A DNA stretch of 64,000 nt from Rhodothermales bacterium (GTDB taxonomy: Bacteria; Bacteroidota; Rhodothermia; Rhodothermales; Bin80): positions 1 through 64,000 of the forward strand of contig JAJEDR010000076.1 in assembly GCA_022821385.1 (NCBI GenBank), given 5' to 3'. Below, piece after piece: positions 1 to 64,000 of this stretch (position 1 is its first letter; each line of letters opens with the position of its first letter). A program made the translations under genes and the position numbers. The notes under the pieces were generated by a model. It made no database searches. It was not told the DNA's origin and saw only the letters and a list, made by a program, of their open reading frames with translations.

Positions 1-612
1 GAGTATGTTAATCTGCGGGAATTCAGGCTTCTCAACCTGCCATATGTCCAGCATCTCCAAGTCGCGTGTTACAGCATAGACCTCGGGCTTGAGGAACGGT
101 GCATACCTTGGCTGCATGAAAACGGAGTCCCCAATTGCGCAGACTCCCTCTATGCCTATGGGGTTGCGAAATTCGGTTGCTGCGCAACCACCTGACTCGT
201 CCATGACTGCCACCAACCCATCACCACCCACAACCATAACTCTCCCGCCGCCTGTAAACCGCGCAAGCCGCAAGGCCCCGTCGGCGTGATCAGGCTGACA
301 GGTACCGATTAAGTATGTCTGAATGTGTTTCCCAGAAGCCGAAAAATGATGCGTGCTCCTTGAGATTCTATCGGTGATCAGCAAGTGTCCTTCCTGGCTC
401 ACATCCAGGAAGCTGACACTTCCGACCACAACTTCAGAGTCCAAGCGAATCGTATCCGGGGAAGCGAATAGGTCACCAAATGGCACAGTTGGCGACTCAA
501 TGGTGTTCCGCAATGGCGAATCAGAGGCGGCGCAGCCGGCTGCCACCAACATCGCAACTGCCAGAATAATCCGCGGACTCAGGTCAGGAAAAATTGGAGC
601 ACTCCACGTCAT
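1..612 (-). CDS. Propeller-type lipoprotein, cut by window edge
   Basis: An uninterrupted frame runs from an ATG at 612 off the left edge, giving the first 204 residues. The N-terminus has a hydrophobic stretch ending in the lipobox LVAAGC (Cys27), so the product should be an envelope lipoprotein. The mature part has short beta-strand blocks of the kind seen in 6-bladed propeller (NHL/TolB-like) proteins, for example GHLLITD, GGGRVMVVGGDGLVAVMD and IGDSVFM. It sits 18 bp downstream of the Cys-rich small protein on the same strand, so the two probably form one transcript. No function can be assigned. The propeller call is by pattern only and the C-terminal half is missing. A second, longer lipoprotein of the same style lies at 53252-54418. 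Confidence 0.6.
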   Translation of the reverse strand, partial: MTWSAPIFPDLSPRIILAVAMLVAAGCAASDSPLRNTIESPTVPFGDLFASPDTIRLDSEVVVGSVSFLDVSQEGHLLITDRISRSTHHFSASGKHIQTYLIGTCQPDHADGALRLARFTGGGRVMVVGGDGLVAVMDESGGCAATEFRNPIGIEGVCAIGDSVFMQPRYAPFLKPEVYAVTRDLEMLDIWQVEKPEFPQINIL

Positions 613-630
613 CGTCGGAGGCCGAAACGG

Positions 631-957
631 TTAATCATCACAGTACATGCACGATCCTCCATCCACACCTGGAGGGCAACATTCAGTATAGGAAATCGTG
701 ATGGGACCGAATTTAAATTTGCACGAGCCTGTGCATTCCACATATTCAGATACGCAGCCGTACATCGCTGAACATTCTGCATTATCCTCTATGACAAGCG
801 CATGTTGGGGAGCTACAGAGCCTTGGGTATGGGGAGTAAGGACGGGTGCGACAAGCGCAGCCACCATGATGGCGCAGAGAATCCCGGCAACGCCAAGCAG
901 CAGGCGTCCCTTCATCGCGCCAGCGCGGTTTAGGAGTGACGTAAAAGTATTTCGCAT
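631..957 (-). CDS. Small secreted Cys-rich protein
   Basis: This 108-residue protein has one hydrophobic segment (about residues 18-42) that fits a signal peptide or membrane anchor. About 50 residues after it hold eight cysteines, including ECC and a C-terminal CMYCDD. An internal Met at residue 15 is an alternative start. The gene is followed after 18 bp by the propeller lipoprotein gene on the same strand. In Bacteroidota, short Cys-rich exported peptides (for example the NVEALA type) are known beside 6-bladed propeller genes. This pair resembles that layout, but I see no NVEALA-like motif, so the link is an analogy. The role is unknown. The cysteines could form disulfides outside the cytoplasm. 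Confidence 0.6.
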   Translation of the reverse strand: MRNTFTSLLNRAGAMKGRLLLGVAGILCAIMVAALVAPVLTPHTQGSVAPQHALVIEDNAECSAMYGCVSEYVECTGSCKFKFGPITISYTECCPPGVDGGSCMYCDD

Positions 958-1646
958 TTCAAATTCTCGTTAAGTGAAAAAAACCGAACCTATTGCATTG
1001 CAAAAGGTCCAAAACCACCGCTTGTACAGTAACGGTTCAAGTCTGGTTTCACAAGTTTAGTTCTTTTTAAGTTATTTATTGGGAATAACTCATTATATTT
1101 CTGTTAAATCATGCTGGTTTGTACCTTTAGGCCAGAGTTTCGCAAAATCACATTCGCTTTTTGTGCGCCAGACTAACTGGTATAAGCCTGACGATCGCGG
1201 ATCTTCGTCATCTACGTTTCTCTTTTGCCATTATTTCTCATGCTTTCAAGCATTTGAGTGTGTCTACTTGGAGGACAGGTATGCGGAGCAATGTCGAAAT
1301 TGGTGTTCTCGCCATATTTGTTGCACGACAAATGAATAGTCGTCCGTGATCTCTAATTGCATATTCCTCGCGAACGGCGACAAAATATCAGTCAGAAGTT
1401 TATTCACCAGTAGGTGAAACTTTCGGTCATAGAAACTGCCTGGTCGTCTTCTGTTCTGCCTGAAGATTTCAAAAGATCTTACTTCAAAGCCTCTGATGAC
1501 GCAAGGTTAAATGGGTGAAACAAGCCCAACCTCAAACGTTTTATTGGGGAATTAGAGTGAATAGTTGAAACATCTTCCACTACATACTTGAGTCACCATT
1601 AAGCGTCAATTTTTGTATCCATTTCATGGGTCGTAGGAGTAGGTAA
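958..1646. other. 689 bp without a recognisable gene
   Basis: Short open frames on the plus strand (around 1079-1349) overlap one another and have no gene-like composition. The end nearest 957 should carry the promoter of the minus-strand Cys-rich gene. On the minus strand a TTG near 1010 and a TAGGTTCG-like element near 990, 17 bp apart, loosely resemble a Bacteroidota -33/-7 promoter, but this is weak. The end nearest 1647 adjoins the TnpB remnant and may hold a decayed transposon end. I could not define inverted repeats. Confidence 0.3.
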
Positions 1647-2170
1647 CTAGAACGCCTCCTGCCGTGTAGCTGCCCCAATCTCGGAGGCCAAGATATTCGC
1701 CGCCGCATTCAGGTCCACAGAATCCGCATGCCCGCAGGACATACGCCTAAATTCACGCAAAGTCCGGCGATTATATGCCGACGTGTCGCCACACCGGCGG
1801 CAGTGCAGATTCGTGTACGCTGCCTCGTGCCGCTCTGCCTCTGTAGTCCAATCAACGTCCCAATACTCCCGCTGCCGCAAACAAAGCTCCGCCCTAACAA
1901 TACATCCGGCTCACATTCCAGCGTCACGCTGCGTACCGGTATCGCCTCGTCTCTGTCCCGGTAGTCATGTGGCGGCCATCCACCGAGATCACCGTTTACA
2001 AGCGCCCATATAGGCTCCTTGCGCAGGTCTACGCCAAACACCTCTTCATCATGCCCAGTCGCCCCCTGCTCACGAGGGACACATTCCATCATGGAATATT
2101 CTGTATCCTCAGCAAAACATTCGCCAAGCCACTCCCCATACTGTCTGCTTGCAACCAGACATTTTCTCAA
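1647..2170 (-). pseudogene. TnpB (IS200/IS605-type) remnant, frameshifted
   Basis: Two overlapping minus-strand frames carry parts of one TnpB. The upstream frame (to 2170) contains VFGVDLRKEPIWAL, which fits the RuvC-I segment around the first catalytic Asp. The downstream frame (1647-1880) contains the C-terminal zinc ribbon and RuvC-III part: a CRRCG knuckle, then FRRMSCGHADSVDLNAAANI. One ribbon ligand appears lost, because FRRMSCGH stands where the family has FRCxxCGH, while the final Asp before LNAA is kept. The frameshift, short length and lost ligand mark it as dead. No TnpA, and no guide RNA or transposon end that I can define, is nearby. Confidence 0.65.
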
Positions 2171-2236
2171 ATTGCCTGCTATTCTTCCTTCCCTCTAAGC
2201 GGTTAGATTATCGCTCTCTCTTACGCCTCAGAAGCA

Positions 2237-3085
2237 CTATCTCCACTTCCGCCCCATGGTCCACAAAATCACTCTGTGTAGTTGATCCGGGCGCAGCTTC
2301 ATGGTCACAGCCCGATCAATGATTTCTGTTACGCGTACCGGATTCTTGGCCGCGGCATCGTATGATTTCGGGGCTTGGACGCCGTATTCCCACAGTCGTT
2401 CATGGACCTCGTCGATTTCATCCTGGGTGGGCTCCTGAGCACGAACGGGAACTACGGTGGGCCTATGTTGCCAGCCAGTAACCGGAAAGTCCAGTGCTGT
2501 CTCCGGAACGCAGTCCGTGCATACATGCATCCGGACAGGAAGTCCGATCGGCATTCGAGGGCGCGGGGCCTTATACATGATGTACCTGCTCCCCTTCCTA
2601 ATCGGATTATTGCAATACAGACACGAGTAGTCTTTCGCAGCATTTACGGGCTTTGCCGCCATTTCCCTCAAATAGCAGACGTGGCATTGGTGACGCTCCA
2701 CGGACAAACGATACAGGTGGTGAATTTCGTGAAATAGATGCGACGGGACGCGGGGCCAGCTCGAATCGTGAGTTGTGGGGACCTCACTGCATTCAGTGCA
2801 AATACCTGCCTTATCGAATTGGTCCATTGGATTAGCCCACGCACTAGATGTCTCGCTCAACCCACCGCCTACTTCCGCCATCGTTTCGTTGTTCCAGCTC
2901 AGATTCCTGTGTGGCTTCGACTTAGAACCAACACTTTCTCTAACCACGGTTATCAACATGCGCCACTTGTCCCCGGTAATATCGGTCCGGGCTTCGCGTT
3001 CCTGCTGCACCCTTCTGGCTGACGAACGAATGGCAGCAATCAACAGCGAAAGTGACTCAAAGCAATTCTTACGCGTTTGCAGCAC
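2237..3085 (-). CDS. Hypothetical protein with zinc-ribbon CxxC pairs
   Basis: This 282-residue protein has no signal peptide or membrane span. It holds four CxxC knuckles: CTEC, CHVC, CLYC and CTDC. The last two are about 35 residues apart with NNPIRKGSRYIMY just after CLYC, a layout like small treble-clef or zinc-ribbon modules common in phage and mobile-element proteins. The C-terminal 70 residues look helical. Internal Met codons offer later starts. It lies between the TnpB remnant and a ParA-like scrap, so it is probably mobile-element cargo. I do not recognise a family, and the zinc-binding call is from Cys spacing only. Confidence 0.5.
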   Translation of the reverse strand: MLQTRKNCFESLSLLIAAIRSSARRVQQEREARTDITGDKWRMLITVVRESVGSKSKPHRNLSWNNETMAEVGGGLSETSSAWANPMDQFDKAGICTECSEVPTTHDSSWPRVPSHLFHEIHHLYRLSVERHQCHVCYLREMAAKPVNAAKDYSCLYCNNPIRKGSRYIMYKAPRPRMPIGLPVRMHVCTDCVPETALDFPVTGWQHRPTVVPVRAQEPTQDEIDEVHERLWEYGVQAPKSYDAAAKNPVRVTEIIDRAVTMKLRPDQLHRVILWTMGRKWR

Positions 3086-3281
3086 ACTCGGGCCACCCGG
3101 CCTGTACTTGCCCGGTACCCGTTGCTAAGCGTAAGCATAGATCCCTCCCTGCATATCTTCTGATCCGCAGAAGTAGCACTCATCGTTTTCCATCATTTAG
3201 CCTCTCCGGGTCGCTTAGTTGACGATGACATTGCTAAGTTGTTTGCATGATCTCAAGGTAGCGAGGTAGTACGTTGTCTTG

Positions 3282-3407
3282 TTATGCGCAGGCGCCCGTC
3301 CTTGGTTTGCGTACACAGAAGGCGGCGTAGGCAAAACGACGCTGGTGCTGTGTTGGGCAGTTGAGGTCCATCGCCAGCATCACGGCCTGACAGCAGTCAT
3401 CGACTGA
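3282..3407 (+). pseudogene. ParA/MinD-like P-loop fragment
   Basis: Translation in the frame of 3330 reads WFAYTEGGVGKTTLVLCWAV and then ends in TAVID before a TGA at 3405. GGVGKTT is the deviant Walker A of ParA-type ATPases, and the distance to a strand ending in V-I-D matches the family (KGGVGKTT, about 20 residues, then vxxID). There is no start codon or gene-sized frame around it. Short open stretches in other frames continue to about 3650, including EELLLRIDPDFGDVRLDDLA. This is best read as a decayed partition-type ATPase from a plasmid or integrated element. Confidence 0.5.
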
Positions 3408-3781
3408 GAGCAATTTCTCTCGAAAAATTGTTGAAGAATTGTTACTTAGAATAGATCCTGATTTTGGCGATGTGCGACTAGATGACCTAGCAAACAAAGT
3501 TCATATCTGGCTTATCGCTTTCTACTAAGAAAATAGAAAAGCCTAAAAAAGAAGCACACTCCGAAGGAGCCCGAATTAAGGAAGGAGGAGATACAGGCTC
3601 GTGCGAGAGCTCTTTGGCGGATAGTGCCAAGGGCTTGATCTAGCAAGAAACAAAATCGCAAGATGGTGCTTAAACGAGATTATGGCTAGGCAAGGCGTGG
3701 TACGGCGAGGTGAGGCAAGGATTAATACATGGCTAGGTGAAGCGAGATAATTGCTTGCCAGAGTTTGTGATTCCAGAATAA

Positions 3782-4270
3782 ATGACCCTGCTTGAGCAAG
3801 CAGAAAGCTGGGCCGTGATCGTCACCGCCGTCGTGGTGCTGGCGGCGTTTGTGATGCGATTGTTTAAGGCGGATGTCACTGGTCTCGCCCCGTCTATCGC
3901 CCGGCTCGGAAAACAACTGGAAAGCACGCAGGACGAACTTGCTGACGTTCGTCAACGCAATTTTGATTTGCACAGCCTGGTGAAGCAGAGACTAGATGCT
4001 GGCAGCGAGAGCCTAACCACACAGATGGACCTTTTGGGGAATCTAGCAGAGATAACCCGAGGCCTAGCTGAGGCGCAGAAAACAAGCACCAAGAGGGCAA
4101 GCAGCACCGAAGGTAGCGTTGAAGCACTGTTTGGCATGGTGAAGCTGCTTTCTGAAAGCGCTAATGGTAGTTTGGAGCTGCACGGTAGGGCCCTCAAGAC
4201 AGATATTGCCTTGGGTGAAAGAATTGTAGAAATAGAAAAGAAGATCGACAGACAATTCCCTGAAGACTGA
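3782..4270 (+). CDS. Membrane-anchored coiled-coil protein, unknown
   Basis: This 162-residue protein has one N-terminal hydrophobic helix (about residues 10-27, VIVTAVVVLAAFVMRLF). A long charged helical region with heptad-like spacing follows (about residues 35-160) and should form a coiled coil on one side of the membrane. There are no enzyme motifs. It starts at an ATG overlapping a TAA and is followed by a hairpin terminator at 4301. It lies in the accessory zone beside the ParA scrap and the ApeA-like gene. Similar short TM/coiled-coil proteins are frequent in phage and mobile regions. I do not recognise a family. Confidence 0.55.
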   Translation: MTLLEQAESWAVIVTAVVVLAAFVMRLFKADVTGLAPSIARLGKQLESTQDELADVRQRNFDLHSLVKQRLDAGSESLTTQMDLLGNLAEITRGLAEAQKTSTKRASSTEGSVEALFGMVKLLSESANGSLELHGRALKTDIALGERIVEIEKKIDRQFPED

Positions 4271-4300
4271 GCCAGCTTGGAGGGCTACCCTGTTCCAAGG

Positions 4301-4331
4301 CTGCGGCAGAGGACGCGCCGCAGTCTTTCTT
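4301..4331 (+). terminator. Hairpin terminator after the coiled-coil gene
   Basis: CTGCGGC (4301-4307) pairs perfectly with GCCGCAG (4317-4323) across a 9-base loop and is followed by TCTTTCTT. It lies 30 bp after the stop of the upstream coding frame, as expected for an intrinsic terminator. Confidence 0.65.
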
Positions 4332-4484
4332 CACGGGTACGGGCGGACGGACATTGATCCGGTGCCAAACCCGTCGACGCCAGTGAGCTCCCCGAGATTA
4401 AGTCGCAGGCAATGAGCTTATATCACCATTGGCAATGAATAGTAGATTGCAGTAATAAGAGGAATGGTTTGCACATCGACAGTG

Positions 4485-6037
4485 TTAATCATCAGCGTTC
4501 TTAGTCATCATCTCACATAACTCACCGTAACTGGTAATGTAGCGCTGGAATGGCGGAAGCGTGCATTCCCCACCTTTCATCTCTTCTTCTGGGTTCCATC
4601 CGCAGTGAATCAGGACAGAGAATAAGAAGATGAATTCAAGTGTGTTTGCATAAAATATAGGTAAGATGGAATCCGTGTCTATGATGTCAGTCTTGTGGAC
4701 ATAGGAGTTTCTGGACCGAACCGCAGCGGCAGCAACTTTTTTTATTTTCTTCATTGTAAGGGGTAAGTATTCACTTATCCTGTCAATATGTGGGTATATT
4801 TTATGATCAAGTAGCGTGATCCGATTTGGAATACTCCCTAGTTGACATAAGAAGTCATTTCGATCTTTAGTTTCTTCGGGAAATTTCTTCTTGATTTGTT
4901 CATTCGCAAAATCTGCTATTTCCTTTTGAGTGATCGTTCATCATTTTTATGACCATCACCAAGTATATTTCCAAACCGTTCGTATGCGACTGTTGCACGT
5001 GTTATCCTGAAAGGGCTGTGAAATGGTTCAGTGAACTGGGAAAGAATTATATCGCACCCTTCCCTCTGGTTCGGGGTTAAGGAAACCCAGTTTTTCAGAC
5101 ATTTCTCAAAATCTTCTCTCGCTGTGACAGGGTTAATGAGTGGACGGGAAGGAATCGAATTATCTTGAACAACGTCTGTGAACAGAGGAGCTTCTTGCAT
5201 GAGAAAATGTGCAGTCGAAATTCCGTAAATGGCATCATTTGTAGCGTCTTTCACCGACAATCTAATGTCACTAGCATACGGCCTCTCACCTGTGATAAGC
5301 CAAAAGAAGCGCGTTATGCACTCTATGGCACTCTCTGCTTTATCTAATGTACATCCTGACCTTGGCTCGATGACTAACTCTATGTCTATATGCGGAAGTG
5401 TGCTAACATCATAGGGCCGTGCGGAGATTCTACCATATTTTTCTGTCTCGCATAAAAACACTTCGTTTGGCAATTTGCAATATTCAACTCTGTTGAAACC
5501 GTCGTCATGGACTGCATCGGTGGGTTCATCCCCTATCTCATTAGCGATGGTCCTGAGAATGTTCAGTCTATTATTGAAACCCGAAGGCCACATTTGACAA
5601 TCAGAAAAGACGGTACGGGAATTAGACATTAAGAATCTGATTCTCACCACGTCGCGGGAGTCAATTCGTGAGCCGACAGACTTGTAGTCGTACAGAATTC
5701 GCTGGCATCGAATATCGTAGGTGGGGAGGAAATTGCTAATGTATTTTGAAATGGTTTGAGTTGAGCCATTCATTATCACTGGGTAGTTGATGCATCTGTC
5801 ATCACTTTGGAGTACTCCATATATTGTGCTGTGAGACAGCTTAGGTATAGGATTGGATTGTTCATTTGGAGAGCGGATGACGCGAAGAAATACTATTTCG
5901 TCATGATTCGGATCGAGTAATAACTTTCCCCAAACTTTCTTGCCTGACGGGAGAGTGAACTCACCCTCAAGCGGGCGGTACTTTGAGAATTGCCATTCCC
6001 TGATTTTCTCAACTATACTGAAGGTCTGACGCATCAC
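4485..6037 (-). pseudogene. ApeA-like HEPN anti-phage protein, one frameshift
   Basis: One frame (4916-6037) gives 373 residues with an N-terminal beta domain (EGEFTLPSGKKVWGKLLLDP, then IYGVLQ) like the ApeA N-terminal domain, and a middle part like its second half (FFWLITGERPY). It stops at TAG 4916. The adjacent frame is open through the same bases and continues as EIADFANEQIKKKF into a segment holding RNSYVH, an R-x4-H HEPN ribonuclease motif, before a final helix pair ending at 4485. Joined by a -1 shift near CAAAAGGAAATAG (about 4915-4930), the product is about 515 residues, the usual ApeA architecture. The DNA is clearly more AT-rich than its neighbours, which suggests recent transfer. 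ApeA proteins act in abortive infection by RNA cleavage. It is either a fresh pseudogene, a phase-variable tract or a sequencing error. Confidence 0.65.
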
Positions 6038-6162
6038 CTGTGATTAAATGGTTCGGGTAAAAAGTAGCATTATTGTCATGATCAACGATGGTAAATATCC
6101 CTATAAGATTAAGTTTCGACTTTCTGCCAAGATAATTATTGGTGAGTCGGCCATTCCAGAGA

Positions 6163-6279
6163 ATGTGTCAACACGTTAGTAATACACATACAGAAGAGAT
6201 GGATGTGCTGGCTCGAATACAGCGTCTAGTTGTTGGCGTGGTGGGGAAGAGGATTGTGTACAAGGGATTGGTGGCGTAA
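6163..6279 (+). CDS. Small ORF coupled to the methyltransferase
   Basis: A 38-codon frame from ATG 6163 (or 26 codons from ATG 6199) ends at TAA 6277-6279, immediately followed by the ATG of the methyltransferase. That arrangement is typical of translational coupling. The shorter form reads MDVLARIQRLVVGVVGKR and is predicted helical and basic. It may be a leader peptide that helps the downstream gene initiate, or a chance frame. No family is recognised. Confidence 0.3.
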   Translation: MCQHVSNTHTEEMDVLARIQRLVVGVVGKRIVYKGLVA

Positions 6280-7101
6280 ATGCATCAACTCAACCGTCGC
6301 ACGCCCACAACAAACGGTGAAGCACTTGACCAGTATTTCACCAAAACTGAAGTGGTGCGCCTTTGTCTGGTCCAGTTGGGCAGTTTGTCCAAATACGACC
6401 TCGTCGTGGAGCCATCCGCGGGCAACGGTGCGTTTCTGGAGGCAATCGAGCATGAGAACAAGATTGGGCTTGACATAGATCCGCAGCACAGATCGGTTAT
6501 CCAGGCTGACTGGTTTGGTTATGAAGTGTCGGACGAGTATGCGCGCGTGCTGGTTGTGGGCAACCCACCGTACGGCCGATACCATAAGTTGTCGACCGCA
6601 TTCATTCGGCGGGCAATGTCCTTTGAGAATGTTTACACCATTGCATTCATACTGCCGAATGTGTACCGCAAGCATACTCGACAACGCATTATCCCGCAGG
6701 ACTGGCGCATTGCATCAATACTAGACCTAGGCCGTGACTGCTTTACGCTAGACGGGGAAGAGCACCATGTACCCGCTAGCTTCTTTGTTCTGGACCGTTC
6801 TAAGGGGCAAGACTTGCGTGTGCGTGCCCCGCTTAAAGTCACAGGCACGAAAGATTTCGACTTTGGAACGGCGAAGGACTTTGATGTATTCGTGTTTGGA
6901 GCCTCGCCGAAGCGTGTAACTACGGATCCTAAACCCAACAACAGGGGGCACTACCTGAAAGCCAAGGTACCAGTCCCAATGTTGGTTGAGCGAATAAGGA
7001 GCGTAGGCTGGAAGGGCAATTCATGCGCAAAAGGAGGCGTGTACTGGTTGACGAAACACGAGTTTGTAGAGCAATACGAGAAGCAGTATAAGCCACACTG
7101 A
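6280..7101 (+). CDS. Class I SAM-dependent DNA methyltransferase (N6-adenine type)
   Basis: This 273-residue protein has the SAM-binding motif I VEPSAGNGAFL (about residues 45-55), an acidic strand GLDIDP (motif II) and the catalytic motif IV NPPYG (about residues 94-98), the signature of amino-methyltransferases acting on adenine. The N-terminal segment (LDQYFTKTEVVRLCL) is common in stand-alone phage and plasmid methyltransferases. No specificity subunit or endonuclease lies beside it, so it is either an orphan methylase of a mobile element or the surviving half of a restriction-modification system. It is transcribed away from the ApeA-like gene, and both sit in the accessory zone, which may be a small eroded defence island. 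The recognition sequence cannot be read from the protein. Confidence 0.8.
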   Translation: MHQLNRRTPTTNGEALDQYFTKTEVVRLCLVQLGSLSKYDLVVEPSAGNGAFLEAIEHENKIGLDIDPQHRSVIQADWFGYEVSDEYARVLVVGNPPYGRYHKLSTAFIRRAMSFENVYTIAFILPNVYRKHTRQRIIPQDWRIASILDLGRDCFTLDGEEHHVPASFFVLDRSKGQDLRVRAPLKVTGTKDFDFGTAKDFDVFVFGASPKRVTTDPKPNNRGHYLKAKVPVPMLVERIRSVGWKGNSCAKGGVYWLTKHEFVEQYEKQYKPH

Positions 7102-7346
7102 GTTGGGCACGCAAATCTCGGATCTGGCAGGTTTTCTAAAAAAGCCCAAAAAGCTGACCGTTCACGTGGCCGATACAGGGGGCCCTCACTGAGAGAAGAC
7201 GACCTCATCCAAAAATGCCGACTACGAGGACTGTCTCCTCGTTTCCCGTCTAGAGACGCTAACGCCAGAAAACATTATCCCCCGGCCGTACCACCCAGGG
7301 TGTTCAGCAATAAACAAAGGTGTCCCTACGCTTCCTGAATAGCCTC

Positions 7347-8021
7347 CTATTCTTGAGCGGTTACCTTCAGGTCGCTGACATGCACATTGAGTGCATGATT
7401 GATTCGTAGGCCGATAACACCATCTGTCATGACCTGATCGCGAGAGGTGCTTGCAACCTCGGTACCATTAACCGAAAAGGTCACTGTTTCACTCCCCACA
7501 TTAACCAGCAAGTCATTCTTGACGGAACCTTCAGTGTCGGGGCCAAAGGTACCTACAGCTTCACTCGCCGTCCAATCTTGAATAATCGACGTTTCCGCAC
7601 CCGTGCGGCGTTTAATCAACGTCTCACCGGAATTGCGAAGAAGAAAATAGTCGTACGAAATGTCGTCTCCCTCCAGATTCTGGCCACCCATAAACACACC
7701 GTACGCCTCAAGACGCTCACCCGGATCAAACAAATGAATGGATGCCTCCAATGTATAGTTACCCTCCGCCATAGCATCTGGATGGTAGAAGATTCCAGCC
7801 GGCCCAGTCGTAATGTGCCAGCCGGGTGTCATGTTCACGAAGAATATATCCACAGAGTCCGCAACTGAACCAATAACAGCTTCTGGATTGGGGCGATCAA
7901 GGCGCACCTTCCAGTTTTCCGGGGTCATCAGGTTCTCGCCGTCGGGTGTGGCAGGATCTATCTGAGCTATTACAGCGAGCGGGAGAAAAAGAAGAATTGT
8001 CGTGAGCAGTATACGTTTCAT
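7347..8021 (-). CDS. Secreted DUF1080/LamG-like beta-sandwich protein
   Basis: This 224-residue protein starts with a signal peptide (hydrophobic to AVIAQ, about residue 20). The rest is predicted all-beta, with pieces typical of concanavalin-like jelly rolls such as the DUF1080 (3-keto-disaccharide hydrolase) group: NYTLEASIHLF, YDYFLLRNSG, NDLLVNVGSETVTFSVNG and GVIGLRINHALNVHVSDL. It probably binds or acts on polysaccharide outside the cytoplasm. I see no obvious catalytic signature, so binding only is possible. It is divergent from miaB across a 138 bp intergenic stretch that should hold both promoters. Confidence 0.6.
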   Translation of the reverse strand: MKRILLTTILLFLPLAVIAQIDPATPDGENLMTPENWKVRLDRPNPEAVIGSVADSVDIFFVNMTPGWHITTGPAGIFYHPDAMAEGNYTLEASIHLFDPGERLEAYGVFMGGQNLEGDDISYDYFLLRNSGETLIKRRTGAETSIIQDWTASEAVGTFGPDTEGSVKNDLLVNVGSETVTFSVNGTEVASTSRDQVMTDGVIGLRINHALNVHVSDLKVTAQE

Positions 8022-8159
8022 GAAAACAAGATTGTGTTTGGATGGGACTCAATTTACGACACCGGAGTCATCTTGGCAAGGTCTTCTCCGAACAATTAGA
8101 GGTATATGTGCGTTTTCTAGGGTTCGCTTGGGCGTATTAATCATCCTGACAACATCGTT

Positions 8160-9548
8160 GTGCAAGAAACGCTTCCCATACTCGAAAATATAGATACAGT
8201 CCGGTTGCCGCAGGCGGAGTGCGACGGTCCTGCGTCCGTATATCTCGAAACCTATGGGTGTCAGATGAATGTGTCTGACTCGGAGATTGTTGCTTCGGTG
8301 CTGCGCAATGCTGGATATGGACTGACCCATGACCCGCTTCAGGCAGATGTTGTTCTGCTGAATACATGTGCTATTCGGGAAAACGCCGAGCAACGGGTAC
8401 GCAGACGCCTAGAATTCTTTCGCGCCCGCAAACGCAAGCACAATACCAATCTGAAAATCGGCGTGCTTGGATGCATGGCCGAGCGCCTGCGCCATAAACT
8501 GCTGGAACAGGAGCGTCTCGTGGATATCGTCGTTGGTCCTGATGCCTACCGTGACCTTCCTCGACTACTCCACCAGGTGGACGAAACCGGTCAAAGTGCG
8601 GTTAATGTGCAGCTCTCGCGTGAGGAGACCTATGCGGACATTGCACCGGTCAGGTACGATTCCAATGGTATCAGCGCGTTCGTATCCATTATGCGGGGCT
8701 GTGACAATATGTGTGCTTTCTGTGTTGTGCCCTTTACGCGCGGCCGCGAACGCAGTCGCAACGCAGGGACCATCGTTCGGGAGTGCCAGGAGCTTTTTGA
8801 TGCCGGTTACCGTGAGGTAACCCTTCTCGGTCAGAACGTCAATTCGTATCGGGATGGCCCTGTAGATTTTGCAACGTTACTTTATCGTGTAAGTCTGCTT
8901 TCACCAGAATTGCGTATTCGCTACTCGACCAGTCATCCCAAAGATTGCTCCGAAGCATTGCTGGAAGTCCACCGGGATCGCCCGAATGTATGCAACTTTA
9001 TCCACCTGCCTGTGCAACATGGCAACTCAGGGGTGCTGCAACGTATGCGTCGAGGCTATTCAGCAGATGAGTATCGGGGGCTCATTGAGCGTGCACGTCG
9101 GATTTGTCCAGGAGTATCGCTTTCCACCGATATAATCGCGGGATTCTGCGGCGAATCCGAGGACGAGCATCAGGATACACTAGCGCTGTTGGCAGATATC
9201 CGGTATGACCACGCCTTCATGTTCATGTACTCGGAACGCCCGGATACCTATGCAGCCCGCAAGTATACCGATGATGTGTCGGAGGAAGTAAAGAAACGGC
9301 GGTTGAGTGAGATTATTACGCTCCAGAAATCAATTTCACACGAGAATAATCAAAAAGAAATCGGACGCATCCATACCGTGCTCGTGGAGGGGACAAGCAA
9401 GCGAAGCGATGCGCAACTGTGCGGCCGTACGGATACAAATAAGATGGTCATCTTTGATCGTGGCACGCTTAGCGCAGGCCTGTATGTAAAGGTGCGCATT
9501 ACAGGATGTACGTCCGCTACACTCTTCGGTGAAGTTCTGGCCGGATAA
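8160..9548 (+). CDS. miaB: tRNA methylthiotransferase MiaB
   Basis: MiaB converts i6A37 to ms2i6A37 in tRNAs reading UNN codons, using two Fe-S clusters and radical SAM chemistry. The 462-residue product has the three N-terminal cluster cysteines ([32 protein letters not shown]), the radical SAM motif [20 protein letters not shown], and a C-terminal TRAM domain. Length fits the family. The start is a GTG at 8160; a short N-terminal extension precedes the first conserved block. It is followed by the sigma-54 regulator and lptE, a gene order I associate with Bacteroidota genomes. Confidence 0.95.
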
Positions 9549-9801
9549 TTTGGATAATTATAGATAGCTGCGTAACCAATCAATTCAGAATAAGTTATGC
9601 CGTCACGGGTGTCTCTTCATGAAGGCCTGAATGTGGGCGCAAATATAATTGCCTCCCGGATCGGATCAACTGTGCGGCGAGGGATGTTCGGGTTGCCGAT
9701 GAATCGTGGAATGTATTTGTGCGCTGCCGTACATGGTGGTTGCTGCCGCAGATCATGCCCATTAATAGCCTTGGCTGAGTTAGCAAGCATTATTCCGTCT
9801 C

Positions 9802-11034
9802 ATGGACCGACAAGCAGTACAAGCCCGATTTGGCATCATAGGTGAATCCCCCGGGATTCATCATGTGATAGACCGTGTTCGTCAAGTTGCGCGTACAGAT
9901 ATTTCTGTTCTTATTGAAGGAGAAAGCGGCGTCGGAAAAGAGCTGGTTGCACAGGCCATCCACGAACTGTCGCAGCGCCGACATGGTGCGCTCAAAGTCA
10001 TCAACACCGGGGCAATTCCTGAAGGCCTGATAGAATCCGAGCTTTTCGGTGCGGAAAGAGGTGCATATACCGGCGCTACCGAGCGCCGGCGCGGACTGTT
10101 TGAGGAAGCCGATGGAGGAACGATCTTTCTGGACGAGATTGGCGAAATGCCACAGTCCACCCAGGTAAGACTGCTCCGGGTGCTTGAATCAGGCACGTTC
10201 AACCGCGTCGGTTCTACCACTGTCCGACGAACGGATGTTCGTATAGTCGCAGCAACGAACAAGAATCTGGGACATGAGGTGGGAGGAGGCCGGTTCAGAG
10301 AAGACCTGTATTACCGCCTCAGTACTGTTATCATCCAGATCCCCCCGCTCCGTGAACGGCGGGAAGATATCAGGCCGATCTTTGATGCCTTTATTTATGC
10401 ATCCACACAAAAATATCAATCACCTCGCCGAAAGCTAAGCCCGGAAGCCTACGCATTGCTTGAATCTTATCACTGGCCTGGAAATGTACGTGAATTACGT
10501 AATGTAGCTGACCAGATCGTCGTTCTGCACCGTGGAACTGACGTAGATGCAGATGCCATTCGACCTTTTTTGCGCGGGGTGAAGACAGGCAAGGACTCCA
10601 CAGCACTTGTAGCTGTGAGGGATGAACCCGTCAAAGATTCTGCGCTTGAACTAGCTGTGATCTACCGGGCATTACTTGAAATCCGCCAAAGCATACAGGA
10701 TTTGCGCGAAGACCTCGGAAGTGCATTCACCGAGCGAGTACATAACAGGGAGACTGAACCGCACTACCGGGAAGAGATACAGATTGACAGCTCCCGTTCT
10801 GTGCCTATGTTGCCCAGCCCGGAGCGTAAACGGGATCTGGACAGTTTCGCCTATGAGGTTGAATCGGGAGATGAGCCAAAGACCATTCCAACACTTGCGC
10901 AAGCAGAGCAGGAATTGATTCAGCAGGCAATGAAGCATTTTGAGGGAAGTCGCAAGGATGCGGCAGCCGCGCTTGGCATCAGTCAGCGCACACTTTATCG
11001 TAAGCTCCAGAAACTGAATGACGAAATGGCTTAA
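9802..11034 (+). CDS. Sigma-54-dependent transcriptional activator
   Basis: This 410-residue protein starts directly with the AAA+ domain and has no receiver or sensor domain. It has Walker A GESGVGKE, the sigma-54 contact loop as GAYTGA (a known variant of GAFTGA), Walker B GGTIFLDEIGE, arginine-finger region FREDLYYRLS and the WPGNVRELRN box. A variable linker (about residues 265-360) leads to a C-terminal Fis-type helix-turn-helix (RKDAAAALGISQRTLYRKL). It overlaps lptE by 17 bp and heads an envelope operon, so it may control envelope genes. With no input domain, its activity must be set by expression level or a partner. Its targets are unknown. Confidence 0.9.
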   Translation: MDRQAVQARFGIIGESPGIHHVIDRVRQVARTDISVLIEGESGVGKELVAQAIHELSQRRHGALKVINTGAIPEGLIESELFGAERGAYTGATERRRGLFEEADGGTIFLDEIGEMPQSTQVRLLRVLESGTFNRVGSTTVRRTDVRIVAATNKNLGHEVGGGRFREDLYYRLSTVIIQIPPLRERREDIRPIFDAFIYASTQKYQSPRRKLSPEAYALLESYHWPGNVRELRNVADQIVVLHRGTDVDADAIRPFLRGVKTGKDSTALVAVRDEPVKDSALELAVIYRALLEIRQSIQDLREDLGSAFTERVHNRETEPHYREEIQIDSSRSVPMLPSPERKRDLDSFAYEVESGDEPKTIPTLAQAEQELIQQAMKHFEGSRKDAAAALGISQRTLYRKLQKLNDEMA

Positions 11035-11524
11035 GCTCACGCTTCCCGGGCTTCTCCTGTGTACGTATGGCTGCTCATATTACAGTTTCAGCGGAGCAAG
11101 CATACCTGCTCACTTAACTACGATTGCGATCCCGATAGCCGAGGATCAAAGTACGAGCCCCCTGACGCTCCTGGATGAGTCCCTGACAGAGCTCATGATT
11201 GATCGGTTCGTCCGACAGACTAGGCTAACCCTGACCGAAGACGAAACAGAGGCCGATATATTGCTTACCGCACAGATTACACGTTACAGCAGTGCCCCTA
11301 CATCTGTGACCGGACAAGAACGTGCTCAGTACAACCGCATTACTATATCTGTTTCCGCCCAGTATGCCAATCAGGTGGATGGGGATGTACTGGAGCGAAC
11401 CTTCAGCGGGTTTGATGACTACGATCCCCTAGAGGGTGGATTGGAAGCCGAAGAAGCTGCCGCGTTGGCTGCACTCGAAAACATTGCCGACGATCTCTTC
11501 ACCGCAGCCACTTCCAACTGGTGA
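11018..11524 (+). CDS. lptE: LPS assembly lipoprotein LptE
   Basis: This 168-residue lipoprotein has a signal peptide ending in CTYGC (Cys19). The body matches the LptE layout: IPAHLTTIAIPIAEDQST, then a long helix LTELMIDRFVRQTRLTL, then beta strands ADILLTAQITRY, and a C-terminal helix rich in Ala/Glu. LptE plugs the LptD barrel in the outer membrane and helps insert lipopolysaccharide. Position right after the sigma-54 regulator and overlapping genes on both sides support the call. The next gene starts 4 bp before its stop. Confidence 0.85.
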   Translation: MTKWLKLTLPGLLLCTYGCSYYSFSGASIPAHLTTIAIPIAEDQSTSPLTLLDESLTELMIDRFVRQTRLTLTEDETEADILLTAQITRYSSAPTSVTGQERAQYNRITISVSAQYANQVDGDVLERTFSGFDDYDPLEGGLEAEEAAALAALENIADDLFTAATSNW

Positions 11525-12960
11525 GCAGTATGATTGCCGTACTGTACGCGGGTGCTATGCTGGTGCTCGCTTTCTATGGCGCCAACCTGCTTTGGATGAG
11601 CATCGTGATTGCTCGTAGCGAGGGTACGCCTCAGGACCCGCCGCCTGACATCAACCGCAAAAGTGGCGCTAGGCCCCGTGTTACCATTCAGATCCCCTTA
11701 TACAATGAAGCGCTTGTGGCCCAGCGTGTGATTGATGCCTGCGCAGCGATTAAGTATCCTCGAGATTTGTTGCAGCTACAGGTTCTGGATGATTCCACCG
11801 ATGAGACCGTCGAAATAACTAGGCAATGTGTGAGTGACTGGCAATCCCGAGGACTCAACATCGTTCACATACGGCGCCATCATCGCAAGGGATATAAGGC
11901 GGGTGCACTGGCCAATGGTCTGCAGTCAGCAACCGGAGAACTTCTGGCGATATTTGATGCCGACTTTGTACCCTCGGAGGATTTTCTGCTGCGTCTGGTT
12001 CCTTTGATGGAAGAGGATGGGCTGGGTATGATTCAAATGCGCTGGGGTCATATGAATGCGCAATCCTCGCTTCTTACCCGGATACAGGCATGGTCGCTGG
12101 ATGCACACTTTGCCGTTGAGCAGGTCGCAAGGAATACTTCGGACTGCTTTATCAACTTCAATGGGACAGCAGGCCTCTGGAAACGCAGCTGTATTGTAGA
12201 TGCGGGCGGTTGGCATGGAGATACGCTGGCAGAGGATTTGGATTTGAGTTATCGTGCCCAGCTCCGCGGCTGGAAGTTTCGATACATCAATGAACTGGAG
12301 GCTCCGGCGGAGCTTCCCGCAACGCTGGCTGCACTCCGGGTACAGCAGACACGCTGGGCAAAAGGAACAGCCGAGACCGCACGGAAGCTGCTTAGGAGGC
12401 TATGGCGAGCAGCCGTGCCTCTGAAAACCAAGATTCAGGGTACTGTCCACCTGACCGCGCACGCAGTCTATCCATGTCTCGTTCTTGTAACGCTGCTGCA
12501 TCCGCTCCTGCTGTTTCAGGAAGCACAGGGAGCTGGTCCCGGCCAGGTCTACTTTGGAGTCATGGGACTCGGTTTGATAGGTTTGCTGGGGTTCTTTCTT
12601 GCACAGGTATTTGCTCAGCGCACGCTTTACCCAGACTGGTCCTGTCGAATATGGTTTTTCCCCATCTTTATGGCAGGATCAATGGGGCTTGCAATCAGCA
12701 ATACAGGGGCACTTTGGGCAGCATGGCGACGTTTCTCCACGGACTTTGAGCGGACGCCAAAGGCTAAGGGACGGTATAAAGCCCGAACTTCGCCCCTGAT
12801 CGCAATGACTGAAGCAACAATGGCCGTATACTCTGTTGTTGGACTCTGTTATCTTTTATGGAATGGTATCTGGGCCGCTGTTGGATTCCAAACATTATTT
12901 TCAATGTCCTATATCTTCGTCATGCGGTATAATATTTTTGAGCTTCTTGACCGAAACTGA
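11521..12960 (+). CDS. Membrane glycosyltransferase, GT2 (CESA-like)
   Basis: This 479-residue protein has an N-terminal transmembrane helix, a cytoplasmic GT2 domain and about four C-terminal helices. Catalytic signatures are all present: IQIPLYNE, VLDDSTDETVEI, the DxD in IFDADFVPSEDF, acceptor/base region EDLDLSYRAQLRGW and the processive-type QTRWAKG. It resembles the cellulose-synthase-like branch that makes beta-linked glucans, mannans or glycolipids; the sugar cannot be deduced. Start is GTG 11521 (GTGA overlap with lptE) or ATG 11530. Operon company (lptE before, TPR-like protein and anmK after) points to an envelope role. Confidence 0.88.
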   Translation: MSSMIAVLYAGAMLVLAFYGANLLWMSIVIARSEGTPQDPPPDINRKSGARPRVTIQIPLYNEALVAQRVIDACAAIKYPRDLLQLQVLDDSTDETVEITRQCVSDWQSRGLNIVHIRRHHRKGYKAGALANGLQSATGELLAIFDADFVPSEDFLLRLVPLMEEDGLGMIQMRWGHMNAQSSLLTRIQAWSLDAHFAVEQVARNTSDCFINFNGTAGLWKRSCIVDAGGWHGDTLAEDLDLSYRAQLRGWKFRYINELEAPAELPATLAALRVQQTRWAKGTAETARKLLRRLWRAAVPLKTKIQGTVHLTAHAVYPCLVLVTLLHPLLLFQEAQGAGPGQVYFGVMGLGLIGLLGFFLAQVFAQRTLYPDWSCRIWFFPIFMAGSMGLAISNTGALWAAWRRFSTDFERTPKAKGRYKARTSPLIAMTEATMAVYSVVGLCYLLWNGIWAAVGFQTLFSMSYIFVMRYNIFELLDRN

Positions 12961-12962
12961 GT

Positions 12963-13547
12963 ATGGCTTTTCTGACACTTATAGATGCGCTGAACTCCAT
13001 TGGGGAAGGTCGCTCGGCTGAAATCCTGGATCAGCTCTACCACTTGCGCAAACAAAACCCTAAGGATATAGCTACCAACTACGTTCTGGCGCATGCCTTG
13101 GAGGCGTGCGAACAGGGTACTCGCGCGGAATCCATCTGGAAAACGGCTGGCCTTCTGCAAACCGAAGATGAGAGCCCTGTGACACCAGAGCCGAGTGATA
13201 TCCCAGACTTTGAGCATACCAGCACTTTAGCTGCGAGATTGGACGAAATTATTGGGGAAGAGGATGACGAAATTCAGCAGCTGATTATGCAGCTTGAATC
13301 AGCGGGTCGCCCCGATCTCGCCTCACATGAAAGTGTTTTTGACGAACCCGCGGAAGAAGAAGAATTTAGCGATACGATCACCGAAACCTTCGCGCGTATT
13401 CTCGTGGCCCAGAAACAGTATGCGGAAGCATCGTCCGTCTACAGGTCACTCAGTGAGCAGCACCCGGATGAACCGGGTCGTTTTCTCCAGGAAGCAGAAA
13501 GGCTGGAGGCCTTAATCAATTCAGAATTAGACAGTGATTCTTCCTAA
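12963..13547 (+). CDS. TPR-like acidic protein
   Basis: This 194-residue soluble protein has no signal peptide. The N-terminus holds two helix pairs with TPR spacing (LNSIGEGRSAEILDQLYHLR and NYVLAHALEACEQGTRAESI), and the C-terminus another (ARILVAQKQYAEASSVYRSL). A very acidic linker lies between them (about residues 65-140). It starts 2 bp after the glycosyltransferase stop and overlaps anmK by 14 bp, so it is co-translated with them. It probably serves as an adaptor or scaffold. No partner can be named. Confidence 0.7.
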   Translation: MAFLTLIDALNSIGEGRSAEILDQLYHLRKQNPKDIATNYVLAHALEACEQGTRAESIWKTAGLLQTEDESPVTPEPSDIPDFEHTSTLAARLDEIIGEEDDEIQQLIMQLESAGRPDLASHESVFDEPAEEEEFSDTITETFARILVAQKQYAEASSVYRSLSEQHPDEPGRFLQEAERLEALINSELDSDSS

Positions 13548-14712
13548 GGACCGCCGTCGTGTTGCCGGCGTAATGAGCGGCACATCTCTGGATGGGATTG
13601 ATGTCGTTATCGCAGATCTGCATGGACACGGACGACAACTCCGAGTCACCGCCTGGTATGGTGCCAGTTTTGCCTATTCGGAAGAGTTGTCTGACCGCCT
13701 AGCAAAGGCTGCCAGTGAAGAGTCTATCGGTGTGGCTGATCTGAGCCAACTGAACGTGCGACTGGCACACGAATATGCACAGGCGATCACTCGCACGCTG
13801 GCAGCCAGAGAGGACTCTATCCAGAGCCTGGATCTGGTGGGTTGCCACGGCCAAACGATTCGACATCTTCCGGATAAGGCGCCCTGCCTAGGTATGGAGG
13901 TACATTCAACACTCCAGATCGGTGATCCTGCTACAATGGCCCAGCTCCTTGGCCTACCTGTGATCGGGGATTTTCGGTTGGCGGATATGGCATGTGGGGG
14001 GCAGGGCGCACCACTGGTGCCTTATTTCGACTATGTGATTTTCACGCATGATACGGAGGTTCGTGGTTGCCTGAACCTTGGTGGCGTGGCCAATCTGACG
14101 GTTCTGCCTTCTGGTGCGACTATTGATCAGGTCTATGGCTTTGACACGGGCCCGGCTAATATGATTATTGATGCTCTCTGCAGCCGTTTGCTGGGTTTAC
14201 CTTTTGATGAGGGGGGAGAGATAGCCAAATCCGGCGTGGCTAATGAGGCTTTGCTTTCAGAATTGTTGCAGGACACCTATTTCCTGTCTGAGCCTCCCAA
14301 GTCGACTGGTCGTGACTACGTCAATCATGCATTTCTGCGACGATTGCTTGTTCGGTCGGATCACATATCGGCCGAGGATTTGATAGCTACGGCTACGGCC
14401 TTGACAGCAAGGTCCGTGTGGCAGGCCTATCAGGCCTTTGTGGAACCTCAACACGCAATCAATCGACTCATCGTATCGGGAGGTGGTGCACACAATCAAA
14501 CACTCATGGACCTTCTCAAAGATTGTTTTGCACGTAACGGGTGTGCGGTAGACGTCGAGACCTCAGACTCGTATGGTATCGGCGTCAACAGCAAGGAGGC
14601 GCTCTGTTTTGCAGTTCTCGCTCACGAATCTGCAAATGGGATTCCGACCAGTATACCCTCCGTTACCGGAGCTGATCGTCCGGCCGTGCTGGGTAAGCTT
14701 TGCATACCGTAG
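13534..14712 (+). CDS. anmK: Anhydro-N-acetylmuramic acid kinase
   Basis: AnmK phosphorylates and opens 1,6-anhydroMurNAc to give MurNAc-6-phosphate in cell-wall recycling. The 392-residue product has the family signatures GVMSGTSLDGID near the N-terminus, GCHGQTIRH, GGVANLTVLP, GFDTGPANMIID and the late VSGGGAHN block. Length fits AnmK. Start is GTG 13534, inside the end of the TPR-like gene. No etherase MurQ is in the window. It closes the envelope operon that begins at 9802. Confidence 0.95.
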   Translation: MILPKDRRRVAGVMSGTSLDGIDVVIADLHGHGRQLRVTAWYGASFAYSEELSDRLAKAASEESIGVADLSQLNVRLAHEYAQAITRTLAAREDSIQSLDLVGCHGQTIRHLPDKAPCLGMEVHSTLQIGDPATMAQLLGLPVIGDFRLADMACGGQGAPLVPYFDYVIFTHDTEVRGCLNLGGVANLTVLPSGATIDQVYGFDTGPANMIIDALCSRLLGLPFDEGGEIAKSGVANEALLSELLQDTYFLSEPPKSTGRDYVNHAFLRRLLVRSDHISAEDLIATATALTARSVWQAYQAFVEPQHAINRLIVSGGGAHNQTLMDLLKDCFARNGCAVDVETSDSYGIGVNSKEALCFAVLAHESANGIPTSIPSVTGADRPAVLGKLCIP

Positions 14713-15526
14713 AGGTCTATGTTCCTGTTATCGGTAAAGATTATATGTCTATTTGGGTGTCGCTCAGAGCTTACGGGAATGCGTAAGTAATGGCTGGTTG
14801 AAGGGGAGCGCGACGTGGGGTTCTATTTTCAATTGTCGTTGGACAGCCGACAATTGTTGAGAACAAATGTCCGAATAAGAGCGACTTTGACTTCAGCCGA
14901 AGGGACGTAATTCGGAGTAAATTACCCAGCGGCCCTAGTGGCTGCGTTCGCATCGGCGTAGGTTCTGCAAGGAGTTCGGTACGCGTCTACTTGCCGGTGG
15001 CACCATGTGGTTTATTAGAAACTAGGATTCAAGTGCCGGTATGCCATTCTCAAGCGTATGGTGCCGGACAGGTAACTTTATGATTAATACCGCGAAAGGC
15101 GTGTGGAGACCCTGCGGGGCCGTTTTTTTCTATGGACTATAAACCGCAATGTCGTTCAAGTGATACACTTGCCTCTCCATTCGGTGTCGAACTGCGAACA
15201 CGGTTTTCTGGGTTCGCAAGGATTCTCGGCGACTGCAACATACCGCAGGCTATGTAGCACTAGCGGAGCCGGAACGTGCACACGGCCCCAAGAGCCCGGA
15301 TCTGACCCGGCCGGTATTTGTGCAAGCTCCCGCACACTTGCGTCCGAAACCGCCTATGAGTCTCGAACGCGGGCCGGAATGTGGTGCCTGCGCCCCCTTA
15401 CACGCCCTAAGTGTAGATCCGGTGTGCAACCACAGGGGTTTAATCTTGTAGCCTCGAACTCGCTCAATTGCGTCTGCACGTGTAGCATGTGGTCGAATCT
15501 CGGCACAGGTCGTGAAATCTTCGGCA
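14713..15526. other. 814 bp gap between convergent genes
   Basis: No gene is recognised between the anmK stop and the M16 peptidase stop. Two long open frames on opposite strands (15103-15585 plus, 15354-15578 minus) are shadows of GC-rich sequence without a family resemblance. One plus frame running to about 15450 lacks a start. I looked for tmRNA, RNase P and SRP RNA signatures and saw none. A perfect 9 bp inverted repeat lies at 14830-14856. Convergent flanks mean terminators should be here, but no clean hairpin plus T-tract was found. CGGGGCCGTTTTTTTC near 15115 is the nearest candidate. Confidence 0.4.
14830..14856. repeat. Perfect 9 bp inverted repeat
   Basis: CAATTGTCG (14830-14838) and CGACAATTG (14848-14856) are separated by 9 bases. 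The position just after anmK could fit a weak terminator (no T-tract), a protein-binding palindrome or part of a structured RNA. Confidence 0.6.
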
Positions 15527-18364
15527 CTAGGGCTGTTCGGGGAAAAGCGTTACCTGTACAAAGCGGTCCGTCAGCCACGTTATAGCAGCCTGTTGCAGAT
15601 CCTCTGCCGTCAGCCCGTCCACGAGTTCATCGTACCTAAGGATATCCAGCGGCTCAGAAAAACGGTCCCGGTAGTAGGCACTACGCAGTGCATTAACCCA
15701 GAACCCGTTCTGCTCCAGGCTGATTGTTCGTGCCTGCCGCTGCCGTTCCCTTACTCGAGATACATAGTCCTCGGTTACGCCGTTGCGCTTGATGTCATCT
15801 ATCGTCTCGAAGACCGCACGCGTCAACTCTTCTGCGCGTTCAGGGTCACAGCCGAAGGTGATCGCAAACCTGTAATTCCCTCGCGGCCATCGCAGCGGCG
15901 CGGCGCTGACCCCTGCACCGTATACGCCACCTCGCTCTTCGCGCAATTCCTCAAAAAGAACGATATCAAGGAGAATCTGCAGGGATACCATGCGATGGCG
16001 TGCCTGTCTCGAATCCGCATAGGGACCGTTAAAGGTGATGTTGACGCGACTTTGCGGTTCCTGTCCCTTGAAAACGGTCTTGATCACCGTTCCCTCAGGA
16101 GCCCGCCTGTTTATGTCCCGCCACGTTTCTTCCCGATCCGTTGCAGGCAGTGTACCGAGGTACGTTTGAGTCAGCGCAGTCAGTGTGTCGACATCAAATG
16201 CCCCTACGAAGACAAAGACGAAGTCGTCCATGTCCGCAAACCGTTCCTGATAAATCTCCAGGGTGCGCTCCATGTCTATGCGATCAAGATCCTCCACCGT
16301 TACAGGTCTGGAGCGCGTGTGATGCATGCTTAGCGTAGACTGGAGTGTGTCGCTGAACGCCGCGCCGGGAGAGTTGTCCCGGTTTGCCCGATAGGTTCGT
16401 TGGACGTTGATGAAACTCAAGAATGCAGATGAATCAAGGCGCGGCTGCGTGGCGCGAAGGTGAATAAGCTGGAATAGCAGTTCCAGGTCGTCGGGCGATG
16501 CCTGACCACTGAATCCCTCAAAAAGCTCGCTAATGGATGCCGACACGGATGCTTGTTTGCCCGAAAGCTTTTTCTGTAGCGCTACTTGATCAAAAGCGCC
16601 AACGCCGCTGCCCATCACGATTGAAGCAGCATACAGTGCATTATGATATTCATCGTCGCTATAGAGTGAGGTACCCCCTTCGCTAAAGGATGTAAATCGA
16701 ACCTCGTCGGCACGAAAATCCGTCGGCTTCATCACGACACGAATGCCGTTGGCCAGTGTAACCTCCGTTACTCCGAGCTCGGGAATCGTGCTTTCACTTA
16801 CGATAGCGGCTGGTTTCAGCGTCTCATCAAAAAAGGGGGCATCCACCTCAGTGTCGGTATACGGCTCTACTGGAGTTCCGTCAAATTGCTCGAAGGTAGC
16901 TGCCAAAACCTCTTCGGTAACCCAGTCGAGCGAGGGCTTTTCCGGAAGGTTTGCTGTGACTACTCGATCTAGGCTACTCAGCGCTTCCGGCAAATGCGCA
17001 CTTACTTCGTCTAATGTAATGGTAGGTACAAGCTGCCTGGCTAGCTGATAGTCATTTGCCGCACCTGTAATGGTAGAGCCTTCAATGTAGTGGGAGACAT
17101 AGGATTCCACAATCCGGGCCGACGGGATGTTGTCGCGTTCATTGAACGCCTGCTCGCGCAAGCGAATGAACCATTCCTTGTGGCGTGACAACTCGCTGGA
17201 TGTAAAGCCGTGCTGCTTGACTCGCTCTGCCTCAAGAATCAGCGTGCGGAGAGCAGCGACTAGGCTATCTTCGGCAACAAATGCCCGAAGCGTTAAATGT
17301 GGCACGTTCCTGACAATTTCGCCGAATTCTGTGCTCGCTGCAACAAAGGGCGCTCGCGAGCCATCTTGGGCTATTTCGATGAGGCGTCGTGTAAGCAGTC
17401 CCCTTGCAAATGCTGCCACCAGGGACCGACGATAATCAGCAATGGTCTCCGTAACCGCCTCCGGTTGCCTGTAGCTCACCGATAGTGTCGGAAAGGAAGA
17501 ATATTCCGGATCCTTTGCGACTTTATAGCGCGTTTCTTCCAGCTGCGGCACACCGAATACTGGACGTGGCACCGGATCCGCGGTTGGCGTGAGATTGGAA
17601 AAGTACTCCTCTACGAGCGATTTCATAGTTTTCACGTCCAGAGCTCCTACCACAGCAACAGCCATCAGGTCCGGCCGATACCAGGTTTCGTAAAAGCGAC
17701 GCACGGCCTCATATGAGCTGTTTTTGATAATTAGCGTGTCTCCAATGGGCAATCGCTCAGCGTAGCGGGACTCGCCCAGAATCACAGGAAGTGCTTCGTC
17801 CAGCATGCGTCTGGATGCACCACGTCTGCTGCGCCATTCCTCCAGCACTACCCCACGCTCGTTGTCGATTTCTTCGTCGCTCAATGTGGCGTGGGCTGCC
17901 CAGTCTTCGAGGATCTGGAATGCGGTGCGCACCACCTCCATGCTGTCGGTAGGTACCTGGAGTTGGTACACTGTCGCATCAAAGGACGTATAGGCGTTGA
18001 TATCCGGGCCTATCTGCATGCCGATGCGCTGAAGGAACGCCCAGAGCGATTGCTTAGGAAAGCGCCGCGTGCCATTAAAGAGCATGTGCTCCACAAAATG
18101 AGCTAGCCCGCGCTGATCATCGTCTTCTAGGACGCTGCCGGCGTTAACAGCCAGTCGAAGTTCAAGGCGGGCTGATGGCTCGTGGTTTTCTCGCAGGTAG
18201 TATGTGATGCCATTGTCCAGTTGACCAACAGTCACGGCGCTGTCGACGGGTATGGGCTGGTCCAAGGCCGGCTGGGCCTGTGCGTTACCAGCCCACAAAG
18301 AGGCCGCCAGGGAAAGCAGGTGTGCGAATAATGCAGAATAGCATGCAGATCTTTGGAAGTTCAT
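15527..18364 (-). CDS. Secreted M16 (pitrilysin/insulinase) zinc peptidase
   Basis: This 945-residue protein has a signal peptide (to AQA, about residue 30) and two M16 halves. The first half has the inverted zinc motif HFVEH in GLAHFVEHMLFNG (about residues 86-98) and the downstream acidic ligand region in NERGVVLEEW. The second half (from about residue 510, ELGVTEVTLANGIRVVMKPT) has the usual non-catalytic fold and ends with the R/Y substrate-grip region (ELREERGGVYGAGVS). Such two-domain exported M16 enzymes degrade peptides in the periplasm. It is monocistronic, convergent with anmK and divergent from thiL. Confidence 0.92.
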   Translation of the reverse strand: MNFQRSACYSALFAHLLSLAASLWAGNAQAQPALDQPIPVDSAVTVGQLDNGITYYLRENHEPSARLELRLAVNAGSVLEDDDQRGLAHFVEHMLFNGTRRFPKQSLWAFLQRIGMQIGPDINAYTSFDATVYQLQVPTDSMEVVRTAFQILEDWAAHATLSDEEIDNERGVVLEEWRSRRGASRRMLDEALPVILGESRYAERLPIGDTLIIKNSSYEAVRRFYETWYRPDLMAVAVVGALDVKTMKSLVEEYFSNLTPTADPVPRPVFGVPQLEETRYKVAKDPEYSSFPTLSVSYRQPEAVTETIADYRRSLVAAFARGLLTRRLIEIAQDGSRAPFVAASTEFGEIVRNVPHLTLRAFVAEDSLVAALRTLILEAERVKQHGFTSSELSRHKEWFIRLREQAFNERDNIPSARIVESYVSHYIEGSTITGAANDYQLARQLVPTITLDEVSAHLPEALSSLDRVVTANLPEKPSLDWVTEEVLAATFEQFDGTPVEPYTDTEVDAPFFDETLKPAAIVSESTIPELGVTEVTLANGIRVVMKPTDFRADEVRFTSFSEGGTSLYSDDEYHNALYAASIVMGSGVGAFDQVALQKKLSGKQASVSASISELFEGFSGQASPDDLELLFQLIHLRATQPRLDSSAFLSFINVQRTYRANRDNSPGAAFSDTLQSTLSMHHTRSRPVTVEDLDRIDMERTLEIYQERFADMDDFVFVFVGAFDVDTLTALTQTYLGTLPATDREETWRDINRRAPEGTVIKTVFKGQEPQSRVNITFNGPYADSRQARHRMVSLQILLDIVLFEELREERGGVYGAGVSAAPLRWPRGNYRFAITFGCDPERAEELTRAVFETIDDIKRNGVTEDYVSRVRERQRQARTISLEQNGFWVNALRSAYYRDRFSEPLDILRYDELVDGLTAEDLQQAAITWLTDRFVQVTLFPEQP

Positions 18365-19140
18365 TGCCTAGGTCAACGAGGCTGACTTACGACGACATAA
18401 TATAATATGTGCGTCCCCAAATTGCTGAGTGACAGTTACTTTTTTCTCCGGCGACAATTGAAAGATTCACTGGCGGTGGGAGCGCATACAGGCCGACGAG
18501 ATCCATCGCAGACGTATGCTATGCATTCAACTATCGATTGAGGTCACGCGTACCGTGCGCCAGCGGACTGTTTACATATTGGTTCTACCCGCAATATTCA
18601 CGGTAGAATTGATCTAGTGTTTCGCTGGATGTAGTGGGAGTGAAACGCTTGCGATGGTGCATTTGCGCCACCTGCAGGAAGGCAGCTAGAATCCTCCCCA
18701 CAACAGGTAGCACATCAGGGCGATTAGAGCGGCAAGCCACACATTTGCGCCCACAAGGAGCCAAGTATTCACGTTTAATTTACAACAGTTCTTTGTATCA
18801 CTCATTGTCCCTAGTTCGATTTACGACTGCCGTTGTGCCAATTAGGATACGAAATTCACTTGTTAAGTATTGTAAGTTGCTCCCCAAAGAATATGTATGA
18901 TGACAAATCAGTGAGTGCATTCAGAGATCTCAACCTCAAAAAAAAAGAGCAACCACGGCTGGGAAGCACTGAAGACCGAGGTTTGATAGTGGGCTGCCAT
19001 ATCAGTCCTTGGCTCAGATTTGAATTTCTAGGGAACGTTAAATGCACGGTTGTAATTACAATGAACGGATAAACAAGCGCCCTGCCTTAACCAGTGCTTG
19101 CACCTCGAGAGCTTGGCGCGAACAATTACCTCCACAAGCC
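18365..19140. other. 776 bp divergent intergenic region
   Basis: This lies between the M16 peptidase (leftward) and thiL (rightward). Frames here (for example 18634-18900, 18833-19072) have no family resemblance. An AT-rich stretch at about 18397-18407 (ATAATATAATATG) lies upstream of the M16 start and could be its promoter. A longer thiL frame opens at 19042, but its first 33 codons do not match the family. I see no TPP riboswitch motif before thiL. Confidence 0.35.
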
Positions 19141-20169
19141 ATGTCCAGTATTGAGCAGGCCGGGGAATTCAATCTGATCCATCAACTGACCTCTATTGGT
19201 TCCCCGAACGTCGAGCCTCCGATTATTGCGGGGATCGGTGACGATGCGGCGGTTTATCGCACCAATCACGATAGGGTACAGGTGGTGACAACAGATGCCC
19301 TGATCGAAGGATATCATTTCGATTTTGCGTTCTATAGCATGGAGGACGCTGGCTATAAGGCCATGGCCGTCAACCTCAGTGATATTGCTGCGATGAACGG
19401 TCGCCCTATTCTGGCTACGATAGCACTCGGGATACCCGGATCCGTGTCCATGGAAAACCTGGAAGCGCTCTATAGAGGCCTTGCGGCTAGTGCTTCCGCC
19501 CACGGGGTGCAGATTGCAGGCGGAGACACTACACGCGCACCCGTTCTAATGCTTACCATTACGGTTATTGGTGAAGCCAAGGCGTCAGAAATCGTCTACA
19601 GAAACGGCGCACGACCAGGTGACCGGATATGTGTGAGCGGAACGCTGGGGGATGCCGCTGCGGGGCTGGACATTCTGCGCCACGGAATTAAACCCGAGGC
19701 AGTTGGATCAAAGGCTTGGGATTTTCTTGTCGCCCGTCACCTACGGCCAAACCCCCGATTAGATCTTGTTAAAGAATGGGCCTCGCAAGGCATACGCCCC
19801 TCCGCCCTCATTGATATCTCGGACGGATTGGCGAATGAGTTACATCATATTTGCGCAGCGTCGGGGTGTGGAGCCACGATACGGGAATCCAGACTACCCC
19901 TGTCCAAAGCACTGATGGCTGCGTCCGTTCTGGAGCGGGGGTCCGTTGATTATGCTCTCAACGGAGGAGATGATTATGAATTACTCTTCACAGCTTCGGC
20001 GCAAGACCTACAAAAGGCGAATCCGAAATCCTTTTACACGATTGGAGTCATCACGGAAAAAGACATCCTGCTTCATCGAACAGATGACTCCGTTGAACCG
20101 TTGGTGCCAGCAGGACACGACCATTTCAGCGTGATACAGTCAACTACGCCACCGCCCCGAGCTCCTTAA
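19141..20169 (+). CDS. thiL: Thiamine-monophosphate kinase
   Basis: ThiL phosphorylates thiamine monophosphate to the active cofactor TPP. The protein (342 residues from ATG 19141) carries the PurM-fold signatures GIGDDAAVY, TTDALIEGYHFDF, MAVNLSDIAAMNG, GGDTTRAP, ISDGLANELHHI and GGDDYELLF. I chose ATG 19141 because family proteins begin at the EFxLI block (GEFNLIHQL), and the 33 codons upstream are not conserved-looking. Its 3' end overlaps the convergent DprA-like gene by 26 bp. Confidence 0.93.
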   Translation: MSSIEQAGEFNLIHQLTSIGSPNVEPPIIAGIGDDAAVYRTNHDRVQVVTTDALIEGYHFDFAFYSMEDAGYKAMAVNLSDIAAMNGRPILATIALGIPGSVSMENLEALYRGLAASASAHGVQIAGGDTTRAPVLMLTITVIGEAKASEIVYRNGARPGDRICVSGTLGDAAAGLDILRHGIKPEAVGSKAWDFLVARHLRPNPRLDLVKEWASQGIRPSALIDISDGLANELHHICAASGCGATIRESRLPLSKALMAASVLERGSVDYALNGGDDYELLFTASAQDLQKANPKSFYTIGVITEKDILLHRTDDSVEPLVPAGHDHFSVIQSTTPPPRAP

Positions 20170-21043
20170 GCTGTTCGACTGTTTGAGAAACTTTACGTCC
20201 AACCAATAACCTAAACAGTTTCGACCGCAGAAAATGGTCCGCGGTTTTGGCAAACCCAAGAGCTGCAGAAGCTGTCCTAAATTGATCATTGCTGTTTTTT
20301 GAGCCATCCACATAGAGCAGCTCATCAGCCAACGCTGCTGCTAAAGATCCAACGTTTCCTCGATCACCGGATTTCTGCGGAGCTTCTGGACTCTGCGCCG
20401 TAATGAGAACCATTTGTCCCCTGCTAAGCGCTTGACGATTTGGTTTCTCGAGACGCTGTTTAAGAGGTCCATTGTGCAATATCCAAATGACACTCCCTGA
20501 GTGCTCCTGGGTTGTCTTCACAAGGTCTATTGCCATCTTGAGGTGTCCAACCACAATGACGGTCTGTCCCTTTTTCACGGCCTCTCTAGCAGCTTTACAG
20601 GCTTTTTTTGACCGGCCCGGCGGGATACGATCAGGTCCAATAATGGCTAATCCCCCGTTCGTCAGAAGCGTCGGATTTCCTGTACCAAAGATCAACGGCG
20701 GCGCCTCTACGCGCATCCTGCTTCGAATCCTTCCTGGATAATCTTCATCGCTTCGGGCAAAGATCCAAAAACCTTTTCGCTGCCATTCTTCCAGACAAAA
20801 CCCCAGATTGATTCGACGATCCAAGAGCCATTGAAGTCGGGAAGGATCAACTTGGGCGCTTCTGGCAATTTCATGTACAGGTGCATCACCAAGGAGGAAC
20901 GCGGGTCTCTTTTGACGCCGATAAAGGATGGTGGCCACACGGTTATACTCCGCAAGCCGTAGTGGATGGTGCTTCCCTTCACCTCCCTGAAATGCGCATA
21001 GCAAAAGCACTGCACAGGCATCATCAGCCGGTAATTCACTCAT
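20144..21043 (-). CDS. DprA-like Rossmann protein (second, short)
   Basis: This 299-residue protein is a paralogue of the gene just upstream. It has the same N-terminal module (VLLLCAFQGGEGKHHPLRL, then AEYNRVATIL), a helical part with LGFCLEEWQRKGFWIFARSD, then YPGRIRSRM and PPLIFGTGN leading into a DprA/Smf-like Rossmann core (GLAIIGPDR, TVIVVGHLKMAID, GSVIWILHNG). Canonical DprA has SGLAxGID in this core; here the segment reads VGHLKMAID, so the classical nucleotide/DNA-binding loop is changed. It ends with a short basic helical tail (FRLLVGRKVSQTVEQLKEL). It overlaps the upstream gene by 8 bp, so it is translated with it. I infer a DNA-binding or nucleotide-sensing subunit of the RecQ unit. 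Confidence 0.7.
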   Translation of the reverse strand: MSELPADDACAVLLLCAFQGGEGKHHPLRLAEYNRVATILYRRQKRPAFLLGDAPVHEIARSAQVDPSRLQWLLDRRINLGFCLEEWQRKGFWIFARSDEDYPGRIRSRMRVEAPPLIFGTGNPTLLTNGGLAIIGPDRIPPGRSKKACKAAREAVKKGQTVIVVGHLKMAIDLVKTTQEHSGSVIWILHNGPLKQRLEKPNRQALSRGQMVLITAQSPEAPQKSGDRGNVGSLAAALADELLYVDGSKNSNDQFRTASAALGFAKTADHFLRSKLFRLLVGRKVSQTVEQLKELGAVA

Positions 21044-22358
21044 CGGTAATGGAGCTAAACAAGTCGATCTGGGCGCTCAAGTCTGTGGTCGCGAGTATGT
21101 CGACTTCGTCGTCATCATCCTCGATGTTTTCCTGTCTGCCTGTCGACACCTCGTCCAGTTCAAACAACTCGCCTTGAATGCATTCTCTGTAGATAGGGGA
21201 ATCTCCCCGATCATCCGCAGTCTCTGTCTGGGGCTCCTGCTTTACTTCATCATCGGATTCAGTGTGTACCGCTTCCGATTCGCGTACCTCTTCCGAGCTA
21301 CTTTCCTGATCAATTGATTGCGACGCTGCCGCCTCGCTCAATTTGATCTCAGGATCGGGATCGTCTGTCTGTGCGTGTTCTTGCTGGCTTGTATCTGAGC
21401 GTTTTGGCGAGCCCTCAATAACTTCCGGCTGCAATTCCGGAGGCTCATCGCTGATCTCAAGCAGTTCTTTTTTCAATAGCTCCGCGCCGGAGTCGGTTAA
21501 CTCAAATACGGATTCTGTGGGCTCTCCACTAACATGCACATAACATTTTTTCAATTCAAGAAATTCACGCACGGCCGATTCAACGCAATACCAGTCCGTA
21601 CTGATCTCTGAGCTATCCACATAGACTACCGAATCACACAATGTCATCAGCATTTGTCCCACTTGTGGCTCTTCGCTCAATGACCGTTTATCAACGGGAC
21701 TGCGACTAGATAGCAAAACCGTTTTTCCGGCCGTCCTTGATCTGCGAACTGGTTTTTCCAAGGGTATACTTAGTTCATCTCCCTGGAGCACCCATATAAC
21801 GGATCCCTTAGCATCAAGAGCACTCTTGACTGCATTTTCCCCAATAGACTGTCTCCCAGCAACGATTATTGCATGACCATTCTCTGCATAAAATTTTGCC
21901 AGCTGTTGGACGCTTTCCGCTGACTGCCGCGTTGCCCCCTCCGGTCCTACAATCGCTGTGCCGCCCTGATCAATGATCGTTACTTCCCCGGTCCCGAACA
22001 GGACTGGGGGTGCCAGTGACTTCATGGACTGTTTTATTCTTTTCGGATACGCTGCATCCCCGCGGCCAAGGATCCAAAAATCTCTGCGCTGCCACTCCTC
22101 AAGGTGAAATCCCAAAGTAATCCTGCGCTCCAGAAGCCCGGAAATACGATGGTAGCCAAGGCGCGTCTCCTGTGCCGCATTTTCAGCACACGAGCGCTTG
22201 ACCAGGTCCATTGGACGATGGTCATTCTGGTGAAGCCATGTCGCCAGCAGATTATATTCCGGTAATGTGAGCGGCTTATGCTCCCGTTCTCCACCGAACC
22301 AGGCACATAGAAGCAAAGTCACATTGGTATCGTCGGACAGGGGCCAGGTCATGATCAT
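21036..22358 (-). CDS. DprA-like Rossmann protein with acidic tail
   Basis: This 440-residue protein has an N-terminal module (LLLCAWFGGEREHKPLTLPE, about residues 15-34), a helical segment (LGFHLEEWQRRDFWILGRGD), then YPKRIKQSM and PPVLFGTGE before a DprA/Smf-like Rossmann core (TAIVGPEGA, AIIVAGRQSIGENAVKSA, GSVIWVLQGD). The SGLAxGID loop of competence DprA is replaced by AGRQSIGEN. From about residue 285 the chain is a long, very acidic, low-complexity tail ending with QGELF (395-399) and QIDLF (430-434). Both fit the QxxLF sliding-clamp-binding pattern. Start ATG 22358 overlaps the RecQ stop (ATGA); ATG 22352 is also possible. It is the middle gene of the RecQ/DprA/DprA unit. Confidence 0.72.
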   Translation of the reverse strand: MIMTWPLSDDTNVTLLLCAWFGGEREHKPLTLPEYNLLATWLHQNDHRPMDLVKRSCAENAAQETRLGYHRISGLLERRITLGFHLEEWQRRDFWILGRGDAAYPKRIKQSMKSLAPPVLFGTGEVTIIDQGGTAIVGPEGATRQSAESVQQLAKFYAENGHAIIVAGRQSIGENAVKSALDAKGSVIWVLQGDELSIPLEKPVRRSRTAGKTVLLSSRSPVDKRSLSEEPQVGQMLMTLCDSVVYVDSSEISTDWYCVESAVREFLELKKCYVHVSGEPTESVFELTDSGAELLKKELLEISDEPPELQPEVIEGSPKRSDTSQQEHAQTDDPDPEIKLSEAAASQSIDQESSSEEVRESEAVHTESDDEVKQEPQTETADDRGDSPIYRECIQGELFELDEVSTGRQENIEDDDDEVDILATTDLSAQIDLFSSITDE

Positions 22359-24463
22359 CCAGACAAGCTATGTTTGACCAGGGCCACCGGTCGCACGCTT
22401 GGACATCCATCATGGCGCAGCAGCGCAGAAGCTGTGACCATTGTCCAACCACTGACACTTATGTCATCGATCAGGAGCGTTGACTGTTTGCAGGATCTCT
22501 CGATCATAAATGCATTGGCCACATTAAGAGCACGCTGCACCTCATTTTTCTGATCACTCTGCCGTGCCCCCTCGCCCGTCCTCGCAACAGCGTGAACCAG
22601 AGGTCTTCCAAGTTGCTCAGCAACTGCCGCTGCCAAGAGAGGCACATGCCGCCTGTTGTTGCGGGGAGGCACATAGGTTACGCATCCGATTCCTTTGTTT
22701 TTAGCCCATTCCTGTAACCTGTGAACGAACGCATCCACCACTATCTTTGAATACTGGTTTCCATAATTTCGCTCCCTCAAAATTTGATCACCGAGTCCCA
22801 TATCAAAAGCTCTGCAAAGCGCAAACCCCGGCAGCATTCGATGAGCTTTGTCAATCGTGATGCCGCGTTCGTGAATGGGGTGATCCGAGATTTCTGCGAT
22901 TGGCCACTCACGGCGGGGCGATATAGCATACCGTCGTTTTTTGATGAATTGTTCTGCCTCAATTACCAACTCCGGTTTGGGCTGGTGAGACTTGTTGGCC
23001 CTGTTCATACAGTTCCGACAACGGCCGCAGTCTTGCGCAGAATCATCATCAAGGGCCCGTTGCAAAAATGCCATAAGGCATCCACTGTGACGCATGTATT
23101 TACGCATCTGCGCCTTCTCAGATGCGCGAACTCTCCGTAGCCGGGCAATGTACTCTGGATCAACCTTGAAACCACCGGCTTCACCAGTTGCATACCATTC
23201 CCGCCCCTGCTGAATAACCGGTGCGGGGGACTCAAGAGAGGCGAGCTTCAGCACCTTCTCGATCTTGGATTTCTTTAGATTAACCGCCGCCATGATTGCA
23301 TCAATCTCTAAACCGCCATCCGCATTCTCGAGCACATCGAGCACTTGATTGATCTCATTCTGAGGGGGGAAGGCATTATCCATGAAGTAATCAACGATAC
23401 GCTCATCCTCTTCCCCCCAAAGCAGAAAACCGTAGGCATCATCAATTCCTCGTCCTGCTCGTCCCACCTGTTGGTAGTAATGCACAGCAGACCCAGGTCT
23501 CTGGTAATGAATAATGAACTTCAGGTCAGGTTTATCAAAACCCATCCCCAAGGCGATAGTCGCAACCAGGGCCTTGATCTGGTTGTTTAGGAGTTGTTGT
23601 TCCAACTCTTCCCGTTGGCCTGCGTTACCGTAGTAGGATGCCGCTTGGATCCCCTTGTACCGAAGCCAGGAAGAGACAAGGTCCGCATCCTTGCGTGTGA
23701 GAACATAAATGATCCCACTCCCCGAAAGACGTGGCACCACCTGTGCTATCCATGCCAGTCTCACTTTGGGATCAGGCAGCGTGAGGTTGTGAAGCTGTAG
23801 GCTGCGCCGCACTAGGCTCCCGCGACTAACCTGAATATCTCCGCCCAGCTGCTGCCGTACATCTTGGACGACGCGATCGTTCGCCGTAGCAGTCGTGGCT
23901 ACAATGGCAGCTCCCTTCGGAATAGCCTGCTGAACCCTGCGAATACGCCGATAATCTGGACGAAAATCATGTCCCCAATCTGATATGCAATGGGCCTCAT
24001 CTATGATCAGCATTCCGAGGCCCCTTGTGATCAGTGGCAGCGTGCTCCGGGTAAAATGGCCGCTAGCCAGCCGCTCGGGCGTGATCATGAGGATATCCAC
24101 CTCGTCATTTTGGAGTTCCTCCCGAATCTCTCCCCAATCCCCAAAATTATCGCCCGTCATCCTGCGTGCCTTGAGCCCAAGCGTAAACGCTGCATCCTCC
24201 TGATTACGCATCAGCGCGAGAAGCGGAGATATCATCAGCGACGGTCCCAGGCCTGCTTCCCGCCTGATCTTGGTGGCAATAGTATAGACCATCGTCTTCC
24301 CCCAACCCGTTCGCTGGACAACCAGGACCCGTTCCCCCTTTACGGCATGCTCAATGCTCTCCCATTGCCCGTCACGAAATTCCGCCTGTTCGTTCCCTAC
24401 CGCATCGCAGAGGTAACGGGTCGCCACTTCCCTCAAGTTATCCGGGTTCTTCGATTTTGACAT
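22355..24463 (-). CDS. RecQ-type helicase fused to phosphoribosyltransferase domain
   Basis: This protein (702 residues from ATG 24463; an upstream TTG frame to 24496 is less likely) begins with a complete RecQ SF2 helicase: FRDGQWESI, Walker A QRTGWGKT, DEAH box IIDEAHCISDWGHDFRPDYR and motif VI QQVGRAGRG. A zinc-binding RecQ C-terminal region follows (a lone Cys, then CGRCRNC) with a winged helix. In place of an HRDC domain, the last 160 residues look like a type I phosphoribosyltransferase: a ComF-like core with the PRPP loop TLLIDDISVSGWTMVTASAL. It follows the metalloprotease gene by 13 bp and overlaps the first DprA-like gene by 4 bp. The role is inferred to be DNA repair or defence. 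Confidence 0.85.
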   Translation of the reverse strand: MSKSKNPDNLREVATRYLCDAVGNEQAEFRDGQWESIEHAVKGERVLVVQRTGWGKTMVYTIATKIRREAGLGPSLMISPLLALMRNQEDAAFTLGLKARRMTGDNFGDWGEIREELQNDEVDILMITPERLASGHFTRSTLPLITRGLGMLIIDEAHCISDWGHDFRPDYRRIRRVQQAIPKGAAIVATTATANDRVVQDVRQQLGGDIQVSRGSLVRRSLQLHNLTLPDPKVRLAWIAQVVPRLSGSGIIYVLTRKDADLVSSWLRYKGIQAASYYGNAGQREELEQQLLNNQIKALVATIALGMGFDKPDLKFIIHYQRPGSAVHYYQQVGRAGRGIDDAYGFLLWGEEDERIVDYFMDNAFPPQNEINQVLDVLENADGGLEIDAIMAAVNLKKSKIEKVLKLASLESPAPVIQQGREWYATGEAGGFKVDPEYIARLRRVRASEKAQMRKYMRHSGCLMAFLQRALDDDSAQDCGRCRNCMNRANKSHQPKPELVIEAEQFIKKRRYAISPRREWPIAEISDHPIHERGITIDKAHRMLPGFALCRAFDMGLGDQILRERNYGNQYSKIVVDAFVHRLQEWAKNKGIGCVTYVPPRNNRRHVPLLAAAVAEQLGRPLVHAVARTGEGARQSDQKNEVQRALNVANAFMIERSCKQSTLLIDDISVSGWTMVTASALLRHDGCPSVRPVALVKHSLSG

Positions 24464-24476
24464 CACGCAGGACGTT

Positions 24477-26960
24477 TCAGTGGCTGCACCACTCAATTGC
24501 AGTGGCTGAGAGTAGCGCGCGGTGCGTTTGGCGGCGTACGTCAGCGCCGATCGGAGAGCCAGGTGGCATCACTGCACGTGGTCGGCGGTCATCAGGGCTG
24601 TACTCTCTCAAGAGGTATTGCTCAATTTGATCCAGTACCATCCTGCGATGATAGCGGGTTTCTGAATCCCGCTGAGGCACCTCAGCCTCCACGAGCCACT
24701 CCGTGAACTCACGAAGCCGTTCCATAACCATCACCCGCACCGCGGGGGCGGCATCACGCTCATTTGCCAATCCAATCAATTCATCAATCCACACCTGTTG
24801 CACTACGCGCTGCAGTTCGGCATCGTACGGATCATCTGCAACAGGTATTCCCCAGACTGCGTCGCTCACGATCTCCATAATGCCATGGAAATCCGGAAGG
24901 GTGTCGTCGTGGTCTCGCTGATACGTCATACGGGCTGTGCGCGCTGGATTGAGGATCTGAGCAAATACCAGCGTAGCAACCGCAGCAGCAGGCGTGTAAG
25001 CATCAAAGGTCAGGCCCGTGTGGCGATCAAACAACTCGCGATGCGCCGAAAACCCAGGTGGGCGGGGAGGCATGCCGGTTCGGACACTTTCCGGGACGCG
25101 AAGAGCCTCCGGCGAAACTGCCTCCAACAATGCTTCCAGCGCTGCCAGTTGCACCGAACCCGTAACCGGCTCCACCAGTGCCTGACTGTCTCCACGCATC
25201 GCATAGGTGTAGGTTACTCCGCCCAGTAATTTGACCGTAGCCTCCACCTGATACCTGTGTCGCAGGTAGAGTGGGACCAGCACTTCCTCCATGGTTGCCA
25301 GTGGACGTCCTTTACGTATAACTTCTTGACCAAAACGCGCCAGAGCAGCATCCCTGATCGCCATTTCGTGCTGAAGGGCGCTTACCATTTCGTCACCATT
25401 GTCCCAGAGGTTGGCGAGCGGATGTGCTGCACCGGCGGGACGTGCGTCCGCGTCGGTGATATAATGCAAGCCACGATTCCAGGCCTGCTGCAGGATTGCG
25501 CTCAGTAGCCCCTCTTCGCTGTCACCTGGTAACGGCTGAGCATACCCATAGGCAATGGCAACCTTATCCCACTCACCGATACCGGTTGAGTAGGCCCCAT
25601 CCAATTGGATCTCTCCGGCTTCATTAAACAGGGCATATGGGGCAGGATAGTCCATGACGGACGCCCGAGCGTTGACAGAGGACGCAAAATTATGGCTGAG
25701 GCCAAGCGTGTGTCCGACCTCGTGAGCAGACAGCTGTCGGATACGTGCGAGCGACATGGACAACATTGGATCGTCGGATGTGAGTGAGTCACCGTAGGGG
25801 GCAAGGAGCCCTTCGGCGATAAGGTAGTCTTGTCGGACCCTGAGTGAACCGAGCGACACATGCCCCTTGATGATCTCACCGGTGCGGGGGTCTGTCACAC
25901 TTGATCCGTAACTCCAGCCGCGAGTAGCACGGTGCACCCACTGAATCGTATTGTAGCGCACATCCATTGGGTCTGCTCCATCCGGCAATATTTCAATCTG
26001 AAAAGCATTGGAGAAGCCAGCTGCTTCAAATGCATCTGACCACCATCGGGCACCATCCAGGAGCGCTCCCCTGACCGGCTCGGGTGTACCTGGATCCAGA
26101 TAGTACACGATGGGTGACACGGGGTCGCTGAGTACTGCACTTGAATCCGCCTTGATCAGACGATGACGCCGAATGTAGCGCTTCACCATATCCTCTCCGA
26201 TGGGCGCTGCATAATCCATGTAGCTAATTGCACCGTACCCGGCTCCAGGATGAAACACTCTGGGGGTGTACCCTTCATCGGGCAGCATAACAAATGAGTG
26301 TCGCACACTTAGGGTCACCGAATATGGATCAGCTGCCACATCACGTACGAAGCGTCCGGGAGCATCAGACGTGAACGTTATTCTCGCTTCCATCTCGGTG
26401 TTTCGCGGGAGGGCCTTAAGCATATCTGGAATGGGAGCGCTTCGACTCTTGTCCAGACTGAAATTACCTTGTTGCGCCCCCCGCAACCTGCGAGTAATTC
26501 CGTTAGCATCTCTAACAACAAAATCTGTCGCATTTACAAGGATTCTGTTTTCCTCCTCGGCCTCAACTTTGAACCCCCAGAGGATGGCTTCCGCAAAGGC
26601 CTCACTGACGGAGGCTTTCTCTGCTGCTGATTCCGAATCAGCGCGATAGCGCAGGTTTGGCATAACGAGAAGAATCTTGGGCCCGCTACGCTCAAACCGG
26701 ACCAGGCGCGTACTGCCTAACTGGCTTCTGTCTAATCCAATGTCATTGGATCCCAACCCTGCAGGCATGGAAGTTACATAGATGAACTCCTGATTCAATG
26801 CAGGAATTTCAAGATAGATTTCACCGGAATCCGAATGCCAGTACACGGGAAAGAAACCGTCCCGTTTGTCCATGTCCTTTGTTTTCTCGGTAATGGACTG
26901 CACTCCCTGTCCGTACGCGGGCAGACAAAATAGCAGTAGTGATAAGGTTAAGAGGCGCAT
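24477..26960 (-). CDS. Secreted zinc metalloprotease (DUF5117/DUF4953 type)
   Basis: This 827-residue protein has a signal peptide (cleavage near AYGQ, residue 18). N-terminal beta domains of the DUF5118/DUF5117 type come first (GFFPVYWHSDSGEIYLEIP, then FIYVTSMPAGLGSNDIGLDR). A metzincin catalytic motif HEVGHTLGLSH (around residues 410-420) is followed by a Met-turn-like SVMDYPAPY. The C-terminal third is helical. It is exported, probably for protein degradation or outer-membrane-associated processing. It is divergent from atpD and lies 13 bp upstream of the RecQ-like gene, so the RecQ/DprA genes may be read from its promoter. Confidence 0.92.
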   Translation of the reverse strand: MRLLTLSLLLFCLPAYGQGVQSITEKTKDMDKRDGFFPVYWHSDSGEIYLEIPALNQEFIYVTSMPAGLGSNDIGLDRSQLGSTRLVRFERSGPKILLVMPNLRYRADSESAAEKASVSEAFAEAILWGFKVEAEEENRILVNATDFVVRDANGITRRLRGAQQGNFSLDKSRSAPIPDMLKALPRNTEMEARITFTSDAPGRFVRDVAADPYSVTLSVRHSFVMLPDEGYTPRVFHPGAGYGAISYMDYAAPIGEDMVKRYIRRHRLIKADSSAVLSDPVSPIVYYLDPGTPEPVRGALLDGARWWSDAFEAAGFSNAFQIEILPDGADPMDVRYNTIQWVHRATRGWSYGSSVTDPRTGEIIKGHVSLGSLRVRQDYLIAEGLLAPYGDSLTSDDPMLSMSLARIRQLSAHEVGHTLGLSHNFASSVNARASVMDYPAPYALFNEAGEIQLDGAYSTGIGEWDKVAIAYGYAQPLPGDSEEGLLSAILQQAWNRGLHYITDADARPAGAAHPLANLWDNGDEMVSALQHEMAIRDAALARFGQEVIRKGRPLATMEEVLVPLYLRHRYQVEATVKLLGGVTYTYAMRGDSQALVEPVTGSVQLAALEALLEAVSPEALRVPESVRTGMPPRPPGFSAHRELFDRHTGLTFDAYTPAAAVATLVFAQILNPARTARMTYQRDHDDTLPDFHGIMEIVSDAVWGIPVADDPYDAELQRVVQQVWIDELIGLANERDAAPAVRVMVMERLREFTEWLVEAEVPQRDSETRYHRRMVLDQIEQYLLREYSPDDRRPRAVMPPGSPIGADVRRQTHRALLSATAIEWCSH

Positions 26961-27212
26961 CTTCTATTGATCTAGTGTGAATGGAGAACCGGAAACGCTC
27001 CAGCAAAAAGTAAACACCGGGTTACAATAATTCGTTCAGGGTAATAAAGCCTATACGGATTAGATCCAGTTGAGCTTGTTATGCGAAGAAATACAATGAA
27101 GCCATTTTGCCTGAGCCTCGTTAAAGCCCGCGGTTCGGGAGAGCGCGTTCCGATTATTGTACGTGCCTGTTGCAGAGTTGCGTAACTTTCCACCTAACAA
27201 AATCAGTCTTAA

Positions 27213-28702
<1,490 letters not shown>

Positions 28703-28703
<1 letters not shown>

Positions 28704-29122
28704 TGGCAGCCGAAGTACAGCGTGCGCTTCGTGTCGATATTGTTGCACCCGATAAACAGGTATTTCAGGGCTTCGTTACAGGGTTACGTGCACCTGGTGC
28801 GGACGGTGGCTTCGAGATCCGTTACAATCATGCGCCGATGATTGCGTCGCTGACCGTGGGGCCGCTGGTCCTAACCACGTCAGGTACAGAAAAACTCACG
28901 TTCGCCACCAGCGGGGGATTTGTAGAAGTGATTGGTAATGTGGTTACCGTTCTGGCGGAAACTGCTGAGCCCGCGACTGATATTGATACGGATCGCGCCA
29001 AAAATGCAGAACAGCGCGCACTTAAGCGCTTGGAGGAGGCATCCGCTGATTTGGATCGTGTGCGTGCGGAACAGGCACTTGAACGCGCCCGTAATCGCCT
29101 TCGCATCAGCATGGCTGAGTGA
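28703..29122 (+). CDS. atpC: ATP synthase F1 subunit epsilon
   Basis: This 139-residue protein has the N-terminal beta-sandwich of subunit epsilon (LRVDIVAPDKQVFQG, then FEIRYNHAPMIASLTVGPLV and FATSGGFVEVIGNVVTVLAE) and the C-terminal helical hairpin (about residues 95-139). Epsilon couples rotation and can brake ATP hydrolysis. The start codon overlaps the atpD stop by one base (TAATG), so the two are translationally coupled. Confidence 0.95.
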
Positions 29123-29169
29123 TAGGCTTGTGTAGACAAATTTTTGCGTGCAGGAATCCAGGGGGACGG

Positions 29170-30015
29170 ATGCGCACACCGATTTTGTTTCTAATCCTGC
29201 TGATGTGCGCTGCGCCCTGTGCTGCGCAGTCAAATTCGACCTGGACGACCGAAGCACAGGGCAGGGTTTCCTTTAACCAGGTGGGATTCTATCGATGGCA
29301 TGATGGCGGGATAAGCTCCCTCGCGCTAGGTGTTGGCATAAGCGGAAAAGCCGAAAAAACTGCGGCCACATTACAGCATCAACACGAAGCGCGTCTGGCA
29401 ATTGGTGTAGTCAGGCAGAATGGCGTCAATCTGCGCAAGTCTGAGGACATTATTCACGTGCGCAGCTCATTCAAGTTTTCCCGTGTCCCGATTTTCGGTC
29501 AACTAAGTCCTGCTGTGACACTGGAGCTTCGGTCCCAGTTGGCTGACGGTTTCAGGTACAATGACAAAGATCCGACTGCGGAAACCAAAAGAATCTCAGG
29601 TTTCTTCTCACCTGCGATCCTCACCCAAACCATGGGACTTGATTATCAGGCAAACAGTTGGGTCAACCTGCGCTTTGGTGTAGCCGCTAAACAAACTGTA
29701 GTAACCATCCGCGCTTTGCGTGATCGCTATAAGGTATCACCGGATGTCCCTTTGCGATGGCAGATCGGAGCTTCGGGTCTGGTTATTGTTGAGCGGTCCG
29801 TTTTCACGAATGTGCACCTGAAGTCAACACTAACACTCTTTGCTGCTTTCAATCAACCCGCCCCGGACATGATCTGGGAAACCCTAGTCACCATGAAGGT
29901 CAATTCCTGGCTTCAAGTGAATACGGAATACACGGCGCATTTAGACAAGGATCTGTCCCCCTACATTCAGCAGAAACAAGCCGTGACCGTTGGGGTCTCG
30001 TTCAGGATTCTGTAG
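29170..30015 (+). CDS. DUF3078 family outer-membrane protein
   Basis: This protein (281 residues from ATG 29170) has a signal peptide (LFLILLMCAAPCAAQ) followed by alternating beta strands to the last residue SFRIL. That ending fits an outer-membrane beta-barrel with a hydrophobic terminal strand. The block FYRWHDGGISSLALGVGI is the hallmark of DUF3078, a Bacteroidota family of unknown role. The open frame begins at 29119, but the signal peptide decides the later start. It overlaps the convergent MFS gene by 14 bp. Confidence 0.75.
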   Translation: MRTPILFLILLMCAAPCAAQSNSTWTTEAQGRVSFNQVGFYRWHDGGISSLALGVGISGKAEKTAATLQHQHEARLAIGVVRQNGVNLRKSEDIIHVRSSFKFSRVPIFGQLSPAVTLELRSQLADGFRYNDKDPTAETKRISGFFSPAILTQTMGLDYQANSWVNLRFGVAAKQTVVTIRALRDRYKVSPDVPLRWQIGASGLVIVERSVFTNVHLKSTLTLFAAFNQPAPDMIWETLVTMKVNSWLQVNTEYTAHLDKDLSPYIQQKQAVTVGVSFRIL

Positions 30016-31225
30016 GCTCAGATACCATGCGCCAGACCACCACAGCCATCAGCAAAACGGCGACCGTACCAGCCAGAATATTGTAAAGGAACCCGGGATT
30101 CTGGTAAAGCCAGCCCGCAAAAGCTGTTGCCATCCCCAATCCAAACTGGCCGGATGCAACTGCCAGTCCCATCATGGTTCCCCGTTGCGCCTGTCTGGTG
30201 AGCGCGGTGAGAAGTGCCATGATTGGCCCTGTTCGCATTGCTCCGAGAATCATTGCTACTGTAATGAATACCGTCGCACTCACAAGTCCAGTTATCCATA
30301 CGGTTGCGAACGGAAGCAGAACAGCCAGTGCCAGGCATGCAAGAATCAGGATTGGCTTTCGACCCAGGCGATCCGATAGCATGCCCCCGATAGTTGTGCC
30401 CACAGTCATCCCTATTCCCCCAATCACGAATAACAATGCCAATTGCTGTATCGAAATGCCCATATCCTCTTCCAGCCATTTCGGGAAAAAGAACAAAAAG
30501 AGACCAATACTGAGGAAAAGGAGGCAATAAAGTATCGCGCCTGCACGCGGCCCTGGACTCCGCAGGAGTTGACCGTAGGTATTAAGTACGGCTGTAGGTG
30601 ACAGGGGCGCTGTATCGTATTCCACATTAGGCTGGGGAAACCAACGCCAAGCCATCAGGCTCGCTATAGCGATCAATACACCAAAGGCCACAAACGGTGC
30701 CTGAAATCCGTACGTATTTGCCAGCAGGATTGCAGCAGGTGTTCCGATAACCTGGCCGGCCGCAACCCCTGTCATTATCCAACCTGTTGCCCATCCCCTG
30801 CGATTGTAGGGAAAGTAGTCCCCTACGAATGCCACCATGCTTCCGCTGTATACACCGCATGCCATTCCTGAAAGTGCACGGACCAGGAAGAGCGATTCAT
30901 AATGCCTGGCAAAACCGTGCAAAAAGAGCGTCGCCGCTATGAGTGCCGTACCTACAACCAATACTTTTCGTCGACCCACTCGGTCGGATACCGGACCAAC
31001 AATCAGCGTCGAAATTGCCAATGCAATAGAGTAGGCCGAACCCAAAAACCCTAACGCAAAGTCGGTCGGAGTGGATGCATTGAGGAGTTCATTTTGAATG
31101 AGTGGCAGGAGAGGGGCCACGATAAAGAGCTGACAACTAACGACAAAAACCGCCAGCCAGAGTGGGGCGATGATCAAGAACCAGTTTCGTTTTTCTACCG
31201 ATGCGTTATCCACTGCCGATGCCAT
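30002..31225 (-). CDS. MFS transporter
   Basis: This 407-residue inner-membrane protein has about 12 hydrophobic helices in two six-helix halves. MFS loop motifs occur after helix 2 (VGPVSDRVGRRKVLVV) and at the equivalent place in the second half (GGMLSDRLGRKPILI). The N-terminal tail is short and charged. It is most like the aromatic/drug-type 12-TM facilitators; the substrate cannot be deduced. It is convergent with the DUF3078 gene and stands alone. Confidence 0.9.
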   Translation of the reverse strand: MASAVDNASVEKRNWFLIIAPLWLAVFVVSCQLFIVAPLLPLIQNELLNASTPTDFALGFLGSAYSIALAISTLIVGPVSDRVGRRKVLVVGTALIAATLFLHGFARHYESLFLVRALSGMACGVYSGSMVAFVGDYFPYNRRGWATGWIMTGVAAGQVIGTPAAILLANTYGFQAPFVAFGVLIAIASLMAWRWFPQPNVEYDTAPLSPTAVLNTYGQLLRSPGPRAGAILYCLLFLSIGLFLFFFPKWLEEDMGISIQQLALLFVIGGIGMTVGTTIGGMLSDRLGRKPILILACLALAVLLPFATVWITGLVSATVFITVAMILGAMRTGPIMALLTALTRQAQRGTMMGLAVASGQFGLGMATAFAGWLYQNPGFLYNILAGTVAVLLMAVVVWRMVSEPTES

Positions 31226-31407
31226 CTTTGCGGTAAAAGGTCCAATTCCGGTAGTTCAGTATACTCCTCCCCATGACTCCGTCTGCTTTATCCAGTGCGA
31301 TTTTCCAGTCAGGAGAGACGAGTACTTCGCATACAGATCGGCCTAGCCCTCAACCTCCAAAGTATGCCAATTTAGTTTCTGAGCGGTCAATTTAGCGCAT
31401 AATTCAT

Positions 31408-31702
31408 ATGCGACCAAATGGGCTTTCTCCGCGCCCGGAACTGTCTCGCGTTTCTAGGGCGATCTTTGCGCCTTGTTTGAAAAGAAAAGACATCCGTATT
31501 GAAGTGCGTCTGTTCATCGCGGTACTGGCTTGTTATGCGGCCCATTTGGTTTGCACCAAACTCAACTATTCGGCATCCGTGACGGCTGGGCGCAATCCGG
31601 GATGAGTTGAACAACATTCGTCGGATTGCGACTCGGATGATCAAGAACGAGTATCGGTACCTGGTCACCGAAGTGGATCAGGATATGCACCCGATGCGGT
31701 AA
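31408..31702 (+). pseudogene. C-terminal scrap of IS1634/IS4-type transposase
   Basis: One frame reads RIEVRLFIAVLACYAAHLV, and the next, after a shift near 31590, reads GAIRDELNNIRRIATRM and YRYLVTEVDQD before a TAA at 31700. This order (RIxxHxFIxxLA, then an ELxxIR helix, then a short strand) matches the last 100 residues of IS1634-type DDE transposases. No upstream catalytic part remains. The resemblance is from memory of the family and is moderate. Confidence 0.4.
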
Positions 31703-31710
31703 AACTCTTT

Positions 31711-32241
31711 GTGTGTCTTGGATTCGTGTATGATCCAGATTTGATCCGAACCGTGAGTGAATCGGTATTTCTCGTTGTGCATACCGATCAGGATTGTGGT
31801 ATATGTCTCAGAGAGATGATTGATCTTGTTGACCGAATCTCCACAGAATTTGAGACACCTATCTTTGCGGTAAATCGATCCGGGGAAAACCAGTTTACGG
31901 GACAGAAGTTAGTACGCCTGGAATACGAACATTTAACACAAAAATCTCAGATACTGAATGTCCACCCAAACCTCCAGATAACGTCTGACGGTTGCCCGGG
32001 AGGTTTTTATGGACCGGGAAAAGGAAAACGACCTCGGTCTATGAAATGCATCGGGTGTTGGTTGTTAGGAATAATGTCGTATACTGGTACTTCACCTAAC
32101 CGCGTTATATACAGACTGTCGGAAATGGGGATTGCTTCGATGTCTGTCTTTATGTGGAATTGGAATGGTGTTTTTGCCCCCTGGCGTGGACCTATTATTT
32201 GGAGCCATTTGTGGAGTAGAATGTTACTGCGGCAATTGTAG
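31711..32241 (+). CDS. Hypothetical protein with CGIC motif
   Basis: A GTG-started frame of 176 residues. The first half looks gene-like: SVFLVVHTDQDCGICLREMI followed by a helix and FETPIFAVNRSGEN, a strand, CxxC, helix, strand order like a thioredoxin fold. The second half (from about residue 100) is rich in Trp, Met and Cys and looks unlike coding sequence, so the gene may be truncated or frameshifted after about 32010. Flanking transposase scraps support decay. The function is unknown; a thiol-disulfide role is only suggested by CGIC. Confidence 0.4.
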   Translation: MCLGFVYDPDLIRTVSESVFLVVHTDQDCGICLREMIDLVDRISTEFETPIFAVNRSGENQFTGQKLVRLEYEHLTQKSQILNVHPNLQITSDGCPGGFYGPGKGKRPRSMKCIGCWLLGIMSYTGTSPNRVIYRLSEMGIASMSVFMWNWNGVFAPWRGPIIWSHLWSRMLLRQL

Positions 32242-32286
32242 TTCAGACACAGACGACCCGGACTTAAGCGCATTCAGACAGCAGTT

Positions 32287-32559
32287 ATGTTCATAGAGTT
32301 GATTCTTATTTTTGCTGTGGTTGCTGCTTTCACAGTTATGAGACCTTTTTTCCGAAAGGGTCAGGCTAAACGAGTCTTGTGGATAGTACTTGTTGTAGGC
32401 ATTGTTTGGCAAGCGATAGATTGGATAGTCTTGGGAAAAAGCGTGAGAGAAGTTCTCTCAATTTCAGTTGTATTGTCAGTGCCACTAATAGTGGCATACT
32501 CGGAATGGAGACAGCGAAAATTTCCAGAAAACACAAGTCGGTCCATGCCCATCCAGTAA
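32287..32559 (+). CDS. Small membrane protein, unknown
   Basis: This 90-residue protein has three hydrophobic segments (about residues 2-18, 30-48 and 57-71), separated by basic turns (RPFFRKGQAKR) and followed by a charged tail (EWRQRKFPENTSR). It follows the positive-inside pattern, which argues for a genuine membrane protein and not a chance frame. It is AT-rich relative to the flanks and lies among transposase remnants. No family is recognised. Confidence 0.5.
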   Translation: MFIELILIFAVVAAFTVMRPFFRKGQAKRVLWIVLVVGIVWQAIDWIVLGKSVREVLSISVVLSVPLIVAYSEWRQRKFPENTSRSMPIQ

Positions 32560-33377
32560 GAACGCGATTCTTATGGTTTTCACAGACTTTTCCCCCGGGT
32601 GGATACGGATCGTTCCTGCGGATATCCTTTTGCCGACGTGTCATCCCCGTCCAGATCTACTTACCAAGGCTCGAGCGAACGCCTGACGGTAGTATCATCC
32701 ATCCTCACGAACTTCCTCCTGTACATCATGGTAGGCGCTCAGCGCACGTTGCTCCTGCCGGTGCTGCAACGCGGCTGTCTGCTGGTATTCCTTTACCTGG
32801 CGCTACATACGTGTATCAACTGTGCAGGGCCTCTCTGGAATCTGTGCGGTACAACGTCCGCCGATCGCAGGGGCCTCTAATTTTGGGAATTCGTTTGAAA
32901 AAGAAGGTTTCCCACACACCTTCCCCATACTACAAAATGTACGAAATTTTGCAGGGCGCACACTGCAAAACCGCTGATCATATAGATTCTTGTTGGAGAT
33001 CCATATTTGTGCGATGTTTCGGTTTGCTTGGATGCGGATTAACAAGATGTCTATTCAACTGCCATACTCGTTTGTGAGCGTCCCTCAAATTGGGCGCTAA
33101 TATCAAATGAGGCATGAAGGCCGGGCTACCAGTCTATATAGTATTTGCCCGAAAATCAGATACAGGTCAGTATAGTGTTTTTCAGTAGGCGTATTCCGTA
33201 GGATTTTGGGGCATTTGGACTGTTGTGGGGGGTATTTTTAGCATCTGGGGGTTTTTGTGCTCAGTGCATGTTTCCACGAATCTTAGTCTGTATCGGCTCA
33301 ACAAGGGGGGGAATCTGGCCTGATTTGGGTATTTTTCGCCAATCAGGATGGTTATTCGCCTCATTCATTCCTCATAG
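32560..33377. other. 818 bp without a supported gene
   Basis: Three overlapping frames cover 32379-33077 and 32599-32880, but none shows a known motif or consistent codon pattern. Bases 33180-33370 are rich in G and T runs and may include the left end of the ISNCY-like element whose transposase remnant follows. No inverted-repeat pair with the region after 34899 could be matched by eye. Confidence 0.3.
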
Positions 33378-34899
33378 ATATTGCGTAGCGTATACGATTT
33401 GCAAAATGATCTTTATAGGGTTCCGATTGCAGAGATTGAATTTGATTTCAGGTAACGGGATGACATTCCTGCGGTGCTGATGGGGTTGCAAGCGTTGCAC
33501 GGCGACACCAAAATATGTGGAAGGATTCTTGGGATTCTCAAAAAGCGTGTTCGTCCGGGGGTCAGTCACCTCCACGTGTGTATTGAGATGATTTTGCCCA
33601 CTAGATGAGATTTAATTTGAATCTCATTAGGTGGGTAATTTGAATCTCAGTATACAGCCACGGTCGCCCGGGGATGGATCTGTGGCGCATTTTTGTTTTG
33701 GGTGTGGTCAAACAGGCGCTGAACTGTGATTTTGATCGTCTGCATGAGTTGGCGAACAATCATCTGAGTTTACGTCAGATGCTGGGCCACGACGGGTTTG
33801 CTGCGGAGCAGACGACGAAGTACGCGCTTCAGACGATCATTGATAATGTGAGTCTGCTGAGCGCGGAGATATTGAAGGAGATCAACGAGGTCGTGGTGGC
33901 GTGCGGGCATGCCCATCTGGGGGTCGCGGCGGAGGCTCCGCTGGAGTGTCGGGTAGATTCGGCGGTAAGCAAAACCCATGTCCATTGGCCCACCGATGTG
34001 AGCTTGCTCTGGGACGCGATGCGCTGCCTGTTGCGTGCTTTGGGACGCACCTGTCAGGAACACGAGGTCAAGGGCTGGCGCAAGTACAAGGACTGGACGA
34101 ATAAAGTGAAGACTGCATTCAATGCGGTGCGTACTTCTGCTCGACAGCGCAATAAGAATCAGGTCAAAGCCTATCTGGAATTGTGCAGCAAACTGGTTGC
34201 GCGGGCGGCACTCAGCTGCGAAGAACTGCGGACGCTTGAAGCCTCCGTCGATAAGATTGACATTATCTGGACCATGCCTTGCGTCAGATTGATCAAATTG
34301 GGCGTAGATTGATCGAAGGAGAGAAGATTCCGCACGCGGAGAAGGTATTTTCAATCCATGAGCCGCATACAGGCTGGATCAACAAGGGTAAAGCGGGGGT
34401 TCTGGCAGAGTTGGGACTTCCGGTTTGTTTTCTGGAAGATCAACACCAGTTCATCCTGCATCATGAGGTATTGCACACAGGGGTGGACTCGGACATGATC
34501 GTAGCGTTCATGGAGAATGCAAAGGGACGGTATCCGACGATTGTCTCGTGCAGCATGGATAAAGGGTACCATTAACCGCGTAACCGTGCGGAGTTGGACA
34601 AACTACTGGACTTGAATGTGCTTCCGAAGAAGGGCCGGTGGTCAAAGGCGGACCGCGTGCGGGAGACCGCACCCGCGTTTGCAGCGGCGCGCCGGAAGCA
34701 TCCGGGCATTGAGTCGGCGATCAATAATCTGAACCATCGCGGACTGGACAAGGTACGGACGCATGGCGAGGACGGGTTCGTTCGGACGGTCGCGCTGGGC
34801 GTCGTAGCCGCGAATGTGCACCGGCTGGGACAGATTGTTAAGAAGCGGGTGCAGCAACACGAGCGGTGGCATAGAGCCCGCCGGCGAAAAGCGGCGTGA
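33378..34899 (+). pseudogene. ISNCY-type transposase, broken in three frames
   Basis: The coding trace moves through three frames. 33378-33606 carries RDDIPAVLMGLQAL with an in-frame stop just before it. 33641-34312 carries GRPGMDLWRIFVLG, DRLHELANNHLSLRQMLGH and TIIDNVSLL. 34279-34899 carries HEPHTGWINKGK and SMDKGYH, then a stop at 34573, then NRAELDKLL and the C-terminal GLDKVRTHGEDGF. These blocks occur in this order in ISNCY-family transposases. At least two frameshifts and two stops make it dead. A duplicated ATTTGAATCTCA (33609 and 33641) marks the site of one lesion. Confidence 0.75.
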
Positions 34900-35111
34900 A
34901 GTAACCCTCGTCCGTGCAGATACGGTCGAAAAAAGAAGCCCAGAACGACAAAACCTGGAAAACATGTGTCTTCCCGATTGGCCCGAACCCGAAAATTTGT
35001 GCAGAGATCGCCTGAACATCAACCTTTAAGCAAACGCCCCACCCATGAATGGAACCTGTAATCCTATACCAGACCTATAGTCATTAGTTGAAAAAGATTC
35101 GCACATTTCAG

Positions 35112-35324
35112 CTACGAATTTATCCGCAAATCCGTGTCTCTTGGTTCGCGTATGGAGCGCTCAGACGGTGGATCACCCGTGCGCAACATCACTTTACGCA
35201 CGGCCTCACGGAGCGTTAATCCGCCGTAACGAGGGTTTGCGCAAGGTTCGTCCAGTAGCTCGTCTGCACGGTGCTTCTGGGGTTGGGATACAGTTTTTAT
35301 GCTGCTTTCTTTCGCTTGAGCCAT
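35112..35324 (-). CDS. Small hypothetical protein beside HNH remnant
   Basis: A 70-residue, basic, soluble frame whose start overlaps the last 28 bp of the HNH remnant in another frame. The block CANPRYGGLTLREAVRKVM is the only gene-like part. From memory, similar small proteins with an NPRY block sit beside HNH/methyltransferase genes in mobile regions, but I am not certain. It could also be a chance frame. Confidence 0.3.
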   Translation of the reverse strand: MAQAKESSIKTVSQPQKHRADELLDEPCANPRYGGLTLREAVRKVMLRTGDPPSERSIREPRDTDLRINS

Positions 35325-35638
35325 CGTTTGTCTGTTAAAAGTACGAGTAACTCTTCTTGTGTCTTGGTTCCTTTGAGCCGGTTACAGGGTCCACAAAGTA
35401 ACTGCAGGTTCGAGATATGATCCGTCCCGCCTTTTGATCTTGGGATGTTGAGCATTCGGCACGCGGCAACGGGCGCGGCGTGTCCCAGGATGATCTGGAT
35501 GTCATTGCCTGGACGTCGCCGCAGAATGGGTAGGGCTGAGCAATTTATCAGGGAAAGCCGGAAAAAGGCGCAATCAGCCCCTGAATGGCCGCTTCGCGAG
35601 TTGCAGGGACCGTGTCTATTGCAAAATCTGCCTAACAC
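35297..35638 (-). pseudogene. HNH endonuclease remnant
   Basis: The C-terminal half of this 113-residue frame reads IPRSKGGTDHISNLQLLCGP and CNRLKGTKTQEELLVLL, the second half of an HNH nuclease (P-x-S-x-GG, N-L-x-x-L-C-x-x-CN-x-x-KG). The first His pair, expected as DHIIPRSKGG, is missing; MLNIPRSKGG stands there. The preceding residues do not match the usual CxxC zinc knuckle. It is probably a truncated, frameshifted nuclease formerly linked to a methyltransferase element. Confidence 0.55.
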
Positions 35639-35691
35639 CTGTCAAACTGGACGTATATTGCGACTTTCAAGTTTAGGATATTACGACAAAA

Positions 35692-37440
35692 ATGCTATGG
35701 ACCGAACGTTCCGTAAGGGATGAAGCTGCCGTGCAGGCACTCAGCGATGAGCTGAACTCGCTACCCAAGCCACTGACACGCTTCCTGATACTGCGAGGTA
35801 TTGACTCATTGGATACTGCGCGACATTATTTCCGGGCAACGCGGGCTTCCCTTTATGATCCGCATTTGTTGGCGGATATTGAGGTTGCTGGCCGGCGTAT
35901 CGCACGGGCTATTAAGACAAAGGAAAAAGTACTCGTCTACGGAGATTTTGACGCGGATGGTGTCACCTCCACTGCCCTGGTCCTGCAGTTTTTGCAGTCG
36001 AATGGACTGACGACATCGTCATATATCCCTCATCGTCAGAAAGAGAATCACGGTTTTCATGCGAGCGGTGTTGAGCTTGCGCGTTCGAGGGAATGCTCCC
36101 TTATCATTGTCGTGGATTGTGGCACGAATGATGAGGAAACTGCAGCATTGGCAAAGGAGGCCGGTATAGATCTCATTATCTGTGATCACCATCAGAACGA
36201 AGGCAAAAATCCGTTCTGTTGTGCGCACGTAAATCCCAAACGGGAAGGATGCGATTACCCGTTGAAAGATGTATCCGCCTGTGCGCTTGCCTACAAACTG
36301 GTCCAGGTCACGCTGGAAGAGCTTGGTCAACCTGTCAGTCGGGCGGACGAATATCTTGATCTCGTGGCAATCTCCACGGTATGCGATATCATGCCTTTGG
36401 TGGACGAGAACCGAATCCTGGTACGCGAGGGATTAGAAAAGCTGAGCGCAGCACCGTCCACAGGCCTCCGGGCACTCACGTCCGTTTCCGGGTGTGAACA
36501 GGAACACCTGACGGCAAACAATATCGCTATGCAGCTTGGTCCCCGCCTGAATGCTGCGGGCCGACTTGCCCATGCGGACGAGGCACTCGCGCTGTTAATG
36601 GCAAAATCGGAGAGCGAAGCCGCAGCTTGTGCCAAACGGCTTAATGATCTCAATATAGACAGAAAAAAACAGGCAGCACGGCTACGCCCAACTGCAAAGA
36701 AGCTTGCGCAAACACAACTGGCCGGATCTCATACGAGTGCGCTTGTACTTCACCATCCGGATTGGCATCCAGGCATCCTGGGCTCGGCAGCATCACAAAT
36801 GGTTGGGGAATTTGGACGACCGGCCGTGATGCTGACCGATGTTCCAAATTCGGACGGAGACGAAGTGTTCGGTAGTGTTCGTACACATGGTGACATCCAT
36901 ATTCTTAATGCCATAAGAGGCTGTGCGGATATGTTGATCCGATTCGGAGGCCATGAGAAGGCGGCCGGACTTACCTTGAAAAAAGAAGACCTTCCCCTTT
37001 TCAAAGAAAAACTGAATGCCGAGGTATTCTCACAGGTAGGCAGACAGATGGTTGAGCCGCAGCTGGAGTATGATGCTAAGTTGAACCTTGCCATGATCCC
37101 GGGAAAATTTGAACGTGTGCTCAAATCCTGTGAGCCCTTTGGCAAAGAGAATGAAGCGCCACTCTTCTATGTGGAAGGTCTGCAGCCTGTATCCGTGCGT
37201 CTGCTCAGCAGAGGACAGCACCTGAAAATGCTCTTGAAAGAGCCACAATCTAATATGGTCATGGATGCCATCGGTTTCTGGCAGGGCCGACATCATGCCA
37301 TTGTCGAGAAAGCCCGCACACAACAGACTGGACTGGATATTTTATGCTATGTGGAGGAGAACAGGTGGAATGGCCGAGTAACCACACAACTTCGCATTGA
37401 GGCACTACGTGAACATAGCTCGAAAAACAACGGATCATGA
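35692..37440 (+). CDS. recJ: Single-stranded-DNA exonuclease RecJ
   Basis: RecJ degrades single-stranded DNA 5' to 3' in recombination and mismatch repair. The 582-residue protein has DHH motifs VYGDFDADGVTS, IIVVDCGTND and IICDHHQ, the AISTVCDIMPL block, DHHA1 signatures HHPDWHPGILGSAAS and RFGGHEKAAGLTL, and a C-terminal OB domain. Length fits the family. It starts the three-gene run with the M14 peptidase and the membrane protein, with a 4 bp overlap to the next gene. Confidence 0.96.
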   Translation: MLWTERSVRDEAAVQALSDELNSLPKPLTRFLILRGIDSLDTARHYFRATRASLYDPHLLADIEVAGRRIARAIKTKEKVLVYGDFDADGVTSTALVLQFLQSNGLTTSSYIPHRQKENHGFHASGVELARSRECSLIIVVDCGTNDEETAALAKEAGIDLIICDHHQNEGKNPFCCAHVNPKREGCDYPLKDVSACALAYKLVQVTLEELGQPVSRADEYLDLVAISTVCDIMPLVDENRILVREGLEKLSAAPSTGLRALTSVSGCEQEHLTANNIAMQLGPRLNAAGRLAHADEALALLMAKSESEAAACAKRLNDLNIDRKKQAARLRPTAKKLAQTQLAGSHTSALVLHHPDWHPGILGSAASQMVGEFGRPAVMLTDVPNSDGDEVFGSVRTHGDIHILNAIRGCADMLIRFGGHEKAAGLTLKKEDLPLFKEKLNAEVFSQVGRQMVEPQLEYDAKLNLAMIPGKFERVLKSCEPFGKENEAPLFYVEGLQPVSVRLLSRGQHLKMLLKEPQSNMVMDAIGFWQGRHHAIVEKARTQQTGLDILCYVEENRWNGRVTTQLRIEALREHSSKNNGS

Positions 37441-39956
37441 AAAGCTACCTCGCCTGTTTCTTTTTACTTATTCCCCTTGTTCACAGCGCAGAAGCACAAC
37501 TCCGCAGCCCAGCCGATTTCCTGGGATACGAACTCGGTGAACATTTCACACCCCATCACCGCGTGACCGACTATGTCCGCCATGTCGCGGAAAACGCCGG
37601 GAATGTGGATCGCGTTGAGTACGGCCACACCAACGAGGGCCGCGTGTTACAGTACCTGATCATCTCCTCGCCGGGTAATATGGCGAGACAGGAGGAGATT
37701 CGTACTGCCAATCTGCAGCGGGCCGGCCTCCTGGAAGGAGTTCCGGCAGAGGACACTCCGGCCATCGTTTGGCTCAGCTATAATGTCCACGGTAATGAAT
37801 CGGTGAGTACCGAAGCTGCAATGGCGGTAATTCATACACTGACAAGCAGTACGGATACCAACGTACAGACATGGCTCGAAAACACAGTGGTTATCATTGA
37901 TCCGTGCCTTAACCCGGATGGGCGTGACCGCTATGTTCATTATTACCGCCAAATACGAGGGCACACACACAACGTGCACGGGGAGGCGCGTGAGCACTCA
38001 GAGCCTTGGCCAGGGGGAAGAACCAATCACTATTACTTTGACCTGAATCGGGATTGGGCCTGGGGAACACAAATAGAAACGCGTCAGCGCCTTCCACACT
38101 ATAATCGGTGGATGCCTCATGTCCATGTCGATTTTCATGAGCAGGGCGTGAACAGCCCCTACTTTTTTGCTCCGGCGGCTGTGCCCTACCACGCGTACAT
38201 CACGGCGTGGCAGCGCGAGCTACAGGATCTCATAGGTGCCAATCATGCACGCTATTTCGATGAACAAGGCTGGTTGTTCTTCACCAGACAGATTTTCGAC
38301 CTCTTCTATCCGGGTTATGGTGATACATGGCCCACGTTCAATGGAGCAATTGGGATGACCTATGAACAGGCTGGTTCAGGACGTGCAGGACTAGGTATCA
38401 TTACAGCCGAAGGGGATACACTGACACTCTCCGATCGTATTGAACATCACTATACGACCAGTCTGTCTACCATTGAGGTTGCTTCAAACCAGCGGGGCCG
38501 TATTACCACCGAGTTTGCCGAATATTTCCAGAGCGCTGCGTCCCAACCGAGTGGAGCACATGCTGCCTATGTCGTCCGCCACATAGGCCAGGAGGACAAG
38601 GTTCGTGTACTCGCCGATCATTTGGATCTCCTCGGCATTGCATACGGGTTCGCAACCACAGCGAGTGCAGGAGAAGGGTTTGCCTATCAGTCAGGTTCCA
38701 CAGAACGTGTAGGTATTGAATCTGGAGACCTTGTTGTTCCGGCTGCACAGCCGAAGGGTGTGCTGGCCAATGTACTTTTTGAACCCGAGGCTGAACTGGA
38801 AGACTCGCTCAGTTACGACATTACAGCTTGGGCCCTGCCCTATGTATACGGTCTGGAAGCGTATGCTATGGAGGATGAAGTAGCATGGGCACCCACCGCC
38901 GCTATTCCTGAACCAAGAACGCTTCCATCGCGGCCAGTTGCCTATCTGGCCGAGTGGAAGAGTTTTGAGGATGCCCGATTCCTTGCGGCACTTATGCGGA
39001 AAGGTGTGAAGGTACGCTACGCAGAAGTACCCTTCAAAATCAATAACAAATCCTACGACGAGGGTACGCTCATTATGACACGTGAGGGAGCAGGGGCAGC
39101 TTTTGATTCCCTCGTTATCCAGGCAGCCCGACACACAAATCAGCATGTAGATGCTGTCAATACAACACGTGTCACCGAGGGCGTTGACTTTGGCTCAGGC
39201 GATGTGGTCTTTATGCGTGCACCGCGCATCGCCATAGTTGCGGGGCCCGCCGTCAGTTCGTACAGTCTCGGGGAGCTGTGGCATTTTTTTGATGAACAAC
39301 TCGAGTACAGTACTACGCTGGTTAACAGCGACGATTTTGGTAGCCTGCCGCTGTTTCGCTACGATGTGATCATATTACCCTCCGGCAGCTACGGTGATGT
39401 CTTGAGCGAGCGCCGACTGGAAGAGATTCAGAACTGGCTTCGGGAGGGTGGTCGCTTGATCTCGCTCGGCAACGCAACCCGTTTCCTTGCAGGTAAGGAC
39501 GGCTTCGGACTGCAAATCAAGCCTGACGAAGATGATGGGGATGAAGATTCACTGAGTGTACGGCTTCGACCCTACGCCGACCGCTATCGCCATGGAATCA
39601 CCGAAGATGTCACCGGAGCAATCTTTCGCACGGAACTGGATACCACGCATCCCCTGGCATTTGGCTACGAACAGGACTACTTTACACTTAAGAGCAGCAG
39701 CCTAGCTTACGCGTGGCTGGAAGATGGATGGAACGTTGGTGTACTCAAGGAGGGCAGCCGCGTTGCGGGGTTCGCAGGTATGGAAGCACAGGACGCCCTG
39801 AGCAACTCGCTGGTGCTGGGCATGGAATCGATCGGACGGGGCGAAGTCATTTATTTCGTTGATAACCCGATCTATCGGGGCTTTTACTACAACGGCCGAC
39901 TACTGCTCGCGAATGCTGTTTTCCTCGCAGGACAACGAAGCGTGGCGACGTATTGA
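37437..39956 (+). CDS. Secreted M14 family zinc carboxypeptidase
   Basis: This 839-residue protein has a signal peptide (to AEAQ, about residue 21). The M14 domain shows the zinc ligands HxxE in YNVHGNESVST, the arginine/asparagine substrate region DPCLNPDGRDRY and NRDW, and a later ligand region VHVDFHEQG. After the peptidase the chain continues for about 450 residues, including a GATase1/ThuA-like segment (YDVIILPSGSYG, LREGGRLISLGNATRFLA). Such large exported M14 proteins are common in Bacteroidota and digest peptides for nutrition. It overlaps recJ by 4 bp (ATGA). Confidence 0.9.
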   Translation: MKSYLACFFLLIPLVHSAEAQLRSPADFLGYELGEHFTPHHRVTDYVRHVAENAGNVDRVEYGHTNEGRVLQYLIISSPGNMARQEEIRTANLQRAGLLEGVPAEDTPAIVWLSYNVHGNESVSTEAAMAVIHTLTSSTDTNVQTWLENTVVIIDPCLNPDGRDRYVHYYRQIRGHTHNVHGEAREHSEPWPGGRTNHYYFDLNRDWAWGTQIETRQRLPHYNRWMPHVHVDFHEQGVNSPYFFAPAAVPYHAYITAWQRELQDLIGANHARYFDEQGWLFFTRQIFDLFYPGYGDTWPTFNGAIGMTYEQAGSGRAGLGIITAEGDTLTLSDRIEHHYTTSLSTIEVASNQRGRITTEFAEYFQSAASQPSGAHAAYVVRHIGQEDKVRVLADHLDLLGIAYGFATTASAGEGFAYQSGSTERVGIESGDLVVPAAQPKGVLANVLFEPEAELEDSLSYDITAWALPYVYGLEAYAMEDEVAWAPTAAIPEPRTLPSRPVAYLAEWKSFEDARFLAALMRKGVKVRYAEVPFKINNKSYDEGTLIMTREGAGAAFDSLVIQAARHTNQHVDAVNTTRVTEGVDFGSGDVVFMRAPRIAIVAGPAVSSYSLGELWHFFDEQLEYSTTLVNSDDFGSLPLFRYDVIILPSGSYGDVLSERRLEEIQNWLREGGRLISLGNATRFLAGKDGFGLQIKPDEDDGDEDSLSVRLRPYADRYRHGITEDVTGAIFRTELDTTHPLAFGYEQDYFTLKSSSLAYAWLEDGWNVGVLKEGSRVAGFAGMEAQDALSNSLVLGMESIGRGEVIYFVDNPIYRGFYYNGRLLLANAVFLAGQRSVATY

Positions 39957-39962
39957 TCCATC

Positions 39963-41552
39963 ATGAACCGCGCATATGTGATTCTGGGTCTGGTTCTACT
40001 ATGTGCCTGGACTCAGCGTGCTCACAGCCAGTCACAGCCCCTCAAGGGTGTAGTCTGGGATGCACCTGAGCCCCCCACTGTCCGGCATCTCCTGAAAATG
40101 CACCAAGCTGGTGTAGAGGCGCTTCGGCTACCCTGGATCACAGATAACGCACTGCTCGAGGTTGCGGACACGCTTGGATTGCGATTGTTTCAGGATATGC
40201 CCCTCGAGTTTATGCCCGCTGACATACTATTGGACTCCCTGGATTATGCGAAGCGCCTGGTGTGGCAAGCCACTCTGGTGAGCCTGCGCCACCCGTCTGC
40301 ACAGCACTTTGGCGTATCAACCAAAAGCGATACCAGCACCCCTCGCGCCTGCGAGTATTTTGAGCAGCTTGCCGAAGAAGCTTCCGAACTTGTTCTGTAC
40401 TACACCACTGTTTTCCTGGAACAGGATCAGTGTTCCGAACATGTTGATCTTGTCTTGGTGGATGCGCGCAAAGGATATACGCCGGCGACAGTGCTGGAAA
40501 ACTGGGCGGGACCAACACCGATTGGGTTCGCAAGCATTGGGCAAAAGGTTGATGATGAAACTCTCGGCTTGCGTCGAAAATATTCTCCCGAGTCCCAGGC
40601 ACGTTACCTGGAACACCATTTGCCTCTACTGCTTGAGAGTACCGTAGAGGTAATCTTTGTTTATCGGTGGCAGGATTTTGCAGATACCGGTCCCCAATGG
40701 GGACTGATTGATGCTGCGGACCGGGAACGACCTGCGTACAGTGTCCTCCAGGGCATCTATACGAATACCCAGGATATCTTTGCGTTTGACATGGGCAGCC
40801 ATCCTCGCAAGAAGCCCGCTGGGAGCTTGATTCTGGCCTGGATCGCCTGCTTTCTGGTTGTCATTCTGTGCTTCTGGTTCAGACGGTTCTTCGAAATCCT
40901 GCGACGATATTTTTTGAGTCGGGTTTTGTACAGGGAAACTCTGTACCGTGAGTGTGCACTCTTGGGGGCCGCATCCTTTGTTTTTGTTGTCGCACAGGGA
41001 CTCCTTGCTGCTGCGGCATTACTGATATTTATTGAGGCATTCACAGATCTCCGGTTGACCGAGGCTATAGCAGATCCACTAAATCCATATATCCGGGGTC
41101 GCGTGGCGAACCTGGCCTCCAGTCCGAGTCTCTTGATACTCGTCACGGTCGCGGCCTACCTGATGTTCCAGCTTTTGTCTGCCACTTTCGGGACACTCGG
41201 TGCGCGTAAAGCAATCAATACGTCCATGGAGCAGTTCTTTGTCATCAGTGGCATGGCCTATATTCCCATGGCATTATTAATACCAATGGTGATGATTGCC
41301 CCAAGCCTGAGCCCCGATCGGTTTGGACATCTGGCCCTCGTCCTTGCATTGACCTGGATTGCGGTAAAAGTATATTGTATTGTCGGCAGTGCCGTGGACT
41401 GTGCGGCTTTTGTACGTGGACAGGGCCGCGGAAGCAGCTTGGGGATCCTGGTTCTGCCTCTCCTGTTTGCTGCGATTTTTGTGGTTGTTCTTGCGCTGCC
41501 GGATACGAGAGACTACCTGACTTTTTACTGGCACCTCATTTTCAGGAGTTAG
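39963..41552 (+). CDS. TIM-barrel-like exported domain fused to membrane domain
   Basis: This 529-residue protein has a signal peptide (to AHSQ). A periplasmic domain of about 260 residues follows, looking like a reduced glycoside-hydrolase barrel (GVVWDAPEPPTVRHLLKMHQ, EALRLPWITD, LGLRLFQDMPLEF). At the matching place the usual catalytic acid pair is not evident. The second half has about six hydrophobic helices from residue 280, resembling Yip1-like membrane domains. It begins 6 bp after the M14 gene and overlaps the convergent glycosyltransferase gene by 11 bp. I do not recognise a named family; a carbohydrate-sensing or binding role is a guess. Confidence 0.65.
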   Translation: MNRAYVILGLVLLCAWTQRAHSQSQPLKGVVWDAPEPPTVRHLLKMHQAGVEALRLPWITDNALLEVADTLGLRLFQDMPLEFMPADILLDSLDYAKRLVWQATLVSLRHPSAQHFGVSTKSDTSTPRACEYFEQLAEEASELVLYYTTVFLEQDQCSEHVDLVLVDARKGYTPATVLENWAGPTPIGFASIGQKVDDETLGLRRKYSPESQARYLEHHLPLLLESTVEVIFVYRWQDFADTGPQWGLIDAADRERPAYSVLQGIYTNTQDIFAFDMGSHPRKKPAGSLILAWIACFLVVILCFWFRRFFEILRRYFLSRVLYRETLYRECALLGAASFVFVVAQGLLAAAALLIFIEAFTDLRLTEAIADPLNPYIRGRVANLASSPSLLILVTVAAYLMFQLLSATFGTLGARKAINTSMEQFFVISGMAYIPMALLIPMVMIAPSLSPDRFGHLALVLALTWIAVKVYCIVGSAVDCAAFVRGQGRGSSLGILVLPLLFAAIFVVVLALPDTRDYLTFYWHLIFRS

Positions 41553-42519
41553 AGGAATCGGTCACCTGCGCCCATACTCGCTCTGCAAAATCGCGGAATG
41601 GCTGCTTTGCGTGGAGCCAACTGAAATGCAGCGCAAATGGCGTCACCCTCAAGTAATCCCGCTTTCGAAGCACTTCACCCGCCAGCCACAAACAGAACTG
41701 ACGAACCTGCGCATTCTTGAGGCCCCGAATTTCGTACACAAAACGGTCAGTGTAGTAGTCACAAACCACATTTTCAAAGTCTGGCGTGTGCTCTGTCATG
41801 CCGGGTATATAATCCAGTTGCGGACTGTTTACGCCTTGATACCAGTGGTATACCGGTAGCCCCAGGTGACTCATTGCCATTGCGAGGCTCCATTCACAGG
41901 ATTCTTCGGATCGCCCTTCCAGTAATCGTGTTCTGAAGTGTGTCTCGGACACACGGGTCCGAAAGCGCCCCGCTGCGTCGCAGACAGATTTTGTCACCTC
42001 AGGATCTGCTGCGTAAATCATCCCGGCCTGTACGCGCGGTAAATGTGTTAACCCGAACCGTTTCAGTGTGCGACGGCGGCGATCACGCAAAAATTCCAGG
42101 ATCACCGCGGCATTCTTCGGGCCGCCAAAATAATAGTCTGCCCGCTCCAGTCCCGTGATTGTATAGGGGTACACAGACAGCTGTGCCCAGAGTGCATCTG
42201 GGTTTCTGCACCAAACCATATCACAATCTATGTACAGACTTCGCTCCCAGGGCTTGAATTCATGCAGATGATGCTTGAACCCGTTAATTGAACAGTTCTC
42301 ATCCGGCAGCAGCTCAATGGTCGTAAATAGATCAGTTAATCCATTACGATAGCAAACCTCAGCGTGTGAAGCTGGGCAGTAGAGCGCTACGGGGCGAACT
42401 TTGTCGTACCGTCGAAGCGTAACAACCGAGGCAACTGCATGCCGCAGATAGGTCTCCTCTCCGTAGGTATGCAGAACGTATCCTTCCTGGATCAAAAATT
42501 TTTGGTGCTTGATCGACAA
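41542..42519 (-). CDS. Nucleotide-sugar glycosyltransferase-like protein
   Basis: This 325-residue soluble protein has a GT-A-type pattern. An N-terminal strand (YVLHTYGEETYLRHA) and basic region precede the metal-binding DxD in RSLYIDCDMVWCRNP (around residues 95-105), and the later GMIYAADPEV and HLGLPVYHWYQG blocks fit a donor/acceptor cleft. The first codon is TTG at 42519. No better start is seen, so the N-terminus is uncertain. It is the last gene of a tolC, mlaC, glycosyltransferase run, 27 bp after mlaC, pointing to surface glycoconjugate work. Confidence 0.65.
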   Translation of the reverse strand: MSIKHQKFLIQEGYVLHTYGEETYLRHAVASVVTLRRYDKVRPVALYCPASHAEVCYRNGLTDLFTTIELLPDENCSINGFKHHLHEFKPWERSLYIDCDMVWCRNPDALWAQLSVYPYTITGLERADYYFGGPKNAAVILEFLRDRRRRTLKRFGLTHLPRVQAGMIYAADPEVTKSVCDAAGRFRTRVSETHFRTRLLEGRSEESCEWSLAMAMSHLGLPVYHWYQGVNSPQLDYIPGMTEHTPDFENVVCDYYTDRFVYEIRGLKNAQVRQFCLWLAGEVLRKRDYLRVTPFALHFSWLHAKQPFRDFAERVWAQVTDSSNS

Positions 42520-42546
42520 TAAAGATACGCCGTTCGACCTATCTGA

Positions 42547-43134
42547 TCAGCCCTCCTCTGATGCAAGCCTCTTACGTAGACTCTGCATGAATGCCTCAAA
42601 TCCCCGCTTGCGCAGAAAAGTCTGAAAGGACACTGAATATCCCTCTACGGTACCCACATCATCAATAATGATATCATGCAACCACCAGACGCCATCTTTT
42701 CTGTGCAGCTGGTAAACCACATCAAGGTCAGCCTCACGCACTCTTGAGGTTGTGCTTACCGATGCTTTTTCACCGGTGACCGTCACCGACTTGACCGTGA
42801 CCGGGGCCTCATAAACTGATAAGTCTCCCAGCGACTGTGCGCGCACAATCGCGCCAAAGGTTTCGATAAAATCCGAACGCTCATCAGACGACAAGTCCTC
42901 ATAGTAACGTCCGAGCGCAAGCCGGCCCATCTCCTCAAAGTCAATTCGATCATTGATCAGTGATCGTGCCACTTCACGCTGGGAGGGATCATTCTCCATC
43001 GAGCGAACAGCTGCCTTTATATCGCGATCCCGCTGCATGATCAGTGTACGCACTTCGCTCTCTGCATCCTGGGCTGAGACCGAGGGCATCCACATCAACA
43101 TGCCAGTTATGACAATTAGCAGGGCCTGCTTCAT
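42547..43134 (-). CDS. MlaC/Ttg2D family phospholipid-binding protein
   Basis: This 195-residue periplasmic protein has a signal peptide (to VSAQ). It shows the MlaC layout: RSLINDRIDFEEMGRLALGR, then FIETFGAIVRAQSL, then the strands KASVSTTSRV, VVYQLHRKDGVWWLHDIIID and the C-terminal helix SFQTFLRKRGFEAFM. MlaC carries phospholipid between the outer membrane and the MlaFEDB complex. No MlaE, MlaD or MlaF is in the window. Here it follows tolC by 9 bp, so the pair may work in envelope transport. Confidence 0.85.
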   Translation of the reverse strand: MKQALLIVITGMLMWMPSVSAQDAESEVRTLIMQRDRDIKAAVRSMENDPSQREVARSLINDRIDFEEMGRLALGRYYEDLSSDERSDFIETFGAIVRAQSLGDLSVYEAPVTVKSVTVTGEKASVSTTSRVREADLDVVYQLHRKDGVWWLHDIIIDDVGTVEGYSVSFQTFLRKRGFEAFMQSLRKRLASEEG

Positions 43135-43143
43135 CAGATTCGG

Positions 43144-44535
43144 TTATTCAATGAATAGATTCATTTCGCGCGTCAGCAGTCCAGCGGCCGCCAGGAGTTC
43201 CAGGATGGACATGTTATACCGGCGGATTGCTTCATAGTACCGGGCTTCTGACTCGAGGTTGGTCTGGACGGCTTTTACGAGATTTTCCGTGTCGCCCAGA
43301 TCCAGATCAAAGTTGATCTGCTCTACACGAAGCCACTCCTTGCTGATTGCCAGCGAGCTATCTTCTGCGGCGAGCGCAGCCTCTTCCGTGATCACCCGAC
43401 GCCATGCCTGTTCAACCTCTGCCAAAACCAGTTGCTCCGCGGCTACAGACAGATGTCCAGCGGAAACGTGTTGCGCCTGTGCCTGTGCGACTCGTGCCCG
43501 TGTCTGCCGGAAGTTCAATCCCTGAATCAATCCAAAACCTGTGCGGGCGCTAGTTCTTCTGAAGCCATCGCTGATATACGGGTTGGGTTGGCGGTACCGG
43601 TTAGAAGCGCCGCTGGCACTTAGGGTAAGCCCGAAGACGGCCTGAGGATAGTATTCTGCCTTTGCCACACGAATCAGTGCATCTGTGGCCGCAAGGCCTG
43701 CCTGTGCCTGAAGAATCTCTGGGCGATACATGCGTGCTTTTTGTTGGTAAGTCAACAGGTTCTCCAAAATGAAGGTCAGTGGTTCAAGGGCATTACGAAC
43801 TGGAATAATAATGACGGAATCGGCCGCCATGAGTTGCCGGCGAAGTGCGGCATGCACGGTTTGACGTTCCTGGGTCACTTGCACAACACGGCGCGCGTAT
43901 TCCTGTTCAGTAATGAGCACCTGGTAGCGATCAGCATCATCCACTTCTGGATCTCCGTCCTCCAGGAGGCGGTTAATTTCCTGCATAGCCATACGCACCA
44001 CCTCGCCCGCCCGATCAGTCAGCCGGTACAGTTCATTGGTAAGCAGAACATCATAATAGAGGGAGGCTGCCCGCAGGGAGGCCACGATCCCCGTCTCCTG
44101 CGCACGAGCATCTTCGAGATCCGCTCCGGCACCAGCTGCCTTAATTGCATTTCCCAGAGCTCCCCAGGTATAGACGGGTTGGATGAACGACACTTCTGCC
44201 TGGGCGTAGGGGCGAAGATTGCTGTAGTCATTACGTACAGCTGGATCCAGGTAGAGCTGATCACGCGGTGTATCGTTAGGGTTCTCTATTCCCGGCACTA
44301 CGGCCAGTGCACTGGTTACTGTTGCGTTCGGCAAGATGCGGCTGCTTCGCGCTAGGTCGTACCTGGCGCTGGCCCTGGCAGACTCTGACCGGGCAGCACG
44401 AACATCAGGACTCACAGAGAGGGTTTGTTCAAGGACTGACCTTAGGTCGACGCGCAATGTGTCACTGTGGAACTGCGCGGCTGCAGGCAACGCAAGGAAG
44501 GTCCAGAGTCCTATAACCAAGAAAAATTCTTTCAT
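43144..44535 (-). CDS. TolC family outer membrane efflux protein
   Basis: This 463-residue protein has a signal peptide (to PAAAQ). Two internally similar halves of long helices and barrel strands follow, typical of outer-membrane efflux channels: LEQTLSVSPDVRAARSESAR, YAQAEVSFIQPVYTWGALG, EYYPQAVFGLTLSAS and GFGLIQGLNFRQ. TolC trimers export drugs or proteins with an inner-membrane pump and an adaptor. Neither is beside it. It is the first gene of a leftward operon with mlaC and a glycosyltransferase. Confidence 0.92.
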   Translation of the reverse strand: MKEFFLVIGLWTFLALPAAAQFHSDTLRVDLRSVLEQTLSVSPDVRAARSESARASARYDLARSSRILPNATVTSALAVVPGIENPNDTPRDQLYLDPAVRNDYSNLRPYAQAEVSFIQPVYTWGALGNAIKAAGAGADLEDARAQETGIVASLRAASLYYDVLLTNELYRLTDRAGEVVRMAMQEINRLLEDGDPEVDDADRYQVLITEQEYARRVVQVTQERQTVHAALRRQLMAADSVIIIPVRNALEPLTFILENLLTYQQKARMYRPEILQAQAGLAATDALIRVAKAEYYPQAVFGLTLSASGASNRYRQPNPYISDGFRRTSARTGFGLIQGLNFRQTRARVAQAQAQHVSAGHLSVAAEQLVLAEVEQAWRRVITEEAALAAEDSSLAISKEWLRVEQINFDLDLGDTENLVKAVQTNLESEARYYEAIRRYNMSILELLAAAGLLTREMNLFIE

Positions 44536-45195
44536 ATTGATATTTAAGTCGCACTACGAAGCTTGCGAGTAACATTCATCCTAGCATCCAGTTGAACCGC
44601 CGCGTTCTTGAAGAGAAGCATCACGCTCGGAGCGTTGACCTTCCTGTGCTCCCAGGACCAGTGGTCCATTGTACAAGACGGCTGCCCGCTCCATTCGAAC
44701 CAGTCAAATGCAATTGTTGTGCCGTTGATTCCAGTAACCCGGCTGCGAGTAACCACTGTAGTCTCTGTGCAAACATCCACCACACAGAGAATTGATCATG
44801 GAAATTCCATTCTTGTGCCTCAAAACATAATCACTTTTCTCTTCGGCGACATTGTTCTCCGGTTGACCACATCCCCGATCATCAAAGGAATGCTATATCC
44901 GCGAGCAACCATTTTCCCGACTAGTGTACGCGGGTCTTAAGCTTGTCTTTTCAACGAACATGCTGGTTATGTGCTGCGGTGTAGATCCATTTCACGGATC
45001 AGATGGGCCTGTAACCCGAATCCCCCCGGCCGTTCAGCTGTACCATTACAGGATACAGTTTTGTAGCCGGATGCGTAAGCAATTCTTGGTACCAGTACCT
45101 GTTCACATTGGTTAGCTATTCATACGGATTTATTTTGCATCCTATGCAATGCTATGATGTAAGATGTACAGTGCTTTTTGTTGCCTGATACTTTC
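44536..45195. other. 660 bp divergent gap with possible decayed gene
   Basis: No intact gene is seen. On the minus strand a frame at 44544-44783 contains VVTRSRVTGINGTTIAFDWF, which resembles the beta-sheet end of hotdog thioesterases. An open stretch in another frame upstream contains IPLMIGDVVNRRTMSP. This could be a frameshifted hotdog-fold remnant, but the match is weak. The flanks should hold promoters for tolC (leftward) and the DUF721 gene (rightward). Confidence 0.3.
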
Positions 45196-45495
45196 ATGGA
45201 TTCGCAGAGACAAAGCGCGCCGCTTGCCCTTGGCGACCTGGTTGACGCCGCCATTGACGACCTCGGCGTAAGAGTTGGTGTAGATCAGTCGAGGGCCATT
45301 GAAGTCTGGCATGATATTGCGGGTCCAATTATCGCGAGAGTCACCGAACGGGTCTGGGTGCGCCGCGGCAAAATGTATGTGGAGTTAAACTCCGGAACCT
45401 GGCGTCAGGAACTGCACATGCATCGCGTCCAGTGGCGTGATCGCCTGAACGAAAAACTTGGCAAACGTATTATTAGTGAGATCGTTTTTCGATAG
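45196..45495 (+). CDS. DUF721 (DciA-like) protein
   Basis: This 99-residue protein from ATG 45196 (the frame opens at TTG 45178) has the KH-like DUF721 core: LGDLVDAAIDDLGVRVG, WHDIAGPIIARVTERVWVRR, KMYVELNSGTWRQELHM and IISEIVFR. DciA-type DUF721 proteins help load the replicative helicase in many bacteria, though the shorter Bacteroidota forms are less studied. It precedes the M23 peptidase by 56 bp. Confidence 0.8.
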   Translation: MDSQRQSAPLALGDLVDAAIDDLGVRVGVDQSRAIEVWHDIAGPIIARVTERVWVRRGKMYVELNSGTWRQELHMHRVQWRDRLNEKLGKRIISEIVFR

Positions 45496-45551
45496 CTATC
45501 CCAGGTCTCTCAGACAGTTGTATTAATCTGTGAGTCAAAGACTTAAACAGA

Positions 45552-46478
45552 ATGATGCGCGCGTGGCGTGAACTTGTAAACTTCTGGATCGAGGTTTTCT
45601 GGCGGTCCGGCCGTGGACGACGTGTGATGGTCTGGAAGGGTGACCAGAGTGGGGAAGAGGACGAACTGTACAGCGAGTTTTCTCCTAAACGGATGCACGC
45701 GCGTACAGCATTTTTTACTATACTCGCGATATACACCGTCCTCATTTGCGGTGCCACGGGCTTTACGCTATACCATGGGTTAATCCCTGGCCTGGATATT
45801 CGCGAACTCCGGCAAAGTACGATGTTGTTCTCCTTGCGCCTCCAGGCACTGGAGGATTCCATTGACTCACAGACCCAGTATATAGCCAATATCCGGCGTT
45901 TGATGGTCAGGGATTTAGATCCTTCACGTACGGGTATCTTGTCGGATACAACCGTATCCATTGAGCCGACCGCACCGGTTCCGGCCGCTCTATCGGTTCA
46001 GCAGGAGGGCGATGTACAACCCGCTCTTCCGCTTTTTCGCTTCTCGATTGATGATTCCCCCGCATCCATGTCCTCACCGGCTCCCATCAATTACCTGTCA
46101 AGTCTTACATTGCCGGCGTTACCACCGGTACAAGGCTTGATCACACGAGGGTTTGACGCTCAGGAAGAGCATTATGCGATAGATATCGCAGTCAGTGAGG
46201 GCACAGTAGTTCGTTGTATTGGTGACGGATATGTTGTTTTCGCAGATTGGACCTACGAAGGGGGACATACCATAGTCGTTCAGCACGCCGATGGATACGT
46301 GTCGGTCTATAAGCATAATCAGCGCTTACTGAAACGGGTAGGCGATCGGGTTGGCGCTCGTGAAAGTATCGCAGTCAGCGGAGATTCCGGCGAGTATACA
46401 TCAGGACCACATCTCCATTTTGAGCTGTGGAACAACGGCTTAGCACAGGATCCAATTGCTTATCTGCTCGGATACTGA
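45552..46478 (+). CDS. M23 (LytM) peptidase, membrane-anchored
   Basis: This 308-residue protein has a cytoplasmic N-terminus of about 55 residues, one transmembrane helix (FFTILAIYTVLICGATGFTL), a short coiled coil and a C-terminal LytM domain. Zinc-site motifs are complete: HYAIDIAV (H-x3-D) and GPHLHFELW (HxH). It should cut or sense peptidoglycan stem peptides in the periplasm. It sits between DUF721 and bactofilin genes, and M23/bactofilin pairs are known to shape cells by local wall remodelling in other bacteria. Confidence 0.92.
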   Translation: MMRAWRELVNFWIEVFWRSGRGRRVMVWKGDQSGEEDELYSEFSPKRMHARTAFFTILAIYTVLICGATGFTLYHGLIPGLDIRELRQSTMLFSLRLQALEDSIDSQTQYIANIRRLMVRDLDPSRTGILSDTTVSIEPTAPVPAALSVQQEGDVQPALPLFRFSIDDSPASMSSPAPINYLSSLTLPALPPVQGLITRGFDAQEEHYAIDIAVSEGTVVRCIGDGYVVFADWTYEGGHTIVVQHADGYVSVYKHNQRLLKRVGDRVGARESIAVSGDSGEYTSGPHLHFELWNNGLAQDPIAYLLGY

Positions 46479-46527
46479 AACTTGGATATCTTTTGTTGTG
46501 TAACATACACTCAGGTCTTAACCTCAC

Positions 46528-47007
46528 ATGGCTCTCATGGCGAAAAAAAATCAGCAAGCGACCCTCAAACGTAATTCGAAGGACTCACCAGGTGCTACCA
46601 ACGTGAATATCATTGCAGATGGATCAGTAGTTGAGGGCACATTCAGCACGAGTTCTGATACGCGCCTGGGAGGCAGAATTGAGGGCGATATCAGGGTTGA
46701 CGGCCTCCTGCTCATCACCGAATCAGGCGTAGTCACCGGATCCGTACGGGCTGACAGTGCTAACATAGCAGGTACTGTAAATGGAGAGATCAGTATTGTT
46801 AACAAGGTACTGCTGACCAGTTCGGCCAACATTCAAGGACATATATACACGGATCGTCTGGTTATAGAAGAGGGGGCTTCCTTCAACGGTGAATGTCAGA
46901 TGGGACACAAGGGCAAGCCTAACCTGCCGAACTTTGCTCAACCCCCCATTACAGACGGTGAGCGCGTGAAAATCAGCAATGAGCAACTGGCAGAAGAGCA
47001 TACGTGA
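46528..47007 (+). CDS. Bactofilin
   Basis: This 159-residue protein has the central bactofilin beta-helix: regularly spaced hydrophobic/Gly repeats from VNIIADGSVVEGTF through LGGRIEGDIRVDGLLLITES, VTGSVRADSANIAGTVNGEI and IQGHIYTDRLVIEEGASF, flanked by polar tails. Bactofilins polymerise without nucleotide and place wall enzymes. An alternative start is ATG 46537. It lies 50 bp after the M23 gene and overlaps the next gene by 29 bp. Confidence 0.9.
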   Translation: MALMAKKNQQATLKRNSKDSPGATNVNIIADGSVVEGTFSTSSDTRLGGRIEGDIRVDGLLLITESGVVTGSVRADSANIAGTVNGEISIVNKVLLTSSANIQGHIYTDRLVIEEGASFNGECQMGHKGKPNLPNFAQPPITDGERVKISNEQLAEEHT

Positions 47008-47203
47008 GGCTTCTCCCTATCTGAGTCTCGGTACCCAGGTCGCGATGACCATGGTTGCCTTTGTGGTCGGTGGATATTTTCTGGACCGGTTTCTGGGGAC
47101 GATGCCGTGGTTCATTCTGGCAGGTGCTATTCTCGGAATGGTTTGTATCTTCGTGCGCCTGATTCACATCGCGAAAACTAACGGGGAAGTCAACAAACAG
47201 TAG
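46979..47203 (+). CDS. AtpZ/AtpI family ATP synthase-associated protein
   Basis: This 74-residue membrane protein has two helices (about residues 15-36 and 43-63) and the family block YLSLGTQVAMTMVAFVVGGY followed by FLDRFLGTMPWF. AtpZ-type proteins are encoded ahead of atp operons and have been linked to ion uptake or c-ring assembly. The frame overlaps the bactofilin gene by 29 bp, so the two are co-translated. Confidence 0.8.
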   Translation: MSNWQKSIREASPYLSLGTQVAMTMVAFVVGGYFLDRFLGTMPWFILAGAILGMVCIFVRLIHIAKTNGEVNKQ

Positions 47204-47284
47204 CCATGCGGGTTTACCGGCCTTTGCATGCGCCATTGCTCTCATTCGAGACCCATTTCGTAAATTCGTAGTTAAAGCGTCGCC

Positions 47285-47578
47285 ATGGATGAGAGTGTGT
47301 TGTGGAGTGCTGTAGTGGGTGTGCTTCTGGGGTTGTGTTACGTATTAACTAGTGTATTTGTGGTTTCGCTCGCACAGCAGTCATCGCGGTTCGTGCCAAT
47401 AGTATTGGGCGGCATGGTGCTGCGCATGTTTGGGGCTCTGGTAGCCTTGGTCATAATTATTCAGTTTCCCATTTTTCCATTTCAGATCGCACTTTTGGCC
47501 CTTACGGCGGCTTTTTTGATTGTGGTATTGATCGGGTTATTTGCTGAACTCACATGGGTTATTCGCCGAAAAGTTTAA
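47285..47578 (+). CDS. AtpI-like membrane protein
   Basis: This 97-residue protein has four hydrophobic helices and almost no loops (SVLWSAVVGVLLGLCYVLTS, FVPIVLGGMVLRMFGALVAL, FQIALLALTAAFLIVVLIGL). The size, topology and place directly before atpB fit the loosely conserved AtpI proteins that assist c-ring assembly. It overlaps atpB by 25 bp. Confidence 0.7.
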   Translation: MDESVLWSAVVGVLLGLCYVLTSVFVVSLAQQSSRFVPIVLGGMVLRMFGALVALVIIIQFPIFPFQIALLALTAAFLIVVLIGLFAELTWVIRRKV

Positions 47579-48678
47579 TGCGGTCAGCACGCCGCCGGCT
47601 TTGCCTGTGGTGCATGCTGATTTTTTTGGCCCCAACGACTGTCATGGCTGCCGATGACGAAGAGTTTGATGCAGTGCATCATACTGCTGACGGATATTAT
47701 CTGGATTTCTCACCCATCGGTAAAATTGAGTTACCCCGGATTTTTATTGTCCGCAGCGAGATTACCGGCTATAGCCTGCGCACCTACTGGACAACCAAGA
47801 GCGCCCTTCGATCTGGTGAGATGCATGCATCTATTCACAGCGAAGGGACCGAAGAAGACGCACATGCAGAAGAGGAGCTGGATGCCGAAGCGCTGATTGC
47901 AAGTGGTGACCATCTGGATGCGACACTGGTACCGAATGATGGAGAAGTTGTACTGGATTTATCCATGACGCGGCATCTGATGTTTGCATTACTTGCATCG
48001 GGTATTTTGCTGACGATATTTCTTCAACTTGCAGAAAAGTATAAGCGTGGCGTTGGGCGGACGAGTGCCCCTCAGGGACTCTTTCAAAACCTGTTTGAAA
48101 CACTGGTCATTTTCGTGCGCGATGATATCGCGATCCCCAATTTGGGCCGGGATAAGTACCAGCGCTTCCTGCCGTACTTGCTGACGGCATTCTTCTTCAT
48201 TTTGACCTGTAATCTGTTGGGGCTCGTACCATTTGGTGCAACGGCCACCTCTAATCTGAACATTACCGCGGTATTGGCTGCCTTTACATTCGTGCTGACG
48301 CAGTTTAATGGATCAAGAGATCACTGGCGGCATGTCTTTTGGCCCCCAAACATGCCCATCCCCGTCAAAATTCTCCTGATTCCGACAGAAATCATGGGGC
48401 TGTTCACCAAACCCATTGCCCTTGCAATCCGGCTTTTTGCCAACTTGACCGCGGGGCATCTGGTGATACTGAGCCTCATTGGTATGATCTTTACGTTCAC
48501 ACTGCTGTTTGGTGAAGTCGTAGGCTACGGCGTGGTGCCGGTAAGTTTAGGCTTTACTTTATTCGTGATGTGCCTGGAAGTGCTTATTGCCTTCATCCAG
48601 GCTTACATCTTCACTATCCTGTCCGCACTGTTCATTGGAATGGCTATTGCCGACCACTCGCACAGTGAGGCACACTAA
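47554..48678 (+). CDS. atpB: ATP synthase F0 subunit a
   Basis: This 374-residue protein forms the proton half-channels. An N-terminal signal-like helix and a long periplasmic extension (about 110 residues) precede the conserved core, as in many Bacteroidota forms. The core has about five helices, with the essential stator arginine in LAIRLFANLTAGHLVI and the Asn in TSNLNITAVLA. Starts at ATG 47554 or ATG 47578 are both possible; the second avoids most of the overlap with the AtpI-like gene. Confidence 0.95.
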   Translation: MGYSPKSLMRSARRRLCLWCMLIFLAPTTVMAADDEEFDAVHHTADGYYLDFSPIGKIELPRIFIVRSEITGYSLRTYWTTKSALRSGEMHASIHSEGTEEDAHAEEELDAEALIASGDHLDATLVPNDGEVVLDLSMTRHLMFALLASGILLTIFLQLAEKYKRGVGRTSAPQGLFQNLFETLVIFVRDDIAIPNLGRDKYQRFLPYLLTAFFFILTCNLLGLVPFGATATSNLNITAVLAAFTFVLTQFNGSRDHWRHVFWPPNMPIPVKILLIPTEIMGLFTKPIALAIRLFANLTAGHLVILSLIGMIFTFTLLFGEVVGYGVVPVSLGFTLFVMCLEVLIAFIQAYIFTILSALFIGMAIADHSHSEAH

Positions 48679-48686
48679 GCGTATAA

Positions 48687-48932
<246 letters not shown>

Positions 48933-48941
48933 GCACCCAGG

Positions 48942-49472
48942 ATGTTGTTTGCCGCAGACTTACTGAGTGCCAATCAAGGGCTGGTCGTCTGGTTTTCGGT
49001 GGTGTTTCTGGCGTTACTGTACTTGCTTCGGCGGTTCGCCTGGGGACCGATAACCTCTGCCTTGACAGAGCGGGAGGAAACTATCGCGGGTTCACTCAAT
49101 CGGGCTGAAGCGGCTCTGGAGGAAAGCAAGCGACTGCAGGAAAGCAATGCCCAGGCTCGTCGTGAGAATGAGCAGCAGGCGCAGCGACTGCTTCGAGAGG
49201 CGAGGGAGGAAGCAGAGCAATTCCGGGAACGCGAAGTACAGCGTACTCGCGAAGAAATCAATGCACTCCGAAAACAGGCCCAGGAGGACATTGCACGGGA
49301 CAAAGAAAAAGCCCTGCAAGCCCTGCGCGGTGAGGTAGCTGACCTGGCTATCCTTGCAGCGGAGAAAGTTCTGCAGGAGAACCTGGACGGATCGCGTCAG
49401 CGTGTGCTTGTGGACCGGTTCATAGACGAACTGTCTACCCAGAAGCACAACCAGTTTCCTTATCAGGCATGA
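48942..49472 (+). CDS. atpF: ATP synthase F0 subunit b
   Basis: This 176-residue protein has one N-terminal membrane helix (LVVWFSVVFLALLYLLRRFA) followed by a long charged coiled coil rich in Glu, Arg and Gln, the peripheral stalk. It begins 9 bp after atpE and overlaps atpH by 4 bp (ATGA). Length and composition fit subunit b. Confidence 0.95.
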   Translation: MLFAADLLSANQGLVVWFSVVFLALLYLLRRFAWGPITSALTEREETIAGSLNRAEAALEESKRLQESNAQARRENEQQAQRLLREAREEAEQFREREVQRTREEINALRKQAQEDIARDKEKALQALRGEVADLAILAAEKVLQENLDGSRQRVLVDRFIDELSTQKHNQFPYQA

Positions 49473-50002
49473 TTTCTTCAGTGGTTGCGCAACGATATGC
49501 GCAGGCGCTATACGACGAGGCAGAAGGAATGCCCTCAGTTGCAGTTGATGTGAAGCTGTTGAGCGAGACGCTTGATAGTTCTGCTGAGTTGGATCAATGC
49601 CTGAAAAGCCCCGTCGTACCAAGGCGTAAAAAATCTGCTGTACTGGAAGGCCTGTTTGCCGAACGGGTGCAGGAACTGACCTTGCGCTTTATGCTGATGC
49701 TGGTTGAGCGTGGCAGAGAATCGTTACTTCGTACGATTGCTGCCCGATTTCTGGCGCTAACGGATAAAGCGCAGGGGGCCGTAGAGGTGCGTGTCCGAGC
49801 GCATTCAGCTTTATCCGAGCGTGAGCAGGAACGCCTGCGCGGTGTATTGGGGAAGCGGCTGAACAAAACTGTCCGACTTGATGTGGTTGCAGATCCTGCA
49901 CTTATGGGCGGTATCGTGCTAGAAATTGGTGATACGGTATATGATAGCAGCGTTCGACACCAGCTCTCACTGCTCCGAAGCCGTCTGCACGCACAGTCCT
50001 AA
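49469..50002 (+). CDS. atpH: ATP synthase F1 subunit delta
   Basis: This 177-residue protein has the six-helix N-terminal domain ([16 protein letters not shown], then [20 protein letters not shown]) and the C-terminal beta block ([33 protein letters not shown]) that bind subunits alpha and b. It is coupled to atpF by a 4 bp overlap. Confidence 0.95.
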
Positions 50003-50022
50003 ATATTATTGATAATTACGAA

Positions 50023-51618
50023 ATGACAACGGCTATACGACCGGATGAAGTCACAACTCTTCTCAGACAGGAACTGGGTGGCTTTGAGTCCGCAACAGAC
50101 ATGTACGAAGTGGGCACCGTCCTGCAGGTGGGGGATGGTATTGCCCGTCTCTACGGCTTGTCTCAGGTGCAGGCAGGTGAACTGATTGTGTTTCCTGAAC
50201 GCGATGTTACCGGCATGGTCCTGAACCTGGAAGAGGACAACGTGGGTGTAGTCCTCTTCGGAGAAGTTCAGGAGGTCAAAGAGGGGGATCGCGCGCGCCG
50301 TACACGCCGCATTGCATCCATTCAAGTGACGGAGAGCATGTTGGGACGCGTTATTGATCCGCTTGGGAGGGTGCTTGATGGCAAAGGCGCACTCACGGGG
50401 GAGACCTGCGAGATGCCTCTCGAGCGCAAGGCACCAAGCGTCATTTACCGCCAACCGGTATCGGAACCATTGGTAACCGGGATCAAAGCCATTGACTCTA
50501 TGATCCCGATCGGCCGCGGACAACGTGAGCTCGTGATTGGTGATCGCCAGACCGGTAAAACCGCAGTGCTGATTGACACAATCATCAGCCAGCGCTCAAC
50601 ACATGAGACCGAGACCCCTGTCTATTGCATCTACGTAGCTATTGGGCAAAAGGCCTCAACGGTCGCGCAGGTGGCTCGTGCACTGGAGGACAACGGCGCA
50701 ATGGATTATACGGTGATCGTGAACGCTCCGGCATCCGTTGCTGCGCCGCTCCAGTTTATTGCCCCTTTTGCCGGTGCCTGTATAGGTGAGTATTTCCGGG
50801 ATACCGGCAGACACGCCCTCGTGATTTACGACGATCTGTCCAAACAGGCCGTGGCTTATCGGCAGGTTTCGCTCCTCCTTCGTCGTCCACCTGGACGAGA
50901 GGCCTATCCAGGAGATGTGTTCTATCTGCACAGCCGCTTACTGGAACGTGCAGCCAAGATCACTGCGAGCGAAGAGATCGCTGCCCAGATGAACGATCTG
51001 CCCGATTCCTTGATAGGTCGTATCAAGGGGGGAGGTTCACTCACGGCACTGCCGGTCATTGAGACCCAAGCCGGTGCGGTGGATGCTTACATTCCGACCA
51101 ACGTTATTTCGATTACCGACGGACAGATTTACCTGGAGCCGGATCTATTCAATGCAGGTGTGCGCCCGGCCATCAACGTAGGTATTTCCGTCAGTCGTGT
51201 AGGGGGCAACGCACAGATCAAAGCCATGAAATCGGCTGCGGGGATGTTGCGTTTGGACCTTGCCCAGTACCGTGAGCTAGAGGCTTTCTCCAAGTTCGGT
51301 TCAGATCTGGATCCTGCCACGCAGCGACAGCTGCGGCGCGGCGAGCGACTCGTTGAATTGCTCAAGCAAGGCCAGTTTGCGCCCGTCCCCGTTGAAGAGC
51401 AGATAGCCGTCATTTTCATCGGCAGTGAAGGTCTGCTAGATGCTGTGGCTGTATCGGACATTCCAAGTTTCGAGGAGGAGTTGCTCGAGAATCTTCGAGC
51501 TCGCGTACCTGAAGCATTAGCCAGTATAATAGAGACTGGTAAACTGTCGGACGAAGCGAAGGACGCTTTCCGTGAGGAGGCCAAGCGACTGGTAGACCTT
51601 TACGTAAACAAGGCCTGA
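50023..51618 (+). CDS. atpA: ATP synthase F1 subunit alpha
   Basis: This 531-residue protein has Walker [11 protein letters not shown], the block [20 protein letters not shown] that positions the catalytic-site arginine, and the family tail. It forms the F1 hexamer with beta, holding the non-catalytic nucleotide sites. It shares one base with the atpG start (TGATG). Confidence 0.98.
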
Positions 51619-52544
51619 TGGCGACCCTGCGTGACATACGTACGCGTATTGGGTCTGTCCAGAATACGCAGCAAGTTACCCGTGCCATGAAAATGGTCGC
51701 GGCAGCAAAGCTGCGCCGTGCTCAGGAGAATATTTTCAAAACGCGTCCCTATGCCTACAAGGTTGGCGAGATCATTGAGCATTTGAAACGCCAGGGGGCT
51801 GTGGACACGCACCCCTTGCTGCGTGAACGAAAGGAGGTCAAAGCTGCGCTCATTGTTGTCGTTACCGGGGACCGCGGACTAGCCGGTGCCTTCAACAGTA
51901 ATGCGATCAAGACTGCTGAGGCCTTGATTGCTTCCGAGTATTCAGAACTCCACGCAAGTGGCTCGTTGCACTTAGTTGGCGTTGGTCGTAAGGGGGCCGA
52001 GCATTTTTCCAAGCGCAACTATAATGTGGTTGCCGATCTTAGCGGTGTATTCAGGGAGTTGAGCTACGAAACAGCTCAGAGTATCGGCACGCTCGCCAGA
52101 GAGGGATTCATGGCGGGTCGATGGGACGAGGTTAAGCTTGTTTACAACGAGTTCAAGAACACGATCGCCCAGAACCGAATTGTTGAACCCCTGATTCCAA
52201 TTCCCCCGGAGCGGTTTCAGACACCTGTGATGCAACAGGAAGATGTCGCCATGCCGGAGATAAAGGAGCGTTACCGGGCCGATTACCTGTTTGAGCCGGA
52301 TTCGGCAAAGATTCTGGACACACTGGTCCCGCGGTTTGTGAATTTCACGATCTGGCGTGCATTACTGGAATCCTGTGCTGCCGAACACGGGGCACGCATG
52401 GTTGCGATGGATAACGCCACATCAAATGCGACGGAGCTCCTGCGGGCACTGCGTCTTCAGTACAACCGTGCACGTCAGAGTGCCATCACTACGGAAATCC
52501 TTGAGATCATTAGCGGTGCCAACGCGTTAGAGGAGGGCACATGA
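51618..52544 (+). CDS. atpG: ATP synthase F1 subunit gamma
   Basis: This 308-residue protein is the central rotor shaft. The N-terminal helix has RIGSVQNTQQVTRAMKMVAA, the middle has VVVTGDRGLAGAFNSN, and the C-terminal helix has AMDNATSNATELLRALRLQY and NRARQSAITTEILEI. All are family landmarks. It ends the atpBEFHAG run; two tRNA-Ser genes follow 43 bp later. Confidence 0.97.
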   Translation: MATLRDIRTRIGSVQNTQQVTRAMKMVAAAKLRRAQENIFKTRPYAYKVGEIIEHLKRQGAVDTHPLLRERKEVKAALIVVVTGDRGLAGAFNSNAIKTAEALIASEYSELHASGSLHLVGVGRKGAEHFSKRNYNVVADLSGVFRELSYETAQSIGTLAREGFMAGRWDEVKLVYNEFKNTIAQNRIVEPLIPIPPERFQTPVMQQEDVAMPEIKERYRADYLFEPDSAKILDTLVPRFVNFTIWRALLESCAAEHGARMVAMDNATSNATELLRALRLQYNRARQSAITTEILEIISGANALEEGT

Positions 52545-52587
52545 TTTCCGTGGCACGGTAACATACGTGGCTTGGATACGATCCTTG

Positions 52588-52675
52588 GGAGAGGTGGCCG
52601 AGTGGCTGAAGGCGCTCCCCTGCTAAGGGAGTATGGGTTAACAGCTCATCGTGGGTTCGAATCCCACCCTCTCCG
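52588..52675 (+). tRNA. tRNA-Ser (anticodon GCU)
   Basis: Acceptor arms GGAGAGG (52588-52594) and CCTCTCC (52668-52674) pair fully, with discriminator G at 52675. The anticodon loop is CTGCTAA (anticodon GCU) on a CTCCC/GGGAG stem. A long variable arm typical of class II tRNAs (GTATGGGTTAACAGCTCATC) precedes the T-arm with GGTTCGAATCC. CCA is not encoded. Confidence 0.97.
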
Positions 52676-52725
52676 CTCTTGGTCGAACGGTCGTTCGGCT
52701 TTCACGATGGTATACACGGAATCCC

Positions 52726-52810
52726 GGAGGGGTGGCAGAGTGGTCGAATGCACTGGTCTTGAAAACCAGCGTACCGCAGGGTACCGGGGGTTCGAATCCC
52801 TCCCCCTCCG
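52726..52810 (+). tRNA. tRNA-Ser (anticodon UGA)
   Basis: Acceptor arms GGAGGGG (52726-52732) and CCCCTCC (52803-52809) pair, with discriminator G52810. The anticodon stem-loop CTGGTCTTGAAAACCAG gives anticodon UGA. A long variable arm (CGTACCGCAGGGTACCG) and the T-arm GGTTCGAATCC are present. CCA is not encoded. A direct repeat found again at 54746 begins inside the 3' acceptor strand (52806). Confidence 0.97.
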
Positions 52811-53223
52811 CATTGTGCGTTTACAAACTGAGTCCGCTCCGTAGACCTGTCCGGACTCAGATAATTGGGTGTGCAGCGATCAGGTATCGTTGAAGACCGT
52901 CTCCGCTACTCATTATAGGAATACTTCGGTACTATTCTCGTGCGTCACCGTTATTCCTTGGCCCCAATATCCTTCCATCCATTGTTGCACGAAAGCAGCC
53001 CAAATGCGAGTTCGATTGGGCGCGTTTGGCCGGAGCATCCTGTCTCATTGACCGCAGCAGAAGGGTGCAATGATGATTGCATTTCATGACTCCTTTATGG
53101 CTTTAACTCCGCCCCCATGATCCGTATCCTGTCTAGATATATCATCCTATCTGCTCACACTGTGGCTGGGGGTGCCGAGGAAGGGGATATCCAACGTTGC
53201 GACGCAGACTCAAAGGAGTTGAT
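52806..53223 (+). repeat. Imperfect direct repeat, copy 1
   Basis: This 0.42 kb stretch aligns almost without gaps to 54746-55164 (offset 1940-1941), at roughly four identical bases in five by hand. It begins with CTCCGCATTGT, whose first five bases are the end of tRNA-Ser(UGA), and runs through a conserved hairpin into a copy of the first codons of the phospholipase D-like gene. It ends next to the stop of the propeller lipoprotein gene. Confidence 0.85.
52828..52860 (+). other. 9 bp hairpin shared by both repeat copies
   Basis: CTGAGTCCG (52828-52836) pairs perfectly with CGGACTCAG (52852-52860). It lies 17 bases after the tRNA and could act in transcription end or 3' processing, but lacks a T-tract. 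The matching hairpin in copy 2 is at 54768-54800 (CTGAGTTCA with TGGACTCAG); one pair is changed on both sides (G-C to A-T) and one becomes G-U. Confidence 0.6.
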
Positions 53224-53245
53224 ATTCGGATATCCGCATATTTGA
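53117..53245 (+). pseudogene. Truncated 5' copy of the phospholipase D-like gene
   Basis: Within repeat copy 1 an ATG at 53117 opens a 42-codon frame (MIRILSRYIILSAHTVAGGA) closely matching the start of the intact gene at 55058 (MIRTLSRCIILIALTMAGCT). The lipobox cysteine has become glycine, the similarity fades after about codon 35, and TGA follows at 53243. It is a dead stub left by duplication. Confidence 0.75.
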
Positions 53246-53251
53246 ACCTTC

Positions 53252-54418
53252 CTATAATTCTGCCCGATATCGTAGAATGTGCGGAACTCGGAAAGCACTC
53301 ATATACAGGTAGTCCTTGTGCAAGAACAACATCTCAGGATAGACCGGCTTGACCTCCGACCCGTCGCCATCAGCGGACGGCATCGTGCTAAACTGCACGG
53401 TAGCTACGTGCTTGAATCGCGGCCCCTCAAGTATGCGAACAAAATAGACTCGCTTACCAATCGAAGCCATTATCATATCCGTTCCAGAAATTGCAACGCT
53501 TTTCCACAAAAGCCTAAGCCCGACCCCGGCTCCGGGGGGACCACCTTCTCGTATAGCATAGTTTTGGGCATGCTCATCTATGACTGATCCGTAAAAGCGA
53601 ATCGTGCGCACATGTTCATGGGTTCTATTGAATACGAAGAGATACGGCAGGCCCGCAAATGCCGCCAACACGTACCGTCCGTCTACAGTGGAGGCCATAC
53701 TCATCGCGTTATTCAGCGGCGGCTGCATACTATCAATATCCAGTGAGCGCAAGAACGGCGTTTCATCTTCAAATGGCGCTTCGCTGCGGCGCGGACATAT
53801 GCGGTACGCGTGCCCCCGAGCACACCTGGCATACAGATGGGTACGCGAAGCGGCAAAATTGACTCCGTGTATGGCAGCTAGATCCTGGTCTCCTCCCTTT
53901 GGCAGAATAGCCAGGTACGACAGCTCTCTGGACAACAACTGGATTCGGGACGGCTCGACGGCGAAAAAATGATCGCCGTTAAAAAGTACGCTCCTCAGGT
54001 AGGAAAACTCCAAGGGTCCTTCACCTTTATTGCCCACGCGCCGTTGCAGCGGACCATTCAGTCCGGCTACAAAAATGTGATTGTTAATGAAGTCGGCAAT
54101 GTAGAAACTGTCTTGTGCAATCGTGAAAGAAAACCTGGGGCCCAGTGCAAGCGAATCCTGCGCTTGGGCCACTGCTTTGTCCAGGTACCAGGTCTGTGCG
54201 TCCATGGCATCTGTGTCGATCAATGACTGCGGCACTGCCGCCAGCAACGAATCAATGACTTCGGAATCAATAATTCTTACGAGATCGGGCCCTCTCTGGC
54301 ATGATGCCGCAAGGGGTAAGATAAATACGAGTACGAAGACTGACCAAAAGGATTGAAGCTGTTGCCAGCTGTCAATACGCTGCAAAGCGCTCGTCGCCAA
54401 TCCATCTGGTTTTTCCAT
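53252..54418 (-). CDS. Propeller-type lipoprotein
   Basis: This protein (388 residues from ATG 54418; the frame opens at 54466) has a signal segment (FWSVFVLVFILPLAASC) with a lipobox Cys near residue 40. The mature part shows repeated four-strand patterns of a 6-bladed propeller: FTIAQDSFYIADFINNHIFV, GEGPLEFSYLRSVLF, DHFFAVEPSRIQLLSREL, RYVLAAFAGLPYLFVFNRT. A role in surface sensing or binding is the usual guess. It lies inside the 1.94 kb unit between the two repeat copies and runs opposite to its neighbours. It is not paired with a Cys-rich small gene, unlike the one at the left edge. Confidence 0.65.
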   Translation of the reverse strand: MEKPDGLATSALQRIDSWQQLQSFWSVFVLVFILPLAASCQRGPDLVRIIDSEVIDSLLAAVPQSLIDTDAMDAQTWYLDKAVAQAQDSLALGPRFSFTIAQDSFYIADFINNHIFVAGLNGPLQRRVGNKGEGPLEFSYLRSVLFNGDHFFAVEPSRIQLLSRELSYLAILPKGGDQDLAAIHGVNFAASRTHLYARCARGHAYRICPRRSEAPFEDETPFLRSLDIDSMQPPLNNAMSMASTVDGRYVLAAFAGLPYLFVFNRTHEHVRTIRFYGSVIDEHAQNYAIREGGPPGAGVGLRLLWKSVAISGTDMIMASIGKRVYFVRILEGPRFKHVATVQFSTMPSADGDGSEVKPVYPEMLFLHKDYLYMSAFRVPHILRYRAEL

Positions 54419-54745
54419 GCCACGGGTCCCAACGCCGCAGGCGCTGTTATTTATGGATGCTGTCATTAATGTGGGGCTCTGTCATCCGAATGGCGTACCA
54501 GATACTCTACCAATATTATCTCGTGTGCCGTCAATGCAGATCAAAATAAGGCCAGACCCTCATTCTATTAAAATACGAGGATCACGCACGATACGTTGCG
54601 CGCGTATCGCACCAGGGCATCAACCCGACTTGCCTATTTGACAGGACAAACCGGGTTGTTCGTGCATGCGATATGCGACCCTACGGGCTCTCGCCACACA
54701 AGGTCCCTCCATATTGACCTGAGCCCGAGTAGGTGTGCTTGACAT

Positions 54746-55164
54746 CTCCGCATTGTCAGCTTACAAACTGAGTTCACTCCGCAGGCCTGTCTGGACTCAG
54801 ATAGATGGGCGTGTAGCGTCAAAGTATCCTTGAAGACCATTTCCGCTACACATTACAGAAACACTTTCGCACTATTCTTCCGCTTTGCCGTCATTCCTTG
54901 GTTCCAACCATCTTCCGCCCTTTATTGTACGACAGCAACCCAAAATACAAGTCCTACGGGGTGCATCTAGCCGAAGCATCCCAACTCGTTGATCACAGTT
55001 GAATGGCGGAGACGATTGCGCACTTGGTGACTCTTTTATGGCTTCAACTCCGTCCCTATGATCCGAACGCTGTCTAGATGTATCATCCTAATTGCTCTCA
55101 CTATGGCTGGGTGTACCGAGGGGGGAGACATCCGACTCTTGCTCCAAGATCCCAGCGAGTTTGA
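54746..55164 (+). repeat. Imperfect direct repeat, copy 2
   Basis: Partner of 52806-53223. It starts with the same CTCCGCATTGT but has no tRNA sequence before it, so the left break falls exactly in the tRNA acceptor strand. It contains the same hairpin (54768-54800) and continues into the intact phospholipase D-like gene from ATG 55058. The 280 bp before it (54467-54745) show no gene. Confidence 0.85.
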
Positions 55165-56608
55165 TGCACCTGCTGACAGGTGCGCCAGTGCCCTATGCAC
55201 ATCGCTCGTGGAATTGCTTGACCATGCTGACTCAACGATTGACTTTGCTGTGTACGGCGCGCGGAATCAGCCCAAAATCCTGGAAGCACTGCTGAAAGCG
55301 CGTGAACGGGGTGTCATTGTGCGAGGCTATATGGACAAGGATATCCACAATAGAAACTACTATAGCTCCTCAGATATGTGGATGCGCGAGATAGGAGGTG
55401 TGAGGGATGATCTCGAACGGGAGCAGGGGTGTTCCCATGAATACACCGAAAAGCCTCCGTGTAACCGTCCACACGGATTTGAAGGGCCGCTACAATGCCT
55501 GGCGTACGATCTGAGTGAAGATCATATTCTCGTAGCAGGTCACGCTTCACGCGATCCGTTTCCCGCTACAAACAAGATCATGCACAACAAATTCTTTGTG
55601 GTGGATGGTGAGCGTGTTTGGACAGGCTCAGCGAATTTGTCTGATTCTGGTACTGGCGGCTACAATGCCAATGCGGTGGTGATCCTGCGTTCCAAACAGA
55701 TTGCAGCCGTCTACACCGCTGAATTTGAACAACTGTGGAACAGGCAGGGCAAGTGCTTGAAGTCACGAGATGGTATTGAGGAATTTGATTTTGGATCAGA
55801 AAAGGTATCAACTTGGTTTTCTCCGCAGGACGCCTCGCTCCGCTACGGCGTGGGCGGCCTTATCGCTAAGGCGAAGAAGCGCATCAACGTCGCTGTTTTT
55901 TTCCTCACCGCCAAATATTTGACTGCTGACCTGATTGCTGCACACAAGCGCGGTGTAGATGTCCGCGTCATCATTGATGCCACAGCTGCCAATAATGGAT
56001 ATTCCAAGCACGAAGTGCTGAGAGAAGCCGGCATACCGGTCCGGATCGAGAACTGGGGAAGCAAAATGCACATGAAGGCTGCCTCAATAGACGGCCAGCA
56101 CCTTGTACTGGGTTCTATGAACTGGACATCTGCCGGTGAGAACACCAATGATGAGAACACGCTCCTGGTTGATTCACGGAGATTGGCCCGTCAATTCGAT
56201 GCCAATTACGACGGTATCTGGCAGAGCATCCCGGAAACATGGCAGCAGAATAAAGCACGCCCAGATCCCGAGTCGCCTGATTCTGGATCATCCTGCAATG
56301 ACGGGGTTGACAACGATTTTGATGACCTCGTCGACGCGAATGATCCCGGATGCATGCCGGATCGTCCGTCGTTGCCAGATCTTCCCCCTCACCAGATCAT
56401 CACACAAAAGGAGTATGATAATCTGGAGCGCGAATATCCGATGATGCGACCGAAAAGATGCGATCCGAGTTATCCAGACTGGTATGTATGTCTTCCTGCA
56501 TATCCGAGAAATGGCTGTGGAGCGATTCCCTATCGCAATTTCTCCGCAATAGAAAATGATCCGCTGCGCCTTGACGGGGACGGAGATGGTATTGCCTGCG
56601 AGCAGTAA
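55058..56608 (+). CDS. Lipoprotein with phospholipase D/nuclease (HKD) and Excalibur domains
   Basis: This 516-residue protein has a signal peptide ending in the lipobox TMAGC (Cys19). Two HKD half-sites form the PLD active site: HNKFFVVDGERVWTGSANLS and HMKAASIDGQHLVLGSMNWT. The first half is closest to the Nuc/endonuclease-like PLD group (STIDFAVYGARNQPKILEAL). After residue 410 come a calcium-repeat-like CNDGVDNDFDDLVDANDPGC and a C-terminal Excalibur-type DGDGDGIACE with paired cysteines. It is probably an envelope-anchored phosphodiesterase acting on DNA or phospholipid, with calcium-binding tails. Its 5' end is duplicated as a stub at 53117. Confidence 0.88.
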   Translation: MIRTLSRCIILIALTMAGCTEGGDIRLLLQDPSEFDAPADRCASALCTSLVELLDHADSTIDFAVYGARNQPKILEALLKARERGVIVRGYMDKDIHNRNYYSSSDMWMREIGGVRDDLEREQGCSHEYTEKPPCNRPHGFEGPLQCLAYDLSEDHILVAGHASRDPFPATNKIMHNKFFVVDGERVWTGSANLSDSGTGGYNANAVVILRSKQIAAVYTAEFEQLWNRQGKCLKSRDGIEEFDFGSEKVSTWFSPQDASLRYGVGGLIAKAKKRINVAVFFLTAKYLTADLIAAHKRGVDVRVIIDATAANNGYSKHEVLREAGIPVRIENWGSKMHMKAASIDGQHLVLGSMNWTSAGENTNDENTLLVDSRRLARQFDANYDGIWQSIPETWQQNKARPDPESPDSGSSCNDGVDNDFDDLVDANDPGCMPDRPSLPDLPPHQIITQKEYDNLEREYPMMRPKRCDPSYPDWYVCLPAYPRNGCGAIPYRNFSAIENDPLRLDGDGDGIACEQ

Positions 56609-56989
56609 TGCTCGCAATGGCGTAACGCTCGAGAGGCCGAATACTATCCACAATGCAGGGAATAATTGGAGGAGGAAATTACCAAATCTGCAAGTCGGTT
56701 ACAGGATAGCATTTGATGCCCACGGGAAAATGTCCCAATTTAGTTTGCGCTCGACTGAAAGAACGTCAACCCTATGATGCTCTAAGTCCCTGCTTCGATT
56801 CTGGGTAGGGAATTTTCCTGTGGGATGCATGTTACAGGGAGAAATTTTTCGAACATCATCACCTGCAACTTAGCCCAAGCTCCCGTTGTACCAGCCGGAA
56901 AGTAGGGCCGGTGAAGTTCAATAAAACACTAAATTTGGGGGCTTTGTAAGAGTGTTGTCGGGTTATCATTTTCCCCATTTTGTAATTGC
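56609..56989. other. 381 bp gap before the SDH protease
   Basis: No gene is seen. The last 60 bases are AT-rich and include TTGTCGGGTTATCATTTTCC (56954-56973), which could be the promoter of the protease gene, though the match to a Bacteroidota consensus is loose. AT content rises here and stays high through 58600. Confidence 0.35.
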
Positions 56990-58126
56990 ATGAATCTTAG
57001 CGAAAGACGTAAGGCCTATAAGGCGATAGAAGAGTACCGCGAACGACCACTAATAGTCTATGTGACCAGCACGCGTCAAGGTGTTGACGCTCAATTATCT
57101 GGAGACGCAGTCAGGGAATTCATTGATCAGATTGACGCCATCAAAGCATCCTCGGAAGTGGATGTCATGATACATAGCACTGGTGGTGATGCCCTTGCTG
57201 CATGGAAGTTGATGTCTATTCTGCGGGAACGGTTTGACAAAGTATATGTGCTTGTGCCACACACTGCTTTTAGTGCTGCAACGCTGTTTGCCTTGGGGGC
57301 TGACGAAGTTGTGATGCATCCGTATGCTTCATTGGGACCGATTGATCCCCAGATCACGATTTTCCAACCAAATACGGGCTATAGACAATTTGCGTATGAG
57401 GATGTCGGGGCATTTCTACGCTTTCTCGACAATGATGTTAAGATTAGTGAACAAGTGCACATCTCCGCTATTATCAAGAATTTATTCTCTGCAGTGGATC
57501 CGGTACATGTTGGTGGTGCTAAGCGTGCCAGCGAGCTATCATCTGCTGTCGGGGAGAGAATGCTTCTTCTTCATATGACAGATGCCGAAGACAAACCTAA
57601 AGCCAAAGAAATTGCCGAAAACTTGAACAAGAGTTTCTTTGCTCATGGTGACGCAGTTTCTCGTTCACGGGCACTGGAATTAGACCTTCGAATAGCTGGT
57701 CGGAATCCGAAGCTGGAGAAACTCATATGGGATGCTTACCTCGGAATAGAAGATTACTTGGAACTTCGTGAGCCATTTTATTTTACTCAGGAATTTTTGA
57801 AGCACCCTGAAGGTGCCCAAGCTTTTAGATCAATTCCTCCACTTCAATTGCCAGCAAATACACCTGCCGATGTTGTGCAAAATGCTTGGCAAAATATTCT
57901 TCAAATAGCGATAAGTAATTTAAGTACGCAACCTGTTGAAGTAGACTTTGAGATTGTTGACTCCTTAGTTGAGAGCGTTCAAATTGCCTCAGAATTCAAG
58001 ACCACAGGAAAATTACGAATGGTATGGAATCAGGATGGTTCAACGGAGATTGTTTCCACTGTTCTTGACCGAGGCTGGAAGAAAATGGAAAACAGCCTAT
58101 CTAAGACTTCTACACCTCAGAGTTGA
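56990..58126 (+). CDS. SDH-type (ClpP/SppA-fold) serine protease
   Basis: This 378-residue soluble protein has the crotonase/ClpP fold signatures of the serine dehydrogenase proteinase (SDH) family: VDVMIHSTGGDALAAWKLM (the oxyanion GG near residues 65-66), YVLVPHTAFSAATLFALGAD with the likely nucleophile Ser95, and ASLGPIDPQI. The C-terminal 160 residues are mixed helix and strand, of unknown function. There is no signal peptide or membrane helix, unlike SppA. Its AT-rich composition points to acquisition. It is followed 42 bp later by the tandem-repeat protein, which may be its partner or substrate. The family name is historical; activity here is inferred. Confidence 0.78.
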   Translation: MNLSERRKAYKAIEEYRERPLIVYVTSTRQGVDAQLSGDAVREFIDQIDAIKASSEVDVMIHSTGGDALAAWKLMSILRERFDKVYVLVPHTAFSAATLFALGADEVVMHPYASLGPIDPQITIFQPNTGYRQFAYEDVGAFLRFLDNDVKISEQVHISAIIKNLFSAVDPVHVGGAKRASELSSAVGERMLLLHMTDAEDKPKAKEIAENLNKSFFAHGDAVSRSRALELDLRIAGRNPKLEKLIWDAYLGIEDYLELREPFYFTQEFLKHPEGAQAFRSIPPLQLPANTPADVVQNAWQNILQIAISNLSTQPVEVDFEIVDSLVESVQIASEFKTTGKLRMVWNQDGSTEIVSTVLDRGWKKMENSLSKTSTPQS

Positions 58127-58168
58127 AACAAGAAAAGGAACAATTTATCATATTAGCGTTTCCTGTAA

Positions 58169-58606
58169 ATGAGTTTCGTTAATTTAGGTATGCATCAAAG
58201 ATTATCGCTCAGCGGTTTAGATCCTCACCGGTCACCGTACGAGAAATTTTTTCCTCCTTACCATCCCACTCCAACTGGCTCTCCCAATCTAGGTGCAGAG
58301 ACCGTTGGTGCTAAACCGCGGCCATTTTCAGACCCTCACCGGTCACCATATGAAAAATTTTTTCCTCCGTATCATCCCACTCCAACTGGCTCTCCCAATT
58401 TAGGTGCAGAGACAGTTGGTGCTAAACCGCGGCCATTTTCAGACCCTCACCGGTCACCGTACGAGAGATTTGTTCCTCATTATCATCCCACGCCAACTGG
58501 CTCCCGTAATCTAGGTGCTAAACCCATTGTTACCAAACAGACACCATCTAAGAGCTCAGATTTCACTGATCACCATACGAGAAAAACTTCCTCATTGTCA
58601 GTCTAG
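58169..58606 (+). CDS. Tandem-repeat protein, 37-residue Pro/aromatic repeats
   Basis: This 145-residue protein has no signal peptide or membrane span. After 17 residues it consists of three repeats starting DPHRSPYEKFFPPYHPTPTG. The first two are identical in protein and the third diverges at its end. The last 20 residues come from a degenerate fourth copy read in a shifted frame. Repeats 1 and 2 differ at eight bases, all synonymous, which is strong evidence that the frame is translated and selected. It follows the SDH protease gene by 42 bp on the same strand. No family is recognised; an unfolded or short-linear-motif protein is likely. Confidence 0.7.
   Translation: MSFVNLGMHQRLSLSGLDPHRSPYEKFFPPYHPTPTGSPNLGAETVGAKPRPFSDPHRSPYEKFFPPYHPTPTGSPNLGAETVGAKPRPFSDPHRSPYERFVPHYHPTPTGSRNLGAKPIVTKQTPSKSSDFTDHHTRKTSSLSV
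58220..58552 (+). repeat. 111 bp tandem repeat array, three copies plus a decayed fourth
   Basis: Copy 1 is 58220-58330, copy 2 is 58331-58441 and copy 3 is 58442 to about 58552. A fourth, shorter copy with a one-base deletion starts near 58558 (GATCACCATACGAGAAAAAC) and carries the stop codon of the gene. Copies lie head to tail in the coding frame. Confidence 0.9.
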
Positions 58607-58764
58607 CCCAACCGAACCATCTATCCCTTCCGCCCAATAATGAATTCCTTGGACGATGATTATCACAGGGTAGTGTCGGCAGCCAAGGTTAATCGCCGCA
58701 GGGACATTCGAGAATCTCAAATACTCCCGCTATAGACTGACAAAGTGTGCTAACTTCCCCCATC

Positions 58765-60162
58765 ATGGCACACTTGTTTGTTGGTATTGACCTCGGAACG
58801 TCCGGTATACGAACACTGGTTGTTGACGAAATCGGACAAATCCACGCAAAATCAAGCTGCCCAATCCAGGGAGAGCGACGTAATGGGCTACACCGACAAA
58901 ATCCAGTAGAGTGGTGGCAGGCGGTCTGTAGTACGGTTAGCGCCTGTATATCGCAGCTAAAGCAGCGCGGTGTTTCAACAAGTCAGCTTCGCGGCGTAGC
59001 AATAGATGGAACTTCAGGAACGGTAGTGCCTGCCGATCGTGATGGACAATGTACAGGTCCTGCCATCATGTACGATGACGCCTCCGGGCGAGAGTTTCTG
59101 ACCGAGCTTTCAAGAACACACAGCACGGCAGTCTTATCATTGTCTGCTCTGGGCGCTGCCTACTGGTTAAAGAATGATAGCTCACAGCCCGTGCCGTCGC
59201 AGCTACTGCCCCAAGCTACTTGGATCTGCCGACAACTGGTTGGCAATGTAGTGCCTACCGACTACAGCAATGCACTTAAATTTGGCTACGACCTGGAAAA
59301 AAGCCAATACTACACGTGGATAGATCCGGCGATATGTGCACAATTGCCACCAGTTGTTGAGCCAGGTACGATCCTGGGGGAATTATGCAGAAAAGCCTGC
59401 GAGCAAACACAATTACCCGAGGGGTTACCCCTTGTGGCGGGTGTCACGGATGGAGTTGCCAGTTGTATTGCCTCAGGTCTGCACCGACCCGGTGATTACA
59501 GTACTTCACTCGGATCAACCCTGGTTTTTAAGTCCTTATCTGAACACCGCTCATCACATCCCCTTTTGTACTCCCACAAACTACCTGGCGGTTATTGGCT
59601 ACCAGGTGCAGCAAGCAACACGGGAGCTTCGTGGATCAAGGCTTGGTTTCCTGATGCAGACCTTCCACAAATGGATGCCGAGGCAGTTCGGGATCTCCCT
59701 TCCAAGGACACAGTGTATCCGCTGACACTCGAGGGCGAACGATTCCCGTTCGCAAACAGCAGTGCACGTGCGATTTTGCCTCCCGGTCTAAGTGATGCAC
59801 GCAAGTTCGCGGCATGCCTCCAGGGAACAGCGTGCCTGGAACGTATGGCATACACACTACTTGACGAAGCGTTGGGTGTGCCATCAGGTCAGGGAGAGGT
59901 ATACAGCACGGGTGGTGGCAGTTATAGTGATATTTGGATGCAATTGCGTGCAGATCTCTGTCAACGGGTCTACCATCGCCCCGCGTGCACGGAAGCGGCG
60001 TTCGGTGCAGCTATCCTGGCTGCTGCCGGTATCCGCCATTCAACGTTGCCAGAGGCTATTCAGCGGATGACGCATCAAAGCAAAACTTTTGCGCCACGTC
60101 GCGAACTGGAGGAGGCCTACGCAGACTTTGTTCGAAGCATTCAACCGTATCTGAGTCCCTAG
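58765..60162 (+). CDS. FGGY family carbohydrate kinase
   Basis: This protein (465 residues from ATG 58765; an upstream in-frame GTG 58747 is less likely) has both ATPase-fold domains of FGGY kinases: GIDLGTSGIRTLVVDEIG, GVAIDGTSGTVVPAD, then VAGVTDGVASCIASGL, STSLGSTLVFK and the late block VYSTGGGSYSDIWMQ plus CTEAAFGAAILAAAG. These kinases phosphorylate sugars such as xylulose, ribulose or glycerol. Specificity is not evident; a xylulokinase-like sugar is a fair guess. Its stop overlaps the convergent aminotransferase gene by 4 bp. Confidence 0.88.
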   Translation: MAHLFVGIDLGTSGIRTLVVDEIGQIHAKSSCPIQGERRNGLHRQNPVEWWQAVCSTVSACISQLKQRGVSTSQLRGVAIDGTSGTVVPADRDGQCTGPAIMYDDASGREFLTELSRTHSTAVLSLSALGAAYWLKNDSSQPVPSQLLPQATWICRQLVGNVVPTDYSNALKFGYDLEKSQYYTWIDPAICAQLPPVVEPGTILGELCRKACEQTQLPEGLPLVAGVTDGVASCIASGLHRPGDYSTSLGSTLVFKSLSEHRSSHPLLYSHKLPGGYWLPGAASNTGASWIKAWFPDADLPQMDAEAVRDLPSKDTVYPLTLEGERFPFANSSARAILPPGLSDARKFAACLQGTACLERMAYTLLDEALGVPSGQGEVYSTGGGSYSDIWMQLRADLCQRVYHRPACTEAAFGAAILAAAGIRHSTLPEAIQRMTHQSKTFAPRRELEEAYADFVRSIQPYLSP

Positions 60163-61349
60163 GCGTCTTTTGCCTGAACAACGTCAAGCACCTCAGTGAT
60201 GATTTCCAGTGCTTCGTTCAAGGTGTCTTCGGGAATATTTAGTGGAGGAGCGATCCGGATAACCGTTCCCGAATGAAGCGTCCAGCCCAGAAGAACCCTT
60301 CGCTGCAGGCATTGCTCCACGACCTGCTTCGCAACCCGAGTGCTCATCAAATCCATACCAAGCATTGCCCCTCTGCCGCGTAAATCGGTAATAAGCATAT
60401 GCCTAAGCTTTGCGCGAGCACGCTCCTCAATCCATAGTGCGCGCTCAACCAGTCCCTCATCCTGCAAAACCTGCAGGGTCGCGCTGGCAGCCGCACATGA
60501 AACCGGATGGCCACCAAATGTTGTCACGTGACTGAGAGGAGGGTCACGCCGAAGCGACTGCATCACTTCTGTATTGGCTACAAAAGCCCCTAGCGGCATG
60601 CCGCCCCCCATAGCTTTGGCCAAGGTCAGGATATCCGGTACAATACGTTCATGCTCAAATGCAAATAGTCGTCCCGTTCGCCCAAAGCCGGTCTGGATTT
60701 CATCCAGCACCAATAATGCCCCCACGGCCGTGCATCTCGCGCGCAAAGCTCTGAACCAGCCGGGCGGGGGCAGACGCATTCCTCCTTCACCCTGGATCGG
60801 CTCAGCAATCACACATGCAACCGCGTCTTCAATGTGCTCTAAAGCTTCAAAGTCCCCAAAAGGCAGAAACGTTACTCCTGGTAACAGAGGACGAAATGGA
60901 TCTTGATAAACATGCCTGCCCGTAACGCTCAGAGATCCATGCGTATCGCCATGGAAAGATTGTTCAAAAGCCACCATACGACCCCGTCCGGTGTATTTCT
61001 TGGCCAGTTTGAGTGCACCCTCGTTGGCCTCCGTACCTGACATTGTGAAGTACACAGAATCTAGTACTGCTGGCAGAACACTTGCCAGCTGTTTAGCCAG
61101 CCGCACCTGAGGAGCTTGGATAAACTCACCGTACACCATCACATGAAGGTGCCGATCTAATTGATCACGAATCGCACGCATGACGCTCGGGTGCCGATGT
61201 CCTAGCGACGAAACAGCAATCCCGCTGATGAAGTCAATCAGTTTGCGTCCATCGGTCAACACGAGAAATGGCCCCTCTGCCCGCTCTATTTCTAAACCAA
61301 GGGGGTGGTCGCTAGTCCAGGCAAGGTGTCGGACAAAATCTGCGTTCAT
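60159..61349 (-). CDS. Class III aminotransferase (acetylornithine aminotransferase-like)
   Basis: This 396-residue PLP enzyme has FISGIAVSSLGHRHPSV, the cofactor loop YFTMSGTEANEGALKLA, LLVLDEIQTGFGRTGRLFA and the Schiff-base lysine in ILTLAKAMGGGMPLGAF, then TFGGHPVSCAAA. Close families are acetylornithine, 4-aminobutyrate and ornithine aminotransferases. The gene stands alone, with no arginine-pathway neighbours, so the substrate is open. It is divergent from the SDR gene. Confidence 0.88.
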   Translation of the reverse strand: MNADFVRHLAWTSDHPLGLEIERAEGPFLVLTDGRKLIDFISGIAVSSLGHRHPSVMRAIRDQLDRHLHVMVYGEFIQAPQVRLAKQLASVLPAVLDSVYFTMSGTEANEGALKLAKKYTGRGRMVAFEQSFHGDTHGSLSVTGRHVYQDPFRPLLPGVTFLPFGDFEALEHIEDAVACVIAEPIQGEGGMRLPPPGWFRALRARCTAVGALLVLDEIQTGFGRTGRLFAFEHERIVPDILTLAKAMGGGMPLGAFVANTEVMQSLRRDPPLSHVTTFGGHPVSCAAASATLQVLQDEGLVERALWIEERARAKLRHMLITDLRGRGAMLGMDLMSTRVAKQVVEQCLQRRVLLGWTLHSGTVIRIAPPLNIPEDTLNEALEIITEVLDVVQAKDA

Positions 61350-61428
61350 TGTTCAATCACCAATCCAATCAGGCGAACAGGTATATACACATCGGGTTCA
61401 ACTTTCTCCTGAACAATAAGGATAGCTC

Positions 61429-62136
61429 ATGGATCTTCGCGGGAAAATAGCGGTCGTAACCGGTGCAAGCAGTGGCCTTGGAAGCGAATTTGCCCGACAT
61501 TTGGTGCGCCGTGGAAGCACGGTCTATGGACTCGCACGACGAGTAGACCGCTTGAAGTTGCTTGAGTCTCAATTGGGAGCGAAGTTTAGGCCGGTAGAAT
61601 GTGATGTGACCGACGAAACGGCAGTAGAATCGGCTTTTTCGAGCTTGAATCATATTGATATCCTTATCAATAACGCGGGCCTCGGTCGTTTTTCCGCAAT
61701 TGATGCCCAGACCAAAGAAGATTGGGACGCGCAAATTGACACTAACCTGACAGGCGTCTATCTTTGTACGCGTATGGTGGTGCCGCGCATGAAAGCGCAG
61801 AATGCGCAAACTGGGTTCGGCGGACATATCGTCAATATTGCCTCTGTTGCGGGTTTGGTTGGTAATGCAAACCTAAGTGCCTACAATGCGACGAAATTTG
61901 GTTTGCGCGGATTTAGCGATGCAACGATGAAAGAACTGCGCAGCCATGGTATCAAGGTAAGTTGTGTCTGTCCCGGCAGTGTAGCTACCGAATTTGGCCG
62001 CGTTGCAGGTTCCTCGGGTGCCCCAAACCCTATGCAGCCGGAAGATATTGCAGCGACTGTCGTCCATATATTGGAGTCATCGGACAATTATTTGATTTCT
62101 GAAGTGGTAATGCGACCACTCCGACCACGAGGATAG
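61429..62136 (+). CDS. Short-chain dehydrogenase/reductase
   Basis: This 235-residue classical SDR has the cofactor motif VTGASSGLGSEFA (GxxxGxG), NNAGLGRF, a catalytic Ser region NIASVAGLVG and the active-site YNATKFG (YxxxK). An Arg pair after the first strands (ARRVDR) suggests NADPH preference. The substrate is unknown. It is 2 bp upstream of the TRAP binding-protein gene, so it may oxidise or reduce the imported solute. Confidence 0.9.
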   Translation: MDLRGKIAVVTGASSGLGSEFARHLVRRGSTVYGLARRVDRLKLLESQLGAKFRPVECDVTDETAVESAFSSLNHIDILINNAGLGRFSAIDAQTKEDWDAQIDTNLTGVYLCTRMVVPRMKAQNAQTGFGGHIVNIASVAGLVGNANLSAYNATKFGLRGFSDATMKELRSHGIKVSCVCPGSVATEFGRVAGSSGAPNPMQPEDIAATVVHILESSDNYLISEVVMRPLRPRG

Positions 62137-62138
62137 CC

Positions 62139-63254
62139 ATGGAACGTAGACGATTCATCCGATCAGCGGCCCTCGGCACTGCAGCCGGTGCTGTTCTCAC
62201 CGGTTGCGGCCCCCAGAGCGGTGATGCCCCGGCTGTTCAATCCGACACTCCAATGCTGCGATGGCGTCTTGCATCCAGTTTTGCGCGCTCTCTAGATACC
62301 ATTTATGGAGCAGCGGAGGTAATGAGTGAGCGCGTCAGTCAACTGACCAATGGACGGTTCACCATCCGTGTTTATCCAGCCGGTGAGATAGTTCCTGCAT
62401 TTGAGGTACTTGAGTCGGTCCAGAAAGGCACGGTGCAAATTGGGCACTCAGCGGGTTACTATTACATAGGTAAGAATCTGGCCTTCGTTTTTGAAACCAC
62501 GGTTCCCTTTGGCCTCAATGCTCGGCAGTTCAACAGTTGGGTTTATGAAGGAGGTGGACTGGCAATCCTGCGGGAATTATTTGCAGACTATGGTGTGATA
62601 AACTTTCCGGGTGGCAATACTGGCGCGCAGATGGGTGGATGGTTCAACCGGGAAATCAATAGCCTGCTGGATCTGCGCGGGCTTTCAATGCGCATTCCTG
62701 GTCTAGGTGGGCGGGTTATGGACCGTCTAGGGGTAACCGTACAGCAGATTCCGGGCGGAGAAATTTATCCTGCACTTGAGCGTGGAGCAATAGATGCTGC
62801 CGAATGGGTGGGTCCCTATGACGACGAAAAACTGGGCTTCAATCAGGTTGCAAACTACTATTACTACCCTGGCTGGTGGGAACCGGGAGCCAACCTGTCC
62901 TTTTTTGTCAATCAGCAGGCCATGCAGGAACTTCCGCCAGCGTATCAGGCTGCATTGGAGGTTGCCATGGCCGAAGCCAACCAGTATATGCTTGCAAGGT
63001 ATGATGCCCTGAACCCGCCTGCCTTTCAACGTATTCTTGAGTCCGACGTTGAGCTACGCGTGTTTCCGAAGGATGTGATGGATGCGGCATACTCCGCTTC
63101 CGAAGAGCTCTTGCAGGAGGGACGTACGGATCCTGGCTTTGCTCGCGTTCATGATTCTTTTCTCGCATGGCGCCGGGACTCTGATGACTGGATCCACACG
63201 GCAGAATACGCGATGTATTCTTACATGCACGCCCGCAGGCAAGGGGGTGCCTAA
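62139..63254 (+). CDS. TRAP transporter solute-binding protein (DctP type)
   Basis: This 371-residue protein has a twin-arginine leader (RRRFIRSAAL) that also ends in a lipobox LTGC (Cys23), so it is probably exported folded and then lipidated. The mature part shows DctP landmarks: WRLASSFARSLDTIYGAAEV, RFTIRVYPAGEIVPAFEVLE, VPFGLNARQFNSW, DLRGLSMRIPGLGGRVM and ERGAIDAAEWVGPYDD. This sub-group binds monocarboxylates such as 2-oxo acids or related compounds. It ends 5 bp from the convergent DctM gene. Confidence 0.9.
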   Translation: MERRRFIRSAALGTAAGAVLTGCGPQSGDAPAVQSDTPMLRWRLASSFARSLDTIYGAAEVMSERVSQLTNGRFTIRVYPAGEIVPAFEVLESVQKGTVQIGHSAGYYYIGKNLAFVFETTVPFGLNARQFNSWVYEGGGLAILRELFADYGVINFPGGNTGAQMGGWFNREINSLLDLRGLSMRIPGLGGRVMDRLGVTVQQIPGGEIYPALERGAIDAAEWVGPYDDEKLGFNQVANYYYYPGWWEPGANLSFFVNQQAMQELPPAYQAALEVAMAEANQYMLARYDALNPPAFQRILESDVELRVFPKDVMDAAYSASEELLQEGRTDPGFARVHDSFLAWRRDSDDWIHTAEYAMYSYMHARRQGGA

Positions 63255-63259
63255 GTTAC

Positions 63260-64000
63260 TCAGAGCGCCCAAAGAACCAGATCAGGAAATAGGATCAGGA
63301 GGACCAAACCTATAACCTGAATTCCTATGAAGGGGATGACTCCCCGGTAGATTGACGCTGTCGGCATGCTCGGTGGAGCCACGCCCCTCAGATAGAATAA
63401 AGCAAATCCGAACGGAGGCGTCAGGAATGATGTCTGCAGGTTCATCCCTACCATTACGCCAAACCAGATCAAGGCAATGCTCGCAGGTACGCCGAGCATC
63501 GGACTCAGGAGCTCGGCAGCGGGCGCAACCATCAGGGGGATAATGATAAAGGCAATTTCAAAGAAATCAATAAAAAAACCCAGGATAAATATCGCGAGGT
63601 TAGCAACCAGCAAGAATCCAATAACGCCTCCGGGAATATTGACGAGAAGATCCTCAATCCAGATCCCACCATCCAGTCCCCGAAATACAAGCGCAAACGC
63701 GGTGGAAGCAATGAGCAGCATCATCACCATTGCGGTCAGTTTCACAGTCTCTTCCACAGTTCCTCGCAGCGCTTTTTTGTCCAGACGGCCATTCAATGCT
63801 GCCAGACCAATGGCGCCAACAGCTCCCAGGGCCCCGGATTCTGTAGGTGTGGCAATGCCGGCAAAAATGCTGCCGAGTACTACAAAAATGAGCAACAGAG
63901 GTGGAAGCATTACCAGAAAAACTTTCCGCAGCAGCCCCTTTCGCTCTGCGTTTCTTACCTCTGGAGGTAGCGCGGGCGCAGCGGATGGCTTGAGAACGGC
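63260..64000 (-). CDS. TRAP transporter large permease (DctM), cut by window edge
   Basis: The frame is open from the right edge to the stop at 63260, giving the last 246 residues. A start drawn at Met 63910 would be internal, because coding continues upstream (LKPSAAPALPPEVRNAERKG). Hydrophobic helices contain GIATPTESGALGAVGAIGLA, the DctM hallmark, and FIDFFEIAFIIIPLMVAPA near the sodium/solute site, with LTPPFGFALFYLRG later. It couples Na+ flow to uptake of solute delivered by DctP. Unusually, it runs against the adjacent DctP gene. Confidence 0.9.
   Translation of the reverse strand, partial: AVLKPSAAPALPPEVRNAERKGLLRKVFLVMLPPLLLIFVVLGSIFAGIATPTESGALGAVGAIGLAALNGRLDKKALRGTVEETVKLTAMVMMLLIASTAFALVFRGLDGGIWIEDLLVNIPGGVIGFLLVANLAIFILGFFIDFFEIAFIIIPLMVAPAAELLSPMLGVPASIALIWFGVMVGMNLQTSFLTPPFGFALFYLRGVAPPSMPTASIYRGVIPFIGIQVIGLVLLILFPDLVLWAL

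Follow-up and report, generated by a model that had tools for sequence, protein, structure and literature searches.

The window, by which we mean the whole 64,000-nucleotide stretch of Rhodothermales DNA analysed, carries three overlapping leftward genes in the order PsyrT, PsyrA1 and PsyrA2, with overlaps of 4 bp and then 8 bp. PsyrT (RqlH-like; 22355..24463, minus strand) begins with ATG and encodes a 702-aa protein in which a RecQ-type helicase is joined to a C-terminal phosphoribosyltransferase (PRTase) domain; its PRPP-loop motif, LLIDDISVSGWT, occupies residues 663-674 (22442..22477, minus strand). PsyrA1 (21036..22358, minus strand) encodes a DprA-like antitoxin homologue of 440 aa that has lost its pocket and, from around residue 300 onward, runs into an acidic tail predicted to be disordered, and PsyrA2 (20144..21043, minus strand) encodes a second such homologue of 299 aa, also pocketless and without a tail. 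Gene calls and Pfam confirmed this arrangement of a RecQ helicase gene and two DprA-like genes, overlaps included, as the initial annotation had described it. Directly upstream of PsyrT lies a DUF4953/DUF5117 met-zincin gene (24477..26960, minus strand), separated from the PsyrT ATG by 13 bp, and at the other end a convergent ThiL gene (19042..20169, plus strand) is overlapped at its 3' end by 26 bp of PsyrA2. A promoter and terminator scan returned nothing above chance.

The operon is PsyrTA, known from Pseudomonas syringae, or RqlHI, known from ExPEC; modules of this kind have been described as toxin-antitoxin systems and are candidates for phage defence. What is new here is a variant with a duplicated antitoxin, a lost pocket, a fixed chromosomal site and clamp-like motifs in the tail. 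The PADLOC PsyrT model matched residues 12-699 of 702 (E 5.4e-238), and the family feature of a PsyrA-type gene directly downstream of PsyrT is present, with both downstream genes matching the PADLOC PsyrA model (E 5.6e-56 for PsyrA1 and 5.9e-44 for PsyrA2) as well as Pfam DNA_processg_A. In ExPEC, RqlH and RqlI form a toxin-antitoxin pair: RqlH is genotoxic through its PRTase domain, the DprA-like RqlI binds and restrains RqlH, and the D663A substitution in RqlH abolishes toxicity (PMC4670107). The setting of conflict or DNA stress proposed in the initial annotation holds, and the supposedly unnamed candidate system turns out to have been described (PMC4670107). Two related identities were rejected. 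The PADLOC ShosA model reached only 2e-5 for PsyrA1, against 6e-56 for PsyrA, and did not match PsyrA2; DpdF models of the Dpd (7-deazaguanine) system matched mainly the helicase part of PsyrT and more weakly (6.6e-80 versus 5e-238), and the operon neighbours are AtpDC, the metalloprotease and ThiL instead of a dpd cluster.

The sequence marks PsyrT as a helicase of the RecQ type with a predicted PRPP-binding, PRTase-type domain in which the residue needed for toxicity is present. The RecQ part matched Pfam DEAD (2e-25) and Helicase_C (1e-13), the Walker A (QRTGWGKT) and DEAH motifs of the core are conserved, and an AF2 model (pLDDT 91.5, pTM 0.87) found its best structural matches in RecQ/BLM catalytic cores (VIA Z 41 over 400 residues), although the Foldseek and VIA searches with the whole protein list helicases only and barely probe the PRTase part by fold. 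The suggestion of a C-terminal PRTase in place of HRDC was upheld by several lines of evidence: no HRDC domain was matched in PsyrT, Pfam Pribosyltran (E 0.012) and comF (4e-6) both scored below cut-off, a profile of the C-terminus matched PRPP synthetases and PRTases in the PDB at 3e-5, Hpt matched at the PRPP motif, and the protein is homologous over its full length to PsyrT, a family with an experimentally defined PRTase. By alignment to an ExPEC-type allele with K49/D148/D663 numbering, the toxicity-essential Asp is kept (D667, equivalent to RqlH D663), as are the other invariant PRTase residues, and the third Asp of other PsyrTs and of Hpt (DDIVDSGWT), corresponding to D666, is lost. With the loss of this Hpt-like Asp, the PsyrT of the window could have ceased to be a toxin.

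Both antitoxin homologues have lost all of the GSR, SGGARGVD, RNK and GGTxxGA motifs; in PsyrA1, GPE (21939..21947, minus strand) stands in place of the invariant GSR and AGRQSIGE (21837..21860, minus strand) in place of the invariant SGGA[RK]GVD. The DprA/SLOG pocket, the site for a ligand or ssDNA, is likewise wholly lost in the single PsyrA of the sister genus, and it is invariant in 75/75 other PsyrAs compared. Several Bacteroidota PsyrAs that seemed pocketless by a strict pattern proved on reading to have SGFAKGVD, GSR and GGTWSG intact. In the phylogenetic tree the PsyrA1 clade and the PsyrA2 clade each received support of 100/99 and the whole clade 100/100, which identifies PsyrA1 and PsyrA2 as paralogues that arose by a single duplication predating the genus. 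Pocket loss preceded this duplication and is present in both copies in every genome. Structural modelling of a PsyrA1-type fusion did not place the two units confidently relative to each other (pTM 0.49), and the PsyrA1 tail was predicted to be disordered in the model. The initial annotation had imagined a unit that unwinds, senses and handles foreign DNA, a picture that leaves out the absence from both DprA-like proteins of a pocket kept by all other PsyrAs compared.

Functional coupling of the genes is borne out across phyla, because in 76 of the 80 named loci of a survey seeded by the PRPP-loop pattern the gene next after PsyrT is a PsyrA, and two of the other four loci end at a contig edge. 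The 76 loci with an antitoxin span more than 12 phyla and 75 of them have one PsyrA, the 76th belonging to the clade of the window, in which two genomes carry three. An HMM survey of the phylum gave the same picture of the Asp residues as the 80-locus survey. Within the genus, the order AtpDC, metalloprotease, PsyrT, PsyrA1, PsyrA2, ThiL is fixed in 10/10 genomes, so that the stable, non-island context beside a protease gene noted at the outset is substantiated; the sister genus has its single PsyrA at the same chromosomal place, and the met-zincin gene adjoins the operon at this site in all 11 genomes that carry it. All three reading frames are open and conserved in 10/10 genus genomes, with dN/dS of 0.11-0.15 for PsyrT, 0.22-0.32 for PsyrA1 and 0.20-0.27 for PsyrA2 versus 0.13-0.18 for ThiL, indicating purifying selection; the operon is therefore not a product of chance. 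Together, the fixed site and the strong constraint suggest a resident role in genome integrity more than a mobile defence cassette. Across phyla the PsyrT-PsyrA pairing stands. A defence-system neighbour, a type III restriction system, was seen beside the other PsyrTA type present in the genus, which is canonical (L053), and not at the window copy.

The tail of PsyrA1 carries one or two sliding-clamp-like QxxLF motifs, in the window QGELF (residues 395-399; 21162..21176, minus strand) and QIDLF near the C-terminus (residues 430-434; 21057..21071, minus strand). Such a motif occurs in the acidic disordered tail in 10/10 genomes, versus 0.12 expected by shuffling, and Qx[DE]LF is present in all ten PsyrA1 orthologues. 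QxxLF-type motifs were also found in 38/78 PsyrA tails across phyla (shuffled mean 1.2), and a clamp-like motif lies in the last 15 residues of 25/74 PsyrAs versus 4/412 neighbour proteins (p 1e-18); about half of PsyrAs have no clear motif of this type. ExPEC RqlI cut back to residues 1-320, an end point close to its QPELF, can still neutralise RqlH (PMC4670107); neutralisation therefore does not require the motif. QxxLF is short, and partners other than the clamp are possible. Among open-access papers, which cover the literature incompletely, we found none that connects the clamp with PsyrTA or with DprA-like antitoxins.

We propose a model whereby the conserved N-terminal part of PsyrA1 and PsyrA2 would be their contact with PsyrT, holding the PRTase inactive. 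The PsyrA1 tail would tether this complex to DnaN, the sliding clamp, and the helicase could thus work at or behind the fork under control. Disturbance of the fork or clamp, by infection or a replication block, or loss of the antitoxins, would then free the PRTase, which might upset purine nucleotides or DNA and bring on SOS, filamentation and arrest, effects that have been reported for RqlH and ShosT. That the operon is a specialised, vertically inherited PsyrTA in which the two antitoxins keep the toxin at the replisome, with the clamp link predicted from the motifs, is the reading we favour, and we believe it about as strongly as we doubt it. More tentatively, and with the balance tilting against it, PsyrA-type antitoxins in general may be clamp-tethered, holding the helicase-PRTase toxin at the replisome via QxxLF, guarding replication and releasing the toxin when clamp or fork is taken over; the clade of the window would then be an extreme case, having given up the DprA pocket and gained extra antitoxin copies.

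Two other explanations deserve serious weight, unlikely as we judge them. The operon may be an ordinary PsyrTA abortive-infection or toxin-antitoxin system, its duplication, pocket decay and tail motifs being drift of little consequence; the full-length family match, the RqlHI-like operon order and overlaps, and the presence in the same genus of a canonical PsyrTA with a type III restriction system next to it agree with this, but drift fits poorly with the loss of all pocket motifs before the duplication while all three genes are strongly constrained, with a chromosomal place fixed in 10/10 genomes, and with the absence of the duplication from 75 other loci. In addition, a PsyrTA from E. coli failed to protect against phage in one test (PMC12409345). 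Conversely, the operon may be a fully domesticated DNA-repair or replication-fork complex, a helicase with two regulatory subunits in which the PRTase is only a PRPP or nucleotide sensor and has no toxin activity. Such domestication, which we also consider improbable, would account for core-gene behaviour under purifying selection and for a PsyrT with intact helicase residues and no Hpt-like Asp, accompanied by clamp-like motifs, and bacteria with RqlH only are known (PMC4670107); however, PsyrT still has the toxicity-essential PRPP-loop Asp and the rest of the invariant PRTase residues, and the retention and even multiplication of antitoxin homologues in all genomes suggests that something is still to be restrained.

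Far less credible is a DNA-uptake module for natural transformation, with PsyrA1 and PsyrA2 replacing DprA and the PRTase replacing ComF: the ComF-like score and the lack of a canonical DprA at the family cut-off in every genus genome favour it, but the part that was lost is DprA's conserved DNA-binding pocket, and elsewhere the family has been proven to work as a toxin-antitoxin pair. Least probable of all is that the three components make up a new defence system with no known relative, an idea prompted by three coupled genes with DNA-handling folds and refuted, as a new kind, by the direct PADLOC matches to PsyrT and PsyrA.

The recurring clamp-like motif offers a testable lead, E. coli RqlI (QPELF) included, on how PsyrTA senses trouble and on the part played by its DprA-like antitoxin. 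A pocketless, duplicated and chromosomally fixed PsyrTA is a natural experiment separating toxin restraint from the DprA pocket, and its clade shows an apparent defence module turning into a core gene set within one genus.

Other loci of the genus provide a close comparison. A second PsyrTA locus in the same genome (contig C86, L010) also has a PsyrT, which is 43% identical, with two DprA-like units behind it; it differs in that these form one 665-aa protein from an independent duplication, that the first unit retains the canonical pocket, and that, in this genome only, an exonuclease I-like protein and the helicase form a fusion. We rejected this fusion as a new architecture: the exonuclease is stand-alone and of ordinary length in 8/9 other genomes, and a fragment was seen in the ninth. 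Apparent matches to canonical DprA in four genomes also fell below the DprA cut-off; two of these four DprA-like genes have a PRTase gene directly upstream and look ShosTA-like.

Like RqlHI, the operon combines a RecQ-like helicase-PRTase fusion with an overlapping or abutting DprA-like antitoxin gene, keeps the D663 equivalent and the helicase motifs, and has a tail motif of the QPELF type also found in ExPEC RqlI. In contrast to RqlHI, its clade has two PsyrA units, and some relatives three, instead of one; its PsyrAs lack every pocket motif and its PsyrT the Hpt-like second Asp; and the C-terminal HTH has been swapped for an acidic clamp-motif tail in PsyrA1 or is absent in PsyrA2. ShosTA shares the pairing of a PRTase toxin with a DprA-like antitoxin, and the PsyrA1-type fusion model has the ShosA structure 8zva among its best fold matches; ShosT upsets purine metabolism and ShosA binds DNA (review PMC12593503), but ShosT is a stand-alone PRTase without a helicase, whereas that of the window is helicase-fused. 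Finally, clamp-binding proteins such as MutS and ImuB carry a QxxLF-type peptide in a disordered region, as PsyrA1 does, and the MutS of the same genome has QMTLF, a motif of the same kind; the PsyrA link to DnaN differs in being predicted from the motif.

The operon almost certainly belongs to PsyrTA, also named RqlHI. In PADLOC, the PsyrT model covered residues 12-699 of 702 (E 5.4e-238), the PsyrA model matched the two DprA-like proteins at 5.6e-56 and 5.9e-44, and the ShosA model reached only 2e-5 on a DprA-like protein. Gene coordinates bear out the three leftward genes of the initial annotation: PsyrT (22355-24463), PsyrA1 (A1; 21036-22358) and PsyrA2 (A2; 20144-21043), all on the minus strand, overlap consecutively by 4 and 8 bp; a DUF4953/5117 met-zincin gene lies 13 bp ahead of PsyrT, and PsyrA2 terminates within the 3' end of thiL, which runs convergently. 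An AlphaFold2 model of PsyrT built with 85 homologues (pLDDT 91.5, pTM 0.87) has RecQ/BLM cores as structural matches of its first 495 residues. Sequence-level support for a C-terminal PRTase domain comes from a profile match (3e-5) to PDB entries of PRPP synthetases and PRTases, from sub-cut-off scores with the ComF-type and Pribosyltran models, and from an hhalign alignment with Hpt of the same genome at the PRPP motif. In the model of a natural A1-A2' fusion from a relative, disordered segments link two DprA-like units, each well folded (pLDDT about 80-97), and DprA and ShosA structures were the best matches; at a pTM of 0.49, the mutual placement of the units is unreliable.

The locus is fixed, as the operon occupies one place, between AtpDC/metalloprotease and ThiL, in all 10 genomes of the genus (PsyrT identity 64-91%), and a sister genus (G010, L049) has the operon there as well, with a single PsyrA. 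This PsyrTA clade was not found in four further genera of the family, and distribution outside the genus is patchy, since, by full-length score, PsyrT proper is present in about 32 of the 394 genomes surveyed across the phylum. Among close relatives, dN/dS was 0.11-0.15 for PsyrT, 0.22-0.32 for A1 and 0.20-0.27 for A2, with 0.13-0.18 for the comparison gene ThiL.

We scanned named genomes and read 80 PsyrT loci from >12 phyla; a PsyrA followed PsyrT in 76, and exactly one was present in 75 of these, the sole exception being the window's own clade. On the evidence of the unit tree, A1 and A2 derive from one duplication predating the genus radiation, because they form sister groups (100/99 each) and the single G010 copy falls outside both; the whole clade sits on a single long branch (support 100/100, length 1.12). 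Two genus members (G009 and G001) have a third unit fused to A1. In a second PsyrTA, on contig C86 of the window genome, the antitoxin unit duplicated independently: a 665-aa protein (L010:9854-11851) holds two DprA-like units, the first pocket intact and the second degenerate, and follows an 1181-aa in-frame fusion of an exonuclease I (SbcB)-like protein to PsyrT (L010:6189-9734). Exonuclease I stands alone at ordinary length in 8 of the 9 other genus genomes. In genus member G005, the C86-type PsyrTA (region L053:8371-15032) adjoins a type III restriction-modification gene pair between exonuclease I and ROK-family genes, so that this site, in contrast to the window locus, looks like a defence hotspot. 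Elsewhere, two relatives each have two tandem-unit PsyrA genes, thus four DprA-like units (L057:2437-6453 and L051:5668-12813), which in L051 lie on both sides of PsyrT. One Bacteroidota genus includes several genomes in which PsyrA remnants follow an intact-looking PsyrT (L069, L071, L072), so that PsyrT may persist there without antitoxin.

The duplicated antitoxins have lost the DprA/SLOG pocket. Four motifs (GSR, SGGA[RK]GVD, the RNK segment and GGTxxGA), essentially invariant in 75 PsyrAs, are all absent from A1, A2, the third units and the G010 copy; the C86-type protein retains them in unit 1 only. In PsyrT of this clade the DD pair is intact, and with it the equivalent of D663, the toxicity-essential Asp of ExPEC RqlH (numbering fixed by strain U12A). 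At the site of the Hpt-type Asp of DDIVDSG, however, it carries V, S or T, where 79/79 other named loci and nearly all of those found by HMM in the phylum have Asp. Retention of the former with replacement of the latter suggests that toxicity may remain, with altered chemistry.

A short motif recurs in PsyrA tails. The acidic, disordered C-terminal tail of A1 (about 30% D/E) is poorly conserved save for one five-residue block, QGELF/QLELF/QLDLF, present in 10/10 orthologues, where shuffling of the tails predicts 0.12; column conservation is 0.90 in the block and 0.43 and 0.32 in its two flanks. Six of the ten have a second motif (QIDLF, QVQLF, QGSLF). Qxx[LMI][FL] occurs within the last 15 residues of 25/74 complete PsyrAs and 4/412 neighbouring proteins (p 1e-18), and a broader search past the DprA core found it in 38/78 (shuffled mean 1.2, maximum 6). 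Its form is QLSLL in cyanobacteria, QPxLF in Chloroflexi and, immediately past the core, Q[AVPHN][DEN]LF in gamma-proteobacteria, including QPELF of ExPEC RqlI, the PsyrA counterpart. We take these motifs to be of the sequence class of bacterial sliding-clamp-binding peptides; in the window genome, MutS has QMTLF, and a short ORF adjoining a DnaE2-like gene has QQNLF. No Y-family DNA polymerase (PF00817) was found in that genome, although it does have a DnaE2-like gene (L209). RqlI 1-320, ending about at QPELF, still neutralises RqlH (PMC4670107), and the putative clamp motif would therefore serve localisation or sensing rather than neutralisation. Four genus members have DprA-like genes (L199-L202) ending in QLELF or QLQLGF, and a PRTase gene immediately precedes two of these genes in a ShosTA-like arrangement, suggesting that clamp-like tails may occur in ShosA-type proteins too; no DprA over the TIGR00732 cut-off was found in any genus genome.

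We give about even chances to a mechanism in which A1 and A2 would restrain PsyrT, A1 would anchor the complex to the sliding clamp, and fork disturbance would free the PRTase. Among known systems, ExPEC RqlH owes its genotoxicity to the PRTase domain, which RqlI restrains by binding (PMC4670107); one E. coli PsyrTA did not protect against phage in a single study (PMC12409345), and in the related ShosTA, ShosT is reported to upset purine metabolism and ShosA to bind DNA (review PMC12593503); the operon described here is a real, conserved system of a known kind, in an unusual derived form.
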